From Deltaproteobacteria bacterium (lineage in GTDB: Bacteria > Desulfobacterota > Binatia > UBA1149 > JAJCZL01), in assembly GCA_029262415.1 (NCBI GenBank), contig JAJCZL010000078.1:1-64000 (forward strand): a stretch of 64,000 nucleotides of DNA. Direction: 5' to 3'. The notes below the pieces were generated by a model. The model did not search any database and had not been told where the DNA came from. It saw only the letters and a list, made by a program, of their open reading frames with translations. The position numbers were made by a program, and so were the translations under genes. Positions 1 through 64,000 of the stretch are shown piece after piece. Each line of letters opens with the position of its first letter. Within the stretch, counting starts at the first letter, position 1.

Positions 1-300
1 CACGGCAACCTCAGCGTACGGTCCATGCACGCGCTCGCTGCTCGCTCAGATGCGCAGGCAATAGCTGACCTTGATCCTGATCGTAGAGCTTGAACCGCTC
101 GACCGCGCTGATGGCGAGGAGCCGACATCAGCACCGCGACCAAGATGAATCCCGTCGTAGTTCAGCTCATCGGCGCCGCCCCTGGTAATTAGGCGTACGC
201 TTGGACCTCTTGCATAACTCGCTGCTTTGGTTAGACACGGGGGTGGGCTTGGCAAGCGAGCCCAGTTTCCGCCAAAACCGACCGTAACGAGACCCGCCTC
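1..300. other. Left edge, no gene recognised
   Basis: I see no supportable gene here. One minus-strand frame is open across this stretch, but it runs into the flavin reductase gene on the opposite strand, has no recognisable family features and has atypical composition. No clear promoter or Shine-Dalgarno sequence precedes the ATG at 301. Confidence 0.5.
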
Positions 301-786
301 ATGCCGATATCCGCCGACGAGTACCGCCGCCTGATCGGCAACTTTGCCACCGGAGTTACGGTGGTTTCGACGGCGGCCGAGGGCAGGCTGCACGCATTCA
401 CGGCCAACTCTCTGACCTCGGTTTCACTGGATCCGATGCTTCTGTTGGTCTGTGTAGATAAGGGCGCGACCGCGCACGGTGAACTCAAGAACGCCGCTAA
501 GTTCGGCGTGAGCATCCTTTCGGAGGCGCAAGAAGAGATCTCCAACCTGTTCGCTAAATCGGCCGAGCCCGAAGCCGATCGGCTGCGTGGTGTTGATTTC
601 CGCTTAGGGGAGTCCGGCGCGCCGCTGATCGAGGGTGCCATCGCCTCGATCGAGTGCGAGGTCAGCGATCTCCTCGACGGCGGCGACCATACCATCTTTA
701 TCGGCACGGTGATCGGCGGGGCGATCCGCCAGGAAAGTGCCCCGCTGCTTTTTTTCCGCGGCGGCTACCGTCGACTGCGCGACTGA
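301..786 (+). CDS. Flavin reductase-like domain protein
   Basis: A 161-residue protein of the small FMN-binding flavin reductase family (DIM6/NTAB type). These enzymes reduce free FMN or FAD with NAD(P)H, often for a partner monooxygenase. The N-terminal segment YRRLIGNFATGVTVV, the HAFTANSLTSVSLDP stretch that contacts flavin phosphate, and the C-terminal PLLFFRGGYRRL are the family signatures. The length is normal for a stand-alone reductase. No monooxygenase lies beside it, so its partner and substrate are unknown. The neighbour is a convergent VOC gene 16 bases away. Confidence 0.85.
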   Translation: MPISADEYRRLIGNFATGVTVVSTAAEGRLHAFTANSLTSVSLDPMLLLVCVDKGATAHGELKNAAKFGVSILSEAQEEISNLFAKSAEPEADRLRGVDFRLGESGAPLIEGAIASIECEVSDLLDGGDHTIFIGTVIGGAIRQESAPLLFFRGGYRRLRD

Positions 787-802
787 AACACCCGGCGGTG
801 TT

Positions 803-1267
803 CTAGCCGAGCGCGGCGATAATTTCTTCCGGCGCCTGCACGAGTTCGATCAGTACCCCTTCGCCGCCGATGGGGAGTGCTTCGTTGCCCTTGGGGTGGA
901 TGAAGCACACGTTATGGCCGGACGCGCCTTTGCGGATGCCGCCGGGCGTGAAACGCATCCCTTGCCCGCCCAACCACTTGACCGCCGCGTCGAGGTCGTC
1001 GATCCACAAGCCGATGTGATTCAGAGCCGGGTCCTGCACTTTGGGTTTTTTCTCGGGGTCCAGAGGCTGCATGAGGTCGACCTCGACCTTGAATGCGCCT
1101 CTTCCCATCGAGGTTATGTCCTCATCGACGTTCTCGCTTTCGCTTTGGAATTCACTGTCGAGGCTGAGTCCGAGTGTGTCCACCCAGAGTTTGCGCAGGC
1201 GTCCCTTGTCGAGGCCGCCCACGGCGATTTGCTGAATACCGAGTACTTTAAAAGGTCTGTCGCTCAT
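803..1267 (-). CDS. VOC-superfamily (glyoxalase/dioxygenase fold) protein
   Basis: A 154-residue protein of the vicinal oxygen chelate fold, with two beta-alpha-beta-beta-beta modules. The first begins at [14 protein letters not shown], the second at [17 protein letters not shown], and it ends in the metal-ligand-like strand VLIELVQAP. His in the second module and Glu in the last strand could bind metal. The first module has Gln where His is usual, so the full metal site is not certain. The upstream sequence reads gcTAGAGTcccccgccATG with no Shine-Dalgarno, which may mean a leaderless transcript. Substrate is unknown. Confidence 0.8.
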
Positions 1268-1309
1268 GGCGGGGGACTCTAGCCACGCTTGGGCAGCATC
1301 TCAACCGCG

Positions 1310-1353
1310 GCGTACCCGCGGCGTACCCGCCGCGTACCCGAAGTGTGCCCGAA
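1310..1353. repeat. Four tandem 11-bp units
   Basis: Four consecutive 11-bp units, gcgtacccgcg, gcgtacccgcc, gcgtacccgaa and gtgtgcccgaa, lie between the divergent VOC and valS genes. The period is close to one DNA turn, so repeated protein sites would face the same side of the helix. It may equally be simple slippage. Confidence 0.7.
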
Positions 1354-1401
1354 GCTGTGGCCGCTTCCAGGCGAACGGCCAACCCCGCGTCCTAGCGTGA
1401 C

Positions 1402-1429
1402 TTTTCACGGAGCAACGGCGTGCTATAGT
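1402..1429 (+). promoter_or_regulatory. Putative valS promoter with very short leader
   Basis: TATAGT at 1424-1429 is a good -10 element. TTTTCA at 1402-1407 is a plausible -35 at a 16-bp spacing. The ATG follows 11 bases after the -10, so transcription would start a few bases before the start codon. There is no Shine-Dalgarno, which suggests a leaderless or near-leaderless mRNA. Confidence 0.45.
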
Positions 1430-1440
1430 CGCGGACCCCG

Positions 1441-4128
1441 ATGGCCGGATACGACCCAAAAAGCTTCGAAGAAAAGTGGTATCAGCAGTGGTCCGAAAGC
1501 GGCGCGTTCGCGCCCGCTCGGCCGACGGACGGCGAGAAAACCTTCTCGATCGTGATTCCTCCGCCCAATGTGACCGGATCGTTGCATATCGGCCACGCGC
1601 TCAACAACACGCTGCAAGACATCCTGGTGCGCTACAAGCGCATGGACGGCTACGCGACTCTGTGGGTGCCCGGCATGGACCACGCCGGCATTGCCACCCA
1701 GAACGTGGTCGAGCGCCAGCTCATGGAAGAGGGCAGCGACCGCCACGGGTTGGGACGTGAGGGGTTCATAGAACGTACCTGGGCCTGGAAGGAACGCTCG
1801 GGCGGCCGCATCACCAAACAGCTGCGTCGTCTGGGGGTCTCGTGCGATTGGAGTCGCGAGCGCTTCACGATGGACGAGGGGCTTTCGAGCGCGGTCCGCG
1901 AGGTCTTTGTTTCGCTATACGAAGAAGGCCTGATCGCGCGCGACCGATATCTTATCAACTGGTGTACGCGCTGTCGCACGGCGTTGTCCGATATCGAGGT
2001 CGAACACGAAGACCGTGCGGGCCATCTGTGGCACCTACGCTATCCGCTCGAAGACGCTAGTGGCTATGTCTCGGTTGCGACCACGCGCCCTGAAACGATG
2101 CTCGGAGACACTGCAGTCGCGGTACACCCCGACGACGAGCGCTACCAAGCCATGGTTGGTAAGAACGTGGTGCTGCCGGCTGTGGGTCGGGTTATCCCGA
2201 TCATCGCCGATACCTACGTCGACGCCTCGTTCGGCTCGGGTGCGGTCAAAATCACCCCGGGGCACGATCCCAACGACTTTGAGATGGGGCAGCGCCACTC
2301 GCTGCCGATGATCTCGGTCATGGATGAAGACGGTACGATGTCGGACGAGGCCGGTGAGTATCGTGGGCTCTCGATCTCGGCGTGTCGCGAAGCGCTAATC
2401 GAGCGCTTCAAAAACGATGCTACGCTGCAACGGACTGAAGAACACGCGCACGCGGTCGGAACCTGTTACCGCTGCCACAGTGTGGTCGAGCCGATGCTCT
2501 CCTTGCAGTGGTTCTTGGCGGTGCGCGCGATGGCCGACGAAACCATCAAGGCGCTCGACGACGGCCGCACGCGTTTTGTACCGGCGCATTGGGAAAAGAC
2601 CTACCGCGGGTGGATCGAGAACATCCGCCCCTGGTGCATATCGCGCCAGCTTTGGTGGGGACACCGGATACCGGCTTGGTATTGCGACTCCTGCGGCGAG
2701 ACCATCGTCGCGCGCGAGGAGCCCGGCGCCTGTATCAAATGTGACGGCGCGCTTCGCCAGGACGAAGACGTCCTCGACACCTGGTTCTCCTCGGCGCTTT
2801 GGCCTTTCTCGACCATGGGCTGGCCGCAGAAGAGCGAAGATCTCTCGCGCTTTTACCCGACCAGCACCTTGGTGACGGGCTTCGATATTATCTTCTTTTG
2901 GGTCGCGCGAATGATGATGATGGGTATTAAGTTCATGGGCGAGGTGCCCTTCAGCGACATCTACATTCATGCTCTGGTCCGCGATGAGAACGGGCAGAAG
3001 ATGTCGAAGTCCAAGGGCAACGTAATCGACCCGTTGGAGATCGTCGACAAGTACGGTGCCGACGCGATGCGATTCACACTGGCCGCGTTTGCGGCAATGG
3101 GTCGCGACATCAAGCTCTCCGAAGACCGCATCGCCGGATACCGGAACTTCATCAACAAGATCTGGAACGCCGCGCGTTTCGTCGCGATGAAAACGGTTAG
3201 CGATGGGGAGGCCGGCATCGATGGGGGCACCGCTAGGGCGCCGGATGCCTCATGCGCGATGCCTACTGAGCCCAAGCTGGTCTCCTCGCGCTGGATCCGC
3301 TCGCGGCTTGCCGCCGCGATCGACGACGTACGCGAGGCCATGGACGCTTACCGCTTCAACGATGTGGCTTCGCGTCTGTATCAGTTCACCTGGCACGAGT
3401 TCTGCGACTGGTACATTGAGATCTCGAAAATCGAAATTGATGCCGGCGGTGAGGGGGCAGACGAGGCGCGCCGAATGCTCGTCGCGGTCTTGGAGCAGCT
3501 GTTGCGCCTTATCCATCCGGTCATTCCTTTCGTGACCGAGGAGATTTGGCAGTCCTTGCCCACCAAGGGGCGCGCTGAGGGTATGCTGATGGCCGCGCAG
3601 TATCCGACCGCGCAACCCGACTGGCGCGACACGGCTGCGGACGCAGAAATGGAGACCCTGATCGACGTGGTTCGGTCGGTCCGTAATATTCGCGCAGAGA
3701 TGAACCTGGCACCGAAAATCGAACTCGACCTTCGTTTGGGAGAGTCCGGCGCGAGCCGCGAGGTGGGCGCGCGCGTCCGTGCGAACGAAGCAATGATCCG
3801 CCGGCTGGCGCGTGTCGGTGCGATAGATTACGGAGGCGTCCCACCGCGCGGTTGCGCGACCGCGATTGCGGCCGGTGCGGAGCTTTTCGTGCCGGTTGCC
3901 GGTCACGTCGACTTGTCGGCCGAAGTCGATCGCTTGCGTCGAGAGATCTCGCGCGTAGACAAAGAGTCGGAGCAATTGAAGAAAAAACTCGATAACCCCG
4001 CATTTCTGGCGAAAGCGCCGGATGACGTTGTAGAGAAGGGTCGCGCACGTGCGCGGGCCGCAGACGAAGAACGTGCCACGCTGGCGCAGAGCTTGGCACG
4101 TTTTGAGGCACTGGGAGCCGATGGCTGA
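1441..4128 (+). CDS. valS: Valyl-tRNA synthetase
   Basis: An 895-residue class I synthetase that charges tRNA(Val) with valine in the cytoplasm. Near residue 40 the PPPNVTGSLHIGHA segment carries the HIGH motif, and DENGQKMSKSKGN near residue 520 carries KMSKS. The CP1 editing domain lies between them (TTRPETMLGDTAVAVHP). The C-terminal coiled coil (VDRLRREISRVDKE onward, about 830-890) is the ValRS arm that holds tRNA. A zinc-type CRWC/CDSC-like pair is visible near residues 330-430. Length is normal. Its stop overlaps the nadC start, so the two genes are cotranscribed. Confidence 0.97.
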   Translation: MAGYDPKSFEEKWYQQWSESGAFAPARPTDGEKTFSIVIPPPNVTGSLHIGHALNNTLQDILVRYKRMDGYATLWVPGMDHAGIATQNVVERQLMEEGSDRHGLGREGFIERTWAWKERSGGRITKQLRRLGVSCDWSRERFTMDEGLSSAVREVFVSLYEEGLIARDRYLINWCTRCRTALSDIEVEHEDRAGHLWHLRYPLEDASGYVSVATTRPETMLGDTAVAVHPDDERYQAMVGKNVVLPAVGRVIPIIADTYVDASFGSGAVKITPGHDPNDFEMGQRHSLPMISVMDEDGTMSDEAGEYRGLSISACREALIERFKNDATLQRTEEHAHAVGTCYRCHSVVEPMLSLQWFLAVRAMADETIKALDDGRTRFVPAHWEKTYRGWIENIRPWCISRQLWWGHRIPAWYCDSCGETIVAREEPGACIKCDGALRQDEDVLDTWFSSALWPFSTMGWPQKSEDLSRFYPTSTLVTGFDIIFFWVARMMMMGIKFMGEVPFSDIYIHALVRDENGQKMSKSKGNVIDPLEIVDKYGADAMRFTLAAFAAMGRDIKLSEDRIAGYRNFINKIWNAARFVAMKTVSDGEAGIDGGTARAPDASCAMPTEPKLVSSRWIRSRLAAAIDDVREAMDAYRFNDVASRLYQFTWHEFCDWYIEISKIEIDAGGEGADEARRMLVAVLEQLLRLIHPVIPFVTEEIWQSLPTKGRAEGMLMAAQYPTAQPDWRDTAADAEMETLIDVVRSVRNIRAEMNLAPKIELDLRLGESGASREVGARVRANEAMIRRLARVGAIDYGGVPPRGCATAIAAGAELFVPVAGHVDLSAEVDRLRREISRVDKESEQLKKKLDNPAFLAKAPDDVVEKGRARARAADEERATLAQSLARFEALGADG

Positions 4129-5011
4129 CCTTGCTTTTCCGGCCGCAGATCACGGCATCATGGCGATCGTGCGCCAGGCGATCGCGGAGGATCTCGGCGC
4201 CGGCGATCTGACCACGCTGAACGTCGTGCGTGCCGAGCGGCGCGCCGAAGCCCGCATCGTCTCCCGTCACGACCTGGTCGTGTGTGGCTTGCCACTCTTT
4301 CCGATGATCGTCACCGCACTGCTCGAGCGGGAAAAACCCGACGAAGAGGCCGACAGCCTGGCGATGGTCAAGTCGCTCAAGGACGGTGCGCACGCGACGC
4401 GTGATGAGACGGTGTGTAGCGTGCGGGGCAGCGCGCGCGCGTTGCTGAGTTTCGAACGTATCTTCTTGAATTTTCTCGCCAAGCTCTCCGGCATCGCGAC
4501 ACTGACGGCAGCCTACGTTGATGAGGTCACCAAGGCCGGCGCGCGCACACGTATCCTGGATACTCGTAAGACGACGCCCGGGTACCGGCTTCTCGAAAAG
4601 TACGCTGTGCGTGCCGGTGGCGGGACCAACCACCGCATGGGTTTGTTCGATGGTGTGCTGATCAAGGACAACCACATCGCCATCGCGGGTGGAGTATTCG
4701 CTGCGCTCAAGGCTGCTAAGGTCGGCACCAATCCGCGCGTCCAGATCGAAGTAGAGTGCGATACGATGGCGCAGGTCGAGGAAGCCCTGCGCAACGGTGC
4801 ACGTGCGATCCTTTTGGACAACTTTACTCCGGCGAAAGTGCAAGAGGCCGCAAAAGTGATCAACGGCAAGGCTCGCATCGAAGTATCCGGCGGTGTCACC
4901 TTGGAGTTGATTCAGGCCTATGCGCGCGCCGGAGCCGATGACATCTCGGTAGGACGCCTGACCCACTCGGCCCCGGCGGCAGACTTGAGCATGGAGTTGG
5001 TGCTGAAATGA
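4121..5011 (+). CDS. nadC: Nicotinate-nucleotide pyrophosphorylase (carboxylating)
   Basis: A 296-residue quinolinate phosphoribosyltransferase that converts quinolinate and PRPP to nicotinate mononucleotide in de novo NAD synthesis. Visible motifs are EDLGAGDLTT near the N-terminus, ILDTRKTTPGYR, the RAGGGTNHRMGLFDGVLIKDNH substrate region, IEVEC, and the C-terminal SGGVT phosphate loop. I chose the ATG at 4121, which overlaps the valS stop by eight bases, over an in-frame start upstream inside valS because alignment with the family begins here. nadA and nadB are not in the window. Confidence 0.96.
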   Translation: MADLAFPAADHGIMAIVRQAIAEDLGAGDLTTLNVVRAERRAEARIVSRHDLVVCGLPLFPMIVTALLEREKPDEEADSLAMVKSLKDGAHATRDETVCSVRGSARALLSFERIFLNFLAKLSGIATLTAAYVDEVTKAGARTRILDTRKTTPGYRLLEKYAVRAGGGTNHRMGLFDGVLIKDNHIAIAGGVFAALKAAKVGTNPRVQIEVECDTMAQVEEALRNGARAILLDNFTPAKVQEAAKVINGKARIEVSGGVTLELIQAYARAGADDISVGRLTHSAPAADLSMELVLK

Positions 5012-5997
5012 CCGCTATCCGTCGGAGCATCGCCGCCGTGCTCCGGGAATCAGGCGACTATGTTTCAGGCGAAAAACTGGCAGGCGAGTTCGGCGTTTCA
5101 CGCGCCGCGGTTTGGAAGCACATCGAAGCGCTCAAGCGCGACGGATATTCAATCGAGTCGGGGCACGCGCGGGGCTACAAGTTGGTCGGAACTCCTGACC
5201 GTCTCGATCGTGCCGTCGCAGCGCTGGCCGGCACCGACGGTAGCGTCGGCGCCGGCGCGGTGTACAAGACCACGACGGCTTCGACAAACACCGACGCGAT
5301 GGCGTTGGGAAGCGCGGGCAAGCCTCATGGAACTATTGTGGTCGCCGAAGAGCAGACCGCAGGTCGTGGCCGATTAGGCCGGACGTGGGAGTCGGCGCGC
5401 GGGGTGAACCTCTATCTTTCGATCCTCTTGAGGCCGGATATTGCTCCAGCTCTTGCCCCGCAACTTTCTTTGCTGGCGGGGGTGGCCGTCGCCGCAGCGC
5501 TCGAGAAGCTGGGAGTGGCGGCGCACATCAAATGGCCGAACGACATCGTTGTCGGCGGTCGTAAACTGTGCGGTATTTTGACCGAGATCGCCGCCGAGAC
5601 CGACCGCGTCCAGCACGTAGTGGTTGGTATCGGAGTGAACCTGAATGCAAGCGGCGAACACTTTCCCGAGGAACTGCGTGCGAAGGCCACCTCGGTCAAG
5701 TTGGAGACAGGGATTGTTGTCAACCGCGGTGCGTTTCTTCAGGATCTGCTGCGCATATTCGATCAACTCTACTCGCTGTATGAGCGTGACGGCTTTGCGG
5801 CGATTGCTCCCGGTTGGGAGCGCAGGTGTTTCATGACCGGTCGACGCGTCGATGTCGACGGTGTGGGAGGTGGAAAAAGCTTGAGCGGCACCTGTATGGG
5901 TATCGACGCTGAGGGAGCGCTGCTGGTCGATGTGGGCGAGGCGCAACCCGTTCGCATCATTGCGGGCGACGTGACGCTGCAAGGATCGTACGCATGA
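5008..5997 (+). CDS. birA: Biotin--[acetyl-CoA-carboxylase] ligase, probably bifunctional repressor
   Basis: A 329-residue protein with an N-terminal winged helix of about 60 residues (EKLAGEFGVSRAAVWKHIEALKRDG) and a biotin ligase domain. The ligase carries the biotinyl-AMP loop GRGRLGRTW, KWPNDIVVGGRKLCGIL, and a C-terminal SH3-like domain. It attaches biotin to carboxylase carrier domains. The retained DNA-binding domain suggests it also represses biotin genes, though no bio operon is visible. Start overlaps the nadC stop by four bases (ATGA). Confidence 0.95.
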   Translation: MTAIRRSIAAVLRESGDYVSGEKLAGEFGVSRAAVWKHIEALKRDGYSIESGHARGYKLVGTPDRLDRAVAALAGTDGSVGAGAVYKTTTASTNTDAMALGSAGKPHGTIVVAEEQTAGRGRLGRTWESARGVNLYLSILLRPDIAPALAPQLSLLAGVAVAAALEKLGVAAHIKWPNDIVVGGRKLCGILTEIAAETDRVQHVVVGIGVNLNASGEHFPEELRAKATSVKLETGIVVNRGAFLQDLLRIFDQLYSLYERDGFAAIAPGWERRCFMTGRRVDVDGVGGGKSLSGTCMGIDAEGALLVDVGEAQPVRIIAGDVTLQGSYA

Positions 5998-6809
5998 ACG
6001 CGACGGCGGATACCACTGTGAGCAGGTCCGCCGGGCTGCTGATGGCGATTGACGTCGGCAATACCCACACCGTTATTGGTTTGTTTCAGGGCAAGAAGCT
6101 CGTCCGCCATTGGCGGATTGTCACCGAGGCCGGACGCACTGCGGACGAATACGGCATGTTGATGTGGAACCTATATCACGCCGCGGAGATCCCGGAGCCG
6201 AATGTCTCGGCTATCGCCGTGTCCTGCGTGGTCCCACCGATGCTCGCGACGGTGGAAGAACTGTGTGCAACCTATTTCAAAATCGACCCACTCGTTGTCG
6301 GGCCGGGGATCAAAACCGGCATGCCGATTCTTTACGACAATCCGCGTGAGATCGGCGCCGACCGCATCGTGAACGCGATTGCTGCCTATGCGCGAACCAA
6401 AACCACGACGATAGTCGTCGATTTCGGCACCGCTACGACCTTCGATTTTGTCAGTGCGAAAGGCGAGTATGTCGGCGGTGTTATCGTTCCCGGCATTGGG
6501 ATATCGCTGGATGCCCTGTATTTGCGCACCGCACGTCTGCCCCGTGTCGAACTGGTTCGGCCCCGCCGTGTTGTAGGACGCAACACCGTCAACGCGATCC
6601 AGTCCGGCGTAATCTATGGATACGTTGCAATGGTCGATGGTCTGGTGCGCAAGATAGAGGACGAAGAGGGAGTTGAGGCGCAAGTGCTTGCAACAGGTGG
6701 CCTGGCCTCTTTAATTGCGTCGGACTCGCAAAGGATTCGTGAAGTGGATGAATTTTTGACCCTGGAGGGGCTACGTTTGGTCTACGAGCGTAATCCCCAC
6801 GGGCAGTAG
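5994..6809 (+). CDS. coaX: Type III pantothenate kinase
   Basis: A 271-residue kinase that phosphorylates pantothenate, the first step of coenzyme A synthesis. It has the ASKHA-fold motifs AIDVGNTHTVIGLF (phosphate loop), an IGADRIVNAIAAY segment holding the catalytic Asp, DFGTATTFDFV and the GGVIVPGIGIS loop. Type III enzymes are not inhibited by CoA. The gene overlaps birA by four bases; the birA-coaX pairing is common in bacteria. Confidence 0.96.
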   Translation: MNATADTTVSRSAGLLMAIDVGNTHTVIGLFQGKKLVRHWRIVTEAGRTADEYGMLMWNLYHAAEIPEPNVSAIAVSCVVPPMLATVEELCATYFKIDPLVVGPGIKTGMPILYDNPREIGADRIVNAIAAYARTKTTTIVVDFGTATTFDFVSAKGEYVGGVIVPGIGISLDALYLRTARLPRVELVRPRRVVGRNTVNAIQSGVIYGYVAMVDGLVRKIEDEEGVEAQVLATGGLASLIASDSQRIREVDEFLTLEGLRLVYERNPHGQ

Positions 6810-6822
6810 TAGGGAGGAAAAC

Positions 6823-8898
6823 GTGGCTCAAGAACCTTCCAGGATCAGGACCGTCGCTATCGCCGGTCAAGGCGGTGTTGGTAAGACGTCGGTGGCCGAT
6901 GCGCTCGCGTTTGTCGCCGGTGCGAACAACCGGCTCGGCCGGGTCGAAGATGGCTCTTCGCTTTTCGACGTCGAACCGGAGGAGATCGCGCGCCATTGTT
7001 CTATCACCAGTTCGATCCTGACGCTGGGTTGGGACAAAAACCAAATCACTGTCATCGATACTCCGGGGCAGGGGAATTTCGTCAACGACACCCGCTCTGC
7101 GCTGCGTGGCGCTTCGGCGCTTGTCTTTGTCGTTGATGCGTCCGCGGCGCTTCGTGCCGAGTCGGTGAAGGTTTGGGAGTGGGCGAAAGAAGAAGGTCTC
7201 CCTGCGCTGATCTTTGTCAACAAATTGGATAAGGCTGAAACCGACCTCGACGGACTTCTCGCCTCGCTGCACGACCAGCTCGGCCTGCGCGCCGTGCAGG
7301 TCCAGGTGCCGATTGGTGCGGGTGAGGGGTTCGTCGGTGTGGTCGATGTGTTTTCCGGCAAGGCCCACATCTACGACGGTGAGTCCGGCGAGTACGCGAG
7401 TTCTGAGGCCAGCGGCGCCGCAGCGGCAGCAGCCGAAGAGATCCGCGCAACGCTTATGGAGGACGCCGCGGAAGGTGACGATGAGTTGCTCGAGAGTTAT
7501 CTGGAGAAGGGCGAACTCGGTGTCGATGACATGCGCAAAGGGCTGCGTGCTGGGATCACCGCGCGCACCTATGCTCCGGTACTCTTAGGGGCAGCATCGC
7601 AGTGTATCGGCGTCGCCGAGCTTCTCGACGCCGTGGCTGAACTCTTGCCGTCCCCAGCCGAACGGCATACCGAGCAGGCGACCGATGTGCACGGCGAAGC
7701 GGTTGAGATCGCGCCGGATCCCTCGGCGCCGTTTACCGGGTTCGTGTTCAAGACCATCGTTGATCCTCACGCCGGCCAACTCTCGGTATTCCGCGTTCTT
7801 TCGGGGACGGTTAACAGCACCACCAACGTTCACAACACAGTTACGCGTGGGAAAGAGCGCTTGGGTCATATCCTCCAGTTGCAGGGGGCCAAGACCAAGG
7901 AAGTCGACAGTGCGACGGTTGGTGAGATTGTCGCCGTTGCAAAGTTGAAAGGTACTCATCGAGGGCAGACCTTAGCGGACGCGTCTGTTGATGACGTTGT
8001 GCGTCCATTCGCCGAATTCTCCCCGGTCATCTCCTTTGCGATCGAAGCGAAGAAACGTGGCGAAGAAGACAAGGCGATGCAGGGGCTTAACAAACTCACC
8101 GAAGAGGACGCCGCTCTTCGTGTGGAACGCGACGAAACCACCGGCGAGATTCTGTTGTCGGGTGCAGGGCAGCTGCACGTCGAAGTTGCATGCGAGAAGC
8201 TCACCCGCAAGTACGGGGTTGAGGTGGTGCTCAAGGCGCCGAAGGTCCCTTACCGCGAGACCATTCGCAAGGCCGTCAAGGCCCATGGTCGGCTAAAAAA
8301 ACAATCCGGCGGTCATGGACAGTTCGCCGATTGTCACATTGAGGTCGAGCCGCTTGTTCGCGGCGGTGGCTTCGAGTTTGTTGACAAAATCGTCGGCGGT
8401 ACGATTCCGCGCGGCTTCATCCCCGCGGTCGAAAAAGGTGTGCGCGAGGCGATGAAGCAGGGCACGCTGGCAGGCTTTCCTGTGGTGGACGTTCGAGTGA
8501 CGCTTTACGACGGACAATACCACGATGTCGATTCATCGGAGATGGCGTTCAAGGTCGCAGGATCGATGGCATTCAGGGAAGCCCTGGAGCAGGGCCACGC
8601 GGTGTTGCTCGAACCGATTGTCTCGATGGGGATAACCTCTCCTGACGATTGTATGGGTGACGTCATGGGCGACCTCAACGCACGGCGGGGTAAAGTCGAG
8701 GGCATGGAACGGGTCGGCCTCAACGAGGTGATCAAGGCTAAGGTGCCGATGTCCGAAGTACTGCGATACGCGCCCGATCTAACCAGTCTGACAAGCGGGC
8801 GCGGGGCTTTCGAAATGGGGTTCTCCCACTACGAGCCGGTCCCCGATCACCTGGTTGCGAAATTGGTCGAAAGCTCCGGCAAGGCCAAAGAAGGGTAG
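6823..8898 (+). CDS. Elongation factor G paralogue (EF-G-like GTPase)
   Basis: A 691-residue five-domain translational GTPase, GTG start, with Shine-Dalgarno AGGGAGGA at 6811-6818. G1 is GQGGVGKT (residues 15-22) and G4 is NKLD (133-136). Domain IV has KKQSGGHGQF, and domain V has MGDLNARRGKVEGM and LTSLTSGRGAFEM. The G3 motif is DTPGQGNF: Gln83 replaces the catalytic His that EF-G uses (DTPGHVDF). Switch I also deviates, with HCSITSS for RGITI. It is therefore not the housekeeping fusA and belongs with FusA2-type paralogues. It may hydrolyse GTP slowly or act in ribosome rescue, recycling or stress. It follows coaX closely and is probably cotranscribed. Confidence 0.85.
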   Translation: MAQEPSRIRTVAIAGQGGVGKTSVADALAFVAGANNRLGRVEDGSSLFDVEPEEIARHCSITSSILTLGWDKNQITVIDTPGQGNFVNDTRSALRGASALVFVVDASAALRAESVKVWEWAKEEGLPALIFVNKLDKAETDLDGLLASLHDQLGLRAVQVQVPIGAGEGFVGVVDVFSGKAHIYDGESGEYASSEASGAAAAAAEEIRATLMEDAAEGDDELLESYLEKGELGVDDMRKGLRAGITARTYAPVLLGAASQCIGVAELLDAVAELLPSPAERHTEQATDVHGEAVEIAPDPSAPFTGFVFKTIVDPHAGQLSVFRVLSGTVNSTTNVHNTVTRGKERLGHILQLQGAKTKEVDSATVGEIVAVAKLKGTHRGQTLADASVDDVVRPFAEFSPVISFAIEAKKRGEEDKAMQGLNKLTEEDAALRVERDETTGEILLSGAGQLHVEVACEKLTRKYGVEVVLKAPKVPYRETIRKAVKAHGRLKKQSGGHGQFADCHIEVEPLVRGGGFEFVDKIVGGTIPRGFIPAVEKGVREAMKQGTLAGFPVVDVRVTLYDGQYHDVDSSEMAFKVAGSMAFREALEQGHAVLLEPIVSMGITSPDDCMGDVMGDLNARRGKVEGMERVGLNEVIKAKVPMSEVLRYAPDLTSLTSGRGAFEMGFSHYEPVPDHLVAKLVESSGKAKEG

Positions 8899-8941
8899 GC
8901 CGCAGGCGCCCTGCGCCTTTCTAAGACATGCAGGGGTGTTC

Positions 8942-8947
8942 TATACT
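8942..8947 (+). promoter_or_regulatory. Putative -10 element for the peroxidase gene
   Basis: TATACT lies 10 bases before the ATG at 8958 and no Shine-Dalgarno is present in between. No convincing -35 is seen at the expected distance. The spacing resembles that before valS. Confidence 0.35.
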
Positions 8948-8957
8948 CGCCGCGCCT

Positions 8958-10571
8958 ATGTGGTCGATCGGGAACAGAACTGTGTCGCGGGGGGTCGTGG
9001 CTGCGCTCCTTATGGCGGCGCTGGTTTTTCAGTCTCCGGCGGCGTACGCGTTCGAATTCCGGACCATAGACGGCAGCGGGAACAACCTGGCCGACCCCGC
9101 AATGGGGGCGGCTGGTACGATGCTGATCCGGCGTATGACCAACGCTTACGGCGACGGTGCCTCCTCGATGGGGGGCGCGCACCGCGCGGGCGCTCGTGAG
9201 GTTAGCAATGCGGTCTGCATGCAGACCGCTGACTCTCCCAACGCTGCCGGCGCGTCGGATTTTCTCTGGCAGTGGGGGCAGTTCCTCGACCACGACATCG
9301 ACCTGACCGAGTCGGCCACACCCGTTGAGTCGGCTGATATCCCGGTGCCGATGGGTGATCCGTTCTTTGATCCCGGTTCGACCGGACTGGCGGTGATCGG
9401 GTTCAACCGCTCCGGGTACGATCGCACGATGGCTGCTCAGACAGGGATGCGCGAGCAAACCAACGGCATCAGTGCATGGATTGACGCTTCCAACGTCTAT
9501 GGGTCCGACCGCGAGCGCGCTGCCGCTCTGCGTACCAACGATGGTAGCGGCCGGTTGAAGATGACCGAGTCCGGACTGCTGCCGCGGAACACCGCCGGTT
9601 TGCCAAATGCGGGCGGACCCGGCGCTAATCTGTTTTTGGCCGGCGACATCCGTGCCAACGAACAAGTTGGCTTGACGACAATGCACACGCTCTTCGTAAG
9701 AGAGCACAATCGGATCGCCGGGCTCATCGCCGATGCGAGTCCGCAGATGAGTGGAGAGGAGGTCTACCAGCGCAGCCGACGAATCGTTGGCGCGTTGATG
9801 CAGGTGATCACCTACCGCCAGTACTTGCCGACGCTGTTCGGCCGCGGCCGTATGTCGGTGTCCCGGGGGTACAAGCCGGCGAGGCGCGCTGCGATCATGA
9901 ACGAGTTTTCGACCGCGGCCTACCGTTGGGGCCATAGTGCTCTCAGCCCGCAGCTGTTACGCTTGGACGCCCTTGGCAACGAGATCGCCGAGGGACACCT
10001 GGCTTTGCGCGAAGCATTTTTCGCCCCGCATCGGATCACGGACGAAGGTGGCATCGAACCGATACTGCGCGGGCTCGCGAGCCAGAGGTGTCAGGAAGTC
10101 GATGCGATGATCGTCGACGACGTGCGGAACTTTTTGTTCGGACCCCCCGGCTCGGGCGGATTTGATCTCGCCTCGCTTAACATCCAACGTGGTCGTGACC
10201 ACGGGTTGCCGTCGTACGACGATGCCCGTGCAGCTATCGGGCTTAAGCGCGTCGGATCGTTTGGCGACATTACCCGCGATCGCGAAATGCAGGAACGGCT
10301 CGCCTCGGTTTACCGTGCGCCGGAGGATGTCGATCTGTGGGTAGGATTGCTCGCTGAAGATAAACTGCCGCGTTCGCTCGTCGGGCCGCTTGCTTATCGG
10401 ATGATGCGTGAGCAGTTTGAGGCTCTTCGTGACGGTGACCGTTTGTGGTGGCGGCGCGAACTGACCAAGCCGGAGCGCCGGATGGTCCGAGGCACTCGGC
10501 TATCAGACGTCATCCGGCGTAACACCTCGATCGATCGGGAGATCCGGCGCAACGTCTTTCGCGCGCATTGA
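8958..10571 (+). CDS. Exported animal-type haem peroxidase
   Basis: A 537-residue protein of the peroxidase-cyclooxygenase (animal haem peroxidase) superfamily. It starts with a Sec signal peptide (hydrophobic VVAALLMAALVFQ, cleavage after AYA). WGQFLDHDIDLTE carries the distal His with adjacent Ca-binding Asp, LFVREHNRIA is the conserved catalytic region, and YRWGHSAL holds the proximal His. LNIQRGRDHGLPSY is another family signature. These enzymes use hydrogen peroxide to oxidise halides, phenols or other substrates, here presumably in the periplasm or outside. I chose ATG 8958 over an in-frame ATG at 8928 because the signal peptide then has normal length. Physiological substrate is unknown. 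Confidence 0.9.
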   Translation: MWSIGNRTVSRGVVAALLMAALVFQSPAAYAFEFRTIDGSGNNLADPAMGAAGTMLIRRMTNAYGDGASSMGGAHRAGAREVSNAVCMQTADSPNAAGASDFLWQWGQFLDHDIDLTESATPVESADIPVPMGDPFFDPGSTGLAVIGFNRSGYDRTMAAQTGMREQTNGISAWIDASNVYGSDRERAAALRTNDGSGRLKMTESGLLPRNTAGLPNAGGPGANLFLAGDIRANEQVGLTTMHTLFVREHNRIAGLIADASPQMSGEEVYQRSRRIVGALMQVITYRQYLPTLFGRGRMSVSRGYKPARRAAIMNEFSTAAYRWGHSALSPQLLRLDALGNEIAEGHLALREAFFAPHRITDEGGIEPILRGLASQRCQEVDAMIVDDVRNFLFGPPGSGGFDLASLNIQRGRDHGLPSYDDARAAIGLKRVGSFGDITRDREMQERLASVYRAPEDVDLWVGLLAEDKLPRSLVGPLAYRMMREQFEALRDGDRLWWRRELTKPERRMVRGTRLSDVIRRNTSIDREIRRNVFRAH

Positions 10572-10603
10572 CCCAAGCACGGCACCGGACAACAATCGTT
10601 CGC

Positions 10604-10804
10604 ATGAGCCGAAAAGTCATAGTCGATTTCGATCTTTGTGAAGCCAACGCCGTGTGCATGGCTGCAGCGCCGGAGATATTCAAAGTGGACGACGAGGACC
10701 TCCTGCACCTGTTGACGGAAACCATCCCCGACGATCTGCAGACCAAGGCCGAAAATGCCGTACGCATGTGCCCCCGCCAAGCGATCAAGATCGTCGAAGA
10801 ATAG
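10604..10804 (+). CDS. Small 3-Cys ferredoxin, probably [3Fe-4S]
   Basis: A 66-residue ferredoxin starting at ATG 10604. It has Cys12-x5-Cys18 and a C-terminal Cys56-Pro. The fourth cluster Cys of [4Fe-4S] ferredoxins is replaced by Ala (LCEANAVC), a pattern typical of [3Fe-4S] ferredoxins that feed cytochrome P450 or other oxygenases. It begins 32 bases after the peroxidase gene. No P450 is in the window, so its partner is unknown. A longer reading frame from a TTG at 10568 is possible but overlaps the peroxidase stop. Confidence 0.88.
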   Translation: MSRKVIVDFDLCEANAVCMAAAPEIFKVDDEDLLHLLTETIPDDLQTKAENAVRMCPRQAIKIVEE

Positions 10805-10824
10805 AAACGCGCGTAAACACTGCG

Positions 10825-11847
10825 ATGGGTGCGGCGACGCAAGCGGGGCGGTGGACGAAGGCGACCGACAAGCGTCTGCTCAAGGTGAGGCTTTGCGATC
10901 TCGGTCTCCAGATCGAGGGGTCTTGGCTGGAGCAGCCGCTGCGGCGCGTCGAGCTTGAACTCGAAGCCAAGGGTATACGCTTCAAGCCTCACTACTGGCT
11001 CTCCGGCGAATGGTTCTCTCCTGACGGCGTGCCGGGGGTCGCTATCCCTTTCTTCCTCGCCGATTCCCGCCTGATGCGACTCGAGAAGAAACAAATGCTC
11101 GAGATCGAGGGGGCGACACGGTCGCAGTGCCTGCGTTTTCTCCGGCATGAGGTTGGCCACGCCGTACAACACGCCTATCTGTTGCACCGTCGCCGCCGCT
11201 GGCAGCAGGTCTTTGGTAGCTCCTCGCGCCGCTACCCGGATGCGTACAGGCCGAATCCGGCCAGCCGCAACTATGTTCTCCATCTTGACTATTGGTACGC
11301 GCAGGCGCACCCCGACGAGGATTTTGCCGAGACGTTTGCGGTGTGGCTGGCGCCGGGCTCTGCATGGCAGAAGCGCTACAAGGGATGGCCGGCGCTACGC
11401 AAGCTTGTCTACGTCGACGAGTTGATGGCCGGCCTCGCCGGCAAGCCTGCGCGGGTTCGCAGCCGCCGAAAGGTCGATCCATTGAATCGGCTGACCGAAA
11501 CCCTCGGGGAGTACTATGACTCAAAGCACGCGCGCTTCGAATCGCTGACGACCAACGTCTACGACGCCGATTTGCGCCGCCTTTTCGCGGGCGAGGCCGG
11601 CAAGGGGATTGCAGCGTCGCAGTTTCTACACCGCAGCCGCGCGCGGGTGCGACGCATGGTCGCGGCTGGAACGGGACGGCACGAATACGCCGTAGACCTA
11701 CTCCTCAAAGAGATGATGAAGAGGAGCCGCGAGCTCGAATTGCGCACGGCCGCCGACCCTGACGACCTCGTTGTGCGGTTGGCGATCCTACTGGCTGCGC
11801 GATCGGTTGAGTATCTTTACAGGGGGCGGGAATGGCACGCGATGTGA
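10825..11847 (+). CDS. Putative zinc-binding metallopeptidase (Peptidase_Mx-like)
   Basis: A 340-residue cytoplasmic protein with the zincin motif HEVGHAVQHAY near residue 110, where two His bind zinc and Glu is the base. PDEDFAETFAVWL about 60 residues later probably gives the third ligand, Glu. The overall pattern matches the uncharacterised putative zinc-binding peptidase group. The C-terminal third is rich in Arg and Lys and helical. No signal peptide. I chose ATG 10825 because the upstream part of the open frame overlaps the ferredoxin gene. The ATP-grasp gene follows after 37 bases, so the two are likely cotranscribed and functionally linked. Confidence 0.8.
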   Translation: MGAATQAGRWTKATDKRLLKVRLCDLGLQIEGSWLEQPLRRVELELEAKGIRFKPHYWLSGEWFSPDGVPGVAIPFFLADSRLMRLEKKQMLEIEGATRSQCLRFLRHEVGHAVQHAYLLHRRRRWQQVFGSSSRRYPDAYRPNPASRNYVLHLDYWYAQAHPDEDFAETFAVWLAPGSAWQKRYKGWPALRKLVYVDELMAGLAGKPARVRSRRKVDPLNRLTETLGEYYDSKHARFESLTTNVYDADLRRLFAGEAGKGIAASQFLHRSRARVRRMVAAGTGRHEYAVDLLLKEMMKRSRELELRTAADPDDLVVRLAILLAARSVEYLYRGREWHAM

Positions 11848-11884
11848 TTCGTGAAACGGACGAGGGCGAGGCGCCGTCGACGCG

Positions 11885-12898
11885 ATGAAGTCATTGCGCG
11901 TCATGGTGCTCGTCCATTACCAGTTGGTTCCTCCTGACACGCTCAAGGGCCTCAGCGAGGCGGAAGCTTACGATATCAAAACGGAGTTCGATGTCGTCGA
12001 TACGCTGCGTCGCATCGGACACGACGTGCACGTGCTCGGAGTCGGCGACGAAATACGGCCGATCCGCCATGCGGTGACGGAACACAAACCCGACGTGGTC
12101 TTCAACCTGCTCGAAGAGTTCGACGGCAACACGGCCTTTGATCATCACGTTGTCTCCTACCTCGAATTGCTTGGTGTCGCCTACACCGGCTGCAATCCAC
12201 GCGGCCTGGTCATTTCTCGCGATAAAGCGTTGTCAAAGAAGCTGTTCGCATACCATCGGATTCCGACGCCGAAATTCGCCGTGATCAGAACGGGGCGTAA
12301 GGTAAAGGTTCCGAAGGCGCTCAGTTATCCGCTGATCGTAAAGTCGCAGATCGAGGAGTCCTCACTTGGGATTGCCAAGGCGTCGGTGGTTGGTGACGAA
12401 GAACAGCTTATCGAGCGCGTCCGCATCATCCACGAACGCGTCAAAACCGACGCATTGGTGGAGGAGTTCGTCGAGGGGAGGGAGGTTTATGCGGGGTTGA
12501 TTGGCAACCACCGTCTCACCGTGTTGCCGCCGCAGGAGCTTGTCATTTCAGGGCTTGCCGAGGGGGAGTTCCTCATCGCGACCGAGAAGGTCAAGCACGA
12601 CCGCGGATACCAGGAGCGGCACGGGGTCGACATCAAGCTGTTCGATGGCCCACCGGAGCTCCTGCGAACCCTCGAACGTTTGGCCAAGCGGGTGTTTCGC
12701 GTTCTCCAGTTGAGCGGCTACGCGCGTGTCGATTTCCGGCTCGACGCCGACGGTATGCCCTTCGTATTGGAGGCCAATCCAAACCCGGAGATCGCCCGTT
12801 CTGAAGAAGTCTCCACTTCGGCCGAAGCCGCGGGGTTGAGCTACGAAGAGCTGATCCAGCGTATCGTCAACCTGGCCATGCAGCGTGCGGTTCGGTGA
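11885..12898 (+). CDS. ATP-grasp ligase of the D-Ala-D-Ala ligase family
   Basis: A 337-residue ATP-grasp enzyme. It has an N-terminal pre-ATP-grasp domain (DVVFNLLEEFDGN), the LGVAYTGCNPRGLVISRDKALSKKL region, the ATP-binding VKSQIEESSLGI loop, EEFVEGREVYAGL, and the metal-binding end YARVDFRLDADG and LEANPNPEIA. Ddl enzymes have a similar layout, but the final motif has PNPE where Ddl has N-x-x-PG, and no peptidoglycan genes adjoin. It more likely joins some other amino acid or peptide. The pairing with a Zn-peptidase suggests synthesis and cleavage or processing of one small peptide-like product. Substrate unknown. Confidence 0.82.
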   Translation: MKSLRVMVLVHYQLVPPDTLKGLSEAEAYDIKTEFDVVDTLRRIGHDVHVLGVGDEIRPIRHAVTEHKPDVVFNLLEEFDGNTAFDHHVVSYLELLGVAYTGCNPRGLVISRDKALSKKLFAYHRIPTPKFAVIRTGRKVKVPKALSYPLIVKSQIEESSLGIAKASVVGDEEQLIERVRIIHERVKTDALVEEFVEGREVYAGLIGNHRLTVLPPQELVISGLAEGEFLIATEKVKHDRGYQERHGVDIKLFDGPPELLRTLERLAKRVFRVLQLSGYARVDFRLDADGMPFVLEANPNPEIARSEEVSTSAEAAGLSYEELIQRIVNLAMQRAVR

Positions 12899-12991
12899 CG
12901 ATCAGGAGCGGGGGTTGACGGTGAGAATCTATCGACAGCGGCCGAACCGGGGTGGTCGTTTTGGTAGCGATAGCACCGCGTTCGACGCGCG

Positions 12992-14350
12992 TTAGACTTC
13001 GTGAATCGACTCGAAAGCCGGAACTATGGTTTTCCAGCCGATTTCGCCGCGGATCCTTGCTGCGAGCGCTTCGGCGGCGTCCGGTTCTCCGTGGGTAACG
13101 AAGACCTGGGAGGGCGTGGTCGTCGTCGTGCTTAACCACGTGAGTATTTCGTCCGCGTCCGCATGAGCTGAGAGCGAGTCGAGCTCGACGATCGTGGCCC
13201 GGATCGGGACTTCGGAGCCGTGTATCTTGACGCTCGTCGCTCCCTGTACCATGGACGCGCCGCGGGTCTGTGGCGCTTGGAAGCCGGTGAACATCACCGT
13301 GTTGGCCGGGTCGGGCGCGAAGCGGACGAGGTGATGGAGGATGCGCCCACCGGTGGCCATACCGCTCGCCGAGACGATGACCATCGGCCCGTTGCGTTGG
13401 TTCAACGCCTTCGACTCCTCCGCGGTTTTCACCAGCGTGACCCCGGAGCACATCTCTGTGCATTGCGCGGGCGAGAGTCGGTGTTCGCTGTGATGCCGGC
13501 AGAAGAGTTCGGTCGCGTTGATCGCCATCGGACTGTTGAGGAAAGTGGGGACGTGGGGGATTCGGCCTTCGCGCCTAAGGTCGGCGAGAATTCTGAGGAT
13601 GCTTTGTGTACGCCCGACCGCAAACGCGGGGATCAACACCACCCCTCCACCAGCGACTGTCTTGGAAACCACCCGTTGGACTAGATCGTGAGCGTCGGCA
13701 TCCGGGTGCTTCCTGTCACCGTAGGTAGACTCTACGACGATGACATCGGCCTCTCCTGCGGCAGCCGGGGGATTCATCACAGGGTCGACGCGGCGGCCGA
13801 GATCACCCGAGAATAGCAGGCGACGGCCACCTACGCTCAGATGTACGGAGGCTGCGCCGAGGATATGTCCGGCGCGACAAAACCGCGCTCGGACGTGATC
13901 GGAAACCCTCACGTCGGCATCGAACGCGACCGGTTCCAGGTGCCTGAGCGAGGTCTCGGCGTCGCGTGCGGTGTATAGCGGCAGGGCGGGGCTGTGCTTG
14001 GAGAACTGGTGTTTGTTTGCGTAGCGAGCGGCCTCTTCCTGTAGGTAGCCGGCGTCGCGAAGCATGATCTCGCACAGGTCTGCGGTTGCCTCGCTTGCGT
14101 ACACGCGCCCCTTGAATCCGCGTTTTACCAGCAAAGGGAGGTAGCCGCTGTGATCGAGGTGTGCGTGGGTGAGCAGTGCGGCATCCAATGTCGCGGGGTC
14201 GAAGCCGGGAGCATCCCAATTGCGCGTGCGCAGCTCCTTGCGGCCCTGAAACAAGCCGCAATCGACCAAAACCCGGGTGCCCTGGTGTTCCACCAGGTAT
14301 TTAGACCCGGTTACCGTCCCGGTTCCGCCGAGGAAACTGACGCGTACCAT
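12992..14350 (-). CDS. Metallo-beta-lactamase/beta-CASP RNA nuclease
   Basis: A 452-residue enzyme of the beta-CASP branch (CPSF73/YSH1-like), expected to cut RNA with two zinc ions. Motif 1-2 is THAHLDHSGYLP. HILGAASVHL and FSGDLGR give motifs 3-4, VSASGMATGGR is the beta-CASP region and SLSAHADADEIL the C-terminal His motif. No KH or S1 domain. An in-frame ATG seven codons upstream is possible; I used 14350 because the family begins at VRVSFLGGTGTVTGS. It is convergent with the ATP-grasp gene and divergent from mdh. Confidence 0.92.
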   Translation of the reverse strand: MVRVSFLGGTGTVTGSKYLVEHQGTRVLVDCGLFQGRKELRTRNWDAPGFDPATLDAALLTHAHLDHSGYLPLLVKRGFKGRVYASEATADLCEIMLRDAGYLQEEAARYANKHQFSKHSPALPLYTARDAETSLRHLEPVAFDADVRVSDHVRARFCRAGHILGAASVHLSVGGRRLLFSGDLGRRVDPVMNPPAAAGEADVIVVESTYGDRKHPDADAHDLVQRVVSKTVAGGGVVLIPAFAVGRTQSILRILADLRREGRIPHVPTFLNSPMAINATELFCRHHSEHRLSPAQCTEMCSGVTLVKTAEESKALNQRNGPMVIVSASGMATGGRILHHLVRFAPDPANTVMFTGFQAPQTRGASMVQGATSVKIHGSEVPIRATIVELDSLSAHADADEILTWLSTTTTTPSQVFVTHGEPDAAEALAARIRGEIGWKTIVPAFESIHEV

Positions 14351-14583
14351 ATGTGATCGACACCCGATCATGATCCGGGGTGCAACGGAAGGCCGCGGAG
14401 GAGCCGAAGCCGCAACCCCGGCGCGCGATCGCCGATTGGTCGGTCCCCGGATACCGCGGCGGCCGGAACCGGCGTTTGTGGCGACCGGCAGGGCCTTGCT
14501 GCAGACGCACCCATCGCTGGTGCTGCAGCGCGTTGACTAACGCCCCCTCCTTGGATAGCAAACATTGCTTACCCGCGTGGTGA

Positions 14584-15561
<978 letters not shown>

Positions 15562-15566
15562 GTGCA

Positions 15567-16820
15567 GTGAACATCCACGAGTATCAAGGCAAGCAGCTGT
15601 TGCGCGATTTCGGTGTCACCGTGCCGCGCAGCAAGATGATAACCAAGGCATCCGAGGCGGTGGCTGCGGCGAAAGAACTTGGCACCAAAGTCGTCGTCGT
15701 GAAATCGCAGATTCACGCCGGAGGCAGGGGCGCAGGAGCGATCGTCGCAGATGAGCAAGAAGCCGCCCGAGTTTTCCGAGCTAACCTCGAAAAGGAAGGC
15801 CTACCCAAACACAACAAACCGGGCGGCGTGCAGCTCGCCAAGTCTCCGCAAGAGGCTGGCGAGATCGCCGCGGTCTTGCTCGGCGGATTGCTGGTCACCA
15901 AGCAGACTGGAGCCTCGGGTAAACGGGTGAATCGTGTCCTCATCGAAGAGGGAATCGATATTAAAGAAGAACTTTACATTTCGATGTTGCTCAACCGCGA
16001 GACCGGTCGCCACATGGTGCTTGCGAGCACCGAGGGTGGCATGGACATCGAGAAGGTCGCGGAGCAGACACCGGAAAAGATCTTCAAGGCGGAGATCAAC
16101 CCGGCAGTCGGGATGCGCGACTTTCAGGCCCGTGACGTTGCTTTTGCGCTCGGGGTACCTGCCGAGAAGATCAGCGACGCGGTAAAGTTCCTGAAGACCC
16201 TGTTCGCAGCGTACTTGCAGCTCGACGCCTCTATGCTGGAGATTAACCCGCTGGTGTTGAAGGGTGACGGAACGCTGATCGCGTTGGACAGTAAGCTGTC
16301 GTTCGACGACAACGCAGTTTACCGCCAGCCTGCGATGAAAGACATGCGCGATTCTGACGAAGAGGATCCGCGCGAGCAGCAAGCCGCCGAATTTGATCTG
16401 AGCTACATTGCGCTGGATGGCAACATCGGTTGCATGGTCAACGGTGCGGGTTTGGCGATGGCGACGATGGATATCATCCATCACCACGGCGGCGAACCTG
16501 CCAACTTCTTGGATGTCGGGGGCGGTGCAGATGCTGGAAAAGTCGCGGCAGCGTTTAAGATTATTCTGCAAGACGACGCGGTCAAAGCCGTGTTTGTGAA
16601 CATCTTCGGCGGCATCATGCAGTGCGACGTGCTGGCCACGGGTGTGGTCGAGGCGGCCAAACAGGTTAAGCTTTCGATCCCTTTGGTGGTGCGTCTCGAA
16701 GGCACCAATGTTGAACAGGGCCGCAAGATCCTCGCCGAATCCGGAATCAAGGTGATTAACGCGACCGACATGACCGACGGCGCGAAGAAAGCCGTCGAAG
16801 CGGCAGGCCTGGCAGGCTAG
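15567..16820 (+). CDS. sucC: Succinyl-CoA synthetase beta subunit
   Basis: A 417-residue ATP-grasp subunit that with SucD makes succinate and ATP or GTP from succinyl-CoA. It starts with [19 protein letters not shown], has the nucleotide-binding [14 protein letters not shown] loop, [12 protein letters not shown], the [18 protein letters not shown] region and [13 protein letters not shown]. It is about 25-30 residues longer than most homologues, with extra residues around [13 protein letters not shown] and [17 protein letters not shown] start five bases after the mdh stop. Confidence 0.96.
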
Positions 16821-16861
16821 GTGGGCAAGGCGGACCGCGCGAGCAAGGTGAAAATAGTTCG

Positions 16862-17755
16862 ATGAGTGTACTACTGAATTCCGAAAGTAGAGTGTTAACG
16901 CAGGGCTTGGGGGGAACCGGTAAGTTTCATCTCAAGGGTTGCAGGGAGTACGGCACCAAGATGGTCGCCGCGGTTCGGCCCGGCAAGGGTGGCACCGACT
17001 GGGAAGGCACCCCCATCTTTGACACCGTCGGGCAGGCGGTTGCGGCCGAGGGCTGCGACGTCTCGGTGATCTATGTCCCGCCGCCCGGTGCGGCCGATGC
17101 GATTATGGAAGCGGCCGCAGCCGGCATCGGCGTGATCATCTGCATCACCGAGGGGATCCCGGTTAACGACATGGTCGAAGTTCAAGCATTCCTTGAAGAT
17201 GTTGACTGCGTCCTGATCGGCCCCAACTGTCCCGGCGTGATTACCCCCGGACAGGCCAAGGTTGGAATCATGCCTGGGTATATCCACAAGCCCGGACGCG
17301 TCGGTGTCGTCTCGCGCAGCGGCACCTTGACCTATGAGGCGGTGCACCAGCTGACGCAGTCGGGCATCGGCCAATCGACCTGCATCGGTATAGGCGGCGA
17401 TCCGATCGTCGGAACGCGTCACATCGACGCGATGAAACTATTCAACGACGACCCCGATACTGATGCAGTGATCATGATCGGCGAGATCGGCGGCACTGCC
17501 GAAGAGGCCGCCGCCGCGTGGGTGAAAGAGAACATGACCAAGCCGGTGGCCGCGTTCATTGCCGGCAAGACCGCGCCTGCAGGCAAACGCATGGGCCACG
17601 CCGGCGCGATCATCTCGGGTGGCTCGGGAACCGCGGAATCGAAAGTCGCGGCACTGGAAGCCGCCGGCATCACGGTTGCTGAGAGCCCGGCCGACATGGG
17701 CACTGCGATGATTAAAGCGGCGGAGAAAGCCGGCCTGGACTTACAGGCGGCCTGA
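16862..17755 (+). CDS. sucD: Succinyl-CoA synthetase alpha subunit
   Basis: A 297-residue CoA-binding subunit. [26 protein letters not shown] is a CoA-binding Rossmann region (shown in part), with [16 protein letters not shown] and [15 protein letters not shown] conserved. [14 protein letters not shown] carries the His that is phosphorylated in catalysis. It completes the SucCD heterodimer. Forty-one bases separate it from sucC. Confidence 0.96.
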
Positions 17756-17787
17756 GCCGCAGGGTTTGTAAGGAGTTAACAAAGACA

Positions 17788-18210
17788 ATGTCCGACCGCA
17801 CGTTTGGAATTGTAAAGCCCGATGCCGTCAAGGCCGGTGCGACCGGTGACATCCTCGCCATGGCCGAGAAAGCCGGCTTGAAGATCATCGGCGCACGCAT
17901 GATCCACATGAAGAAGGAAGACGCCGAGGGGTTCTACCACGTCCACGCCGATAAGGGCTTCTTCGGTGAACTGACCGCCTTCATGTCCGAAGGCCCGGTG
18001 CTGGTGTTCGTGATGGAGGGCGCCAACGCGATTAAGACCTGGCGCGACACGCTCGGTGCGACCAACCCCGCAGAGGCCGCCGAAGGGACCATCCGTAAGA
18101 AGTTCGGTACCAACATCGAACGCAACGCCGCACACGGTTCGGACGCGCCGGAGACGGCTGCTTTCGAGATCGGCTACTTCTTTAACGGCCTGCAGCTCTT
18201 CTCGCGCTAG
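17788..18210 (+). CDS. ndk: Nucleoside diphosphate kinase
   Basis: A 140-residue enzyme that transfers phosphate between nucleoside triphosphates and diphosphates. It begins with TFGIVKPDAVKAGATG, and NAAHGSDAPETA holds the catalytic phospho-His. A good Shine-Dalgarno, AAGGAG, lies 7-12 bases upstream. Its place directly after sucCD fits known links between NDK and succinyl-CoA synthetase. Confidence 0.97.
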   Translation: MSDRTFGIVKPDAVKAGATGDILAMAEKAGLKIIGARMIHMKKEDAEGFYHVHADKGFFGELTAFMSEGPVLVFVMEGANAIKTWRDTLGATNPAEAAEGTIRKKFGTNIERNAAHGSDAPETAAFEIGYFFNGLQLFSR

Positions 18211-18220
18211 GATTGTGCGG

Positions 18221-19285
18221 GTGGACGCGGGCCGTACGCCGGACGACCGCCGCACGCATCTACGCTCGCAAACCCTTGAGTCGCTGGCCGTGTGGACGGC
18301 CAAGCGCGGCTTCGAAGACTTCCGTGCCTCGCAAGTTGCCGGCTGGATATACAACCGTCCGCTTGCGCCCGTTGAAGCGATGCACACTCTGCCTGCGGCG
18401 GTACGCGCGGCGTTAACCGAAGACTTCGTCTGCTCGGTGCCCGGGTTGCCGGGGAATCAGCTGTCGGTCGACGGCACCCGTAAGTTTCTCTCTCAGTTCG
18501 AAGACGGGCGCATAGTCGAGAGCGTCATCATTCCCCGCGACGAACGGCTGACGCTGTGTATCTCCGCGCAGGCCGGTTGTGCGATGGACTGCAAATTCTG
18601 CGCGACGGCTACGCTCGGCCTGCTGCGCAACTTAGAAGCGGGGGAGATCGTCGGGCAGATTTTACGCGCACGCGAGTTCTCTGCCGGCCACCCACTGACC
18701 AACTACGTGTTTATGGGCATGGGTGAGCCGCTGGCCAACTACGATCGTCTGCTCGTGGCGATCGAGATAATGACGGCGCGTTGGGGCCTGGGGATCTCGC
18801 CACGACGAATTACCGTCTCTACCGTCGGCTTGGTTCCGCAGCTCGAACGCTTGGTAACTGAGACTAATGTAAACATCGCGGTGTCTCTCAGCGCAGCCCG
18901 CGACGAGCTGCGCGATCGGCTTATGCCGGTAAACAGGCGCTATCCGCTCGCCGAGTTGATGGGTGCGTGCAAGCGCTTAGGTCTGCCCAAACGCAAACGT
19001 GTGACGTTTGAATACGTTATGCTTGCCGGCGTGAACGACACGAAGCGAGACGCCGAAGATCTGATCCGACTGTTCCACGGACTCGCGGTCAAGCTCAACT
19101 TGATTCCGTTCAACCCTTATCCCGGAAGTGGTTTCGAGCGGCCGAGCGATGAGCACACCCGTGACTTCCAGGAGCGTATTTTGGCTGCGGGCGTTCATAC
19201 CACTGTGCGTACCAGCCGGGGCCGTGATATCGACGCCGCTTGTGGACAGCTTGCTGCCGCTTCGCCGCCGCGCGACCAGGGTTGA
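18221..19285 (+). CDS. rlmN: Dual-specificity RNA methyltransferase RlmN
   Basis: A 354-residue radical SAM enzyme that methylates C2 of A2503 in 23S rRNA and probably A37 in some tRNAs. The cluster Cys are in CAMDCKFC (residues 120, 124, 127). GMGEPLANYD is the SAM-binding GEP motif, and Cys in the C-terminal DIDAACGQLA is the methyl-transfer residue. The GTG at 18221 is preferred: TAGGA lies eight bases upstream and the frame otherwise runs back into ndk. GTG 18215 is an alternative. Confidence 0.94.
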   Translation: MDAGRTPDDRRTHLRSQTLESLAVWTAKRGFEDFRASQVAGWIYNRPLAPVEAMHTLPAAVRAALTEDFVCSVPGLPGNQLSVDGTRKFLSQFEDGRIVESVIIPRDERLTLCISAQAGCAMDCKFCATATLGLLRNLEAGEIVGQILRAREFSAGHPLTNYVFMGMGEPLANYDRLLVAIEIMTARWGLGISPRRITVSTVGLVPQLERLVTETNVNIAVSLSAARDELRDRLMPVNRRYPLAELMGACKRLGLPKRKRVTFEYVMLAGVNDTKRDAEDLIRLFHGLAVKLNLIPFNPYPGSGFERPSDEHTRDFQERILAAGVHTTVRTSRGRDIDAACGQLAAASPPRDQG

Positions 19286-19294
19286 GAGGGCCGC

Positions 19295-20230
19295 GTGGCA
19301 GGACTCGGGATCATCATCAATCCGCAAGCCAGCGGCAACAAGCGCAACCCGAAACGGGAAGGGCGCTTGGCGGAGATCACCGGCGACGACGGAACGGTTG
19401 TGGCGACCCGCGACCTCACACACATGCGCGAGGTGCTACGGGGGTTTCACAACAGCAAGATCGACATCCTGTGCGTCTGTGGTGGCGACGGCAGTTTTTT
19501 TCATGCGGTTTCCGAAGCCGTGAAGATTTGGGGAGACGACAGGCTCCCGCTGATGCTTCCCTTGCGTGCGGGTACGATCAACAACCTCTCGCGCACGATC
19601 GGTGCACGTCGGAAACGGCCGGAGTCGATGCTGATGCACGTCATGAAGGATTTTCGTCAGGGGCGAACCCACCAGGTGACCGAGCGCGAGCTGATCAAGG
19701 TGAACGGTGAGCATTACGGTTACATCGTCGGCTGCGGCCTGATCGTGAACTTTCTGCGGCTCTACTACAGTGGCGACCGTCCGGGGCCTGTTCGCGCGTT
19801 TTACTTGCTGATCAAGCTCGCCGCTTCTCAAGTGCTAGGCACGACGCTGATAAGAGGTGTTGTGCATCCGTTCGAAGCCGACATCACATGCGACGGTGAG
19901 CGGCTCCCGTTTCGCAGTTTCACCATGATGCTGGCGAGTACGGTTGCGCACATCGGTCTTGGAGTCAGGCCGTTTTACCTGAGCGCGCGCAAACCCGGGT
20001 TTTTCCATCTGCTTGCGGGGCCGGCCACGACGTGGCAGCTTCTCAGTAAGCTTCCGCGCTTTTTCCGAGGCTTTCCGTCGGGGCTCGAGACGCTGCACGA
20101 CACAATCGCGGCGCGGGTACGACTGGAGTTTGCTTCGCCTCAGTCTTTTACGATCAATGGTGAGTTGCTGGGCCCGGTCGATGCGCTGGAAATCGAGTCG
20201 GGGCCACGGGTATCGTTCATTTGCGGTTAG
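19295..20230 (+). CDS. Diacylglycerol/lipid kinase family protein
   Basis: A 311-residue protein of the YegS/DagK lipid kinase fold. IIINPQASGNKRNP is the N-terminal nucleotide region and CVCGGDGSFFHAV is the GGDG catalytic loop. LPLRAGTINNLSRTIGA matches the family GT-NDFA-like segment in a variant form. It probably phosphorylates a lipid such as diacylglycerol or a sphingoid base. GTG start nine bases after rlmN. Exact substrate unknown. Confidence 0.83.
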   Translation: MAGLGIIINPQASGNKRNPKREGRLAEITGDDGTVVATRDLTHMREVLRGFHNSKIDILCVCGGDGSFFHAVSEAVKIWGDDRLPLMLPLRAGTINNLSRTIGARRKRPESMLMHVMKDFRQGRTHQVTERELIKVNGEHYGYIVGCGLIVNFLRLYYSGDRPGPVRAFYLLIKLAASQVLGTTLIRGVVHPFEADITCDGERLPFRSFTMMLASTVAHIGLGVRPFYLSARKPGFFHLLAGPATTWQLLSKLPRFFRGFPSGLETLHDTIAARVRLEFASPQSFTINGELLGPVDALEIESGPRVSFICG

Positions 20231-20258
20231 GACCGCGTCAGGAGCCAGGGGTTAGCAT

Positions 20259-21152
20259 GTGAGCGAGTCTTCGCAGTCTTGTATAGGAATCATCGGCGGC
20301 AGTGGGCTCTACGCGGTCGAGTCGCTTACCGAAGTCGAAGAGGTGTGTGTAAGAACTCCGTTCGGAGAGCCCTCGGGTCCTTTGACCCTCGGAAAACTCG
20401 CAGGGAGGCCGGTGGCTTTTCTCGCACGGCACGGGGCGGGTCATCGTATCTCGCCGACCGAACTCAACTTTCGCGCTAACATTTACGCTATGAAGCAGCT
20501 CGGCGTAGACGCGCTTATTTCGGTCTCAGCGGTTGGGAGCCTTCGCGAAGACGTCGCGCCGGGACAGATGCTCGTCCCCGATCAGTTCATTGATCGGACG
20601 CGCGGGCGTATATCTACGTTTTTCTCTGGTGGTATCGTCGCGCACGTTTCGTTCGCCGACCCGACCTGCGGCGAGCTCAGCCGCGTAGTCGCGGACGCCG
20701 CATCTACGGCCGGAGCGACCGTGCATCGCGGCGGTACCTACGTCTGTATGGAAGGCCCGCAGTTCTCGACACGCGCAGAGTCGCATATGTATCGCAGCTG
20801 GGGCGCGGACGTCGTCGGTATGACCAACCTTCAAGAGGCGAAGCTTGCGCGCGAAGCGGAGATTTGTTTCGCTACCGCGGCACTGGTTACCGACTACGAC
20901 TGTTGGCGCGAGTCAGACGACGTTGACGTCGAGGACATCCTCGCGACACTTGCTGCCAACGTGTCGGTTGCAAAGAAAACGATCGCCGGGGCCGTCGGCG
21001 GTATAGACGACACGCGCGCCTGTGGCTGCCGGCAGGCGCTCGATCACGCAATCATCACGGCGCCGGATGCCATCCCTGGCGAGAAGCGCGCCGAACTGAA
21101 ACTCTTGCTCGACAGGGCACTCGGAGAAACCGGAGAAGCAAATGGCAAGTAG
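20259..21152 (+). CDS. mtnP: S-methyl-5'-thioadenosine phosphorylase
   Basis: A 297-residue purine phosphorylase that splits methylthioadenosine into adenine and methylthioribose-1-phosphate in methionine salvage. IGIIGGSGLY is the phosphate loop, RHGAGHRISP, SVSAVGSLREDVAPG and VCMEGPQFSTRAES are MTAP signatures, and YDCWRE is in the base-binding region. Starts at GTG 20259. It overlaps the PfkB gene by 11 bases, so translation is probably coupled. Hypoxanthine- or guanosine-preferring homologues exist, so base preference is not certain. Confidence 0.9.
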   Translation: MSESSQSCIGIIGGSGLYAVESLTEVEEVCVRTPFGEPSGPLTLGKLAGRPVAFLARHGAGHRISPTELNFRANIYAMKQLGVDALISVSAVGSLREDVAPGQMLVPDQFIDRTRGRISTFFSGGIVAHVSFADPTCGELSRVVADAASTAGATVHRGGTYVCMEGPQFSTRAESHMYRSWGADVVGMTNLQEAKLAREAEICFATAALVTDYDCWRESDDVDVEDILATLAANVSVAKKTIAGAVGGIDDTRACGCRQALDHAIITAPDAIPGEKRAELKLLLDRALGETGEANGK

Positions 21153-22053
21153 TATCTGCGTAGTCGGGTCGGTGGCGCTCGACAGCATTGAAACAGAAGA
21201 CGGTGTCGCCGAGAATGTTCTCGGCGGTTCGTCGGCGTATTTCGCGACGGCCGCAAGTTTTTTTGCACCGGTGAATCTGGTTGGGGTAGTAGGCCGGGAC
21301 TTTCCCGACGCGGAACGTGATTTTCTCGCCAGCCGAGGGATCAACCTCGAGGGCCTACAGACGGTTGACGGTGACACCTTCCGTTGGCGCGGACGATATC
21401 ACGAGGACATGAATGTCCGTGACACACTAGAACTTGCGCTCAACGTATTCGCCGACTTTAAGCCTGAACTCCCCGCCTCCTATAAGAAGAGCGAGCTCGT
21501 CTTCCTCGGTAACATTCAGCCAACGTTGCAGATGGAGGTGCTCGACCAGTTCTCTTCTCCGGAGATCAGTGGGGCAGACACCATCGACCACTGGATCACC
21601 CAGGAGCGCGATGCGTTCGTCTCAATGCTCGGTCGCATCGACATGCTCAGCATCAACGACGCCGAAGCGGCGCTGCTGTCGGGCAAGTCCAACGTCGTCG
21701 CATCAGCGCGCGAGATCTTAGCCATGGGCCCGAACAACCTTCTGATGAAACGAGGGGAGTACGGCGTATTGCACTTCGCGTCCGACGACGTATTCGCAGT
21801 GCCCGCGTTTCCTCTCGAGTTCGTCAAGGATCCGACCGGTGCGGGCGACTGCTTTGCCGGTGGGTTGTTCGGGAGCTTGGCCGAATCCGGTGAGTTAACC
21901 CGGCGTTCGTTGCGCCGTGCGATCGTGCACGGAAGCGTCGTCGCGTCGTTTGCCGTTGAGGCCTTCAGCCTCAACCGACTCAAGGCGCTTACGCGCGACG
22001 AGATTGATGAGCGCTATAGGCAGTTCATGGCGCTCACCGATTTCCACAGCTGA
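21142..22053 (+). CDS. PfkB-family sugar or nucleoside kinase
   Basis: A 303-residue ribokinase-like kinase. ICVVGSVALDSIET starts the fold, VLGGSSAYFA gives the substrate GG motif, and DPTGAGDCFAGGLFG holds the catalytic Asp and anion hole. ATG start inside the end of mtnP. The overlap suggests it acts on a product or relative of methylthioadenosine breakdown, such as a ribose or adenosine derivative, but nothing in the sequence proves the substrate. Confidence 0.85.
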   Translation: MASSICVVGSVALDSIETEDGVAENVLGGSSAYFATAASFFAPVNLVGVVGRDFPDAERDFLASRGINLEGLQTVDGDTFRWRGRYHEDMNVRDTLELALNVFADFKPELPASYKKSELVFLGNIQPTLQMEVLDQFSSPEISGADTIDHWITQERDAFVSMLGRIDMLSINDAEAALLSGKSNVVASAREILAMGPNNLLMKRGEYGVLHFASDDVFAVPAFPLEFVKDPTGAGDCFAGGLFGSLAESGELTRRSLRRAIVHGSVVASFAVEAFSLNRLKALTRDEIDERYRQFMALTDFHS

Positions 22054-22142
22054 GCGCCGACCGCCGGCTGCGAGAGCGCCGCTTGAAGCACGGAACCCGG
22101 CGCGATTTGGTCGGTGCTCGTCGCCGGGATAAGCTTGCGGCA

Positions 22143-23114
22143 ATGCGTCACGCTGAGGCAACGCTGCATATCTCGGTCATCCTGCCGGTGTACAACGAAC
22201 TCGATAACGTCGACCCGATGTTTGCCGAGTTAAGCGCGGTTTTGGAAAGCACCGCACGTAGCTATGAGATCATTTTTGTCGATGACGGCTCGACCGACGG
22301 GTCACGCCAACGCCTCGATGCGATAGCCGAACGCGCTCCCGGCGTGCGCGTGATCGCGTTTAAGAAGAACTTCGGGCAAACCGCCGCCCTGGCCGCAGGT
22401 TTTCATGTCTGCCGCGGCGAGGTCGTGGTGACCATGGATGCCGATCTGCAAAACGACCCCGCCGATATCCCCAAACTGTTGGCCAAGCTCGACGACGGCT
22501 TCGACGTGGTCTCGGGTTGGCGCAAGGACCGCCAGGATACGATGCTGACCAGACGGATTCCTTCGGTCATAGCCAACCGACTGATCCGCTGGTCGACCGG
22601 AGTCAAGATCCACGACTACGGATGCATGCTTAAGGCCTTCCGGGGAGATGTCGCCCGTGACCTCAGGCTTTACGGGGAGATGCACCGCTTCATCCCCGCG
22701 CTTGCTTCCGACATGGGCGCGGCGGTCACCGAGGTCGTCGTCAACCACCGAGCGCGGGTCAGTGGGGTTTCAAAGTACGGCATTTCACGCACGTTCCGCG
22801 TCGTTCTCGATCTCATGACCGTCCGTTTCCTCAGCCGCTTCGCCACCCGCCCACTCCACGTGTTCGGGTTTGCCGGCCTGGTGCTGTCGGGTGTGGGTTT
22901 GGCGGGTATCGGCTGGCTGATACTGCAGAAATTGGGCGCGGGGGCTCAGATAGGGGGGCGGCCGCTGCTTTTCCTGTCGATTCTGCTCGTCATCACCGGT
23001 GTCCAGTTGGTGACGATGGGGCTTCTGGCCGAGTTACTGGTGCGCACCTATCACGAGAGTCAGAGCAAACCGACCTATGTTATCGACGAGACGGCTGTCC
23101 GCGACCGGAAATAG
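22143..23114 (+). CDS. Membrane-bound family 2 glycosyltransferase (polyprenyl-phosphate type)
   Basis: A 323-residue GT-A glycosyltransferase of the DPM1/GtrB/ArnC type. ISVILPVYNELDNVDPM begins the nucleotide fold, IFVDDGSTDGS binds UDP-sugar, and TMDADLQNDPADI carries the metal-binding DAD. The C-terminus has two membrane helices near FGFAGLVLSGVGLAGIG and LLFLSILLVITGVQ. It likely moves a sugar from a nucleotide donor to undecaprenyl phosphate on the inner membrane. ATG 22143 is chosen over a TTG at 22083 because family similarity begins just after it. The ugd-uxs genes downstream could supply the donor. Confidence 0.88.
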   Translation: MRHAEATLHISVILPVYNELDNVDPMFAELSAVLESTARSYEIIFVDDGSTDGSRQRLDAIAERAPGVRVIAFKKNFGQTAALAAGFHVCRGEVVVTMDADLQNDPADIPKLLAKLDDGFDVVSGWRKDRQDTMLTRRIPSVIANRLIRWSTGVKIHDYGCMLKAFRGDVARDLRLYGEMHRFIPALASDMGAAVTEVVVNHRARVSGVSKYGISRTFRVVLDLMTVRFLSRFATRPLHVFGFAGLVLSGVGLAGIGWLILQKLGAGAQIGGRPLLFLSILLVITGVQLVTMGLLAELLVRTYHESQSKPTYVIDETAVRDRK

Positions 23115-23116
23115 TA

Positions 23117-23189
23117 GGATGGGGCACCGGTGTCGGTCCACCGGGAAAGCCCGCCGCGCAACCGGAAGCGTCGATTGTTGGCCCCGTCC
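23117..23189 (+). other. Possible structured 5' leader before ugd
   Basis: GGATGGGGC at 23117-23125 can pair with GCCCCGTCC at 23181-23189, eight Watson-Crick pairs plus one G-U. Inside lies CCGGTG (23127-23132) pairing with CACCGG (23139-23144) around a 6-base loop. This nested structure would sit in the mRNA ahead of ugd. I match no riboswitch family. Confidence 0.3.
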
Positions 23190-23258
23190 TGTGCTGATAC
23201 GATGGCGCGATACCCTCGAAGGGGTTGCGTAGTTGGTGGGGTATTCTAGGGAGGTTCT

Positions 23259-24578
23259 GTGAAAATCTCAGTAATTGGAACTGGTTATGTCGGCCTGGTG
23301 GCAGGTACCTGCTTTGCGGAAAGCGGCAACGACGTAATTTGTGTTGATATCGATGAGGCTAAGGTTAAAACCCTTCGCGAGGGCCGCGTACCGATCTACG
23401 AGCCGGGCCTGGAAGAACTGATCAAGCGCAACGTTGCTGAAGGCCGCTTGGCCTTTTCGACCGATCTGCGTGGCGCCGTGCGTCATGCTTTGGTGTGCTT
23501 CATCGCGGTCGGTACGCCTCCCGGTGAAGACGGGTCGGCGAATCTTAGCGCCGTCCACAAGGTGGCCGAGGACATCGCGAAAACGATGGACGGCTACCGG
23601 ATTGTCGTAACCAAAAGTACAGTCCCGGTGAGTACCCACATCTCAGTAGCGAAAGTTCTCTCTGAAAACACCAATCATCCCTTCGACGTGGTGTCGAACC
23701 CTGAGTTCATGAAAGAGGGGGCGGCTATCGAGGATTTCCTCAAGCCCGACCGTGTTGTGATTGGGGCGGCAAGCTCGAAAGCCGCCGACATCATGAAGGA
23801 CCTTTACGCGCCTTTCGTCCGTGGTGGGGCGCCGATTCTCGTCATGGACAACGCCAGCGCCGAGATGACCAAGTATGCTGCCAACGCGCTGCTTGCGACC
23901 AAGATCTCCTTCATCAACGAAGTCGCGAACCTTTGTGAGCGGGTCGGTGCCGATGTCAACCACGTGCGTCAAGGAATGGGGCTCGACCGGCGTCTCGGCA
24001 TGCACTTCTTGTACGCAGGCCTTGGCTACGGCGGTTCTTGCTTCCCCAAGGACGTGCAGGCGATCATCAAGACGGCAGAGAAAGTCGGCCTCGAATTTCC
24101 GCTAATGAACGCTGTTGAGACGGTAAACAACCGACAGAAGCGCAAGATCTTCGAGAAGTTAAGTGAGTACTACAAGGGCAATCTCGAGGGCCGTACGTTC
24201 GGTGTTTGGGGGCTTGCCTTCAAGCCGCGCACTGATGATATGCGCGAAGCACCGGCTGTCGGCCTGATCGAAGACCTTCTTGCTGCGGGCTGTAAGGTTG
24301 CGGTTCACGACCCTGAGGCGATGGAAGTCGCACGCGCAATCTTCGGCGATCGTATTTCCTACCACCGGCACAACTACGACGCCCTGGAAGGCGCCGACGC
24401 CTTGTTGCTGGTAACCGAGTGGAACGAATTCCGCCGCCCCGATTTCGATCGTATCAAGCGCATGCTCAAGGCGCCGGTTGTTTTTGATGGCCGCAACATC
24501 TGGGAGCCGAATGACATGGCGAAACAAGGATTCGCGTATTTTCCGATCGGCCGTCCGCCGGTGGAAAAGGCCGGGTAA
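23259..24578 (+). CDS. ugd: UDP-glucose 6-dehydrogenase
   Basis: A 439-residue NAD-dependent enzyme that oxidises UDP-glucose twice to UDP-glucuronate. It begins with ISVIGTGYVGLVAGTCFAE (NAD fold). FIAVGTPPGEDGSA is conserved, GLGYGGSCFPKD carries the catalytic Cys, and LAFKPRTDDMREAP is the C-terminal UDP-binding domain. GTG start with a GGGAGG Shine-Dalgarno. The next gene uses its product. Confidence 0.96.
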   Translation: MKISVIGTGYVGLVAGTCFAESGNDVICVDIDEAKVKTLREGRVPIYEPGLEELIKRNVAEGRLAFSTDLRGAVRHALVCFIAVGTPPGEDGSANLSAVHKVAEDIAKTMDGYRIVVTKSTVPVSTHISVAKVLSENTNHPFDVVSNPEFMKEGAAIEDFLKPDRVVIGAASSKAADIMKDLYAPFVRGGAPILVMDNASAEMTKYAANALLATKISFINEVANLCERVGADVNHVRQGMGLDRRLGMHFLYAGLGYGGSCFPKDVQAIIKTAEKVGLEFPLMNAVETVNNRQKRKIFEKLSEYYKGNLEGRTFGVWGLAFKPRTDDMREAPAVGLIEDLLAAGCKVAVHDPEAMEVARAIFGDRISYHRHNYDALEGADALLLVTEWNEFRRPDFDRIKRMLKAPVVFDGRNIWEPNDMAKQGFAYFPIGRPPVEKAG

Positions 24579-24584
24579 AGGGGC

Positions 24585-25532
24585 GTGGCGCGAATACTTG
24601 TAACCGGCGGCGCGGGCTTCATTGGCTCTCACCTTTGCGAGCGATTTCTCAACGAGAACCACGAAGTGGTCGCGGTCGACAACCTGCTGACCGGTGACCG
24701 TGACAATATCGCCCATCTGTTTGAGAACCGGAAGTTTTCGTTCCTCGAACAAGACATTACGACCTACTTGTACGTTCGTGGCGATCTCGACGTTATCATG
24801 CATTTTGCCTCGCCTGCCTCGCCCGTGGACTACCTCGAGCTGCCCATCCAGACGCTCAAGGTCGGTTCGCTCGGTACCCACAAGGCGCTGGGTCTGGCCA
24901 AAGAGAAGAAAGCCCGGATCCTTGTCGCCTCGACTTCCGAGGTGTACGGCGACCCCTTGGTGCATCCCCAGCAAGAGTCCTACTGGGGGAACGTCAACCC
25001 GATCGGCCCGCGCGGTGTCTACGATGAGGCGAAACGCTTCATGGAGGCGATGACGATGGCGTATCGTCGCAGCCACGGCGTCGACACTCGGATTGTCCGG
25101 ATCTTCAATACCTACGGTCCGCGTATGCGTATGCGTGACGGACGTGTAGTTCCAAACTTCATGTGTCAGGCACTTCAGAACGAACCGCTCACTGTGTACG
25201 GCGACGGCTCTCAGACACGCAGCTTCTGTTACGTCGACGACCTGGTTGAAGGTATCACGCGGCTGTTGTGGTCCGACGAGCAGGATCCGGTCAACATCGG
25301 CAACCCGTCGGAGATGACCATCCAGCAGTTCGCTGAAAAGATTATCAAACTTTCGGGTTCGAGGTCTCCGATTGAGCGCCGTCCGTTGCCGGAGGACGAT
25401 CCAAAGGTTCGCCAGCCGGATATCACCAAGGCCAAACGGGTTCTCGATAACTGGGGTCCTAAAGTCTCCTTAGACGAGGGGCTGGGCAAGACGATCGGGT
25501 ACTTCAAATCTAAGTTGGGGTTGGAGGCGTGA
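24585..25532 (+). CDS. UDP-glucuronate decarboxylase (UDP-xylose synthase)
   Basis: A 315-residue short-chain dehydrogenase-type enzyme that turns UDP-glucuronate into UDP-xylose. [19 protein letters not shown] binds [22 protein letters not shown] and [14 protein letters not shown] are UXS signatures, YDEAKR gives the Tyr-x3-Lys catalytic pair, and [18 protein letters not shown] is typical of UXS. Six bases after ugd with a GTG start. RmlB-type dehydratases are the main alternative but lack the ASPVDY motif. Confidence 0.93.
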
Positions 25533-26449
25533 AGATCATCGTCACCGGGGGAGCCGGTTTTATCGGATCTCATATCGTCGATGCATGCGTTGATGCAGGC
25601 CACGAGGTCATAGTACTAGACGACCTCTCGAGTGGCCGCCGCGACAACATAAACCCGAAAGCCCGGCTCGAGCAGTTCGACATCCGTTCCCCGGAAGCCG
25701 CACGCCTGATCGAGAGCGAAAAGCCCGACATCATCGACCACCACGCCGCGCAGATGAACGTGCGGCGGTCGGTCGAGGATCCGTCGTTCGACGCCGATGT
25801 GAACTTGCTCGGCTTTATCAATTTGCTCGAAGCTGCGCGCAAGGCGGACTGCAAGCGTATCGTTTTCGCGTCCTCAGGGGGCGCGGTTTACGGTGAGCCC
25901 GGCAAATTTCCGACCCCGGAGGACGAGCCGACCCGTCCGATCTGTCCCTATGGGGTCTCGAAGCTGGCCGGGGAGCAGTACCTTTTTTACTATCAGCGCG
26001 TGTATGGCCTCGAGTACATCGCGCTCCGTTACGCCAACGTCTACGGTCCGCGCCAGGATCCGCACGGAGAGGCAGGCGTGATCGCAATCTTTTGTCAGCA
26101 ACTGCTTGCCGGCAAGGACGTGACGATCAACGACGATGGTCTGCAAACCCGCGACTACGTCTACGTAGCCGATGTCGTCGCCGCCAATATGGCGGCGATT
26201 ACCGGCTCCTTTGTGGGAGCAGTTAACATCGGCACGGGTGTGGAGACGACGGTTGTCGAGTTGTACGAGCGCGTGAAGCAGCGCGCGGGCGGGCCGGGGA
26301 CGAGCAGCCATGTGCCGGCAAAGGCTGGTGAGCTTCGCCGCTCCGCCGTCGACGCCGGCGCCGCCGGGGCCGCGTTTGGGTGGAAACCCCGGTTTTCTCT
26401 GGACGAGGGTTTCGATGCGACCGTCGAGTTCTTTGCCTCGCGTGTTTGA
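25529..26449 (+). CDS. NAD-dependent sugar-nucleotide epimerase (GalE-like)
   Basis: A 306-residue extended short-chain dehydrogenase. [17 protein letters not shown] binds [23 protein letters not shown] precedes the active site, and YGVSKLAGE contains Tyr-x3-Lys. It probably inverts C4 of a UDP-sugar, for example UDP-glucose to UDP-galactose or UDP-xylose to UDP-arabinose. It overlaps the UDP-xylose synthase gene by four bases, which favours a substrate from that pathway, but specificity cannot be read from sequence. Confidence 0.88.
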
Positions 26450-26461
26450 CCGGGAACCCTC

Positions 26462-28264
26462 TTGAACCCGGAACGGATACGTAACTTCTCGATCATTGCG
26501 CACATCGATCACGGAAAATCGACGCTAGCGGATCGTATACTCGAAGACACCGGTACTGTTGCCCACCGTGATATGTCGGCGCAAATCCTCGATGACATGG
26601 ATCTCGAGCGCGAGCGTGGCATTACGATTAAGGCTCGCGGGGTAAGACTTTCCTACAAGGCCAAAGACGGACTCGAGTACATGTTGAACCTGATCGACAC
26701 CCCCGGACACGTTGACTTCTCATACGAAGTCTCACGCGCGCTGGCGGGTTGCGAGGGGGCGCTTCTGGTTGTTGACGCCACGCAAGGCGTAGAGGCGCAG
26801 ACTCTCGCCAATGTTTACCTGGCGCTCGATCGCAACCTGGAGATTATCCCGGTCCTAAACAAGATCGATCTCCCGAGCGCTGATCCTGACGGCGTCCGAG
26901 CCCAGATCGAAGACGTAATCGGTATTGATGCCGGCGAAGCGATCGAGGTCAGCGCTAAGACCGGCGTGGGCGTCGATCTGATTCTCGAAGCTATCGTCGC
27001 CAAGATTCCCCCGCCGGTAACGACTCCTGGTCTTCCACTCAGAGCGCTGGTGATCGACAGCTGGTTCGACCCCTACCATGGCGCGATGTTCATCGTGCGG
27101 GTGTTCGAGGGCGAACTTCGTAAACGTGATCGAATCCGCCTGATGCAGCAGGGCACAGATCACGAGGTCACGCGCGTCGGTGTGTTCTCGCCATATCCTA
27201 AAGAGATCAGCGTTCTGGGGCCCGGTCAGGTCGGTTTCGTGGCCGCGAGCATTAAGAACATCCAGGATGCAAAGGTCGGTGACACGGTCACGCACACCGC
27301 GCGGCCCACTGAGAAACCGATGCCTGGGTTTAAGCAGCTCAAACCGATGGTTTTTGCCGGTATCTATCCGATTGACAGCGCCCAGTACGAGGCGCTGCGT
27401 GACGCGATTGAGCGGCTCGCACTCAACGATTCTTCGTTCAGCCACCTTGCCGAGAGTTCGCCGGCGCTTGGGTTTGGTTTTCGTTGCGGGTTTCTCGGCC
27501 TCTTACACATCGAGATCACCCAGGAACGGCTCGAACGTGAGTTCGGCCTCAATCTGATCACCACCGCGCCTACGGTTGCCTACCAGGTGCATCTGACCGA
27601 CGGCACCCAGGTCGAAATAGACAGCCCGGCCAAACTGCCCGATGCTATTCGTGTCGAAGGAATCGCCGAGCCCTACATCCTCGCTACGATCCACGTTCCC
27701 TCAGAGTATCTCGGAGCGGTCCTCAAGCTCTGCGAGGACAAGCGCGGCACCCAGAAAGACCTGGCCGTACGTAGCGGCGACCGTGCGATCGTCGTCTACG
27801 AGATTCCGCTTGCAGAGATCGTATACGACTTCTACGATCGCTTAAAATCAGTTTCTCGCGGCTACGCGTCGCTCGACTACGAGCCGACCGATTTCAAGGA
27901 GTCGAACCTGTGTAAGCTCGATTTGCTGATCAACGGCGAAGGGGTGGATGCACTATCGATGATCTGCCATCGCGACCAGGCCTTTTACCGGGGTCGCGAA
28001 TTGGCGCGGAAGATGAAAGAATTGATCCCGCGTCAGATGTTCGAGATCGTTATCCAGGCCTCTATAGGCAACAAGGTCGTAGCTCGTGAGACCGTCAAGG
28101 CACTGCGCAAGAACGTGACGGCTAAGTGCTACGGTGGTGATATTTCGCGTAAGCGAAAGCTACTCGAGAAGCAGAAAGAGGGCAAGAAACGCATGAAACA
28201 GGTGGGTAGGGTCGAGATCCCGCAAGAAGCGTTTCTTGCAGTCCTCAAGGTGGGTCGCGAATGA
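26462..28264 (+). CDS. lepA: Elongation factor 4 (LepA)
   Basis: A 600-residue ribosomal GTPase that acts in back-translocation and ribosome biogenesis. [17 protein letters not shown] is G1, DTPGHVDF is G3 with the catalytic His present, and [10 protein letters not shown] is G4. The LepA-specific C-terminal domain ends with [22 protein letters not shown]. The start is a TTG at 26462 because the family begins with [14 protein letters not shown]. Shine-Dalgarno is weak. lepB overlaps its end, the classical lepA-lepB arrangement. Confidence 0.97.
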
Positions 28265-28932
28265 GTTCAACCAGGCGCGAATCCTCGAAGCCCCTCAAAT
28301 CTGAGCAGGCTGAGGACCAGCTGGAAACAGCCAAGGGGCGCCAGGTCTCCTCCCTGCGTGAGTACGCCGAAGCGCTCGGCATGGCCATCCTCTTGGCCTT
28401 GTTCATCCGCACCTTCGTAGTTCAGGCATTCAAGATTCCCAGTGGCTCGATGCTTCCAACCTTGGAAATTGGAGATCATCTGCTCGTCAACAAGTTCATC
28501 TACGGGGTTCGGCTACCGCTTCTCGGTTCACGTATCGGTGCGTTCAGCAGTCCGCAGCAAGACGACGTCATCGTTTTCATTTACCCCGAGGATCCGAGCA
28601 AGGATTTCATCAAGCGCGTCAGAGGCCTCCCCGGCGATAAGATTGAACTTCGTAACAAAACACTGCTCGTGAACGGTCAGCCGATCGCAGACGAGCACGC
28701 GTTCTTCAAACGCGGGGTGATGCACAGCCCGCGCGACAACTTTGGTCCGATAACTGTACCTGAAGGCCACGTATTTGTGATGGGCGACAACCGAGATCAC
28801 AGTCACGACAGCCGTTTCTGGGGGACCGTCCCGATCGACAATATCCTCGGCAAAGCATTTCTTCTCTACTGGTCGTGGGACGCCGGGGAATTCAGGCCGC
28901 GCTGGAGCCGCGTCGGGCACCTGATCCCTTAG
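28261..28932 (+). CDS. lepB: Signal peptidase I
   Basis: A 223-residue inner-membrane serine protease that removes Sec signal peptides. One membrane helix ([20 protein letters not shown]) is followed by [10 protein letters not shown] with the nucleophilic Ser. [15 protein letters not shown] holds the general-base Lys, and [15 protein letters not shown] is the box E signature. The N-terminal 30 residues are polar and cytoplasmic. ATGA overlap with lepA. Confidence 0.96.
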
Positions 28933-28963
28933 ACCGACGTCTGCAAGAGTGTGCGGTGTCCAA

Positions 28964-29009
28964 GTCGCTCTGGTGGTGATCGGCCGCATTTGTGACAGCG
29001 ACGTTTTTT
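28964..29009 (+). terminator. Possible terminator after lepB
   Basis: GTCGCT at 28964-28969 can pair with AGCGAC at 28997-29002, followed by TTTTTT at 29004-29009. The stem is short and the loop long (27 bases), so it is weak evidence for an intrinsic terminator. Confidence 0.3.
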
Positions 29010-29046
29010 GCTTCCCCAACAGATACTCGGGGAGAGGTTCAATCTG

Positions 29047-29697
29047 ATGGTACCCGCATTTCTTCGCAGGCTCTTGACGTTGGCTCGCGGAGTAACGCTC
29101 GGCCTCTCGGAAGAGTCGGCCGGTAACGATCCTATAGCGCTGTTCGGACGCTGGTTCGATGCCGCAAGAAAAGCCGGAATTCCGCTGTACGAGGCGGTTG
29201 TCGTGGCGACGGCAACCAAAGACGCTGTTCCTTCGGCTCGCACGATGCTGTTGAAAGGCCACGGGGAAGACGGGTTCTTGTTCTTCACCGACTATCGGAG
29301 TCGTAAAGCAATTGAATTGGACGAGAATCCCAAGGCCGCGCTCGTGTTCCACTGGCCGGCGTTGCAAAGACAGATACGAGTTGAAGGTGTGGTCGAGAAG
29401 CTATCGGGCGAAGCCTCGGCGGCTTACTTCCAATCCCGGCCGCGCGGTAGCCGCATAGGGGCCTGGGCTTCGGTGCAGAGCACTGTGCTGGCAAACCGCG
29501 AGCAGTTGGAACAACGCGTGCGCAAACGCGAGCGGGAGTTCGCTGGTCGAGACGTGCCGCTGCCGCCGTTCTGGGGCGGCTTTCGCGTGACCCCTGTCAG
29601 CATCGAGTTTTGGCAGGGACGAATCAACCGGCTTCATGATCGTGTACGTTTCACGAAGGAGGCGGGGCGCTGGCGGCGCCAACGGTTGGCACCTTAA
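29047..29697 (+). CDS. pdxH: Pyridoxamine/pyridoxine 5'-phosphate oxidase
   Basis: A 216-residue FMN enzyme that oxidises pyridoxine or pyridoxamine phosphate to pyridoxal phosphate with oxygen. SARTMLLKGHGEDGFLFFTDY and SRKAIELDENPKAALVFHW bind FMN. SRPRGSRIGAWAS is conserved, and the C-terminus has EFWQGRINRLHDR (normally EFWQGRPNRLHDR) ending in LAP. ATG 29047 is chosen: GGGGAGAGG lies eight bases upstream. It is a monocistronic-looking gene. Confidence 0.95.
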   Translation: MVPAFLRRLLTLARGVTLGLSEESAGNDPIALFGRWFDAARKAGIPLYEAVVVATATKDAVPSARTMLLKGHGEDGFLFFTDYRSRKAIELDENPKAALVFHWPALQRQIRVEGVVEKLSGEASAAYFQSRPRGSRIGAWASVQSTVLANREQLEQRVRKREREFAGRDVPLPPFWGGFRVTPVSIEFWQGRINRLHDRVRFTKEAGRWRRQRLAP

Positions 29698-29860
29698 GAG
29701 TTCGCCGATCTAGGCGATAACGATCGCGGGCCCTTGTTACGACCGCTGCGGCCTGTGATTCTGATAGAAGCGGCGCGAAGGGGTGGTGGTGGACGGCTGC
29801 GACCGGGGTTGAGCGTGCTTGTCGAAGCGATTTACGCCCATGCTGGAACGAGAAAGTACC

Positions 29861-32800
29861 ATGCGCCGCTTCCGACGCGCCGCAGCACCTAGACGTAGGA
29901 CCCGACGCGGACGGATCGGCGGCGCGGTCGCGGTCGTTGCCATCGCGCTAAGTCTCGCTCTTCCAACCGCCGCCGACGCCGTTCAAGGTGACTGCGGCCA
30001 ACCCATCACCGACGGTGCGGTGCCGGCCGCAACCGATTCGCTCTTCATTTTGCTCACTGCCGTAGGCTCACGAGTCTGCGAACTCTGTGTCTGCGATCTG
30101 AACGGCAACGGCACCATCTCAGCAACCGACGCGCTGGGTGTCTTACGATTGGCCGTGGGCGCCGAGGTGCCGCGCGACTGTCCGAACAATTGCACGCAAG
30201 GTTGCGGCGACGGCGTCACCGATGCGCTGCGCGAAGAGTGCGACGACGGCGGTGAATCGGCCGCCTGCGACCTCAACTGCACCTTGTCGCGCTGTGGCGA
30301 CGGTACGGTTAACAACACATCGGGCGAACAGTGCGACGAGCGCGGCGAGGCAGCTACTTGCGACCCCGACTGCACGCTCGCCGAATGCGGCGACGGCACA
30401 CTTAACACCGCGGCCGGAGAACAATGCGACGACGGCGGTCTCGCCGACGGCGACGGCTGTGACTCAAACTGCACGACCACGCGCTGCGGCAACGGGATCA
30501 CGGCCGGTTCCGAGGAATGCGACGACGCTGGTGTGTCCGCCGCCTGCGACACCGATTGCACCTTCGCCGTCTGCGGAGACGGCAAGCGTAACCGTACATC
30601 GGGCGAAGAGTGCGACGATGGCGGCGATTCTGTCGGTTGCGACGGCGATTGCACATTCGTCGCCTGCGGCGACGGTTTTGCGAACCCCGCCGCGGGTGAA
30701 CAGTGTGATGACGGCGGCACGGCTGACGGCGACGGCTGCGATTCCGACTGTACGCTGACGGCCTGCGGGAACGGCATCGTAACCTTCGGTGAATTCTGCG
30801 ACGACGCCGGCGAGAGCGCGGTTTGCGACGCCAATTGTACGGCTGCGGCTTGCGGTGACGCGACCCAAAACACCTCAGCCGGTGAACAGTGCGACGATGG
30901 CAATCGCGGCGACGCCGACGGCTGCGATTCGAACTGCCGGACCACGGGCTGCCCGAACGGCGTCGTCACAGCCGGTGAGTTCTGCGACGATGGAGCAGCC
31001 ACGGCCGGCTGCGACGCTGATTGTACCGCGGTGGTCTGCGGTGACGGACTTGCCAACGCAGCTGCCGGCGAGCAGTGCGATGACGGCAACAACATCGACG
31101 CAGACGGCTGTGACTCCGACTGCACCGTAACTGCCTGCGGTAACAGCATCGTGACCACGGGCGAACAATGCGACGACGGCGGCGCCTCCGCTACCTGCGA
31201 CCCCGACTGCACGCCGACACTCTGTGGCGACGGGCTAGCCAATGCAGCAGCGGGCGAGCAATGCGATACCGCCGCCGTCTCAGCGTCATGCGACGGCGAC
31301 TGCACGCTGGTGATCTGCGGCGACGGCACCCTCAACCTCGCCTCCGGTGAGGACTGCGACGATGGCAATGACGTCTCGGGTGACGGTTGCGACTCTAACT
31401 GCACAGCGACCGGGTGCGGGAACAGAGTCGTCTCTAGCGGCGAACAGTGCGACGGGGGAGGCGAGACGGCGCTGTGTAACACCGATTGCACAGTGGCGAC
31501 TTGTGGCGACGGCAAGCCCAACACTAGTGCCGACGAGAGCTGCGACGACGGCAACCTGACCAACGGAGACGGCTGCGACAGTAACTGCACGCCGACCGCC
31601 TGCGGCAACGGCATCGTGACCGCCGGTGAGGCCTGCGACGATGCCGGTGAATCAGTAACGTGCGATGCCGATTGCACGGCTAGCGCTTGTGGTGACGGCA
31701 CTCTCAACGTTCTCGCCCAAGAGTCTTGCGACGACGGCGGCGAATCCCCTGACTGTAACGCCGACTGTACGCCTGCGCGCTGCGGCGATTCGGTCGTTAA
31801 CTCCAGCGCTGGCGAAGCATGCGACAACGGGACAGCGACGGCAGACTGTGACATCGATTGCACGGCTCCGGCCTGCGGCGACGGGCTGACTAACGCGGCG
31901 GCGGGCGAGGTTTGCGACGACGGCGGCGCGGGCAGTTCGTTCTGTAACACCGACTGCACGGCGGTCGTGTGCGGCGACGGCGTCGTGAACGTAGCAGCCG
32001 GCGAGGTCTGCGATGACGGCAATGTAGTAGACGGCGACGGTTGTGACTCCAATTGCACGGTAACCGCCTGTGGAAACGCTGTCGCCACGACAGGCGAGGC
32101 CTGCGATGACGGCGGCAACTCGGCCGACTGCAACGCCGACTGCACGCCGGCAGTGTGCGGCGACGCGATCACCAACGGCGCTGCCGGCGAAGAATGCGAC
32201 GACGGCAATCAGGCCAACGCCGATGGGTGTGACGCCAACTGTCGTCCCACGGGCTGCGGAAACGGCATCGTTACTACGGGTGAGCTGTGTGATGCGGCTG
32301 GCGAATCCGCCGACTGCAACGCCGATTGCACGCCGGCCGTGTGCGGTGACGGCATCATCAACGCCGCCCGTCTCGAGGATTGCGAAGACGGAAATCTCAT
32401 CGACGGTGACGGCTGCGACTCGAACTGCCGTATGACCGGCTGTGGCAACGGCCATGTGACCGACGGCGAGCAATGCGACGATGGCGGAGCTTCGCCGTGG
32501 TGTGACGAAGACTGCACGGTACGCGTCTGCGGTGACGGGACCATCAATGAGGCGGGCGAGGAGAGCTGCGACCATGGTCGCGAGACAGCCGCCTGCGATG
32601 GCGACTGCACCGAAGCCTTCTGCGGCGACGGCCACACCAACCCGGTCGCCGCGGAATCCTGCGACGACGCCGGCGACTCACCCGCTTGCGACGCCGACTG
32701 CAGCTCGGCGGTCTGCGGCGACGGCACTACCAACCCCGGAGCCGGCGAAGATTGCGACGACATCGACGAGTCAACGACCTGCGACATCGACTGTAGCGCT

Positions 32801-34375
32801 GCAGTGTGCGGCGACGGGCTCCGCAACGTACTAGCGGGCGAGCTTTGCGATGCTGCGGCCTCGGAATTCGGCGACGGCTGCGACCCGGATTGCGTACCGT
32901 CGCTGCTGTGCGGCAACGGTCTGCGCGACCCACTCGAAGACTGCGACGACGGCAACACCGACACAGGGGATGGCTGCGATGACCGCTGCAAGAGAGAGGA
33001 CTGCGGGCGCGTCGGCGGCGCCGTTATTTGCCTCGGCTGCCCTGACGGTATGCAGCCCGATGCTTCACGCGCGGCCTGCGAGTGCGCACCCGGCTTCGCA
33101 GCGACGGCTTCGGGCTGCAGCGACATTGACGAATGCGCGCTCGGCACAGACGCCTGTGCCGACGCGACTCGCTGCGTAAACACCGAGGGCAACTACGCTT
33201 GTGCTATCGATTGCACGCAAGACGCATTCGAGGACGCGCTGGCCGTGTGTGGCGCACCGAGCGGCACCATTGTCTTTGACTGTAGCGACACGACGATTCC
33301 GATCGTCCATCTTCCGGGCAGCGATGCCCGGCGCATCTCGTGCCCCGGCCTGGTCATAGACGGCCTCGACCGCAACATCGCATTCGAACTCGCTCCTCTG
33401 TGTTTCGAAAAGCCGTTGCCTCCGGGCGACTGCGTCGGCACGCCGAACGCGGACGGCAGCTGCGAGTGCCCGAATGTCGACGACGGGGCAGGGTTCCTGA
33501 CGCTCTTGGGCGACAACATGACCGTGCGCAACCTTACGGTGCACGGCTTCTTCGAGGGAGTGCAAGCCGCGGCCGGCAACGCCACAGTGAGCGATGTCAC
33601 ATTCATCCGACAGTGCGACGATTCCTTCGGCAACATTGGCAACGGAAGCGGCAATATATTCGAGCGCATTCTCGTGCGAGACGGCTGCGACAAATGCGCG
33701 CAGAACAACGGCGACATCACCCAAACCGACGCCGACCCACGTATGCGCGGTCATTTCACCACCACGTTCCGTGACATCGACTTCCTCTCTTGCAGCCAGC
33801 CACTACGCATCGTCGGTGGCGGGCGTTACCTTGTTGATGGCGCGCGTATGATCGACGAAGGCAAAGCCGGGTTCGATTGCCAGGGGCCGCGCTTTAGTAC
33901 GCCGGAAACCGAGCCGCTCGTCGTCCATGTGACGGGCTCAGAGATACGCGGCTGCCGTCGCGGCATGCGCTTCACCGGGTTCGCACAAGGTCTCATCAAT
34001 CAAACCGAGATCACCGACTCTGCTCTGCGCGGCCTGCTCGTAGGGGGCAACGCGCGCGCGCGGCTTTGGCGCAATCGTATCGTCGGTAACGGCGGAGACA
34101 TCAGTTCGGAAGCGGGCCTCGGTGGTGTTGCAGTGACCGACGGCGGTGTCGTCGATGTCGGTGGCGGCGCCGTCGAAATTGACGGCAGCGTGGAACCGAG
34201 CCCGGGCGAAAATGCCCTATGCGCGAACGTTGCCTTCACCCGTGGCCTGCGCGATCTGGACAACCTGACCGACCGGGTCGCTCACGCCGAGCGCAACTAC
34301 TGGTGCAGTCTCAACCCAGCCGAGCGCATCGACGGTCCTAGCGAGTTCATTCCTTTCCTCTTCGAAGCCCCCTAA
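29861..34375 (+). CDS. Large secreted Cys-rich repeat protein with dockerin-like and beta-helix regions
   Basis: A 1504-residue protein. It has a long Arg-rich N-region and a signal peptide (VAVVAIALSLALPTAADA). A dockerin-like segment follows with one intact Ca-loop, DLNGNGTISATDALGVLRLAVG, and a degenerate earlier half, ATDSLFILLTAVG. Thirty DUF4215/myxobacterial disulfide repeats occupy most of the protein, typically CGDG-N-AGEQCDDGN-DGCDSNC. After them comes a calcium-binding EGF-like module (DIDECALGTDAC). The last 380 residues look like a right-handed parallel beta-helix of pectate-lyase type (GDNMTVRNLTVHGFFEG, TFRDIDFLSC). Lack of free-Cys constraints suggests an exported, disulfide-bonded surface or extracellular fibre. 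The exact start is uncertain: ATG 29840 or TTG 29819 also fit. Confidence 0.85.
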   Translation: MRRFRRAAAPRRRTRRGRIGGAVAVVAIALSLALPTAADAVQGDCGQPITDGAVPAATDSLFILLTAVGSRVCELCVCDLNGNGTISATDALGVLRLAVGAEVPRDCPNNCTQGCGDGVTDALREECDDGGESAACDLNCTLSRCGDGTVNNTSGEQCDERGEAATCDPDCTLAECGDGTLNTAAGEQCDDGGLADGDGCDSNCTTTRCGNGITAGSEECDDAGVSAACDTDCTFAVCGDGKRNRTSGEECDDGGDSVGCDGDCTFVACGDGFANPAAGEQCDDGGTADGDGCDSDCTLTACGNGIVTFGEFCDDAGESAVCDANCTAAACGDATQNTSAGEQCDDGNRGDADGCDSNCRTTGCPNGVVTAGEFCDDGAATAGCDADCTAVVCGDGLANAAAGEQCDDGNNIDADGCDSDCTVTACGNSIVTTGEQCDDGGASATCDPDCTPTLCGDGLANAAAGEQCDTAAVSASCDGDCTLVICGDGTLNLASGEDCDDGNDVSGDGCDSNCTATGCGNRVVSSGEQCDGGGETALCNTDCTVATCGDGKPNTSADESCDDGNLTNGDGCDSNCTPTACGNGIVTAGEACDDAGESVTCDADCTASACGDGTLNVLAQESCDDGGESPDCNADCTPARCGDSVVNSSAGEACDNGTATADCDIDCTAPACGDGLTNAAAGEVCDDGGAGSSFCNTDCTAVVCGDGVVNVAAGEVCDDGNVVDGDGCDSNCTVTACGNAVATTGEACDDGGNSADCNADCTPAVCGDAITNGAAGEECDDGNQANADGCDANCRPTGCGNGIVTTGELCDAAGESADCNADCTPAVCGDGIINAARLEDCEDGNLIDGDGCDSNCRMTGCGNGHVTDGEQCDDGGASPWCDEDCTVRVCGDGTINEAGEESCDHGRETAACDGDCTEAFCGDGHTNPVAAESCDDAGDSPACDADCSSAVCGDGTTNPGAGEDCDDIDESTTCDIDCSAAVCGDGLRNVLAGELCDAAASEFGDGCDPDCVPSLLCGNGLRDPLEDCDDGNTDTGDGCDDRCKREDCGRVGGAVICLGCPDGMQPDASRAACECAPGFAATASGCSDIDECALGTDACADATRCVNTEGNYACAIDCTQDAFEDALAVCGAPSGTIVFDCSDTTIPIVHLPGSDARRISCPGLVIDGLDRNIAFELAPLCFEKPLPPGDCVGTPNADGSCECPNVDDGAGFLTLLGDNMTVRNLTVHGFFEGVQAAAGNATVSDVTFIRQCDDSFGNIGNGSGNIFERILVRDGCDKCAQNNGDITQTDADPRMRGHFTTTFRDIDFLSCSQPLRIVGGGRYLVDGARMIDEGKAGFDCQGPRFSTPETEPLVVHVTGSEIRGCRRGMRFTGFAQGLINQTEITDSALRGLLVGGNARARLWRNRIVGNGGDISSEAGLGGVAVTDGGVVDVGGGAVEIDGSVEPSPGENALCANVAFTRGLRDLDNLTDRVAHAERNYWCSLNPAERIDGPSEFIPFLFEAP
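30203..33000 (+). repeat. Thirty coding repeats of DUF4215 type
   Basis: I counted 30 successive Cys-rich units of about 29-33 residues. Long units (with DGCDSNCT) often alternate with short units (CGNGIVTTGEQCDDGGESADCDADCT-like, shown as a pattern), giving a two-unit super-period of about 185 bp in much of the array. Six Cys per unit is usual. Copies differ at many positions, so this is old duplication with divergence rather than recent expansion. Confidence 0.85.
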
Positions 34376-34380
34376 ACGCG

Positions 34381-34415
34381 ACGCACGTCGCGGGAGCGCG
34401 GGCGCTCCCATGCGT
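34381..34415 (+). terminator. Hairpin after the repeat-protein gene
   Basis: GGGAGCGC (34392-34399) and GCGCTCCC (34402-34409) form a perfect stem, and ACGCA/TGCGT (34381-34385, 34411-34415) can add an outer stem. It lies just after the stop codon, but there is no T-run, so it is a structural end rather than a clear intrinsic terminator. Confidence 0.45.
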
Positions 34416-34591
34416 CAACAAATGCTGTCCCTAGACTACATTCTTCGAGCCCACTCTTTACAAGACCGGTTTTGTAAGGTGACGTACTCCCCTGAAAACT
34501 CTGCGTTCCATCTGTTCGGCAGGCTGGCTATGGGTTGCTGTGAGTCGTCTTCGCTGGATGGACTGGGGCCTGTTGGCCGGCCGTGCAATCG

Positions 34592-34620
34592 TTGACACCC
34601 TGCGCCGTAAGGAGTACTGA
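34592..34620 (+). promoter_or_regulatory. Putative pyr operon promoter
   Basis: TTGACA at 34592-34597 is a perfect -35. Seventeen bases later TACTGA at 34615-34620 is a poor -10. A start near 34627 would place the whole PyrR-type leader in the transcript, which supports the location. Confidence 0.4.
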
Positions 34621-34644
34621 TCGCCGAGTTCGAACAAGAACGAG

Positions 34645-34678
34645 CCTTTAAAGCCGGTCCGTGAGAGGCCGGGAAGGG
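34645..34678 (+). promoter_or_regulatory. PyrR-binding loop in pyr leader RNA
   Basis: The sequence from CCTTTAA through TCCGTGAGAGG to GGGAAGGG closely follows the PyrR-binding consensus: a lower stem CCTT/AAGG, an upper CGG/CCG stem, and the conserved TCC-G-GAGAGG loop. It lies about 130 bases upstream of pyrR. GTGAGAGG (34661-34668) is complementary, with one bulged A, to CCCTCAC in the 5' arm of the downstream terminator. So the loop and the terminator are mutually exclusive with an antiterminator. PyrR with UMP would hold this loop closed and allow termination. Confidence 0.82.
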
Positions 34679-34732
34679 TCGCACTCGTGAAGCGGTACAC
34701 AGATCTCGCCCATCTCGATTGTCTTCAGCTAC

Positions 34733-34761
34733 CCTCACCGGGTGTACGGTGGGGTTTTTTT
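34733..34761 (+). terminator. Attenuator terminator upstream of pyrR
   Basis: CCTCACCG (34733-34740), a 6-base loop and CGGTGGGG (34747-34754) form an 8-bp stem with one G-U pair, followed by seven T. It lies between the PyrR-binding loop and the pyrR start, as an attenuator should. Confidence 0.85.
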
Positions 34762-34810
34762 GTGCCCAAAGCGCAGACCGGTCGGGCGGACGAGGAGAGG
34801 ACTCCTAGGC

Positions 34811-35359
34811 GTGGCTAACGGCAAACTCATTATGGATGCGGCGCAGATGCGCCGTGCACTCGCGCGCATTGCCCACGAGATCGTCGAGCAGACCGACGAT
34901 CCGCAGACGCTGTGTTTTGTCGGCGTCCGTACCCACGGTGTCCCGTTGGCCAGGCGGATTGCGGCGATGATCGGCCAACTGGAGTCGTGCGACCCTCCGG
35001 TCGGCGCGATGGATATCACTTTGTATCGCGACGACACCGGTCGCCAAGGTGCTTCGGCGCATATTGAACCGACCGAGATCCCTTTCGACATCAAAGACAC
35101 CACCGTAGTGCTCGTCGATGACGTTCTCTACACCGGACGCACGATTCGCAGCGCGCTCGACGCTTTGGTCGATCTTGGGCGACCTGCACGCGTGCGTCTC
35201 GCGGTCCTCGTCGATCGCGGACACCGCGAGCTGCCGATCCGGGCAGACTTCGTCGGCAAGAACGTCCCTACCGGCCGCAACCAACGGGTGCGGGTAAACC
35301 TGGAAGAGCTCGACGACGGCGGAGACGCTGTTTTCCTCGAGGAGGCTGCCGATGGCTGA
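34811..35359 (+). CDS. pyrR: PyrR regulator/uracil phosphoribosyltransferase
   Basis: A 182-residue protein that binds pyr leader RNA when UMP is high, and may also make UMP from uracil. [16 protein letters not shown] is the flexible region, [10 protein letters not shown] and [23 protein letters not shown] (in part) carry the PRPP-binding loop, and [18 protein letters not shown] is a PyrR signature. The GTG at 34811 is chosen. An in-frame ATG at 34742 lies inside the attenuator hairpin and is rejected. Overlaps pyrB by eight bases. Confidence 0.95.
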
Positions 35360-36359
35360 AGGAGAACGGCAACGGCGTCACCTGCTCGGCCTCAACGGTG
35401 TTTCCGCCGCCGACTTGATAGTCTTACTCGATACCGCCGAGGCGCTTGCAGAAGTCTCGCGTAGAGAGGTGAAGAAGCTTCCTACGTTGCGCGGCAAGAC
35501 GGTCATCAACCTGTTCATGGAGAACAGCACACGTACGCGGATAAGTTTCGAGATCGCCGCTAAGCGCTTGTCGGCCGATTCTATCAACGTCTCGGCGGCT
35601 GGTTCGAGTATCTCGAAGGGCGAGACGCTGGCCGACACCGCGCGCAACCTGGCAGCGATGTCGCCCGATGCGATTGTGATCAGACATCCGTCGGCGGGAG
35701 CGGCGCGTCTGCTTGCCGATATCGTCGATTGCTCGATCATCAACGCGGGCGACGGTTGGCACGAACATCCTACACAAGCGCTTCTCGATATCTTGACTAT
35801 TCGTCAGTACAAACGTGAGATTGCGGGTCTGACGGTGACGATCGTCGGCGACATCCTGCACTCGCGTGTGGCGCGCTCCAACGTCTTCGGCCTGCTGACC
35901 CTCGGAGCGCGGGTGCGTGTCTCGGGACCGCCGACGCTGTTGCCACCCGAGTTCGCCGCACTGGGCGTCGAAATCGAGTACGACTTGGCCGCAGCCGTCG
36001 CCGATTCGGATGTCGTGATGATGCTGCGCATTCAGCGCGAACGGCAGGGCGAGAATTTCTTCCCGAGTCTGGATGAGTACGCCCACTACTACTGCCTCAC
36101 TGAAGAGATCCTCGCCGAAGCCAAGCCCGACGTGATCATCTTGCATCCGGGGCCGATGAACCGCGGTATCGAAATCTCCAGCGGTGTCGCCGATGGACCA
36201 TATTCCGTAATGATGAATCAGGTCGCCAATGGAGTGGCGATGCGTATGGCGGTGCTCTACCAGCTGATCGTTCCCGGTGCCGACGGCATCCGCGGCAGCA
36301 AGCTGGCCCACCCGCCGAAAAAATCACTACCGCGGCTCGACGCAGGAGGCGCGGCGTGA
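35352..36359 (+). CDS. pyrB: Aspartate carbamoyltransferase catalytic subunit
   Basis: A 335-residue enzyme joining carbamoyl phosphate and aspartate. [18 protein letters not shown] binds carbamoyl phosphate, HPTQALLDI is conserved, and [13 protein letters not shown] binds aspartate. No pyrI-type regulatory chain is seen. The chain is slightly longer than the 310-residue average because of a 20-residue basic and Gly-rich C-terminus. Confidence 0.96.
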
Positions 36360-37656
36360 GCGCCGGAGCGACCCGTCCGCCCACGGTTATTCGTGGCGGC
36401 CGCGTATTGGATCCCTCAAGGGGATTTGACGAGACCGCCGATGTCCTTATCGAAGACGGCCGTATCGCGGCGATCGACAAACCCGGGCTGATTCAGGCCG
36501 AAGCGGCCGATGTGATCGACGCGGCCGGCAAGATAGTCGCGCCGGGTTTGATCGACATGCACGTGCATCTTCGCGAGCCCGGCTATGAGTACAAGGAAAC
36601 CATCGCATCGGGCTGTATGTCGGCAGTCGTCGGCGGCGTGACCTCGGTTGCCTGCATGGCCAACACCAACCCGGTCAACGATAGCGGTGCGGTGACCAGC
36701 TTTATCCGTGAACGTGCAGCGACAGCCGGGCTTGCCAACGTATTTCCGATCGGTGCGGTTTCGCTCGGGTTGCAGGGCGAAAAGCTTGCCGAGTTCGGTG
36801 AAATGTTCGAGGCAGGTATCGTCGCGGTCAGCGACGACGGTTTCTCGATCATGAACAGCCATCTCATGCGTTGTGCTCTGGAGTACGCGAAGCTGTTCGC
36901 TATCCCGGTGATCGTTCACGAAGAAGACAACTGCTTGTGTGCCAACGGAGTGGTGAACGAGGGTGTCACTGCCATTCAGCTGGGATTGCCGGGAATGCCG
37001 GCGGCGGGTGAGTCTGCGATGGTGGCGCGTGACATCGAGTTGGCACGCGCCACGCGCGGCCGCTTGCACATCGCGCATCTCTCGGTCGCCGAGTCGCTGG
37101 AGATGGTTCGGCGTGCCAAGGATGAAGGCCTCAACGTCACTGCCGAGGTATCGCCTCACCATCTGATGCTCGATGAACGCGCGGTTATCGGTTACAACAC
37201 CAACGCCAAGATGAAGCCGCCGTTGCGCACCGCCAAGGACGTTGCGGCTCTGCGTGAGGGGCTTGCCGATGGAACCATCGACACCATCGCAACCGATCAC
37301 GCGCCGCACCACCGCGATGAGAAGACCGTACAGTTCGATGCGGCTGCGTTCGGGATCGTCGGGTTGGAGACGCTGCTACCGTTGTGTCTCGAACTCGTCC
37401 AGCGCGGTGAACTGAAACTCGAAAGGATGATCGAAGCCTTGACGGTTGCCCCGGCGCGAAACTTGAATATCGACCGCGGGACGCTCGCGATCGGTGCCGT
37501 CGCCGATGTGGTGGTTTTCGACCCCCGCAAGAGTTGGACGCTGCGCGCGACAGAACTCGCGTCGAAGAGCCACAACACCCCGTTTGACGGTTGGGATCTG
37601 CAAGGCAAAGTCACCCACACATTGGTTGGCGGCAGGCAGGTATGGGAGGACGAATC

Positions 37657-37660
<4 letters not shown>
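36356..37660 (+). CDS. pyrC: Dihydroorotase
   Basis: A 434-residue amidohydrolase that closes carbamoyl aspartate to dihydroorotate. [17 protein letters not shown] holds the first metal-binding His pair and RxP signature. [10 protein letters not shown] and [12 protein letters not shown] hold further His/Asp ligands. The active metal site is complete, so it is a real type I enzyme and not an inactive PyrX. GTG start overlapping the pyrB stop. Confidence 0.95.
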
Positions 37661-38826
<1,166 letters not shown>

Positions 38827-38838
38827 GGAGCCGGCACG

Positions 38839-41800
38839 ATGCCCAAGCGAGAAGACCTGAAGACCATCATGATCGTCGGTGCGGGGCCGATCGTCATCGG
38901 CCAGGCTTGCGAATTCGACTATTCAGGCACCCAAGCCTGCAAAGCGCTCAAAGAAGAGGGCTACCGGGTGGTGTTGATCAACTCGAACCCGGCTACGATC
39001 ATGACCGATCCGGGGTTTGCCGATCGTACCTACGTCGAGCCGATCACGCTCGAGATGGCCACAGCCATCATTGCGCGGGAGCGGCCCGACGCGCTGTTGC
39101 CGACGATGGGTGGACAGACCGCGCTCAACCTCGCGATCGAGTTAGCCGAGTCCGGTGTGCTCGAGAAGTACGGCGTTGAGTTGATCGGCGCTGACCTGGC
39201 CGCGATCAAGAAGGCCGAAGACCGCGATGAGTTCAAGGCCGCGATGCAGAAGATCGGCCTGACCTTGCCGGCCAGTGGCTACGTCGCTTCAATGATCGAA
39301 GGCCGCAAAGTGATGGATGAGATCGGGCTTCCGCTCATCATCCGGCCGTCGCGAACGCTGGGTGGCACCGGTGCCAACATCGCAAAAACCCCCGAAGAGT
39401 TCGAGGAGTATCTGGAGTTCGCGCTCGACTGTTCACCGGTCACGGAGGCTTTGGTCGAGAAATCGATCGAGGGCTGGAAAGAGTACGAACTCGAGGTGAT
39501 GCGCGACCGCAAGGATAACGTGGTCATCATCTGTTCGATCGAGAATTTCGATGCACTCGGAGTGCACACGGGAGACAGCATAACCGTCGCTCCCGCACAG
39601 ACGCTGACCGACAAGGAGTACCAGATTCTACGTGACGCCTCGTTGGCGGTGATCCGCGAGATCGGCGTTGATACCGGGGGCTCGAACATCCAGTTTGCCG
39701 TTAATCCGAAAGACGGACAGTTGGTCATCATCGAAATGAATCCACGCGTATCGCGTAGTTCGGCGCTCGCATCCAAGGCAACCGGTTTTCCGATTGCCAA
39801 ATTTGCGGCCAAGCTGGCGATCGGGCTTACGCTCGATGAGATTTCCAACGACATAACGCGCGAGACGCCGGCGAGCTTCGAGCCGACAATCGACTACGTG
39901 GTCACCAAAATCCCGCGTTTCACCTTCGAGAAATTCCCGCAGGCTGAGGACAAGCTGACATCACAAATGCGCTCGGTCGGTGAAGCGATGGCGATCGGGC
40001 GGACGTTCAAGGAAAGCCTGCAGAAAGCTCTGCGCTCGCTCGAGGTCGGCAGCGCAGGTTTCGAACCGCGCCCCGACCTGGACGAAGCCCAAATCGACGA
40101 ACAGCTGCGGCGTGCCAACTCCGAGCGTATCTGGGTCGTAGGTGAGGCGCTGCGGCGCGGCTACAGCATCGAGCGGATCTACGAACTCAGCTTCCTCGAC
40201 CCCTGGTTCGTCGGCAACATCAAGCAGATCATCGACATGGAGAGCGACCTCAGCGCGGTCGATGGCCTTGCCGCGCTCTCGGTCGAGCAACTGCGCCGCG
40301 CCAAGCAGTACGGATTCGCAGACAAACGCTTGTCCGACCTGCTCGCTTGCAGTGAGACTGAGGTTCGCGAAGCACGTCTGCGCCGAGGGGTTACGCCGGT
40401 CTATAAGATGGTCGACACCTGTGGTGCCGAGTTCGAGGCGTTTACACCATACCTATACTCGACCTATGAAGAAGAAGACGAGGCACCGCCGACCGATCGC
40501 AAGAAGATCATCATTCTCGGGGGCGGCCCCAACCGGATCGGGCAGGGTATCGAATTCGATTATTGCTGTGTGCATGCGGCGTTTGCGCTCAAAGAAGCCG
40601 GTTATGAGACCATCATGGTCAACTGCAACCCCGAGACCGTCTCGACCGACTACGACACCTCCGACCGTCTGTACTTTGAACCGCTTACTCTCGAGGACGT
40701 ACTCGCGATCGTGCGCCGCGAGAACCCGCAGGGGGTGATCGTCCAGTTCGGCGGACAGACTCCGCTCAAGCTGGCGAAAGCACTTGAAGCCGAAGGCGTG
40801 CCGATCATTGGTACCAGCCCCGACTCGATCGACCGCGCCGAAGACCGCGAGCGTTTTAATGAGGTCATCGCCAAGCTCGGCTTGAAACAGCCGCCGTGCG
40901 GGATCGCACGCACTGTCGAGCAAGCCGAGGAAGTCGTCGCCCGCTTGGGTCTGCCGGTGCTGGTGCGCCCGTCGTACGTTCTCGGCGGTCGCGCGATGGA
41001 GATTGTGCGTGAGCACGAGCACCTGCGCCGTTACATGGCGAATGCGATCAAGAGTTCCCCAGATCATCCGATCCTGATCGACAAGTTCCTCGAGCACGCG
41101 GTCGAGGTCGATGTCGATGCGATCGCCGACACTGAGCGCGTGGTGATCGGCGGGATCATGGAGCACATTGAGATGGCGGGCGTCCATTCCGGTGATAGTG
41201 CTTGTTCGCTGCCGCCGATGACTCTAGATGAGGCGACCCAAGAGGAGATCCGTAGGCAGACCGGTGCGATGGCTGGCGAGTTGAAAGTCCTCGGTCTGAT
41301 GAACGTGCAGTTTGCTGTGGCCGACGGTGAGATCTTCGTCCTCGAGGTTAACCCACGTGCGTCGCGAACCGTGCCGTTCGTATCAAAGGCCACCGGTGTC
41401 TCGCTCGCCAAGCTCGCCGCGCGTGTCATGGCCGGGGAGACGCTGGCTGAGTTGGGTTTCACCGAAGAGGTGCGCCCCGCCTACGTGTCGGTTAAAGAAG
41501 CCGTGTTTCCGTTTATCAAGTTCCCCGGTGTCGACACGCTGCTCGGCCCCGAGATGAAATCGACCGGCGAGGTGATGGGCATAGGGCGCCGCTTCGGAGT
41601 GGCCTTTGCCAAAGCTGAACGTGCGGCTGGGACTATTCTCCGCTCAAGCGGTGCCGTCTTGGTCAGCGTACGCGAAGAAGACCGCGAAGAACTCATGAAA
41701 GTCTGCAAAGGCTTGGCCGGCGTGGGTATGTCGCTGGTCGGAACGCGCGGGACTGCGGAGTTTCTCAGTGGCTGCGGGCTCGAGTGTCAGACCGTCAACA

Positions 41801-42051
41801 AGGTTCGCGAAGGATCTCCGCATACCAACGACGCGATGGCGTCGGGACGCATCGCGATGGTCGTCAACACCTGTGGGACGCCCGAGGCTGTGCAGGACTC
41901 TTTCTCGCTGCGACGGACGGCGTTGGAACTGAACATCCCGTACTTCACGACGATGGCTGCGGCCGCGGCCGCGGTCGAAGGCATTGCCCTGGTTGACGAT
42001 GCCAACTCCAAGGCGCGAGCGCTGCAGGATTTTCACTCGGGCGATTTCTAA
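38839..42051 (+). CDS. carB: Carbamoyl-phosphate synthase large subunit
   Basis: A 1070-residue enzyme with two homologous ATP-grasp halves joined by an oligomerisation domain, and a C-terminal allosteric MGS-like domain. The first half starts with [21 protein letters not shown] and the second with [20 protein letters not shown]. It makes carbamoyl phosphate for pyrimidines and arginine. Length matches E. coli CarB. Thirteen bases follow carA. Confidence 0.98.
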
Positions 42052-42066
42052 GCGGGATTCACGGCG

Positions 42067-44178
42067 ATGCGGCTCGAAGATTCGCTGCAGTTTGTGCGCG
42101 GGGTAGGGCCGCGGCGTGCCGAGCAACTCGCCTCGGCGGGTTTTCGCACGGTCGAGGATCTCGTGCTGCACCTCCCATTCCGCTACGAGGACAGGCGCCG
42201 GATCCTGTCGACCGCAGCTGCCGAGCCCGGCGTCGAGGCCGCTTTCATGGGTCGCATCACCGGCATTCGCGAACAGCGAACCCGCGGCCGCCGCGTAAGC
42301 TCGGTCCTCCATGCGATCCTCACCGACGATGCGGGGTGGCTCAACTTGGTATGGTTTCACCAGGCTGCCTTTTTTAAGAAGAAGCTCGAATCTGCCGAGA
42401 GCTGGCTGGTGTACGGTAAAGTCGAGGCGGCCCGCCGCGGCGGTCTCGAGATCGTACACCCTGACGTTGAGCCCTACACTGTACGCGGCGATCCGGCCGG
42501 TCAGGGGCGCGGCGAGAACGCAGCGCGAATTCTGCCCGTCTATCAAAAACCCGGCGGTCTGAGCGTGCACGCGATGAGGCACATCGTTGGCGGGGCGGTT
42601 GCGGGTGCCGCCGCAGCTGTGCAAAGCATTGTTCCCGCCGCCGTCCGCACGCGCGCCGGGCTGACCGACGTCACCGCCGCTCTCGCTTTCGTGCACGAGC
42701 CTCCCGTGGATGCAGACGTCGATTCGCTGAACGCCTTCGAAAGCCGGCACCACCGCACGTTGATTTTCGAGGAGCTATTCGCGCTTCAGATCGGAATGGT
42801 CTTGCGCAAAGAAGAGCGTAAACGCACTGCCGGTATCGCGATGCCGCGTGCGGATGGACGCATCGCTGCGTATCTCGAACGTCTGCCGTTCGAGCCCACC
42901 GGCGCTCAGCGGCGTGTGATCGGCGAGATCGCTGACGACATGGCCGCTTCTCAGCCGATGAATAGGCTGGTGCAGGGCGATGTCGGCTCAGGTAAGACGG
43001 TCGTCGCGTTTGCCGCCGCGCTGCAGGCGGCGGCTGCCGGGCGCCAAGCCGCGCTGATGGCTCCAACTGAACTGCTCGCCGAGCAGCACGCCAACACGAT
43101 GCGCCCTTGGGCCGGCCAGGAGAAGCTCCAACTCGCCTTACTCAGTGGTAATCTGCCTGCCGCAGAGGCATGCCGGGTGCGCAGCGCGGTCGCGGCCGGT
43201 GAAGTCGACATCGTCGTTGGTACGCACGCGCTCGTCCAGGAGAGCACCGAGTTCGCGCGGCTGGGGCTGGCTATCGTGGATGAGCAGCACCGCTTTGGGG
43301 TCATGCAGAGGGCCGCCCTGAAAGGTTCGGATGCCGATACCTTGTTACTTTCGGCAACTCCGATCCCGAGGACACTCTCACTGGTACTGTTCGGCGACGT
43401 TGACGTCTCGCTGCTCGACGAGTTACCTCCAGGCCGTAAGCCGGTTACCACTCGGGTGATCCGGGCTAGCGCGCGTGAGCGCCTACACGAGCGCATGGCG
43501 GCTGCGATGAAGCGCGGCTCGCAGTGCTACATCGTCTATCCATTGGTCGAGGAGTCCGAGGCGATGGATCTTGCCGATGCGACCTCGATGGCCGAAGAAC
43601 TGCGCAAGACTTCATTTCACGGGTTCAGCGTCGGGTTGCTGCACGGTCGCATGAAGAGCGTCGAGAAGGACGCAGTCATGCGCTCGTTTCGTGCCGGCGA
43701 AATAGATTGCCTGGTTGCCACCACGGTGATCGAGGTCGGTATCGATGTCCCCAACGCGACGATCATGGTTATCGAGCATCCCGAGCGGTTCGGCCTCGCC
43801 CAACTCCATCAACTGAGAGGACGGGTCGGGCGTGGCCAGGAAGAGTCGTTTTGCTGTCTGGTGGCCGATCGCAGTCTCGGTCCGGACTCTTACGAGCGAC
43901 TGCGTATTCTCGAGTCAACTCCGGACGGTTTTGATGTTGCAGAAGCGGATCTCAAGCTGCGTGGTCCCGGCGAATATCTCGGCACCCGTCAGGCCGGCGC
44001 CCCGGCGTTTCGCGCCGCGAACTTGGTACGTGACGCAGCCCTGCTCGAGCAAGCGCGCGACGAGGCGGCAAAGTGGTTATACAAGGATCCGCGCTTGGAA
44101 CGCGACGAGTCGCGGGCGTTGCGCAGCGCGATCGAGAGACGCTTCGGCGACAAGCTCGATCTTGCCGCGGTCGGCTGA
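42067..44178 (+). CDS. recG: ATP-dependent DNA helicase RecG
   Basis: A 703-residue branch-migration helicase that reverses stalled forks. The N-terminal wedge starts with VRGVGPRRAEQLASAGF, an HhH-like motif. Walker A is GDVGSGKTVVAF, motif II is DEQHRFGVMQ, and motif VI region is HQLRGRVGRGQEESFC. The TRG region LKLRGPGEYLGTRQAG is present. It follows carB by 15 bases and may be cotranscribed with the pyr genes, which is an unusual grouping. Confidence 0.97.
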   Translation: MRLEDSLQFVRGVGPRRAEQLASAGFRTVEDLVLHLPFRYEDRRRILSTAAAEPGVEAAFMGRITGIREQRTRGRRVSSVLHAILTDDAGWLNLVWFHQAAFFKKKLESAESWLVYGKVEAARRGGLEIVHPDVEPYTVRGDPAGQGRGENAARILPVYQKPGGLSVHAMRHIVGGAVAGAAAAVQSIVPAAVRTRAGLTDVTAALAFVHEPPVDADVDSLNAFESRHHRTLIFEELFALQIGMVLRKEERKRTAGIAMPRADGRIAAYLERLPFEPTGAQRRVIGEIADDMAASQPMNRLVQGDVGSGKTVVAFAAALQAAAAGRQAALMAPTELLAEQHANTMRPWAGQEKLQLALLSGNLPAAEACRVRSAVAAGEVDIVVGTHALVQESTEFARLGLAIVDEQHRFGVMQRAALKGSDADTLLLSATPIPRTLSLVLFGDVDVSLLDELPPGRKPVTTRVIRASARERLHERMAAAMKRGSQCYIVYPLVEESEAMDLADATSMAEELRKTSFHGFSVGLLHGRMKSVEKDAVMRSFRAGEIDCLVATTVIEVGIDVPNATIMVIEHPERFGLAQLHQLRGRVGRGQEESFCCLVADRSLGPDSYERLRILESTPDGFDVAEADLKLRGPGEYLGTRQAGAPAFRAANLVRDAALLEQARDEAAKWLYKDPRLERDESRALRSAIERRFGDKLDLAAVG

Positions 44179-44190
44179 CCTAGCGGCTGT

Positions 44191-45255
44191 TCACGGCAGG
44201 GGGAAGACACCGGTGACGACGATCAGCCCTTGCGCGGGTGTGACGGGAGCGAAGTCTTCGTCGACAGCTTCGATGACTCGTATGCTGAAGTCTCTCGGGG
44301 TAGGTGCTCGGACAGCGGCGCGCATGACGCACGTGGTGACGACCAACGGTGCGTTTAGGACGTCGACAGAAGCGACTCCGATACGCAGCAGTTTCGCGCG
44401 ATCGCATCCCGGCTGACCCGGTGCCGTACAGTTGTTGAAACCCATGATAGCCGTCATCTCCGCACCGGCCGTGCACTGAACCGCACCGCCTTGTCCTTGA
44501 AAACTCCCTGGCGCGCGTGCGTAGTCGACCTCGAACTGGATCGAAGAGACGGCCGCTGTCGATGCCAACGCAATCTCGACGCCGTAGCGGTCACCGTCGA
44601 CGCATCCGCTGCCGGCGCAGCTCACGCCGGGATTGTTCGGGAGCGTAGGCGTTGTGACCGGTACGAAGGTCGTCGTGCTCGATGCCGGGAGTTCGGCGCA
44701 GTCTACCGCTGAGACAATGACACCGAGACCCGGTTCGTCGGTCCTGCCGTTGGAGAAGAACGTAACCGACGGATTGAAACTGTCCTCGGCAGCACGGCGG
44801 TAGGTACGGAACCGGCAGACCGCGAGGTCGTTGGCTCCGGCACGAACGGCGTTGGAATCGAAATTTACGCGTAAGACTCGTTGGTCGTAACTGCAATGCG
44901 TGTCGTCAGAGGTGCACACGCCGTCGCTGGTCAGAACGTGCGCCCCGGGGGCAGTCGCTCGGCACGAGTTGGCCGTCTGGTTTTCGCCGTAGCCCAGGCC
45001 TGCGGGGTAGACGATGTCGAAGGAGAAATCGCGGAAGGCGGTTTCGCCCTTGCTGCGCAGATACACCTCGCAGCTATGGGTTGCGGGAAGGCGCCCGGCC
45101 AGCATGCCACCTGAGGCGGATACCGTTGCGTTGTCAGATGCTGCGGCCGAGCCATCGCCGCAGCCTTGCATCGATAGCGTCGCGGCGATCAGCGCGATGC
45201 AATACAGACCGGCGAGCACGCGGTCTAGGGTGTGCCACTCTTCGTGGGCACGCAC
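44191..45255 (-). CDS. Probable lipoprotein with two cohesin-like domains
   Basis: About 354 residues. A hydrophobic stretch, VLAGLYCIALIAATL, ends at SMQGC, a plausible lipobox. Two beta-rich domains of similar pattern follow: one around DFSFDIVYPAGLGYG and the other around SSIQFEVDYARAPGSF. Their beta pattern and Cys-rich insertions resemble cohesin domains. Cohesins bind dockerins; a dockerin-like segment is present in the large repeat protein 10 kb away. GTG 45255 is used as the start, but the frame is open upstream to 45555, and other starts are possible. Function is unproven. Confidence 0.6.
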   Translation of the reverse strand: MRAHEEWHTLDRVLAGLYCIALIAATLSMQGCGDGSAAASDNATVSASGGMLAGRLPATHSCEVYLRSKGETAFRDFSFDIVYPAGLGYGENQTANSCRATAPGAHVLTSDGVCTSDDTHCSYDQRVLRVNFDSNAVRAGANDLAVCRFRTYRRAAEDSFNPSVTFFSNGRTDEPGLGVIVSAVDCAELPASSTTTFVPVTTPTLPNNPGVSCAGSGCVDGDRYGVEIALASTAAVSSIQFEVDYARAPGSFQGQGGAVQCTAGAEMTAIMGFNNCTAPGQPGCDRAKLLRIGVASVDVLNAPLVVTTCVMRAAVRAPTPRDFSIRVIEAVDEDFAPVTPAQGLIVVTGVFPLP

Positions 45256-45567
45256 CTTCCATCCGTTGCGTATTTCTAAGTTGACTGAGTGAGGAGAAAC
45301 CCGCTTCACGATGGCGTTGACTGTTGCGCCATCGTGACCGGGCAACAAGACCCGACCGGGGGGCAAACGCGCGATCGTTACAGTTTCGACAGTTCCACCG
45401 GTAATTTCGACCAAGTGCTTGCGGAACCAATTGTAGGAGCGTGTGTAGAGTGCGAATCGGTAATCCAGCGCCGCACAGGCGGGAGCAGGGTCCGGGCGGC
45501 GAAGGCGCGCCCGGTGTCCTTGCGGGTGCGACCAGGCCCGCGGAATCACCGGCACACCGAGGGCGAC
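45256..45567. other. Intergenic stretch between lipoprotein and TerC genes
   Basis: No gene is supported. The lipoprotein frame stays open to 45555 but without recognisable protein character. The stretch contains the inverted repeat at 45306-45337, and a Shine-Dalgarno-like GGAAG right next to the GTG start is too close to count. Confidence 0.5.
45306..45337. repeat. Inverted repeat with 11-bp perfect arms
   Basis: TCACGATGGCG (45306-45316) and CGCCATCGTGA (45327-45337) flank a 10-base loop. It lies 51-82 bases upstream of the chosen lipoprotein start on the minus strand. It could be an operator or a leader hairpin. Confidence 0.75.
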
Positions 45568-46341
45568 TTATGTGCCGGCTCCGTCCTTTGGATCGTCAGT
45601 CTCCCACACGTAGCGGTCGTGAAGCCTGACCGGCGGGGTTGCGACGCCCCGCAAGCGAAGATTGAGCATCTCGACGAAGACCGAGAATGCGAAGGCAAAG
45701 TATATGTAACCCTTGGGTATGTGGCGGTCTAGGCCGTCGGCGATCAAGGCCATGCCTATGAGCAACAGAAAGCTCAGCGCCAATACCGTCACGGTGGGGT
45801 GACGTTCGACAAACTCGCCGACGGGACGCGCAAAGAACATCATGAGGATTACCGCGAGTACGACCGCGGCGATCATGATTCCGAGCGCTTCGGCCATCCC
45901 GATCGCGGTGATCACCGAGTCGAGTGAGAATACGATGTCGAGTATCATGATCTGCACAACCGTGGCTGCGAAGTCGGATGGCGTGGTGCCTGCATGGCCG
46001 TGCTGCTCGCCCTCGAGTTTGTCGTGGATTTCGTAGGTGGCCTTGGCGATGAGAAACAGCCCGCCGACGAGCATGATCATATCGCGCCCGGATATCTCGT
46101 TTTCCAGCATGGTAAACAGAGGCGTGGTTAGGCGCATCACCCATGCGATTGAGGCCAGCAGGGCGATCCGCATGAACATTGCGCCGAACAGGCCTAAGCG
46201 CCTGGCACGCTCGCGCTGCGCGGCGGGTAGTTTGGAGGCGAGGATAGAGATGAAGATGATGTTGTCGATGCCGAGGACGAGTTCGAGTCCGGTCAGCGTA
46301 GTGAGTGCGACCCAGGCGTGGGGTTCGGTGATCCAGTCCAT
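45568..46341 (-). CDS. TerC family integral membrane protein
   Basis: A 257-residue, seven-helix membrane protein. The family motifs LGIDNIIFISILASKLP and IVFSLDSVITAIG hold the conserved acidic residues in membrane helices. TerC homologues export manganese or calcium or load metal onto exported proteins. ATG 46341 is preferred: a run of G bases (AGGGGGCC) lies just upstream and family similarity starts here. It is divergent from the CorA/ZntB gene. Confidence 0.92.
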   Translation of the reverse strand: MDWITEPHAWVALTTLTGLELVLGIDNIIFISILASKLPAAQRERARRLGLFGAMFMRIALLASIAWVMRLTTPLFTMLENEISGRDMIMLVGGLFLIAKATYEIHDKLEGEQHGHAGTTPSDFAATVVQIMILDIVFSLDSVITAIGMAEALGIMIAAVVLAVILMMFFARPVGEFVERHPTVTVLALSFLLLIGMALIADGLDRHIPKGYIYFAFAFSVFVEMLNLRLRGVATPPVRLHDRYVWETDDPKDGAGT

Positions 46342-46480
46342 TGGCCCCCTATAGCGACGCGCCCGGTCGGGCTCAATTGCCAAGAACTTGCCTCGCGGCG
46401 AGGCATCGTGCGATGCTGGCTCGGGGATGGGTCGCCGCGGGTTGGCCGGGACGATCGTTGCAGCGAGCGAGGTGTGAAGG

Positions 46481-47455
46481 ATGTCGGAAGAAAACGGACT
46501 GATTGCGGCTTTTGTCCTGGACGGCAAGGGCGGGGCACGTGAACTCGACTGGGAAGGGGTAGCGGCCTGGACGCCGGGTGACGGCGTGTTGTGGGTCCAC
46601 CTCTCGCGTGCGGCCGAGCAAGCCCAGAACTGGGTTCGTGAGCACAGTGGATTCGATCAGTTTGGCGCCGGCATGCTTTTGGAAGAGGACAGCCGACCGC
46701 GGGTCACAGCCCACGACGGAGCCCTCTTCGTCAATCTGCGCGGCGTCAATCTAAATCCGGGAGAAAACCCCGAGGATATGGTCGCCTTGCGGATGTGCAT
46801 CGAGAGCCGTCGAGTCGTTACCAGCCGCACGCGGAAATTGATGGCGGTCCAAGAGGTTCGCGACAACTTGGCGCAGGGTCTCGGCCCTAAGGACGCGGGC
46901 GAGATACTTGTCGACCTTGCCGCTGGGCTTGTTGAAAGGATGGGCCCAATCGTATCCGACCTCGACGATAAGGTCAGCGACCTCGAAGACAAACTCATAG
47001 ATACGGGTTTGTCGGAGGTACGCGCAGTGCTCGGATCCTTGCGGCGTCAGGCCATCGCGCTGCGCCGCTACCTGGCACCTCAGCGCGACGTGATGGCGAG
47101 GCTTCAAACCGAACGGACCTCACTGCTGGAGGAGACCGAACGCTACCACTGTCGGGAGATTGCCGACCGAGTCACGCGCTACGTCGAAGATCTTGATGCG
47201 GTGCGTGAACGTGCCGCGGTCATCCAAGAAGAGGTCCAGTCGCAGTTGTCCGACCGGCTTAACGCGAACATGTACCTGCTCTCGGTGGTTGCTTCGATTT
47301 TCTTGCCGCTCGGCTTCATCACCGGGCTGTTCGGAATCAATGTCGGCGGCATGCCGGGTGTCGATAGTGACAGCGCGTTCACCGTTGTGACTGTTTCTCT
47401 GGTAGTGCTGGTGCTCATACAGATCTGGGTTTTCCGCAAAAAGAAGATCATCTGA
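46481..47455 (+). CDS. CorA-superfamily metal transporter, ZntB-like
   Basis: A 324-residue protein with a long cytoplasmic funnel domain and two C-terminal membrane helices (LLSVVASIFLPLGFITGLF and AFTVVTVSLVVLVLIQIWVF). The pore loop reads GINVGGMPG rather than GMN of CorA, a pattern typical of ZntB, which moves zinc with protons. The mid-region coiled coils (DLDDKVSDLEDKL) are normal for the family. Metal choice is inferred from the loop only. ATG start with a weak AGCGAGG upstream. Confidence 0.88.
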   Translation: MSEENGLIAAFVLDGKGGARELDWEGVAAWTPGDGVLWVHLSRAAEQAQNWVREHSGFDQFGAGMLLEEDSRPRVTAHDGALFVNLRGVNLNPGENPEDMVALRMCIESRRVVTSRTRKLMAVQEVRDNLAQGLGPKDAGEILVDLAAGLVERMGPIVSDLDDKVSDLEDKLIDTGLSEVRAVLGSLRRQAIALRRYLAPQRDVMARLQTERTSLLEETERYHCREIADRVTRYVEDLDAVRERAAVIQEEVQSQLSDRLNANMYLLSVVASIFLPLGFITGLFGINVGGMPGVDSDSAFTVVTVSLVVLVLIQIWVFRKKKII

Positions 47456-47599
47456 GCCTCAATCCGGCTCACCGCGCCGCATTGACTTGACAGCCCGAGG
47501 CGATGGTGGCGCTATGAACGCTCCGGGCGTTTGGGCCGCCCGTCTACGGTATCGCAGGCCGCTCGGAAGACGGCTCGCTGCGGGGGAGAGGGTTGGAGA

Positions 47600-49189
47600 G
47601 TGAAGGTAGCGTTCTTAAAACCGCCGATCGGCGGAATTCTCGGTCTTGAAATGTTGACCTTCGTCGAGCCTCTCGGGCTCGAATGCGTGGCCGGTGCCCT
47701 TGAACCAGACGGTCACGAGTGTCTCATCGTCGATATGCGAATCGACGGCGAATCGGTCGGCATGGATAAATGCATTCGCTTCGAGCCCGCTATCGTCGGC
47801 CTCCAGTGCAACTTCACCACCGAGAGGAACCGCACCATGGTGCTCGCCCGTCGCGTGCGTGAGGTGCTCCCCGATGTGTTCATCGTGGTGGGTGGTCACG
47901 ATGCGGCACGCGACCCGGCGTGGTTCAGCAATCCCGTTGTCGATTGCGTGGTCGTAGGTGACGGAGAGGTTATCATCCCGGCGCTCGTTGATGCGGTTGA
48001 ACGCGGCGGCTCGCTTGCCGAGGTGCCGGGCATCGCTGTGAACGGCGCGACAGGGCAACAGCACACCATGCCGGCGCCCAACCGAGGGCCTCTCGACGAG
48101 CTGCCGATGCCCGCCAGGCATCTAATCAAAGACTACGCGAGCGAATACTACATCAACTTCCGCAAGCCGCTCGCGTTGCTCGAGACCGCGCGCGGTTGCC
48201 CCTATCGCTGTAATTTTTGCTCGGTCTGGAAGTTCCACGAGAAGACCTTTCGCGAGAAATCCTGTGAGCGGGTCATTCAAGAGCTCGAACAGATCGATGC
48301 GCCGAACGTCTTCATTGTTGACGATATTTTCTGGCTGAACCCGCGTCGTGGGCTGGAGATGGCCCAGCAGCTCAAGGCCTCGGGGATTCGCAAGTACTAC
48401 ACCGTGCAGACGCGGACCGACATTATTGTTCGCCATCCGGAATTGATCGAGGCGTGGGCCGAGTGCGGTGATCTCGCGATCTTTCTCGGCGTCGAGAGCG
48501 TCAGCGACGAAGGGTTGATGGCAGTCAACAAGAACAACTCGGCAGACAACAACGTGCGCGCGATCAAGATCCTCAAGGACCTCGGCGTCGGGTTCACCTG
48601 CAATTTCATTGTTGACCCGGGGTGGGAGCGCGCGGATTTCACTAAACTGCGCGAATGGATTGACCGCAACACGGCCTACAACAGCGGCTTCTCCGTCCTC
48701 ACGCCGCTACCGGGCACCGACCTTTGGGACTCGGCCAAGGGTAATGTGACGACGCACGATTGGGAGATGTTCGATCTTATCCATACCGTGCTGCCGACCA
48801 GGCTGCCGCTCGAAGAATTCTACGACGAGTACGCGAAGCTGTGGGACTGGTCGCTTCAGGTTCGCTACAAGCACCGCGGCAAGGCCAAGACTTACGTGCA
48901 GATGTTGGGCGCGCTCGCCACCGGCAAGGTTAGCTTCAGTGCGATTCGCAACGGCATGAACATCGCTAAGGTCTTTTCCGATCCCAAGACCTTCCTCGAA
49001 GCGCACAAGAACCAGTCGCCACCGTCGGCGGAGATGCCCGAGGCCTCCGTGCCCATTGTGGCGACAGTCGCGGCTGGTGCCTCCGGTCGAACCGTCGCAG
49101 CTGGGGCGGCGCCGGCGGGCCCGGCAAGCGCGCAGGCCGACAAGAAATCGACCGTCGAAGCGGGCGCAGGCCCGGCCGTTTCCGCCTGA
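47600..49189 (+). CDS. B12-binding radical SAM protein, HpnR-like
   Basis: A 529-residue cobalamin-dependent radical SAM enzyme. The first 150 residues form a B12-binding-like Rossmann domain (EPLGLECVAGALEPDGHE, IVVGGHDAARDP). The radical SAM cluster is GCPYRCNFCSVWKFHEK, with C-x3-C-x2-C. VFIVDDIFWLNP, YTVQTRTDIIVRHPE, LTPLPGTDLWDS and HTVLPTRLPLEEFYDE resemble hopanoid C-3 methylase HpnR, as I remember it. The last 60 residues are low-complexity Ala/Pro. No other hopanoid gene is near, so methylation of another lipid is possible. GTG 47600 with GGAGAG upstream is chosen. Confidence 0.65.
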   Translation: MKVAFLKPPIGGILGLEMLTFVEPLGLECVAGALEPDGHECLIVDMRIDGESVGMDKCIRFEPAIVGLQCNFTTERNRTMVLARRVREVLPDVFIVVGGHDAARDPAWFSNPVVDCVVVGDGEVIIPALVDAVERGGSLAEVPGIAVNGATGQQHTMPAPNRGPLDELPMPARHLIKDYASEYYINFRKPLALLETARGCPYRCNFCSVWKFHEKTFREKSCERVIQELEQIDAPNVFIVDDIFWLNPRRGLEMAQQLKASGIRKYYTVQTRTDIIVRHPELIEAWAECGDLAIFLGVESVSDEGLMAVNKNNSADNNVRAIKILKDLGVGFTCNFIVDPGWERADFTKLREWIDRNTAYNSGFSVLTPLPGTDLWDSAKGNVTTHDWEMFDLIHTVLPTRLPLEEFYDEYAKLWDWSLQVRYKHRGKAKTYVQMLGALATGKVSFSAIRNGMNIAKVFSDPKTFLEAHKNQSPPSAEMPEASVPIVATVAAGASGRTVAAGAAPAGPASAQADKKSTVEAGAGPAVSA

Positions 49190-49283
49190 GTCTGCTTGAC
49201 TCGATCCGACTTAAACAGGGGCTTGGTTGAAAGCCGCCCGGGTTGAAATATAAAGGTCGGCTAGACCTTTTCGGTCCGGGACA

Positions 49284-50222
49284 ATGCACACTGCTGACGT
49301 AACGCGCCTGCCGCCTTGGGTGGCGAACAAAACCGGACTCCTCGGTCCCGGCAACGACCTTAAGCGCCGTCTGCGCCGCGCAAAGCTCGTCACGGTGTGC
49401 GAAGAGGCGCGCTGCCCGAACCTCGGCGAGTGTTTCAGCCGCGGCACCGCCACCTTCATGATCCTTGGCGACACCTGCACCCGTCGGTGCGGTTTCTGTT
49501 CGGTCAAAACCGGTCGTCCGTCGGCGCCCGAAGCCGACGAGGCGAATCGTATCGCCGAGGCCGCCGCTGTGATGGGATTGCGTTATGTGGTGCTCACTAC
49601 GGTCGCCCGCGATGATCTCGAAGACCAAGGAGCAGGGCAGTTCGCACGTTGTATCTCCGCGCTTCGCACGCGCATTCCGTGGGTTGAGGTCGAGGTGCTC
49701 AGCGCAGATCTTGGCGGCAGATGCGATCTCATCGGCCGCGTCATCGAGGCGCGGCCCGAGGTGTTCGGCCACAACGTGGAAACCGTCCGCCGGCTTACAC
49801 CCTCCGTGCGCGGTCGCGCCGGCTACGAAAGATCTTTGCAGGTGCTACACACGGCAGGTCTACTAGCCGCAAATCTCGACGACGGCCGCACGCAGGTTAA
49901 GACCGGTTTGATGGTCGGGCTCGGGGAAACCAGAGCCGAGATCAGCGAGACGCTCGCCGAAATACACGCGACCGGCTGCTCGCTGCTGACGGTTGGGCAG
50001 TACCTGCGACCGACGCGAGAGCAGATGCCTGTCGATCGCTACGTGGAGCCACGCGAATTTGATGAGATCGCGGTTGAGGCGCGCGAGATCGGGTTCAAAG
50101 AGGTCGCTTCAGGTCCCTTGGTGCGGTCGTCGTACCGCGCCGATCGTCTGTTCGCTGCAGCTGCGGCTGCAGCGCCGTCAGCGGCTGCTGCTGCGACGGA
50201 CAACACGGGAGCGGCGGGCTAG
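49284..50222 (+). CDS. lipA: Lipoyl synthase
   Basis: A 312-residue radical SAM enzyme that inserts two sulfurs into octanoylated lipoyl domains. [13 protein letters not shown] holds the auxiliary-cluster Cys and CTRRCGFC the radical SAM cluster. [22 protein letters not shown] (part) and [16 protein letters not shown] are family signatures. The C-terminus has a low-complexity Ala-rich tail (last 25 residues) not essential to the fold. ATG start at 49284. Confidence 0.96.
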
Positions 50223-50310
50223 GTTCAATCAACAACCGGTCCGCCGCGTTGAGCCTCCTCGCTCTCGCGGGGAGGCGCATCAGCGGTGCCGACCGGGCCG
50301 GAGGAATGGA

Positions 50311-51495
50311 ATGTCAACAGAGTTCAAACGAATGCAGCGCCTGCCACCCTACGTGTTCAACGTAGTCGGTGAGCTAAAACAGCAAGCTCGCCGCAGAGGC
50401 GAGGACATTATCGACTTCGGGATGGGTAATCCCGACGGCGCTACTCCTGCGCACATCGTGGCCAAAGCCGACGAGGCGTTGCACAAGGCCAAAAACCACC
50501 GCTACTCGGTTTCGCGCGGCCTATACAAGCTGCGCCTTGCCGCCACCGCTTGGTACCAGCGTAAGTGGAATGTCGATCTCGACGCCGACACCGAAATGAT
50601 CTGCACCATGGGAGCGAAAGAGGGGCTTGGCCATCTGGTGCTCTGCGTGATCGGGCCAGGCGACTCAGTGTTGTGTCCGTCGCCGACCTATCCGATCCAT
50701 CAGTATTCGGCGATCATAGCGGGCGGCGATCTTCGTCACGTGCCGCTCATCCAAGGCGAAGACTTCTTTCAGTCGCTCGTCGATTCGATGCGCGACGCAT
50801 GGCCGAAACCGAAGCTGCTGATCATCAGCTTTCCCTCCAACCCGACCACTGAAGTGGTGACTCTGGAGTTCTTCGAAAAGGTCGTCGAGTTTGCGCGTGA
50901 ACACGAACTGCTGGTGATCCACGACAACGCGTACGCGGAGTTAACCTTCGACGGTTACGAAGCGCCGAGCTTTTTACAGGTGCCGGGTGCGCGCGAAGTC
51001 GGGGTGGAGATCTACACGCTGTCGAAAACCTACAATATGCCCGGATGGCGTATCGGATTTGTTGCCGGCAACAAAGAAATGATTGCTGCGCTATCGCGTC
51101 TGAAGTCCTATTACGACTACGGTATGTTCGCGCCGATCCAGGTTGCGGGGATCGAGGCGCTGAACGGACCTCAGGACTGTGTCGCCGATATCTGTGAGAT
51201 CTACAGGCAACGGCGCGACGACTTGGTCCGCGGGCTCGGGCGCATCGGCTGGGACGTCGCGCCGCCGAAGGCGACGATGTTTGTATGGGCGCAGATCCCC
51301 GAGGAGTTCCGCGCCTTGGGGTCGCTCGAGTTCACCAAATTGCTATTGAAAGAAGCCAAGGTTGCGGTGTCTCCTGGTATCGGCTTCGGACCCTACGGCG
51401 ATGACTTCGTACGCTTCTCGCTGATCGAGAACGACCATCGCACACGGCAGGCGATACGCGGAATTAAGAACGTACTCGGTGGGGCGGGGGCATAA
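50311..51495 (+). CDS. alaC: Aminotransferase, AlaC-like (glutamate-pyruvate type)
   Basis: A 394-residue class I/II PLP aminotransferase. It starts [21 protein letters not shown], close to E. coli AlaC, with [25 protein letters not shown] and [13 protein letters not shown] bind PLP, and [15 protein letters not shown] carries the Schiff-base Lys. AlaC makes alanine from pyruvate. Its place just before hom might instead mean a role in aspartate-family synthesis. ATG 50311 has GGAGGA six bases upstream. Confidence 0.88.
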
Positions 51496-51497
51496 AG

Positions 51498-52832
51498 ATG
51501 GTGGCGCGGAAAAAACAGGTAGGCGTCGGTCTGATCGGCTTCGGCACGATCGGAACCGGTGTGGTGAAGATCCTGCGCGACCACGCGCGTGACATCGAGG
51601 CTCGTCTCGGCGCGCAACTAAAACTCGTGCGCATCGCCGATCTCGACACCCGGACAGATCGCGGCGTGCGTATGGATAAGGGCGTGCTAGGTAAGGACGC
51701 GCATGGCCTGATCGACGACTCTCGCGTCGATGTCGTGGTCGAACTCATCGGCGGCACCGAGCCGGCGAAGTCATTCATTACGCGCGCTTTGCTGCAGGGC
51801 AAGGCTGCGGTGACCGCGAACAAGGCATTGCTCAGTGTGCACGGGCTCGAGCTCGCCAAGATCGCAGAAAAACACGGAGCGTTGCTCGGCTACGAGGCCA
51901 GCACCGGCGGTGGCATTCCGATCATCCGCAGCATCCGCGAGGCGCTGGCCGGCGACCGTAACCGCGAGGTCTACGGGATCGTCAACGGCACCGCCAACTA
52001 CATTCTCTCGCAGATGACCAAGGGTGCCGGCAGCTTCGACGAAGTACTGGCGCGCGCGCAAGCGATGGGGCTGGCCGAAGCCGATCCGACATACGACGTT
52101 GACGGCATCGACTCGCTGCACAAGCTGGCAATTCTTGTCGCCGTAGCCTTCGGGAAGAAAATCAACCCCGCACGGGTTCACGTCGAAGGGATTCGCCACA
52201 TCAGCACTGCCGACATCGCCTATGCCACTGAGTTTGGCTACACGATCAAGCTGCTCGCCGTTGCCCGTGACACCCCGGTTGGGGTCGAGGCGCGTGTGCA
52301 CCCGACGATGGTGCCCAACTCGCATCTGCTATCGCAGGTCGGCGGGGCGTTCAATGCCATCGCTTTGCAAGGCGACGCGCTCGGTACCTCACTCTACTAC
52401 GGCCAAGGGGCCGGCATGATGCCGACCGCGACCGCAGTGGTTGCCGATGCGATCGACGCTGCACGCTGCGTTTTGGGGCACCGGGCGCCTTCGGTACCGC
52501 CGTTTGGGCGGCCTGCGCGCGAAATTCGTGTCGCCAAGGTGCTACCGATGGCCGATTTGGCCCATGAGCATTACGTTCGCTTCAAGCTCGCGGATAAGCC
52601 CGGAGTTTTGGCGAAAATTACCGCTATACTGGCCAAGGAAGAGATCGGGATTGCCACTGTCGCACAACACGAAGAGCGCGCCGTGCGTGGTGCTGTGCCG
52701 GTGGTGATCCGCACGCACCGGGTCGTCGAGGGCGCGCTCAAACGGGCCCTTAACCGCATCGACGTGCTGAAGGACTGCCGTGCCAGGCCGGTGTCGATCC
52801 GAGTCGAAGAAAGATTGGGAGAACGAAACTGA
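51498..52832 (+). CDS. hom: Homoserine dehydrogenase
   Basis: A 444-residue enzyme that reduces aspartate semialdehyde to homoserine. VGLIGFGTIGTGVVKIL binds NAD(P), VNGTANYILSQMT and GLAEADPTYDVDGIDSLHKL are the catalytic region with the key Asp and Lys. A C-terminal ACT domain (FKLADKPGVLAKITAILAKE) suggests feedback by threonine. It starts two bases after alaC. Confidence 0.97.
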   Translation: MVARKKQVGVGLIGFGTIGTGVVKILRDHARDIEARLGAQLKLVRIADLDTRTDRGVRMDKGVLGKDAHGLIDDSRVDVVVELIGGTEPAKSFITRALLQGKAAVTANKALLSVHGLELAKIAEKHGALLGYEASTGGGIPIIRSIREALAGDRNREVYGIVNGTANYILSQMTKGAGSFDEVLARAQAMGLAEADPTYDVDGIDSLHKLAILVAVAFGKKINPARVHVEGIRHISTADIAYATEFGYTIKLLAVARDTPVGVEARVHPTMVPNSHLLSQVGGAFNAIALQGDALGTSLYYGQGAGMMPTATAVVADAIDAARCVLGHRAPSVPPFGRPAREIRVAKVLPMADLAHEHYVRFKLADKPGVLAKITAILAKEEIGIATVAQHEERAVRGAVPVVIRTHRVVEGALKRALNRIDVLKDCRARPVSIRVEERLGERN

Positions 52833-52833
52833 A

Positions 52834-53886
52834 ATGAGTTGGGCCGGAGTAGTCGATCAATACCGCGCGCGATTGCCCGTGGGTGACACGCAGGCGGTGA
52901 CCTTGCACGAGGGCAACACGCCCTTGATAGAGGTACCGCAATTGGCGCGCGAGATCGGGCTCGACGCCCGCGTGTTTGTGAAGTACGAAGGCTTGAACCC
53001 GACCGGGTCCTTCAAAGACCGCGGCATGACGGTTGCGATTACGATGGCGGCAGCCGCAGGTTCGCGCGCCGTGATCTGCGCGTCGACCGGTAACACCTCT
53101 GCCGCTGCCGCGGCCTACGCCGCGCGCGCCGGCATGAAGGCTTTTGTGATTGTCCCCGAAGGAAAGATTGCGCTCGGCAAACTCTCGCAGGCGTTGATGC
53201 ACGGAGCGCAAGTTCTCGAGGTTAAGGGCGGCTTCGACGAGGCGTTCGAAGTTGTCTCTGGTGTTGCCGAGGCGCGGCCCGTCACGGTCGTCAACTCGAT
53301 CAACCCGTATCGTCTGCAAGGCCAAAAGACCGCGGCGTTCGAGATCTGCGATACGCTCGGGCGGGCGCCCGATTTCCACATCTTGCCGGTCGGCAATGCC
53401 GGCAACATCACCGCTTATTGGATGGGCTACAGCGAGTATCACGACGAGGGGATCACCTCCTCGCGACCGCGAATGATGGGTTTCCAGGCTGCCGGCGCAG
53501 CCCCGATCGTAGAAGGCAGGCGCGTTGAGAAACCCGAAACCGTGGCTTCTGCGATTCGTATCGGCAACCCGGTTAGCTGGAAACAGGCCGAGGCTGCGCG
53601 TGATGAATCGGGTGGAGCGATCAATGCAGTCACCGATGAGAAGATTCTCGACGCCTACAAGTTGCTGGCCGCCACCGAAGGAGTCTTCGCAGAGCCCGCC
53701 TCGGCAGCCTCGATTGCGGGACTCATCGCACTCCATGAGGAGAAGGTCATCAGTGCGGGTGCGACCGTTGTATGCACGCTGACCGGCCACGGACTCAAAG
53801 ACCCGACCACCGCCATCGACGTCAACGGCGGGTCGACCAAGATTCCCGCCGACGTCGCTACGGCCATCAAGGTCATGGGCCTCTAG
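52834..53886 (+). CDS. thrC: Threonine synthase
   Basis: A 350-residue PLP enzyme that makes threonine from O-phosphohomoserine. The NPTGSFKDRGM motif holds the PLP Lys, ASTGNTSAAAAAYAARAG is the phosphate-binding loop, and LPVGNAGNITAYWMGY is conserved. The 350-residue chain is of the shorter type. ATG 52834 is preceded by GGGAGAA; the longer open frame upstream overlaps hom. Confidence 0.95.
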   Translation: MSWAGVVDQYRARLPVGDTQAVTLHEGNTPLIEVPQLAREIGLDARVFVKYEGLNPTGSFKDRGMTVAITMAAAAGSRAVICASTGNTSAAAAAYAARAGMKAFVIVPEGKIALGKLSQALMHGAQVLEVKGGFDEAFEVVSGVAEARPVTVVNSINPYRLQGQKTAAFEICDTLGRAPDFHILPVGNAGNITAYWMGYSEYHDEGITSSRPRMMGFQAAGAAPIVEGRRVEKPETVASAIRIGNPVSWKQAEAARDESGGAINAVTDEKILDAYKLLAATEGVFAEPASAASIAGLIALHEEKVISAGATVVCTLTGHGLKDPTTAIDVNGGSTKIPADVATAIKVMGL

Positions 53887-53961
53887 TCAAGGAGTCAGGC
53901 CCACTTTGCAAGGGTTGACAAGACGGCGCGCTGCCCGGACGCTGGAGCTCAGAGGCGACGG

Positions 53962-55173
53962 ATGAAGTACGTAGTGATCCAGGGCGACGGGATGTCGGAC
54001 TTTCCCGTCGAGTCACTCGGAGGGCTTACCCCTCTCGAGAAAGCCCACACGCCAAATCTTGATCGACTGGCCGCCGAAGGCCGCTTCGGGCTGGTGCGCA
54101 CTATTCCCGTGGGACTTCCGCCGGGCACCGATGTCGGTACGATGTCGATTCTCGGCTACGACCCAAGCAAGTTCCACACCGGCCGTTCTCCGATCGAGGC
54201 CGCGAGCATGGGGATCGATCTGGCCGACGACGATGTCGCATTCCGCTGCAACCTGATCACACTCGACGGCGAAGGTGACGCGGCGGTGATGAACGACTTT
54301 ACCGCCGGCCACGTGAGTTCAGGGGATGCGTCTGAGATCATCGGCGCGCTCGAGGATGGGCTCGGTGGCAGCGACGTCGAGTTCCATCCCGGCGTCAGCT
54401 ATCGCCACTTGATGGTATGGCACGGCGGTGAAGCGGCGATGGCAACGACGCCTCCCCACGACATCACCGATCAGAAGGTCCTGCCACATCTCGCCTCCGG
54501 CAAGGGCAGCGAACGGCTCCACGAGCTGATGACCGCAGCGCGCAAGATCATAAAGGGGCACCCGGTCAATGATCGGCGGGAAGCACGCGGTGAGAAACGC
54601 GTAACCGATATCTGGCTTTGGGGTCAGGGGCGCCGTCCGTCCATACCGACGCTGACCGAACGCTACGGTCTGCGTGGCGGTGTAATCACCGCCGTCGATG
54701 TCGTCGCTGGGCTTGGTCACCTGGCCGGGTTTGAGCGTATCAACGTTCCCGGAATCACCGGCTTCGTCGACACCAACTTCAAGGGTAAAGGTGAGTACGC
54801 CTTGAACGCACTCGAGAAATTCGATCTCGTCTTCGTCCACGTCGAGGCCCCCGATGAGTCCGGGCATATGGGTGACGCAGACCTTAAAGTGAAATCGATC
54901 GAAGAACTCGACGAGAAGGTTATCGGTACGATTTTGAACGGCATCGACCGCTACGGCGACTGGGTGATGATGGTATTGCCCGACCACGCCACCCCGGTTT
55001 CGACTAAGACCCATTCGGCGGATCCGGTTCCGTTCGCTATAATGGGCTCCAGCGAGGCGGTGGGAAGCGGACACGCATACGGCGAACGTGAGGCCGTGTC
55101 GACGGGCGTACTGATCGACGACGGATATACCTTGCTCGACCGTTTCCTCAGCAACACGTGGAAAGAAATCTAG
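53962..55173 (+). CDS. ApgM-family protein, proposed alternative homoserine kinase
   Basis: A 403-residue member of the alkaline-phosphatase superfamily, ApgM (archaeal cofactor-independent phosphoglycerate mutase) branch. VIQGDGMSDFPVESLGG binds metal, GTDVGTMSILGYDPSKF holds the catalytic Ser region, HVEAPDESGHMGD and LPDHATP give further ligands. This subgroup near threonine genes matches the family described as proposed homoserine kinase. hom and thrC lie immediately upstream and no classical thrB is in the window, which supports that role. Phosphoglycerate mutase activity remains the alternative. Confidence 0.75.
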   Translation: MKYVVIQGDGMSDFPVESLGGLTPLEKAHTPNLDRLAAEGRFGLVRTIPVGLPPGTDVGTMSILGYDPSKFHTGRSPIEAASMGIDLADDDVAFRCNLITLDGEGDAAVMNDFTAGHVSSGDASEIIGALEDGLGGSDVEFHPGVSYRHLMVWHGGEAAMATTPPHDITDQKVLPHLASGKGSERLHELMTAARKIIKGHPVNDRREARGEKRVTDIWLWGQGRRPSIPTLTERYGLRGGVITAVDVVAGLGHLAGFERINVPGITGFVDTNFKGKGEYALNALEKFDLVFVHVEAPDESGHMGDADLKVKSIEELDEKVIGTILNGIDRYGDWVMMVLPDHATPVSTKTHSADPVPFAIMGSSEAVGSGHAYGEREAVSTGVLIDDGYTLLDRFLSNTWKEI

Positions 55174-56114
55174 CCCTAGAACTGTGCCGCGTTACCGAAG
55201 CTGCAGCCCTGGCCGCTGCGCGCGAGAACGGACGTGGTGATGAGATGGCGCCCGAGCGCGCTGCCGTCGAAGCCATTAAGCTGGTGTTCGATACCATCGG
55301 GGTACGCGGCCGGGTGGTTGTCGGCGGCACTCAGTACGGCGATGAGCTAGCTGTCGGCCACGACCTCGGTGGTCCCGACGCACCTCACGAGGCCGACATC
55401 GCCGTCAACGCGGTCGAGGGCGGTATCAGTTGCGCTCTAGGCGGGCCGAATGCGATGTCGGTGATGGCGCTTGCGCCGCGCGGTGGTTTTCTGAACTGCC
55501 CGCCCAACACCTATATGGAGAAGATCGCGACCGTCGGCGTCGCTGCTGGCGAGGTAAGCCTCGATAAGAGTCCGGCCGAAAATCTCAAGGCCTTGGCCAA
55601 GCTCAAGGGGGTCTACGTCGAAGATCTGACGGTGGTCATCCTTGACCGTCCGCGTCACGACAGCTTGGTAGATGCCGTGCGCACCGCCGGCGCGCGCGTC
55701 AAGCTAATTCCCCACGGGGATGTAGCTGCAGCGATGGCCGCTGCCCGTGATGACTCGGGTGTCGATCTACTGATGGGCACAGGGGGTTCGGCGCAGGGCG
55801 TTCTTTCGGCTGCAGCAATCAAGTGTATGGGTGGCTTTATGCAATGTCGCTTCCGGCCGCGCAGTCAGGGAGAAGCCAACGCGCTATACGCCTGTGGGGT
55901 GAACGACGTCGATGTCATTCTCGACAGCGAAGCGATGGCTCAAGGAAGCGTCCTGGTCGCGGCGACCGGTGTGACCGACGGTGAATATCTGCGCGGGGTT
56001 CGGTTCTTCAAAGGGGGCGCGACCTCCAACTCGGTGGTCATGCGCTCGGCGAGCGGCACCGTGCGTCTTTTAGACACCCGCCACAAGTTCGACTACCGAC
56101 CTGACTACAAGTAA
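55158..56114 (+). CDS. GlpX-like protein with degenerate active site
   Basis: A 318-residue full-length relative of class II fructose-1,6-bisphosphatase (GlpX). The scaffold is well kept: LALELCRVTEAAALAAAREN, TVVILDRPRHDSLVDAV, GDVAAAMAAARDD and ATGVTDGEYLRGVRFF. Compared with E. coli GlpX, the catalytic and metal residues are changed: Lys29 to Glu, Asp33 to Glu, Glu57 to Gly, Asp85 to Asn (residue 84) and Glu213 to Gln. Only Glu88 (residue 87) stays. It is not interrupted, so it seems to be selected for another role. GTG start overlaps the ApgM gene by 16 bases. Confidence 0.8.
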   Translation: MERNLALELCRVTEAAALAAARENGRGDEMAPERAAVEAIKLVFDTIGVRGRVVVGGTQYGDELAVGHDLGGPDAPHEADIAVNAVEGGISCALGGPNAMSVMALAPRGGFLNCPPNTYMEKIATVGVAAGEVSLDKSPAENLKALAKLKGVYVEDLTVVILDRPRHDSLVDAVRTAGARVKLIPHGDVAAAMAAARDDSGVDLLMGTGGSAQGVLSAAAIKCMGGFMQCRFRPRSQGEANALYACGVNDVDVILDSEAMAQGSVLVAATGVTDGEYLRGVRFFKGGATSNSVVMRSASGTVRLLDTRHKFDYRPDYK

Positions 56115-56345
56115 TCGGTGGCAACCGGAGACTGCCCCAAGACTGCTCAAAGTTTCAGAGGCGCTAATGTAGACTCGTCGGCATGAGCGAGGCGGAGCGT
56201 CTCGAAGGTCAGCGGCGAATGGGCATTGGTATGCAGTGCGTTTAACCTGCGGCGGCTGATAGCCTTGGCGCCGGCTCCAGCATGATGCGAGTGGCTCTAC
56301 AGGCGTTCGCAAGATGAGAGACACCGTCAATGACAGGCCAGGCTG

Positions 56346-56365
56346 CACATTCCGCGCGGAATGTG
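56346..56365. repeat. 20-bp perfect palindrome
   Basis: CACATTCCGC followed directly by GCGGAATGTG, with no spacer, between the convergent ends of the GlpX-like and the lipocalin-like genes. It has no T-run. A protein-binding site or a cruciform-type signal is as likely as a terminator. Confidence 0.8.
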
Positions 56366-56402
56366 GAACCTCCATGACCCGCCGCGCAGCCTTGCTCGAC
56401 GA

Positions 56403-57530
56403 TCAATTGCCAGCGCCGTCGAAGAAGTCCTTGAAGCCGGCGGGCAGATAGGGTCCGATACTTACCTGCTCGAGTACGCCGATGCCGGTTTGTCTCCCGT
56501 CGCTTGCTCGCACGACTTGTTGCACGTGTAGATTCATCGGCGCGAGCATGTCGAGCGCCTTCGGGTCGAACGATTCGTGTCCGGTCGCCAACTCGCCTTT
56601 CCACATCCCTTGGCCCCACTCGGGATGGGAGTATCCCAGGCCCTTCATCTGGAACTTGAGAATCGGCTCAAGCGCGATCGTGCGGGTATCGCCGTTAAGA
56701 CAGATCAGGTCGATCTCGGCAGATGCGGCCAGCCGTGTCCCCTGTACGTAGGTAATGCGATGGTGCGCAGTCGCCATGCGCTCGTCGCGCCCGTCTTGCA
56801 CACCAGGAATCTCAGTTTCGGTTGCGTAGAGTGGGGCTACAAGTGCCTCTCTGACCAGCGCGTTGCCGCGTTCGCCGTCAAAGAAGATTGCATGTGAGAT
56901 ATGGTCGTCCCAGAACAGCGGAGCCCACAAGAAGAACATCCCGTCCGGACGCGCCGGCGCGCCCCCCGTTTCCGGCTCTCCGACGCGACGCACACCCCAA
57001 GATCGATCCTTGGTGCCGCGGCAAACCTCATCGTCTACTTTAATCTCTCCGTCGGGATGACTGACGACACCGCTCCAGCGGCCGAACTGGTCGAACCGCG
57101 TTGCGTCCATTACGCGGCGCGCTCCCGACCAGAGCATCTGCCGCGCCTCTTGAATCGAAGCCGTTCGTGCCGAGAAGGTGAGGTCGCATGAGATGCCGCT
57201 TTCGTTGTCGTCCAAGATCACCCGCGTTCGGCGCATCGGCTCGACTACCTCGATACGGAGCGGGCCGACCCGCATGTCGGTGCGTTCACTCGGCGCGCGC
57301 CGCGAACCGAAAAAGCAGTGTTGCCGCGAATCCGGCTCTACGACACTGAACGCACCGTCCAAGATGCCGCGATGCGGATACACGGCCATTCCGACTGCGA
57401 AGTAGTAAGAGCCGTCCGCGGCGTAACCGTTGAACCAGGTACGATCATAAGCGTTACGATCGCTCGTCTGAGGATGGGCGAGCGGCTCGGGCGTTTGATG
57501 AACAGGGAAGTCATCTAGCTTGTTAAGCAT
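56403..57530 (-). CDS. Uncharacterised protein, possible lipocalin-like (CrtC/AttH-type) fold
   Basis: A 375-residue cytoplasmic protein without signal peptide. YAADGSYYFAVGMAVYPHRG, DRSWGVRRVG and WAPLFWDDHISHAIFFDGERGN are the clearest conserved-looking segments. The alternating strand pattern over two halves resembles the double lipocalin fold of hydroxyneurosporene synthase relatives. It may bind or modify a lipid. ATG 57530 is used, with GAGGA 8-9 bases upstream. Enoyl-CoA hydratase lies upstream on the same strand. Function not assigned. Confidence 0.7.
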   Translation of the reverse strand: MLNKLDDFPVHQTPEPLAHPQTSDRNAYDRTWFNGYAADGSYYFAVGMAVYPHRGILDGAFSVVEPDSRQHCFFGSRRAPSERTDMRVGPLRIEVVEPMRRTRVILDDNESGISCDLTFSARTASIQEARQMLWSGARRVMDATRFDQFGRWSGVVSHPDGEIKVDDEVCRGTKDRSWGVRRVGEPETGGAPARPDGMFFLWAPLFWDDHISHAIFFDGERGNALVREALVAPLYATETEIPGVQDGRDERMATAHHRITYVQGTRLAASAEIDLICLNGDTRTIALEPILKFQMKGLGYSHPEWGQGMWKGELATGHESFDPKALDMLAPMNLHVQQVVRASDGRQTGIGVLEQVSIGPYLPAGFKDFFDGAGN

Positions 57531-57717
57531 TGGCAATCCTCGATGTGTATTCTCGTAGGTAGGTAGCTGGAGCACGGTGAGGTGGCCGAGCTGCCGCAAC
57601 TCGATCGGGAGCGCGTCAGTGTCGTGCTCGCGGATGATAGCAGGTGGTCGGGGCTACGCTGTCCGTCGTCAGCTTCCGCGACTTGAAGGTCGTAGCCGGT
57701 CGAACCGGCAGCGCGAA

Positions 57718-58476
57718 TTACCTGCCCGACCATTTCGGCGGCCGCTTTTCGGCGAAGGCTTTGGGACCTTCTTTAGCGTCGTCCGAGGCGAATACCGCCG
57801 CTTGCACGGGAGCCTGCAACTTCCAGAACTCTTTTTCGGTGAGTCCTTGGGTCGCTTGAATCAACTGCTTGGAAGCCGCGACGGCGAGCGGTGCGTTCTT
57901 CGCGACACGCGCAGCGAGTTCGAGCGCGACATCGACTGCGCCGCCCTTGTCGACCAGGCGTGCTACCAGGCCGTAATCGGCGGCTTGTTCCGCGGTGATC
58001 GGGTCGGCAGTGATGGCCATCTCCATGGCTTTGCCGTACCCGACGCGCGCGGGCAGGCGGAGCAGTCCGCCGGCAGCGGCGAACAGGCCGACACCGGCTT
58101 CAGGGATGCCGAGCTTCGCGCCTTTTGCAGCCACCAACAAGTCACAGCTCAACGCCAACTCCAGACCGCCGGCGAGGGCGAACCCTTCGATGGCGCCGAT
58201 CAGCGGTTTCTTAGAACCATGTATGATGAACTTCATCATCGGGCCAATGTCTTCGCCACGCGCGAAGGCTTTGAGGTCCATCCCTGCACAGAAGCCGCGA
58301 CCTGCGCCGGTTAGCACGGCAGCCGTTAAACCCGGATCGTTCTCGAGTTCTTCGATTGCAGCGACCAAGCCTGACGACAGCGCACCGTTGATCGCGTTCA
58401 TAGCGTCAGGACGGTTCAGCGTTATCAGTAACACCCGATCGCGTCGTTCGGTCAGTACTGCTGCTTGTTCACTCAT
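57718..58476 (-). CDS. Enoyl-CoA hydratase/isomerase family protein
   Basis: A 252-residue crotonase. TLNRPDAMNAINGAL, GAGRGFCAGMDLKAFA (oxyanion hole) and GFALAGGLELALSCDLL and IPEAGVGLFAAAGG are family motifs. Two acidic residues, Glu in GGLELAL and Glu in IPEAG, are those used by hydratases, so hydration of a trans-2-enoyl-CoA is plausible. Acyl chain length unknown. Confidence 0.9.
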   Translation of the reverse strand: MSEQAAVLTERRDRVLLITLNRPDAMNAINGALSSGLVAAIEELENDPGLTAAVLTGAGRGFCAGMDLKAFARGEDIGPMMKFIIHGSKKPLIGAIEGFALAGGLELALSCDLLVAAKGAKLGIPEAGVGLFAAAGGLLRLPARVGYGKAMEMAITADPITAEQAADYGLVARLVDKGGAVDVALELAARVAKNAPLAVAASKQLIQATQGLTEKEFWKLQAPVQAAVFASDDAKEGPKAFAEKRPPKWSGR

Positions 58477-58557
58477 GTTGTTGCTGGGGTCGTTATCCGA
58501 GTTGGGTTGAACACAGGCGATTCCATTGGTGATACCAGGAGTAGGGCACGGTGGGCG

Positions 58558-60153
58558 TCAAGCGCCAGGTCGCCCGTTGTCTCGCTCCCAAGCGCGGAGT
58601 CTGATGTAGATCAGAAGCATGAGCAGGCCGATCATCAGGATGGAGCCGTACAGTTCCAGCCGACGGGTTTTATAATCCTCGCGTGCAGTGTCGATGAAGC
58701 CTGCCATTTCGGCGGCGACGGCGTCGCCTTCGCCGGCTATCTCGGCGAAGCGGTCACGGTCGAAGGCGTGAATGGTCGACCTGGAACGCTTGAGCGCGTC
58801 GCCGAGGCGCTCGAGTCCGGCTTCCATTGGTTCGACGTCGAGTCCGCGCTTGGCGAGGCGCTCGATCTCGTGCTCAGCCTGTTCAGCGGCCGCAGACATG
58901 GATGCAATCTTCAGGAAGAATTTTTCGGCGGTGGCTGAACACTCCTTCTCGGGAGTGGAGAATTTGTCGTGGCAGCTCACACAAAGCTTGCTTTTGCTCG
59001 GGTCGAGCATCGAGTCGGAAGTTTTTGAGATGTCGTGATTGCCGTGGCACGTCACGCACTCCGACCACCCATGCTTGTCGAAGGCGTCTTTGTGGTTACT
59101 GCCGTCGAACAGCATCGCGTTGGCTGCATGACAGCTCCGGCAGGCATATGAGGCCACGCCGCTTTCTGCGGACGCCGATGTGTGGCCTCCGTGGCAATCG
59201 TTGCATGTCGCCGCTGCTAGGTCACCGCGCTCCATCAGAGCACGATCGTGAACGCTTCCGCGATATTCTTCGACCTGGTCGGTTGGGACCGGGGTTCCGT
59301 CGGCAAGTACAAACCCTTTCATGACCTCCGCGTCACTGTGGCAGGTGCCGCATGTTGCCGCGACGTTGGTCGGATGCGTCGATGACAACGGATTGGATGG
59401 CGAAAGGATTCCGTGAACGCCGTGGCAGCTTAAACACTGTGCGGCACGGCTGTCTTTGCCGTCCATTAGGACCAGGCCATGACGGCTCGTACGAAACTTG
59501 CTCAGCTGGTCGGTAGGCAGTTTGGGGGCGAGTCGTTGCATGACGGCTGCATCGGCGTGACACCCGCCGCAGAACTCGGGGATCCAGCTGCGGTCTTCGG
59601 TCCGCCGTTTCTGACTTGTGGGCCAGGAGGGCGGAAAATCATGGCCCATGTCCTCATGCGGGTCTCCGCCGTGGCAACCGGCACAAGAGATCCCATCTCG
59701 AAGGTGGACGTCGGAGGCGTAGTTGCGCAGGTTGAGGTGAAGTGGAGACTCTTGTGCTGCAGGATCGAGTGAGAAAAGTTGGTCGGGACCCTGACTCTCG
59801 TAGTCGGTGTGACACAGGAAACAGTTATCCGAGAGGACGATTTCGAGCTTGTCAGAGTTAAATCCGGCTCCCAGAATGGTCGCAATGTGTTCGGCCGAAG
59901 TGATCATCTCGTTCGCAACGGCATCATCGAGCAAGGATTTGACCCGCGTCGGCAGTGCTGCGAGCTGCTCACGCGTCTCTTCAGTCAGGACGGGGCGCCC
60001 TGCGTCGTCTTTAGAGGCGATCAGCGCGGTCAACGCTTCGCTGACCGTACTGATCGCCTCTCCTTCGTCGGCCCGCGCCGGTGATACAGGGGCGAGTACG
60101 CTCCAGAGCACGACGGCGACAGCCGCCACAAGCTTTCGCGGCACGGCGTTCAT
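58558..60153 (-). CDS. Nonahaem cytochrome c, membrane-anchored
   Basis: A 531-residue exported protein. Signal peptide ends at SPARA. Nine CxxCH haem sites start at residues 111, 157, 195, 240, 268, 317, 338, 366 and 391. A helical segment follows (about 408-495), and one membrane helix, SILMIGLLMLLIYI, lies near 504-517 with a basic cytoplasmic tail. The haem domain would face the periplasm. It overlaps cytochrome b by four bases and has no cytochrome c1 or f nearby, so it probably acts as the cytochrome subunit of the quinol-oxidising complex. ATG 60153 used; the frame is open upstream inside cytochrome b. Confidence 0.9.
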   Translation of the reverse strand: MNAVPRKLVAAVAVVLWSVLAPVSPARADEGEAISTVSEALTALIASKDDAGRPVLTEETREQLAALPTRVKSLLDDAVANEMITSAEHIATILGAGFNSDKLEIVLSDNCFLCHTDYESQGPDQLFSLDPAAQESPLHLNLRNYASDVHLRDGISCAGCHGGDPHEDMGHDFPPSWPTSQKRRTEDRSWIPEFCGGCHADAAVMQRLAPKLPTDQLSKFRTSRHGLVLMDGKDSRAAQCLSCHGVHGILSPSNPLSSTHPTNVAATCGTCHSDAEVMKGFVLADGTPVPTDQVEEYRGSVHDRALMERGDLAAATCNDCHGGHTSASAESGVASYACRSCHAANAMLFDGSNHKDAFDKHGWSECVTCHGNHDISKTSDSMLDPSKSKLCVSCHDKFSTPEKECSATAEKFFLKIASMSAAAEQAEHEIERLAKRGLDVEPMEAGLERLGDALKRSRSTIHAFDRDRFAEIAGEGDAVAAEMAGFIDTAREDYKTRRLELYGSILMIGLLMLLIYIRLRAWERDNGRPGA

Positions 60154-61535
60154 CCGTTTCGTTCCGCACTTGCCGTCGAGGAGAAGAAACCCCCAGCCAG
60201 TGCAAGGCCCAGTGCAATCGCCGCCGTCGAAGCGCCGGCAACAAGGTAGGAGAACCCGAGAATGCCGTGACCGAAGGCGTGCAAGACCGCTGCGAGGCTC
60301 AGAATGTAGTAGTGGTGGCCATGCCGGATTGCCCGGAACGCGCTGAACACGGCCGCGACTGCGAGCACGGCCCACGCCGACCACCGAGCAGTGATCAACG
60401 CCGCAGCTTCGTCGTGCGCGCCTTCAGGCGCGCCGATGTCCCAGGCCTTGAGGGTGAGGAACAACAGGAAGTAGGCTGCCGCAAAGGCCAGATCGGTGAA
60501 CATCGGCGACGGGCGGTTGTTTCGAGCGCTTTTGTCCAACCAGGGGATCGCGGCCCAAAACACCATGAGCACGCTGACCAGCAGCAGGCAGAGCTGCGGA
60601 CCTTCCAGTCCGAGCAGGTGGGGCGGAAACTCCTTGAGGAGTTGGTAGACCCACAGAAAGTACCACTCGGGCTTGATGCCTGGGTAAGCCGGCATCAACG
60701 GATCGGCCTTGACGCCCAGTTCCCAGTCGACTCCCGGCAGCCCAGGTCCGTAGGGCACGAACACCGCGAGGCTCAGCAGTACCAGCAAGCAGCCTAGCCA
60801 CAGCAGCAAGTCGCGAACCGCGAAGGACGGGAAAAACGGCATGCCGGGCGGCGCCTTTGTGGAGCCTACCGGTAAGGCCATTCCCTGGCGCTGTACGAAC
60901 AGAAGGTGCGATCCGATTAGCGCGATCGCCGCCAGAGGCAATATCACGACGTGCAGCGCGAAGAACCGGTAAAGCGTTGCGATGCTGACGTCGGGCCCGC
61001 CGCGTAGCACCTCGAGGATCCACTCGCCCACCAAGGGGACTGACTTGACCGAGTCGGTCCCGACCACCGTGGCGAAATAGGCAAGCTCGTTCCAGGGGAG
61101 TAGATAGCCGGAAAAGCCAAAGCCGAGGCTGATCGCGAACAGCAGGTAGCCGCTCACCCAGGTCAGTTCGCGCGGCGGCCGATAGGCTTTGAGGACAAGC
61201 ACGCTGAACATGTGAATTACCAGCGACACGATCATCAGATGGGCGCTCCAACAGTGGATGGAGCGGATCAGCCAGCCGAAGGGAACCTTGGTAGTAATGT
61301 ACCGGATGCTTTCGTAGGAGGTGGCTTCGCCGGCCTGGTAGTACATCAGCAGAAGGATGCCGGTAGCGATTTGGATAGCAAAGAAAAAGAGCGTTGCACC
61401 ACCGAGAAAGTACCAAACCATCGAGTGCGCCCCGATTGGGACCTCTTTATGGCTGAGAAACTGAAACAGTGGTTCCAGCTGGTAGCGGTCTTCCAGCCAC
61501 GCGCGGAGCCCTGTCGAAGTACGGGCCGGCTTCAT
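60150..61535 (-). CDS. Cytochrome b of a bc-type quinol oxidase complex
   Basis: A 461-residue membrane protein joining cytochrome b6-like and subunit IV-like parts. Likely haem ligands are His94 and His108 in helix B and His195 and His210 in helix D. The 15-residue spacing in helix D is the b6 type. The quinol-oxidation PEWY motif is in KPEWYFLWVYQLL. The usual b6 Cys for covalent haem is Phe (YFLGG). The C-terminal third adds further helices (SAWAVLAVAAVFSAF and TAAIALGLALAGGFF). It overlaps the Rieske gene by four bases. Confidence 0.93.
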   Translation of the reverse strand: MKPARTSTGLRAWLEDRYQLEPLFQFLSHKEVPIGAHSMVWYFLGGATLFFFAIQIATGILLLMYYQAGEATSYESIRYITTKVPFGWLIRSIHCWSAHLMIVSLVIHMFSVLVLKAYRPPRELTWVSGYLLFAISLGFGFSGYLLPWNELAYFATVVGTDSVKSVPLVGEWILEVLRGGPDVSIATLYRFFALHVVILPLAAIALIGSHLLFVQRQGMALPVGSTKAPPGMPFFPSFAVRDLLLWLGCLLVLLSLAVFVPYGPGLPGVDWELGVKADPLMPAYPGIKPEWYFLWVYQLLKEFPPHLLGLEGPQLCLLLVSVLMVFWAAIPWLDKSARNNRPSPMFTDLAFAAAYFLLFLTLKAWDIGAPEGAHDEAAALITARWSAWAVLAVAAVFSAFRAIRHGHHYYILSLAAVLHAFGHGILGFSYLVAGASTAAIALGLALAGGFFSSTASAERNG

Positions 61536-61978
61536 GCTGACTCTTGGTGGACAAATACGTTGCCGGCACCGTCCTTCTTGACTATGTAGCGCCCGAGAGG
61601 CCTCGGTGGGGGGCCGGAAATGACGCGCCCCTGCTCGTCAAAACGTGCGTTGTGGCACGCGCACCAGACCACCGACTCCTTCGGAACGTACTGCACTGTG
61701 CAGCCCTCATGCGTGCACCTGGCGTCAAGTGCGCGCAGGTTTCGGTCGCCGTCGCGAAAGACCAAAATCCGTTTGCCCGCCGCCGACACGATTGTAAACG
61801 CCTCGCGCTCGATGCGTTCGGTTGCACTCGGGCTCAACCGCACCGGCCCGCTGCGGACCGGCGGGGGCGGGGGTTTGAGATAACTCAGAACGGGATACAG
61901 CACGCTGCCGATCCAGCCCAACGTTGCCACGCCAAGCAAGCCGTCGAGGAAGCTACGCCGTGTATAGTCGCCGATCAC
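61532..61978 (-). CDS. Rieske iron-sulfur protein
   Basis: A 148-residue protein with a Tat-type N-terminus (TRRSFLDGLLGVATLG) that anchors it, and a Rieske domain. Cluster ligands are in CTHEGC and CACHNARF, two Cys and two His. The GPPPRPLGRYIVKKDG strand completes the fold. It takes electrons from quinol and passes them to the haem subunit. GTG start. Confidence 0.95.
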   Translation of the reverse strand: MIGDYTRRSFLDGLLGVATLGWIGSVLYPVLSYLKPPPPPVRSGPVRLSPSATERIEREAFTIVSAAGKRILVFRDGDRNLRALDARCTHEGCTVQYVPKESVVWCACHNARFDEQGRVISGPPPRPLGRYIVKKDGAGNVFVHQESA

Positions 61979-62039
61979 ATGTCACCCGCAGTGGTTGTCG
62001 ACAGCGCGACCGGCAAAGCGCCGACGTTGCGGTCCCTTG

Positions 62040-62465
62040 TTACTTAGTTAGAGAGAGAACGTAGTCGACGGTTGCGGAGATTTCGGCCGCACTGAGCTTT
62101 TCGGCATAGGACTTCATGCGAGTCTTCCCGGTCTTCTCGTCCTTAAGGCCTTCGGTGACAGCCTTGATCATATCTTCGCGACAGAACTTGGCGACGACCT
62201 CAGGGGCGGTCAAGTCTTGCACGTGCAGCTTGCTTCCGGCCTTGGTTTTGCCTTTGCCGTCCTCACCATGGCACGACTTACAGTTCTTAGTCCAAAGTGT
62301 GGTTGCGTCAATAGCCGGGGCGTTCTTGGTGGCAACGGCCTCGACGGCGTCTGCCGCCGAAGCGGGCTGTGCGGATAACCCGAGCACGACCAAACCAGAG
62401 AGCGTAACGAGGGTGAATAGTGTGGTCGACGCTAGGGGCGGGATGCGGGTAGCGGAAGTTTTCAT
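62040..62465 (-). CDS. Monohaem class I cytochrome c
   Basis: A 141-residue periplasmic protein with a signal peptide (TLVTLSGLVVLGLSAQPASA). One haem site, NCKSCHGEDGKGKTKAG, with a likely Met ligand in TRMKSYAEKL. It would carry electrons between complexes. Its ATG overlaps the stop of the barrel gene and it lies 61 bases before the Rieske gene. Confidence 0.92.
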   Translation of the reverse strand: MKTSATRIPPLASTTLFTLVTLSGLVVLGLSAQPASAADAVEAVATKNAPAIDATTLWTKNCKSCHGEDGKGKTKAGSKLHVQDLTAPEVVAKFCREDMIKAVTEGLKDEKTGKTRMKSYAEKLSAAEISATVDYVLSLTK

Positions 62466-64000
62466 CAGAATTGAGTCTCCAGTGAAAGTGTTACGATTGA
62501 GGCCTCGTAGTCGTCCCGGCCACCGGCCAAAACCTCGTCGTTGGTAATATATGCGTAGTTAAAACGCACACGGTTGTGCTCACCCAGCCGACGGTTTAAC
62601 CCCAAAGATACTCCGTGTTCTTCGGAATCCGAGCCATAGGGTTGACTGAACGCGGAATTGTCCGTGTAGTTGTCAGCCTTGTACAAGAAGTAGCGGGCCT
62701 GCACTTCGGTATCCTCGTTGAGAGCTATACCGGAGACCAGCGTCGCGTTCCAATAGTCGTTATTAAAGTCGGTTACCAGTCCGGTTGCTGAGCCTGTCAG
62801 TGTGTCTGCGGGGGTGTCGGTCTGACTTTCCGCATAGGCCACATCGGCCTGCACGTATGCGTTGGTGAGCGGGTTCCACGTGGCGTTTAGCCCGATCAGG
62901 TTACTATCGATCTCGGCGCTCTCGACCCTTTGTAAAAGGTCCGACCGGTTCAATACTTCCGTCCTCACGCGATCATAGCGGATGGTCATGCGTAGGTCAT
63001 CCCGGGCGGTCCAAGCGACACGAACGTCTCCGGAATGGGTGCGGCGGTCGAGGTCGCGCAGGAAGGCAGGGAAGCGGTCGCTGCTGTTGTTGGCGGTGGA
63101 GTCGATCGGGTGATCATAGTCCGTCTCGCGCTCGCCGTAGCGGTAACGCGCGGCCACGTTGACCCGGCGGTGCGGATACCAAACCGACCCCAGCGTATAG
63201 CGTTGGTCGCGCGTATCGCGGTCGGATGTACGATCGATGTCCACGGTGGAGGTGGCCGTCTCCGTCTCAGTCTCGCTAAGATCGCCGTCGGTTTGTTCGA
63301 ATTCTCCGCGCAGGAACCAAACCCAATTGTCGATGCCGGTATAGCGGAACTCAAGCCGCTGCGCGAGTATCGATGTATCGCTCTTGCTTGAAACCGCCAG
63401 TTCCTCCTGGGCGGTGGTCAGTGTCGGCGGGAAGCCGACGGTGGTTTTGCTGAAGTCACTCGCCGCCCAAGTGTCTTCGCCTTCGACCCGCACTGCCGCA
63501 ATTGCCTTTAGCGAATCGGTCACCTGCAGCATGAGGTTAACCGAGCCGACCTGACGTTTGAGCTCAGTTGCGCCGACCAGATCGATGAACCCCTCATCTA
63601 AGATCTGACGGTTGGCGAATAGCGGGTCGAAACCCGCGTTGAAGGAGTTGCCGTAGATACGCGTCCCCGCCAGATCGTTCTTTACCTTGGTGTAGGAATA
63701 CGCGGTCGACAGGATCGCCTTTTGCTCGTTGAAGCTCGAACTTGAGGAGACGTAACCGTGGTAGAGGTCGGTGGAAACCATATCGCGATGGGTCAGGAAG
63801 CGGTCCGGCCCGATCTCGTTGGGCCGCCGGCGCGCGTTTCGTGAGTTGTTGAGATCCGAGCTTTCGTAGCGCAGGCCGAGCCCGAGTTCGGTGTTGCCCA
63901 AGGTATGCGAACCCGACAGTTTGACGATGTCGCGCTCCTCATCGACGTCGAGGAAGGTCGGGACGATATTGCGCGTACCTGATGTGCCGGTCAGATTGGT
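62465..64000 (-). CDS. Outer-membrane beta-barrel, MtrB/PioB-like (5' end outside window)
   Basis: At least 511 codons, open to the right edge, so the start is missing. Repeated amphipathic strands ending in aromatic residues, for example RVNVAARYRYGERETDYDHP, DLRMTIRYDRVRTEV and TEVQARYFLYKADNY, mark a barrel. The final residue is Phe (SLETQF), as for outer-membrane proteins. PioB/MtrB barrels hold multihaem cytochromes across the outer membrane. A cytochrome could lie beyond the edge. A general porin is the alternative. Confidence 0.78.
   Translation of the reverse strand, partial: TNLTGTSGTRNIVPTFLDVDEERDIVKLSGSHTLGNTELGLGLRYESSDLNNSRNARRRPNEIGPDRFLTHRDMVSTDLYHGYVSSSSSFNEQKAILSTAYSYTKVKNDLAGTRIYGNSFNAGFDPLFANRQILDEGFIDLVGATELKRQVGSVNLMLQVTDSLKAIAAVRVEGEDTWAASDFSKTTVGFPPTLTTAQEELAVSSKSDTSILAQRLEFRYTGIDNWVWFLRGEFEQTDGDLSETETETATSTVDIDRTSDRDTRDQRYTLGSVWYPHRRVNVAARYRYGERETDYDHPIDSTANNSSDRFPAFLRDLDRRTHSGDVRVAWTARDDLRMTIRYDRVRTEVLNRSDLLQRVESAEIDSNLIGLNATWNPLTNAYVQADVAYAESQTDTPADTLTGSATGLVTDFNNDYWNATLVSGIALNEDTEVQARYFLYKADNYTDNSAFSQPYGSDSEEHGVSLGLNRRLGEHNRVRFNYAYITNDEVLAGGRDDYEASIVTLSLETQF

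What the first reader, a model, noticed from the sequence alone, without database searches (positions are those of the whole stretch)
10825..12898. Zn-peptidase and ATP-grasp ligase as a two-gene module
A peptidase with a clear HExxH and an adjacent Ddl-like ligase whose end motif differs from Ddl lie 37 bases apart. Ligase plus peptidase pairs often build and trim a peptide or modify a protein tail. Neither has a known substrate.
Basis: inference. Interest (0 to 1): 0.6.

Follow-up and report, generated by a model that had tools for sequence, protein, structure and literature searches.

The report
Paired zinc peptidase and Ddl-like ligase
Two adjacent genes, a zinc protein-cutting enzyme and an amide-bond-making enzyme related to the one that makes D-Ala-D-Ala, form a real, long-kept two-gene unit that probably makes and trims an unknown amide-linked product; the overall idea resembles known make-and-trim pairs, but this pair is unnamed.

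Summary
In detail: peptidase 10825-11847, ligase 11885-12898, 37 bases apart. The peptidase is a PF15887 gluzincin (HEVGH plus HPDEDFAE); its model resembles the catalytic folds of anthrax lethal factor and PPEP proteases. The ligase has the Ddl fold (Z 33) and all ATP-grasp residues, but fails every curated Ddl cut-off; the genome has a separate ordinary Ddl. The pair is a true module: in a 145-genome class sample, 37 of 41 genomes with a pair-type ligase have the peptidase directly upstream, often with a 4-base overlap, and the two trees match (r = 0.95). No third gene or small peptide gene is shared. It is patchy: none of 12 sampled genomes of the same family or order has it. In a 297-genome phylum sample all 22 peptidase genomes also have a ligase relative, while 84 ligase genomes lack the peptidase. 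Positions that hold the D-Ala2 carboxylate in Ddl carry two acidic residues in 26 of 27 paired ligases, suggesting a cationic amine acceptor; ligase relatives elsewhere sit beside KamA aminomutase or arginine decarboxylase genes. Most likely: a cytosolic make-and-trim module, analogous to RimK/RimB, substrate unknown.

The parts
10825..11847 (+). Zinc metallopeptidase gene, 340 aa, PF15887-type gluzincin, no signal peptide or membrane helix seen
11146..11160 (+). HEVGH motif (residues 108-112)
   Evidence: HExGH in 28 of 28 rows of A1
11308..11331 (+). HPDEDFAE: predicted third zinc ligand E169 and invariant H162 seven residues before it, where lethal factor and PPEP have Tyr (their spacing is recalled)
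   Evidence: HPxED(F/L)AET in 28 of 28 rows
11848..11884 (+). 37-base gap between the genes; replaced by a 4-base overlap in many relatives
11885..12898 (+). Ddl-fold ATP-grasp ligase gene, 337 aa
12770..12778 (+). E296-A-N298: metal-binding ExN of the ATP-grasp site (role recalled)
   Evidence: E296 and N298 invariant in 27 of 27 paired ligases
12803..12808 (+). E307-E308: acidic pair at the places of Ddl Ser281/Leu282 (E. coli DdlB numbering, recalled)
   Evidence: 26 of 27 paired ligases have D/E at both; 0 of 40 other relatives; register from alignment to PDB Ddl chains

Best explanation
A cytosolic two-enzyme module that makes and then trims (or undoes) one amide-linked product. The ligase activates a carboxylate as an acyl phosphate and joins it to an amine that is probably cationic (polyamine, basic amino acid or lysine side chain), not D-Ala to D-Ala. 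The zinc peptidase acts on the product or on the peptide that carries it. Shown: two intact genes, conserved pairing and order, conserved active sites, folds, altered acceptor pocket, peptidase found only where a ligase relative exists in the phylum sample. Inferred: that both act on one substrate, the direction (trim rather than supply), and the cationic acceptor.
For: Peptidase directly upstream on the same strand in 37 of 41 class genomes with a pair-type ligase; 29 of 29 best ligase loci besides the window, 14 with a 4-base overlap; also three MAG loci found by a separate scan, L003-L005. Tree distances agree, r = 0.954, 0 of 5000 permutations as high, n = 30. No other gene travels with the pair. 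22 of 22 peptidase genomes in the phylum sample also hold a ligase relative, against 106 of 297 overall. Active sites complete. Acidic pair in 26 of 27. Ligase relatives elsewhere lie with KamA or with arginase plus arginine decarboxylase, which use or make basic amines. A second, separate ligase-peptidase union: a ligase-M20 fusion in family f7.
Against: No substrate, expression or assay. Three genomes (G020, G028, G043) keep a pair-type ligase with no peptidase. In families f24 and f35 the peptidase stands apart from any ligase, beside molybdopterin-oxidoreductase/M20 genes or BioY. The acidic pair is a signature of one clade, so it is one event, not many. Tree agreement partly reflects shared descent. 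The KamA and arginine decarboxylase links concern related ligases, not this clade.
Confidence: 0.42

Rival explanations
1. Small-molecule biosynthesis: the ligase builds a dipeptide or amine conjugate (osmolyte, polyamine amide, antibiotic-like), and the peptidase is its degradative or self-protection partner.
For: Tandem ligase relatives sit in operons with KamA plus GNAT, or arginase plus arginine decarboxylase plus GNAT. Module is autonomous and patchy.
Against: No biosynthetic neighbour is conserved at pair loci; paired ligases lack a second ligase beside them.
Confidence: 0.27
2. Substrate supply: the peptidase cuts a host protein or precursor to free a terminus, which the ligase then modifies (graspetide-like or protein-tail editing).
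For: Peptidase is the first gene, often overlapping the ligase start. Peptidase-linked ATP-grasp groups without precursors have been described among graspetide-type ligases (PMC8939145, passages read).
Against: No small ORF shared by more than 3 of 20 pair loci within 3 kb. The ligase is Ddl-like, only weakly RimK-like.
Confidence: 0.14
3. A second cell-wall ligase (D-Ala-D-X, Van-like) with a peptidase that removes unwanted dipeptide, as in VanA plus VanX (that pair is recalled).
For: Ddl fold Z 33; Van-type models among the hits.
Against: All Ddl and Van cut-offs failed by wide margins; acceptor-pocket residues changed; peptidase belongs to PF15887, no other Pfam family matched; separate Ddl present.
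Confidence: 0.06
4. Only an operon habit: two unrelated enzymes that share expression.
For: Ligase without peptidase and peptidase apart from ligase both exist.
Against: Pairing kept over many families with all other neighbours changing, and 22 of 22 co-occurrence even where unlinked.
Confidence: 0.11

Closest known systems
RimK/RimB (glutamate ligase and its protease on ribosomal protein S6) and the rlo operon of Pseudomonas
   Same: ATP-grasp ligase and a peptidase in one operon with opposing action; RimB cuts what RimK adds (PMC12239564, passages read)
   Different: There the ligase is RimK-like and the protease a retropepsin; here the ligase is Ddl-like and the peptidase a zinc gluzincin; substrate here unknown
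Cyanophycin synthetase CphA1
   Same: ATP-grasp ligase and a metallopeptidase-like site cooperate on one product, an Asp-Arg polymer (PMC9262961, passages read)
   Different: One protein with an inverted HxxEH site; here two proteins and HExxH
D-alanine-D-alanine ligase (Ddl/Van)
   Same: Fold, ATP and metal residues
   Different: Acceptor pocket and all curated cut-offs
Peptidase_Mx PF15887 and the LF/PPEP/MtfA-like fold
   Same: HExxH plus late Glu ligand; model Z 9.3 to LF catalytic domain (134 aligned, 3.1 A), 8.3 to PPEP-3, 6.3 to 4l7a, 5.0 to 3khi
   Different: Probably cytosolic, no toxin or secretion domains; His where those have the catalytic Tyr (recalled); C-terminal helical part unmatched

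Membership tests
Peptidase_Mx (PF15887) | Pfam gathering score | tested here: met
   34.7 bits against 27, but over profile positions 86-164 of 236 only
Gluzincin metallopeptidase | HExxH plus downstream Glu ligand | tested here: met
   Motifs in 28 of 28 rows; zinc binding itself not tested
D-Ala-D-Ala ligase | Curated family cut-offs | tested here: not met
   Best 136.9 bits against 243
D-Ala-D-Ala ligase | Ser/Leu that hold the D-Ala2 carboxylate | tested here: not met
   D/E-D/E in 26 of 27 paired ligases; role of the residues recalled
D-Ala-D-Ala ligase | Makes D-Ala-D-Ala | not testable with these tools
   Needs assay
RimK/RimB | RimK-type ligase and retropepsin protease | tested here: not met
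   RimK domain only 26 bits over 88 residues, Ddl domain 97 bits; peptidase is PF15887
RimK/RimB | Ligase and protease act on the same product | not testable with these tools
   Needs assay
Graspetide system | Precursor peptide gene near the ligase | tested here: inconclusive
   No ORF of 20 aa or more shared by over 3 of 20 loci; an unlinked or fast-changing precursor is not excluded
Lethal factor/PPEP-type metallopeptidase | Shared catalytic-domain fold | tested here: inconclusive
   Z 9.3 and 8.3 over about 134 residues, but Foldseek E-values were not significant (best 0.93)

The most novel reading that the evidence does not exclude
An undescribed reversible conjugation system in which a Ddl-fold ligase attaches a carboxylate group to a cationic amine (polyamine, beta-lysine-like amino acid or protein lysine) and a lethal-factor-fold zinc peptidase removes or trims it.
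Probability: 0.2. Interest if true: 0.7.

Novelty: new variant of a known kind. Interest (0 to 1): 0.42.

Why it matters
Ligase-peptidase pairs control protein tails (RimK/RimB), cell physiology (rlo) and storage polymers (CphA1). A pair built from other folds, present in many uncultured lineages and with no named substrate, is a compact target for assay. The acidic acceptor pocket and the KamA and arginine decarboxylase neighbours of related ligases give a concrete first substrate list.

Tried and rejected
Short peptide gene: ORFs of 20 aa or more within 3 kb of the pair in 20 loci; the widest sharing was 3 of 20. Window neighbours (haem peroxidase, ferredoxin, MBL): no tblastn match in 24 loci (15 pair loci L038-L052; five loci with distant ligases L053-L057, of which L054 also has a peptidase; L003-L005; L092), so not part of the module. 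Defence: no PADLOC match for the peptidase, only a weak CARF hit for the ligase at E 0.0087, taken as chance. Plasmids: no peptidase match. PHROGs: none for the window peptidase. PDB by sequence: no match for the peptidase; Foldseek E-values for its model not significant, only VIA-align gave Z 9.3.

Ideas rejected: housekeeping Ddl (own Ddl elsewhere); VanA/VanX-like pair; toxin (no secretion or delivery domains seen, probably cytosolic). Kin named in print: nine paper searches on ATP-grasp with peptidase, aminomutase, arginine decarboxylase, osmolyte, amidase or MtfA/lethal-factor terms, and on PF15887, showed no paper on this pair in the listings; the most likely earlier survey, Iyer et al. 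2009, is not held, so prior mention there cannot be excluded.

Rows dropped: A1 and A2 hold 28 rows each; fragments and near-duplicates (L014, L017, L023, L030, L032, L035) were left out of both, and L005 and L026 out of A2. The tree used 30 rows with peptidases over 300 aa. The 40 'other' ligases are domain matches in 20 tandem or single loci that I picked from the 106 genomes, plus L053 and L057. Breadth outside the phylum rests on a single pattern scan (6 loci, 3 with the pair; pattern-limited).

Full report
The two genes. The window carries a 340-aa zinc peptidase gene (10825-11847) and a 337-aa ligase gene (11885-12898), both on the + strand, 37 bases apart. The peptidase passes the Pfam cut-off of PF15887 over its core only; the ligase is a Dala_Dala_lig_C protein. 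The ligase fails every curated Ddl or Van cut-off of NCBIfam that was listed, the best being 136.9 bits against 243. The same genome has a separate, ordinary Ddl on contig C71 with the usual EINTLPGF end motif. The peptidase has no relative in the same genome at E up to 1. Neither protein shows a signal-peptide-like or membrane stretch by a simple hydropathy scan, so both are probably cytosolic (inference).

Folds. The ligase model (mean pLDDT 90) matches Ddl chains over its whole length, Z 33. The peptidase model (mean pLDDT 86) gives no significant Foldseek hit. A second alignment of Foldseek's candidates puts residues about 30-207 on the catalytic domain of anthrax lethal factor (Z 9.3, 134 aligned, 3.1 A), PPEP-3 (8.3), a Bacteroides metallo-peptidase (4l7a, 6.3) and a Klebsiella hydrolase that I recall as MtfA (3khi, 5.0). 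Z near 9 is a moderate match. The C-terminal helices are unmatched.

The pair is a unit. In 145 genomes of the same class (an even sample), 41 have a pair-type ligase and 39 a peptidase match; in 37 the peptidase lies directly upstream on the same strand. Pair-type here means the upper group of ligase hits that I listed (140 bits and more, plus one 82-bit contig-end fragment); the remaining hits lie below 135 bits. The exceptions: three genomes of one genus (G020, G028, G043) keep the ligase alone, and G133 has it on a 3.4-kb contig whose upstream half kilobase holds no peptidase. On the peptidase side there is one extra copy without ligase (G034), two fragments (G075, G105) and a weak match (G004). 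For the 29 best ligase loci besides the window, 29 of 29 have the peptidase upstream; by my choice of start codons 14 overlap by 4 bases, and L003-L005 do too. Gene trees agree: r = 0.954 between tree distances, n = 30, 0 of 5000 permutations as high; shared descent alone also gives agreement. All other neighbours change, including the window's own ferredoxin and haem peroxidase. No small ORF is shared by more than 3 of 20 loci.

Distribution. The pair is missing from the one other family member and the 11 other order members sampled, although more distant families have it; loss or horizontal transfer is likely (inference). In a 297-genome sample of the phylum the peptidase occurs in 22 genomes and the ligase family (E up to 1e-50, a broad cut) in 106; all 22 are among the 106, hypergeometric P = 3e-11, not corrected for kinship. 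In 17 of the 22 (families f24 and f35) the peptidase has no ligase within the 1.5 kb fetched on each side (wider for a part of them), and the ligases lie elsewhere; its active-site motifs are intact in the 18 of 18 loci read (L063-L080). So the peptidase was never seen without a ligase relative in that sample, while 84 genomes have ligases without it. This asymmetry is why I favour trimming or undoing over substrate supply, but it is only suggestive.

Acceptor site. Relative to Ddl, the ligase keeps the ATP and metal residues (K114, K153, E193, E200, D283, E296, N298 invariant in 27 of 27; roles recalled) and Arg281. The places of Ddl Ser281 and Leu282, which bind the carboxylate of the second D-Ala (recalled), hold D/E-D/E in 26 of 27 paired ligases, the exception being L054; none of 40 other relatives has both (register checked against PDB Ddl chains). 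An acidic pair there should repel a carboxylate and could welcome a cationic group. This is inference from one clade.

Relatives of the ligase. Elsewhere in the phylum they often come as two adjacent ligase genes. Some such operons have a KamA-family aminomutase (L123, L126, L128, L129; three of the four with a GNAT acetyltransferase by cluster), others arginase and/or pyruvoyl arginine decarboxylase with a GNAT acetyltransferase (L115 tested; L113, L114, L117, L122 by shared clusters). In family f7 a ligase is fused to an M20-type hydrolase beside genes that look like gamma-glutamyltranspeptidase and N-formylglutamate amidohydrolase (my reading of the translations; fusion scored). The superfamily thus seems to work on basic or unusual amino acids and has been joined to peptidases at least twice (inference).

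Most likely mechanism. The ligase makes an amide between a carboxylate and a probably cationic amine; the peptidase trims or reverses it. The closest working analogues are RimK/RimB and rlo (PMC12239564, passages read), where deletion of the ATP-grasp gene cancels the defects of protease loss, and CphA1, where a metallopeptidase-like site cuts the polymer that the synthetase builds (PMC9262961, passages read). Membership in RimK/RimB fails on both folds; working like it stays possible. A graspetide survey notes ATP-grasp groups tied to peptidases without precursors (PMC8939145, passages read), and a study of CDC123 predicts peptide-tagging roles for another ATP-grasp clade (PMC4431377, passages read).

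Novelty. I found no paper on this pair in the searches listed, but the 2009 survey by Iyer et al. is not held. I rate it a new variant of a known kind: the design is known, the combination of folds and the acceptor signature are not described in what I could read.

Noticed in passing
L123, L126, L128, L129: Tandem Ddl-like ligases next to a KamA-family aminomutase and, in three of the four by cluster, a GNAT acetyltransferase: possible pathway for a beta-amino-acid peptide or amide.
   Followed up: partly
L113, L114, L115, L117, L122 (also L110-L112): Tandem Ddl-like ligases in operons with arginase-family and/or pyruvoyl arginine decarboxylase genes; most also GNAT, methyltransferase and dihydroorotate-dehydrogenase-like genes: possible putrescine conjugate pathway.
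   Followed up: partly
L055:6301-8487, L056: Ligase fused to an M20-type hydrolase, flanked by genes that read like gamma-glutamyltranspeptidase, N-formylglutamate amidohydrolase and ABC transporters.
   Followed up: partly
L134-L142 (IMG/VR contigs): Nine viral contigs encode relatives of the peptidase core without a ligase; the neighbours tested in three of them were portal, RusA and homing-endonuclease genes; in several the core is part of a longer protein.
   Followed up: partly
L133:4983-7102: A contig filed as viral carries the complete pair, about 63 bases apart, closest in type to L054.
   Followed up: no
window 8928-10571 and 10604-10804: Animal-type haem peroxidase and a single-cluster ferredoxin gene directly upstream and on the same strand; not conserved with the pair.
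   Followed up: partly
L006:7349-9106: Gemmataceae ligase relative continues into a region that reads like a GNAT acetyltransferase in one ORF.
   Followed up: no
L072-L080 (family f24), L064-L071 (family f35): Stand-alone peptidase homologues; in the loci tested, beside molybdopterin oxidoreductase/NrfD/M20 genes (f24) or beside BioY and YjgF-like genes (f35).
   Followed up: partly

Follow-up and report, generated by a model that had tools for sequence, protein, structure and literature searches.

Some relatives of metabolic enzymes are known to be catalytically dead. For instance, HisZ is a catalytically dead relative of tRNA synthetases that activates HisG in histidine synthesis. SuhB, which has the inositol monophosphatase fold, is part of the rRNA antitermination complex (PDB 6tqn), which is a non-catalytic use. 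In a literature search, we found no dead enzyme relative that was derived from GlpX and none that was tied to threonine synthesis. (Nor did we find anything on point about glpX together with homoserine kinase, hom, or pseudoenzymes.)

GlpX is the class II fructose bisphosphatase (FBPase), and structures of it have been described (PMC5892879). The T89A form of GlpX from F. tularensis and the T84A form from M. tuberculosis are completely inactive; the T84S form from M. tuberculosis retains part of its activity (PMC10289334). R164 and R166 lie in the region that holds the 6-phosphate of the substrate (PMC10289334).

The window is the whole stretch of DNA that we analyzed (64,000 nucleotides from a genome of the Binatia). 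It contains lipA, an aminotransferase, hom, thrC, and apgM in a row on the same strand, with a relative of GlpX as the last gene. We use "Q-type" for a GlpX relative with glutamine at position 213 and "intact" for one with E213 and the catalytic residues, both in the E. coli numbering. The genes are:

49284-50222, + strand: lipA, lipoyl synthase, the upstream neighbor (TIGR00510, 350 bits)
50311-51495, + strand: PLP aminotransferase (name inferred; the same neighborhood is seen in many Binatia)
51498-52832, + strand: hom, homoserine dehydrogenase (NF004976, 495 bits)
52837-53886, + strand: thrC, threonine synthase (TIGR00260, 323 bits; probable start inside the open reading frame at 52780-53886)
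53962-55173, + strand: apgM, "proposed homoserine kinase" (TIGR02535, 505 bits, cut-off 446.3)
55158-56114, + strand: Q-type GlpX-derived putative pseudoenzyme (318 amino acids, GTG start, no internal stop)
56403-57599, - strand: Rv3169-family protein of unknown role, downstream

The GlpX relative matches PF03320 from Pfam over its full length (348 bits), and it fails TIGR00330, the NCBI equivalog model for GlpX (248.3 bits vs. a cut-off of 259.3 bits). A first-pass annotation had the coordinates of this gene and its clean frame right, as well as its 16-base overlap with the apgM reading frame. A sequencing error or a pseudogene is ruled out by the conservation of the frame across Binatia. Among the matches listed from Binatia genomes, the GlpX relatives have no internal stops.

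We then compared the active-site residues, using E. coli GlpX and 83 intact GlpX relatives for the alignment and the numbering. (The E. coli sequence is consistent with the E. coli GlpX chains that we matched in the PDB.) The sites of interest in the window are:

55254-55256, + strand: E33, in place of the metal ligand D33 (E in 12 of 13 from the window's order; D in 83 of 83 intact)
55326-55328, + strand: G57, in place of the metal ligand E57 (E in 0 of 13 from the window's order and in 83 of 83 intact)
55407-55409, + strand: N84, in place of the metal ligand D85 (N in 6 and D in 7 of 13 from the window's order; D in 83 of 83 intact)
55422-55424, + strand: G89, in place of the essential threonine T90, the nucleophile (T in 83 of 83 intact)
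55647-55658, + strand: R164-P165-R166-H167, the 6-phosphate pocket, kept (R164, R166, and H167 each at least 95% conserved in Q-type and intact proteins alike)
55713-55715, + strand: H186, in place of D186 of the sugar-binding DGD motif (H in 13 of 13 from the window's order)
55794-55796, + strand: Q213, in place of the metal ligand E213 (Q in 60 of 60 Q-type sequences; E in 83 of 83 intact)

The metal ligands D33, E57, D85, E88, and E213 read E, G, N, E, and Q in the window's protein, so E88 alone is retained. The first-pass annotation had reported D33E, E57G, D85N, and E213Q, and our alignment to E. coli GlpX gives the same four changes. It also counted K29E as a loss. That change is present, but residue 29 varies among intact GlpX (E in 35, R in 19, K in 19, and N in 7; n = 83), so it is not a loss. 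Conversely, it overlooked the change of T90 to glycine, which is the worst of the losses. Its statement that almost all of the catalytic and metal residues are gone is correct for D33, E57, D85, and E213 but is too strong overall, as E88, R164, R166, H167, D188, and Y119 are kept. Across the Q-type proteins, residue 90 is alanine, glycine, serine, proline, valine, or aspartate, with threonine in one case. Position 213 is the sole alignment column with a fixed difference between Q-type and intact proteins. The DGD motif, which contacts the furanose hydroxyls, has become HGD in all 13 genomes of the window's order.

The rest of the protein is predicted to be a normal GlpX. The AlphaFold model (mean pLDDT 92.1, pTM 0.91) matches solved GlpX chains with Z of 43-46, rmsd of 1.6-2.3 Å, and 37-44% identity (one older entry has Z of 36). 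The matches, which Foldseek also finds, include the T84A mutant, so the model agrees with the first-pass annotation's claim of an intact fold. Compared with the class II FBPases of E. coli, M. tuberculosis, and F. tularensis, the window's protein would thus have the same fold from end to end, with the same 6-phosphate pocket, E88, D188, and Y119. It differs from them in T90 and four metal ligands, in its score against TIGR00330, in its place in a threonine operon, and in having another FBPase elsewhere in the genome. SuhB (PDB 6tqn) belongs to the same broad fold superfamily, but it is only distantly similar (Z of 11 against the model) and has different partners.

GlpX relatives are present in 133 of 148 Binatia genomes. 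(The family assignments of many of these genomes rest on codes, namely f5, f11, f12, f14, and f17.) We read the key residues in 105 + 24 of these genomes; the other four have partial matches. Q213 is found in 105 genomes (51 and 54 in two sets), all of them outside f5 and f17, while all 24 genomes with E213 and T90 are from f5 and f17. In family f14 (G033 and G120-G127), the GlpX relative is absent from 9 of 9 genomes, some of which are 98-99% complete, so the gene is dispensable somewhere. In a maximum-likelihood tree that was built without the active-site stretches, the 47 Q-type sequences form one clade (support 100/99), and its sister is a group of five intact sequences from f5 (100/98); f17 sequences were not part of this tree. 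Because the Q-type proteins are monophyletic even with the active-site columns dropped, the clade is not an artefact of convergent active sites, and one loss at its base is enough.

The GlpX relative is kept by strong purifying selection: dN/dS is 0.02-0.15 between close pairs, and 59 positions are invariant across 25 sequences. As is characteristic of a pseudoenzyme, essential residues (T90 and E213) have been lost and the gene is under purifying selection. In other phyla, we noticed three GlpX proteins (L118, L147, and L161) in which the nucleophilic threonine has changed (LEGAR, LEGAT, and LESID) and E213 is retained; these are possibly independent losses of the nucleophile.

The first-pass annotation linked the GlpX relative to threonine synthesis, and the neighborhood bears this out. 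In all 99 Q-type copies with a usable upstream flank (about 1 kb or more of sequence on that side), hom, thrC, or apgM lies beside the gene on the same strand. Second, intact copies of GlpX lie beside a threonine gene at just 1 of 14 loci. (The exception, L059 on contig C13 of G028, adjoins a hom gene.)

However, this linkage does not by itself demonstrate a new role, because the neighborhood of hom and glpX is older than the loss. Three groups with intact GlpX have it. In f5 and f17, intact GlpX lies 3' of apgM or hom; it shares with the window's gene the slot of the operon after apgM. These proteins, of which the f5 group is the sister clade, differ from the window's protein in having all of the catalytic residues. 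In alphaproteobacteria and in Myxococcota (Kofleriaceae and Anaeromyxobacter), intact GlpX adjoins hom on the same strand (L139, L146, L156, L138, L143, and L125), again with active sites that are intact. So membership in the operon may be inherited, and the argument for a new role is the persistence of the gene in the operon without catalysis, not the neighborhood itself. The neighborhood also raises the question of why hom and glpX are neighbors in several phyla.

Our best explanation, to which we assign a probability of roughly 45%, is that the gene encodes a pseudoenzyme, derived from a class II FBPase, with a sugar phosphate as its ligand and a modulating effect on threonine synthesis. 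An ancestor of Binatia would have had a working GlpX in its threonine operon. Our data show that E213 and T90 were lost where a single large clade begins, and with them, very probably, FBPase chemistry, while another FBPase carries gluconeogenesis. In the window's order, further metal ligands were then lost, but the gene did not leave the operon and is under strong purifying selection. We infer that the protein could still bind a phosphorylated sugar (or a similar ligand) via the 6-phosphate pocket that it kept, and that, as an oligomer, it might modulate an enzyme of the threonine pathway, most likely homoserine dehydrogenase. That Hom is the direct target is a guess from adjacency, as it is the most constant partner. 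HisZ would work in a similar way, as a relative of an enzyme that now serves an amino acid pathway as a regulatory subunit, but its fold is unrelated and the partner is hypothetical in our case. More specifically, the FBPase scaffold might have become a sensor of sugar phosphates that sets the flux through the threonine branch in most of Binatia. This seems unlikely to us, but if true, it would link sugar synthesis directly to the synthesis of the aspartate family of amino acids.

The second round of loss bears on whether any chemistry remains. Among Q-type sequences from outside the window's order (n = 47), D33 is retained in 46, E57 in 43, D85 in 47, and E88 in 46. Judging from these residues, those proteins may still have one metal site, and since the four residues are mostly kept, a one-metal reaction is possible there. 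In the 13 genomes of the window's order, D33 and E57 are gone from 13 of 13 and D85 is gone from 6. Ten residues that are specific to this order are invariant or nearly so within it. They include the active-site positions 33 and 186, and also 92 and 95, which are within the phosphate-binding helix that begins at T90 or adjacent to it. From the alignment, the active site in this order looks rebuilt rather than decaying.

These ten new residues might instead belong to an enzyme with changed chemistry, which would transfer or hydrolyze phosphate on another substrate from the aspartate family. The pocket may still take a phosphorylated substrate, one metal site seems to be kept in most of the class, and the invariance of Q213 suggests a positive role for it. 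But the residue at the nucleophile position varies freely (A, G, S, P, V, or D). In the window's order, D33 and E57 are gone from all genomes and D85 from some, yet the gene remains in the same place and under selection. Mainly because the metal site was lost in a second stage and the gene was not, we prefer a non-catalytic role, which this further loss seems to favor. We consider changed chemistry to be doubtful, but it deserves to be taken seriously.

If the Q-type proteins are not FBPases, then which protein is? We surveyed FBPases in 58 of the 148 Binatia genomes, including 51 with a Q-type protein. Every one of the 51 has another FBPase: 25 have class I, 23 others have a second GlpX, and 3 have class V. 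The catalytic residues are intact in 24 of 24 second copies of GlpX from this set. In contrast, just 1 of the 5 genomes from f5, with the intact type, has another FBPase (G040, class V), and in the other four we found no class I, class V, or second GlpX. A caveat is that f5 is a single clade, so these five genomes are not five independent tests. We found no class III FBPase in the six genomes that we tested for it. The first-pass annotation suggested checking whether the genome has another intact glpX. We found no other GlpX in the window's genome, and this genome encodes a class I FBPase (on contig C25) that is full length, looks intact, and has the DPLDGSS motif. Because most genomes from the window's order lack a second GlpX, we also rejected the idea that the Q-type protein is a partner subunit of a second GlpX.

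The claim that the window's protein cannot be an ordinary FBPase is thus well supported: the nucleophile is lost, E213Q is found in 105 of 105 genomes, another FBPase is found in 51 of 51, and the Q-type proteins form one clade. It is very unlikely that the window's protein is an FBPase. Weak activity on fructose bisphosphate or sedoheptulose bisphosphate (FBPase/SBPase), with the part of the threonine taken over by serine, water, or another residue, would be in keeping with the conserved fold and sugar pocket. T84S of M. tuberculosis GlpX is partly active (PMC10289334), and many of the proteins from f12 have S90. However, the f12 genomes with S90 that we tested carry a class I or class V FBPase, the window's protein has a glycine, and in two species the change from T to A abolishes all activity (PMC10289334). 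Given also that E213 is gone from every Q-type protein, we consider weak activity to be improbable.

Another potential role, given the overlap with apgM in the window, is in the phosphorylation of homoserine. Neither ThrB nor ThrB_alt is above its cut-off in any of 58 Binatia genomes, so the Q-type protein might be the kinase, a phosphotransferase, or a subunit of ApgM. But ApgM (in 28 genomes) and ThrH (in 31) replace each other almost perfectly across the 58 genomes, which supports the annotation of ApgM as the kinase. Both are present in G019 and G038 only, where ApgM is below the cut-off, and G052 (L091 and L174) is the sole genome with neither. This annotation fits with the literature, where BT2402, an ApgM-like protein, is presented as an alternative homoserine kinase (PMC9765024). 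The GlpX relative co-occurs equally with ApgM or with ThrH. Since these two fill the step almost exclusively, and alternate while the gene stays, we rejected the GlpX relative as the homoserine kinase, and any part in this phosphorylation is highly improbable. Similarly, the first-pass annotation's emphasis on homoserine kinase is not supported, because genomes that lack ApgM and use ThrH for this step retain the gene just as well. In G052, we found neither ApgM nor ThrH, and no ThrB or ThrB_alt above the cut-off, to account for this step.

Finally, the gene might have no function of its own and be a translational or structural relic of the operon, as the loss of catalysis and its complete absence from f14 might suggest, but with a dN/dS of 0.02-0.15, no stops among the matches listed, and 59 invariant positions in 25 sequences, there is very little chance of this.

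Whatever its function, the Q-type gene comes with a clear before and after: the intact type in the same slot, one loss, a second loss, and replacement FBPases. This makes it directly testable what survives when catalysis goes. Also, over 100 such genes may be called FBPases by automatic annotation.

We made two other observations about these operons. First, the hom genes of f5 (L035, L054, L057, L088, L190, L200, L205, and L236) are of a distant type, with 33-36% identity and a stem branch of 1.91, as if hom had been replaced in place. There is no strict coupling between the type of hom and the type of GlpX, as f17 and groundwater metagenome-assembled genomes have the usual hom with an intact GlpX. 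Second, genes for enoyl-CoA hydratase and methylmalonyl-CoA mutase adjoin the operon in two distant families of Binatia (L056:6935-9497; L080:4206-5819 and 9564-12355).
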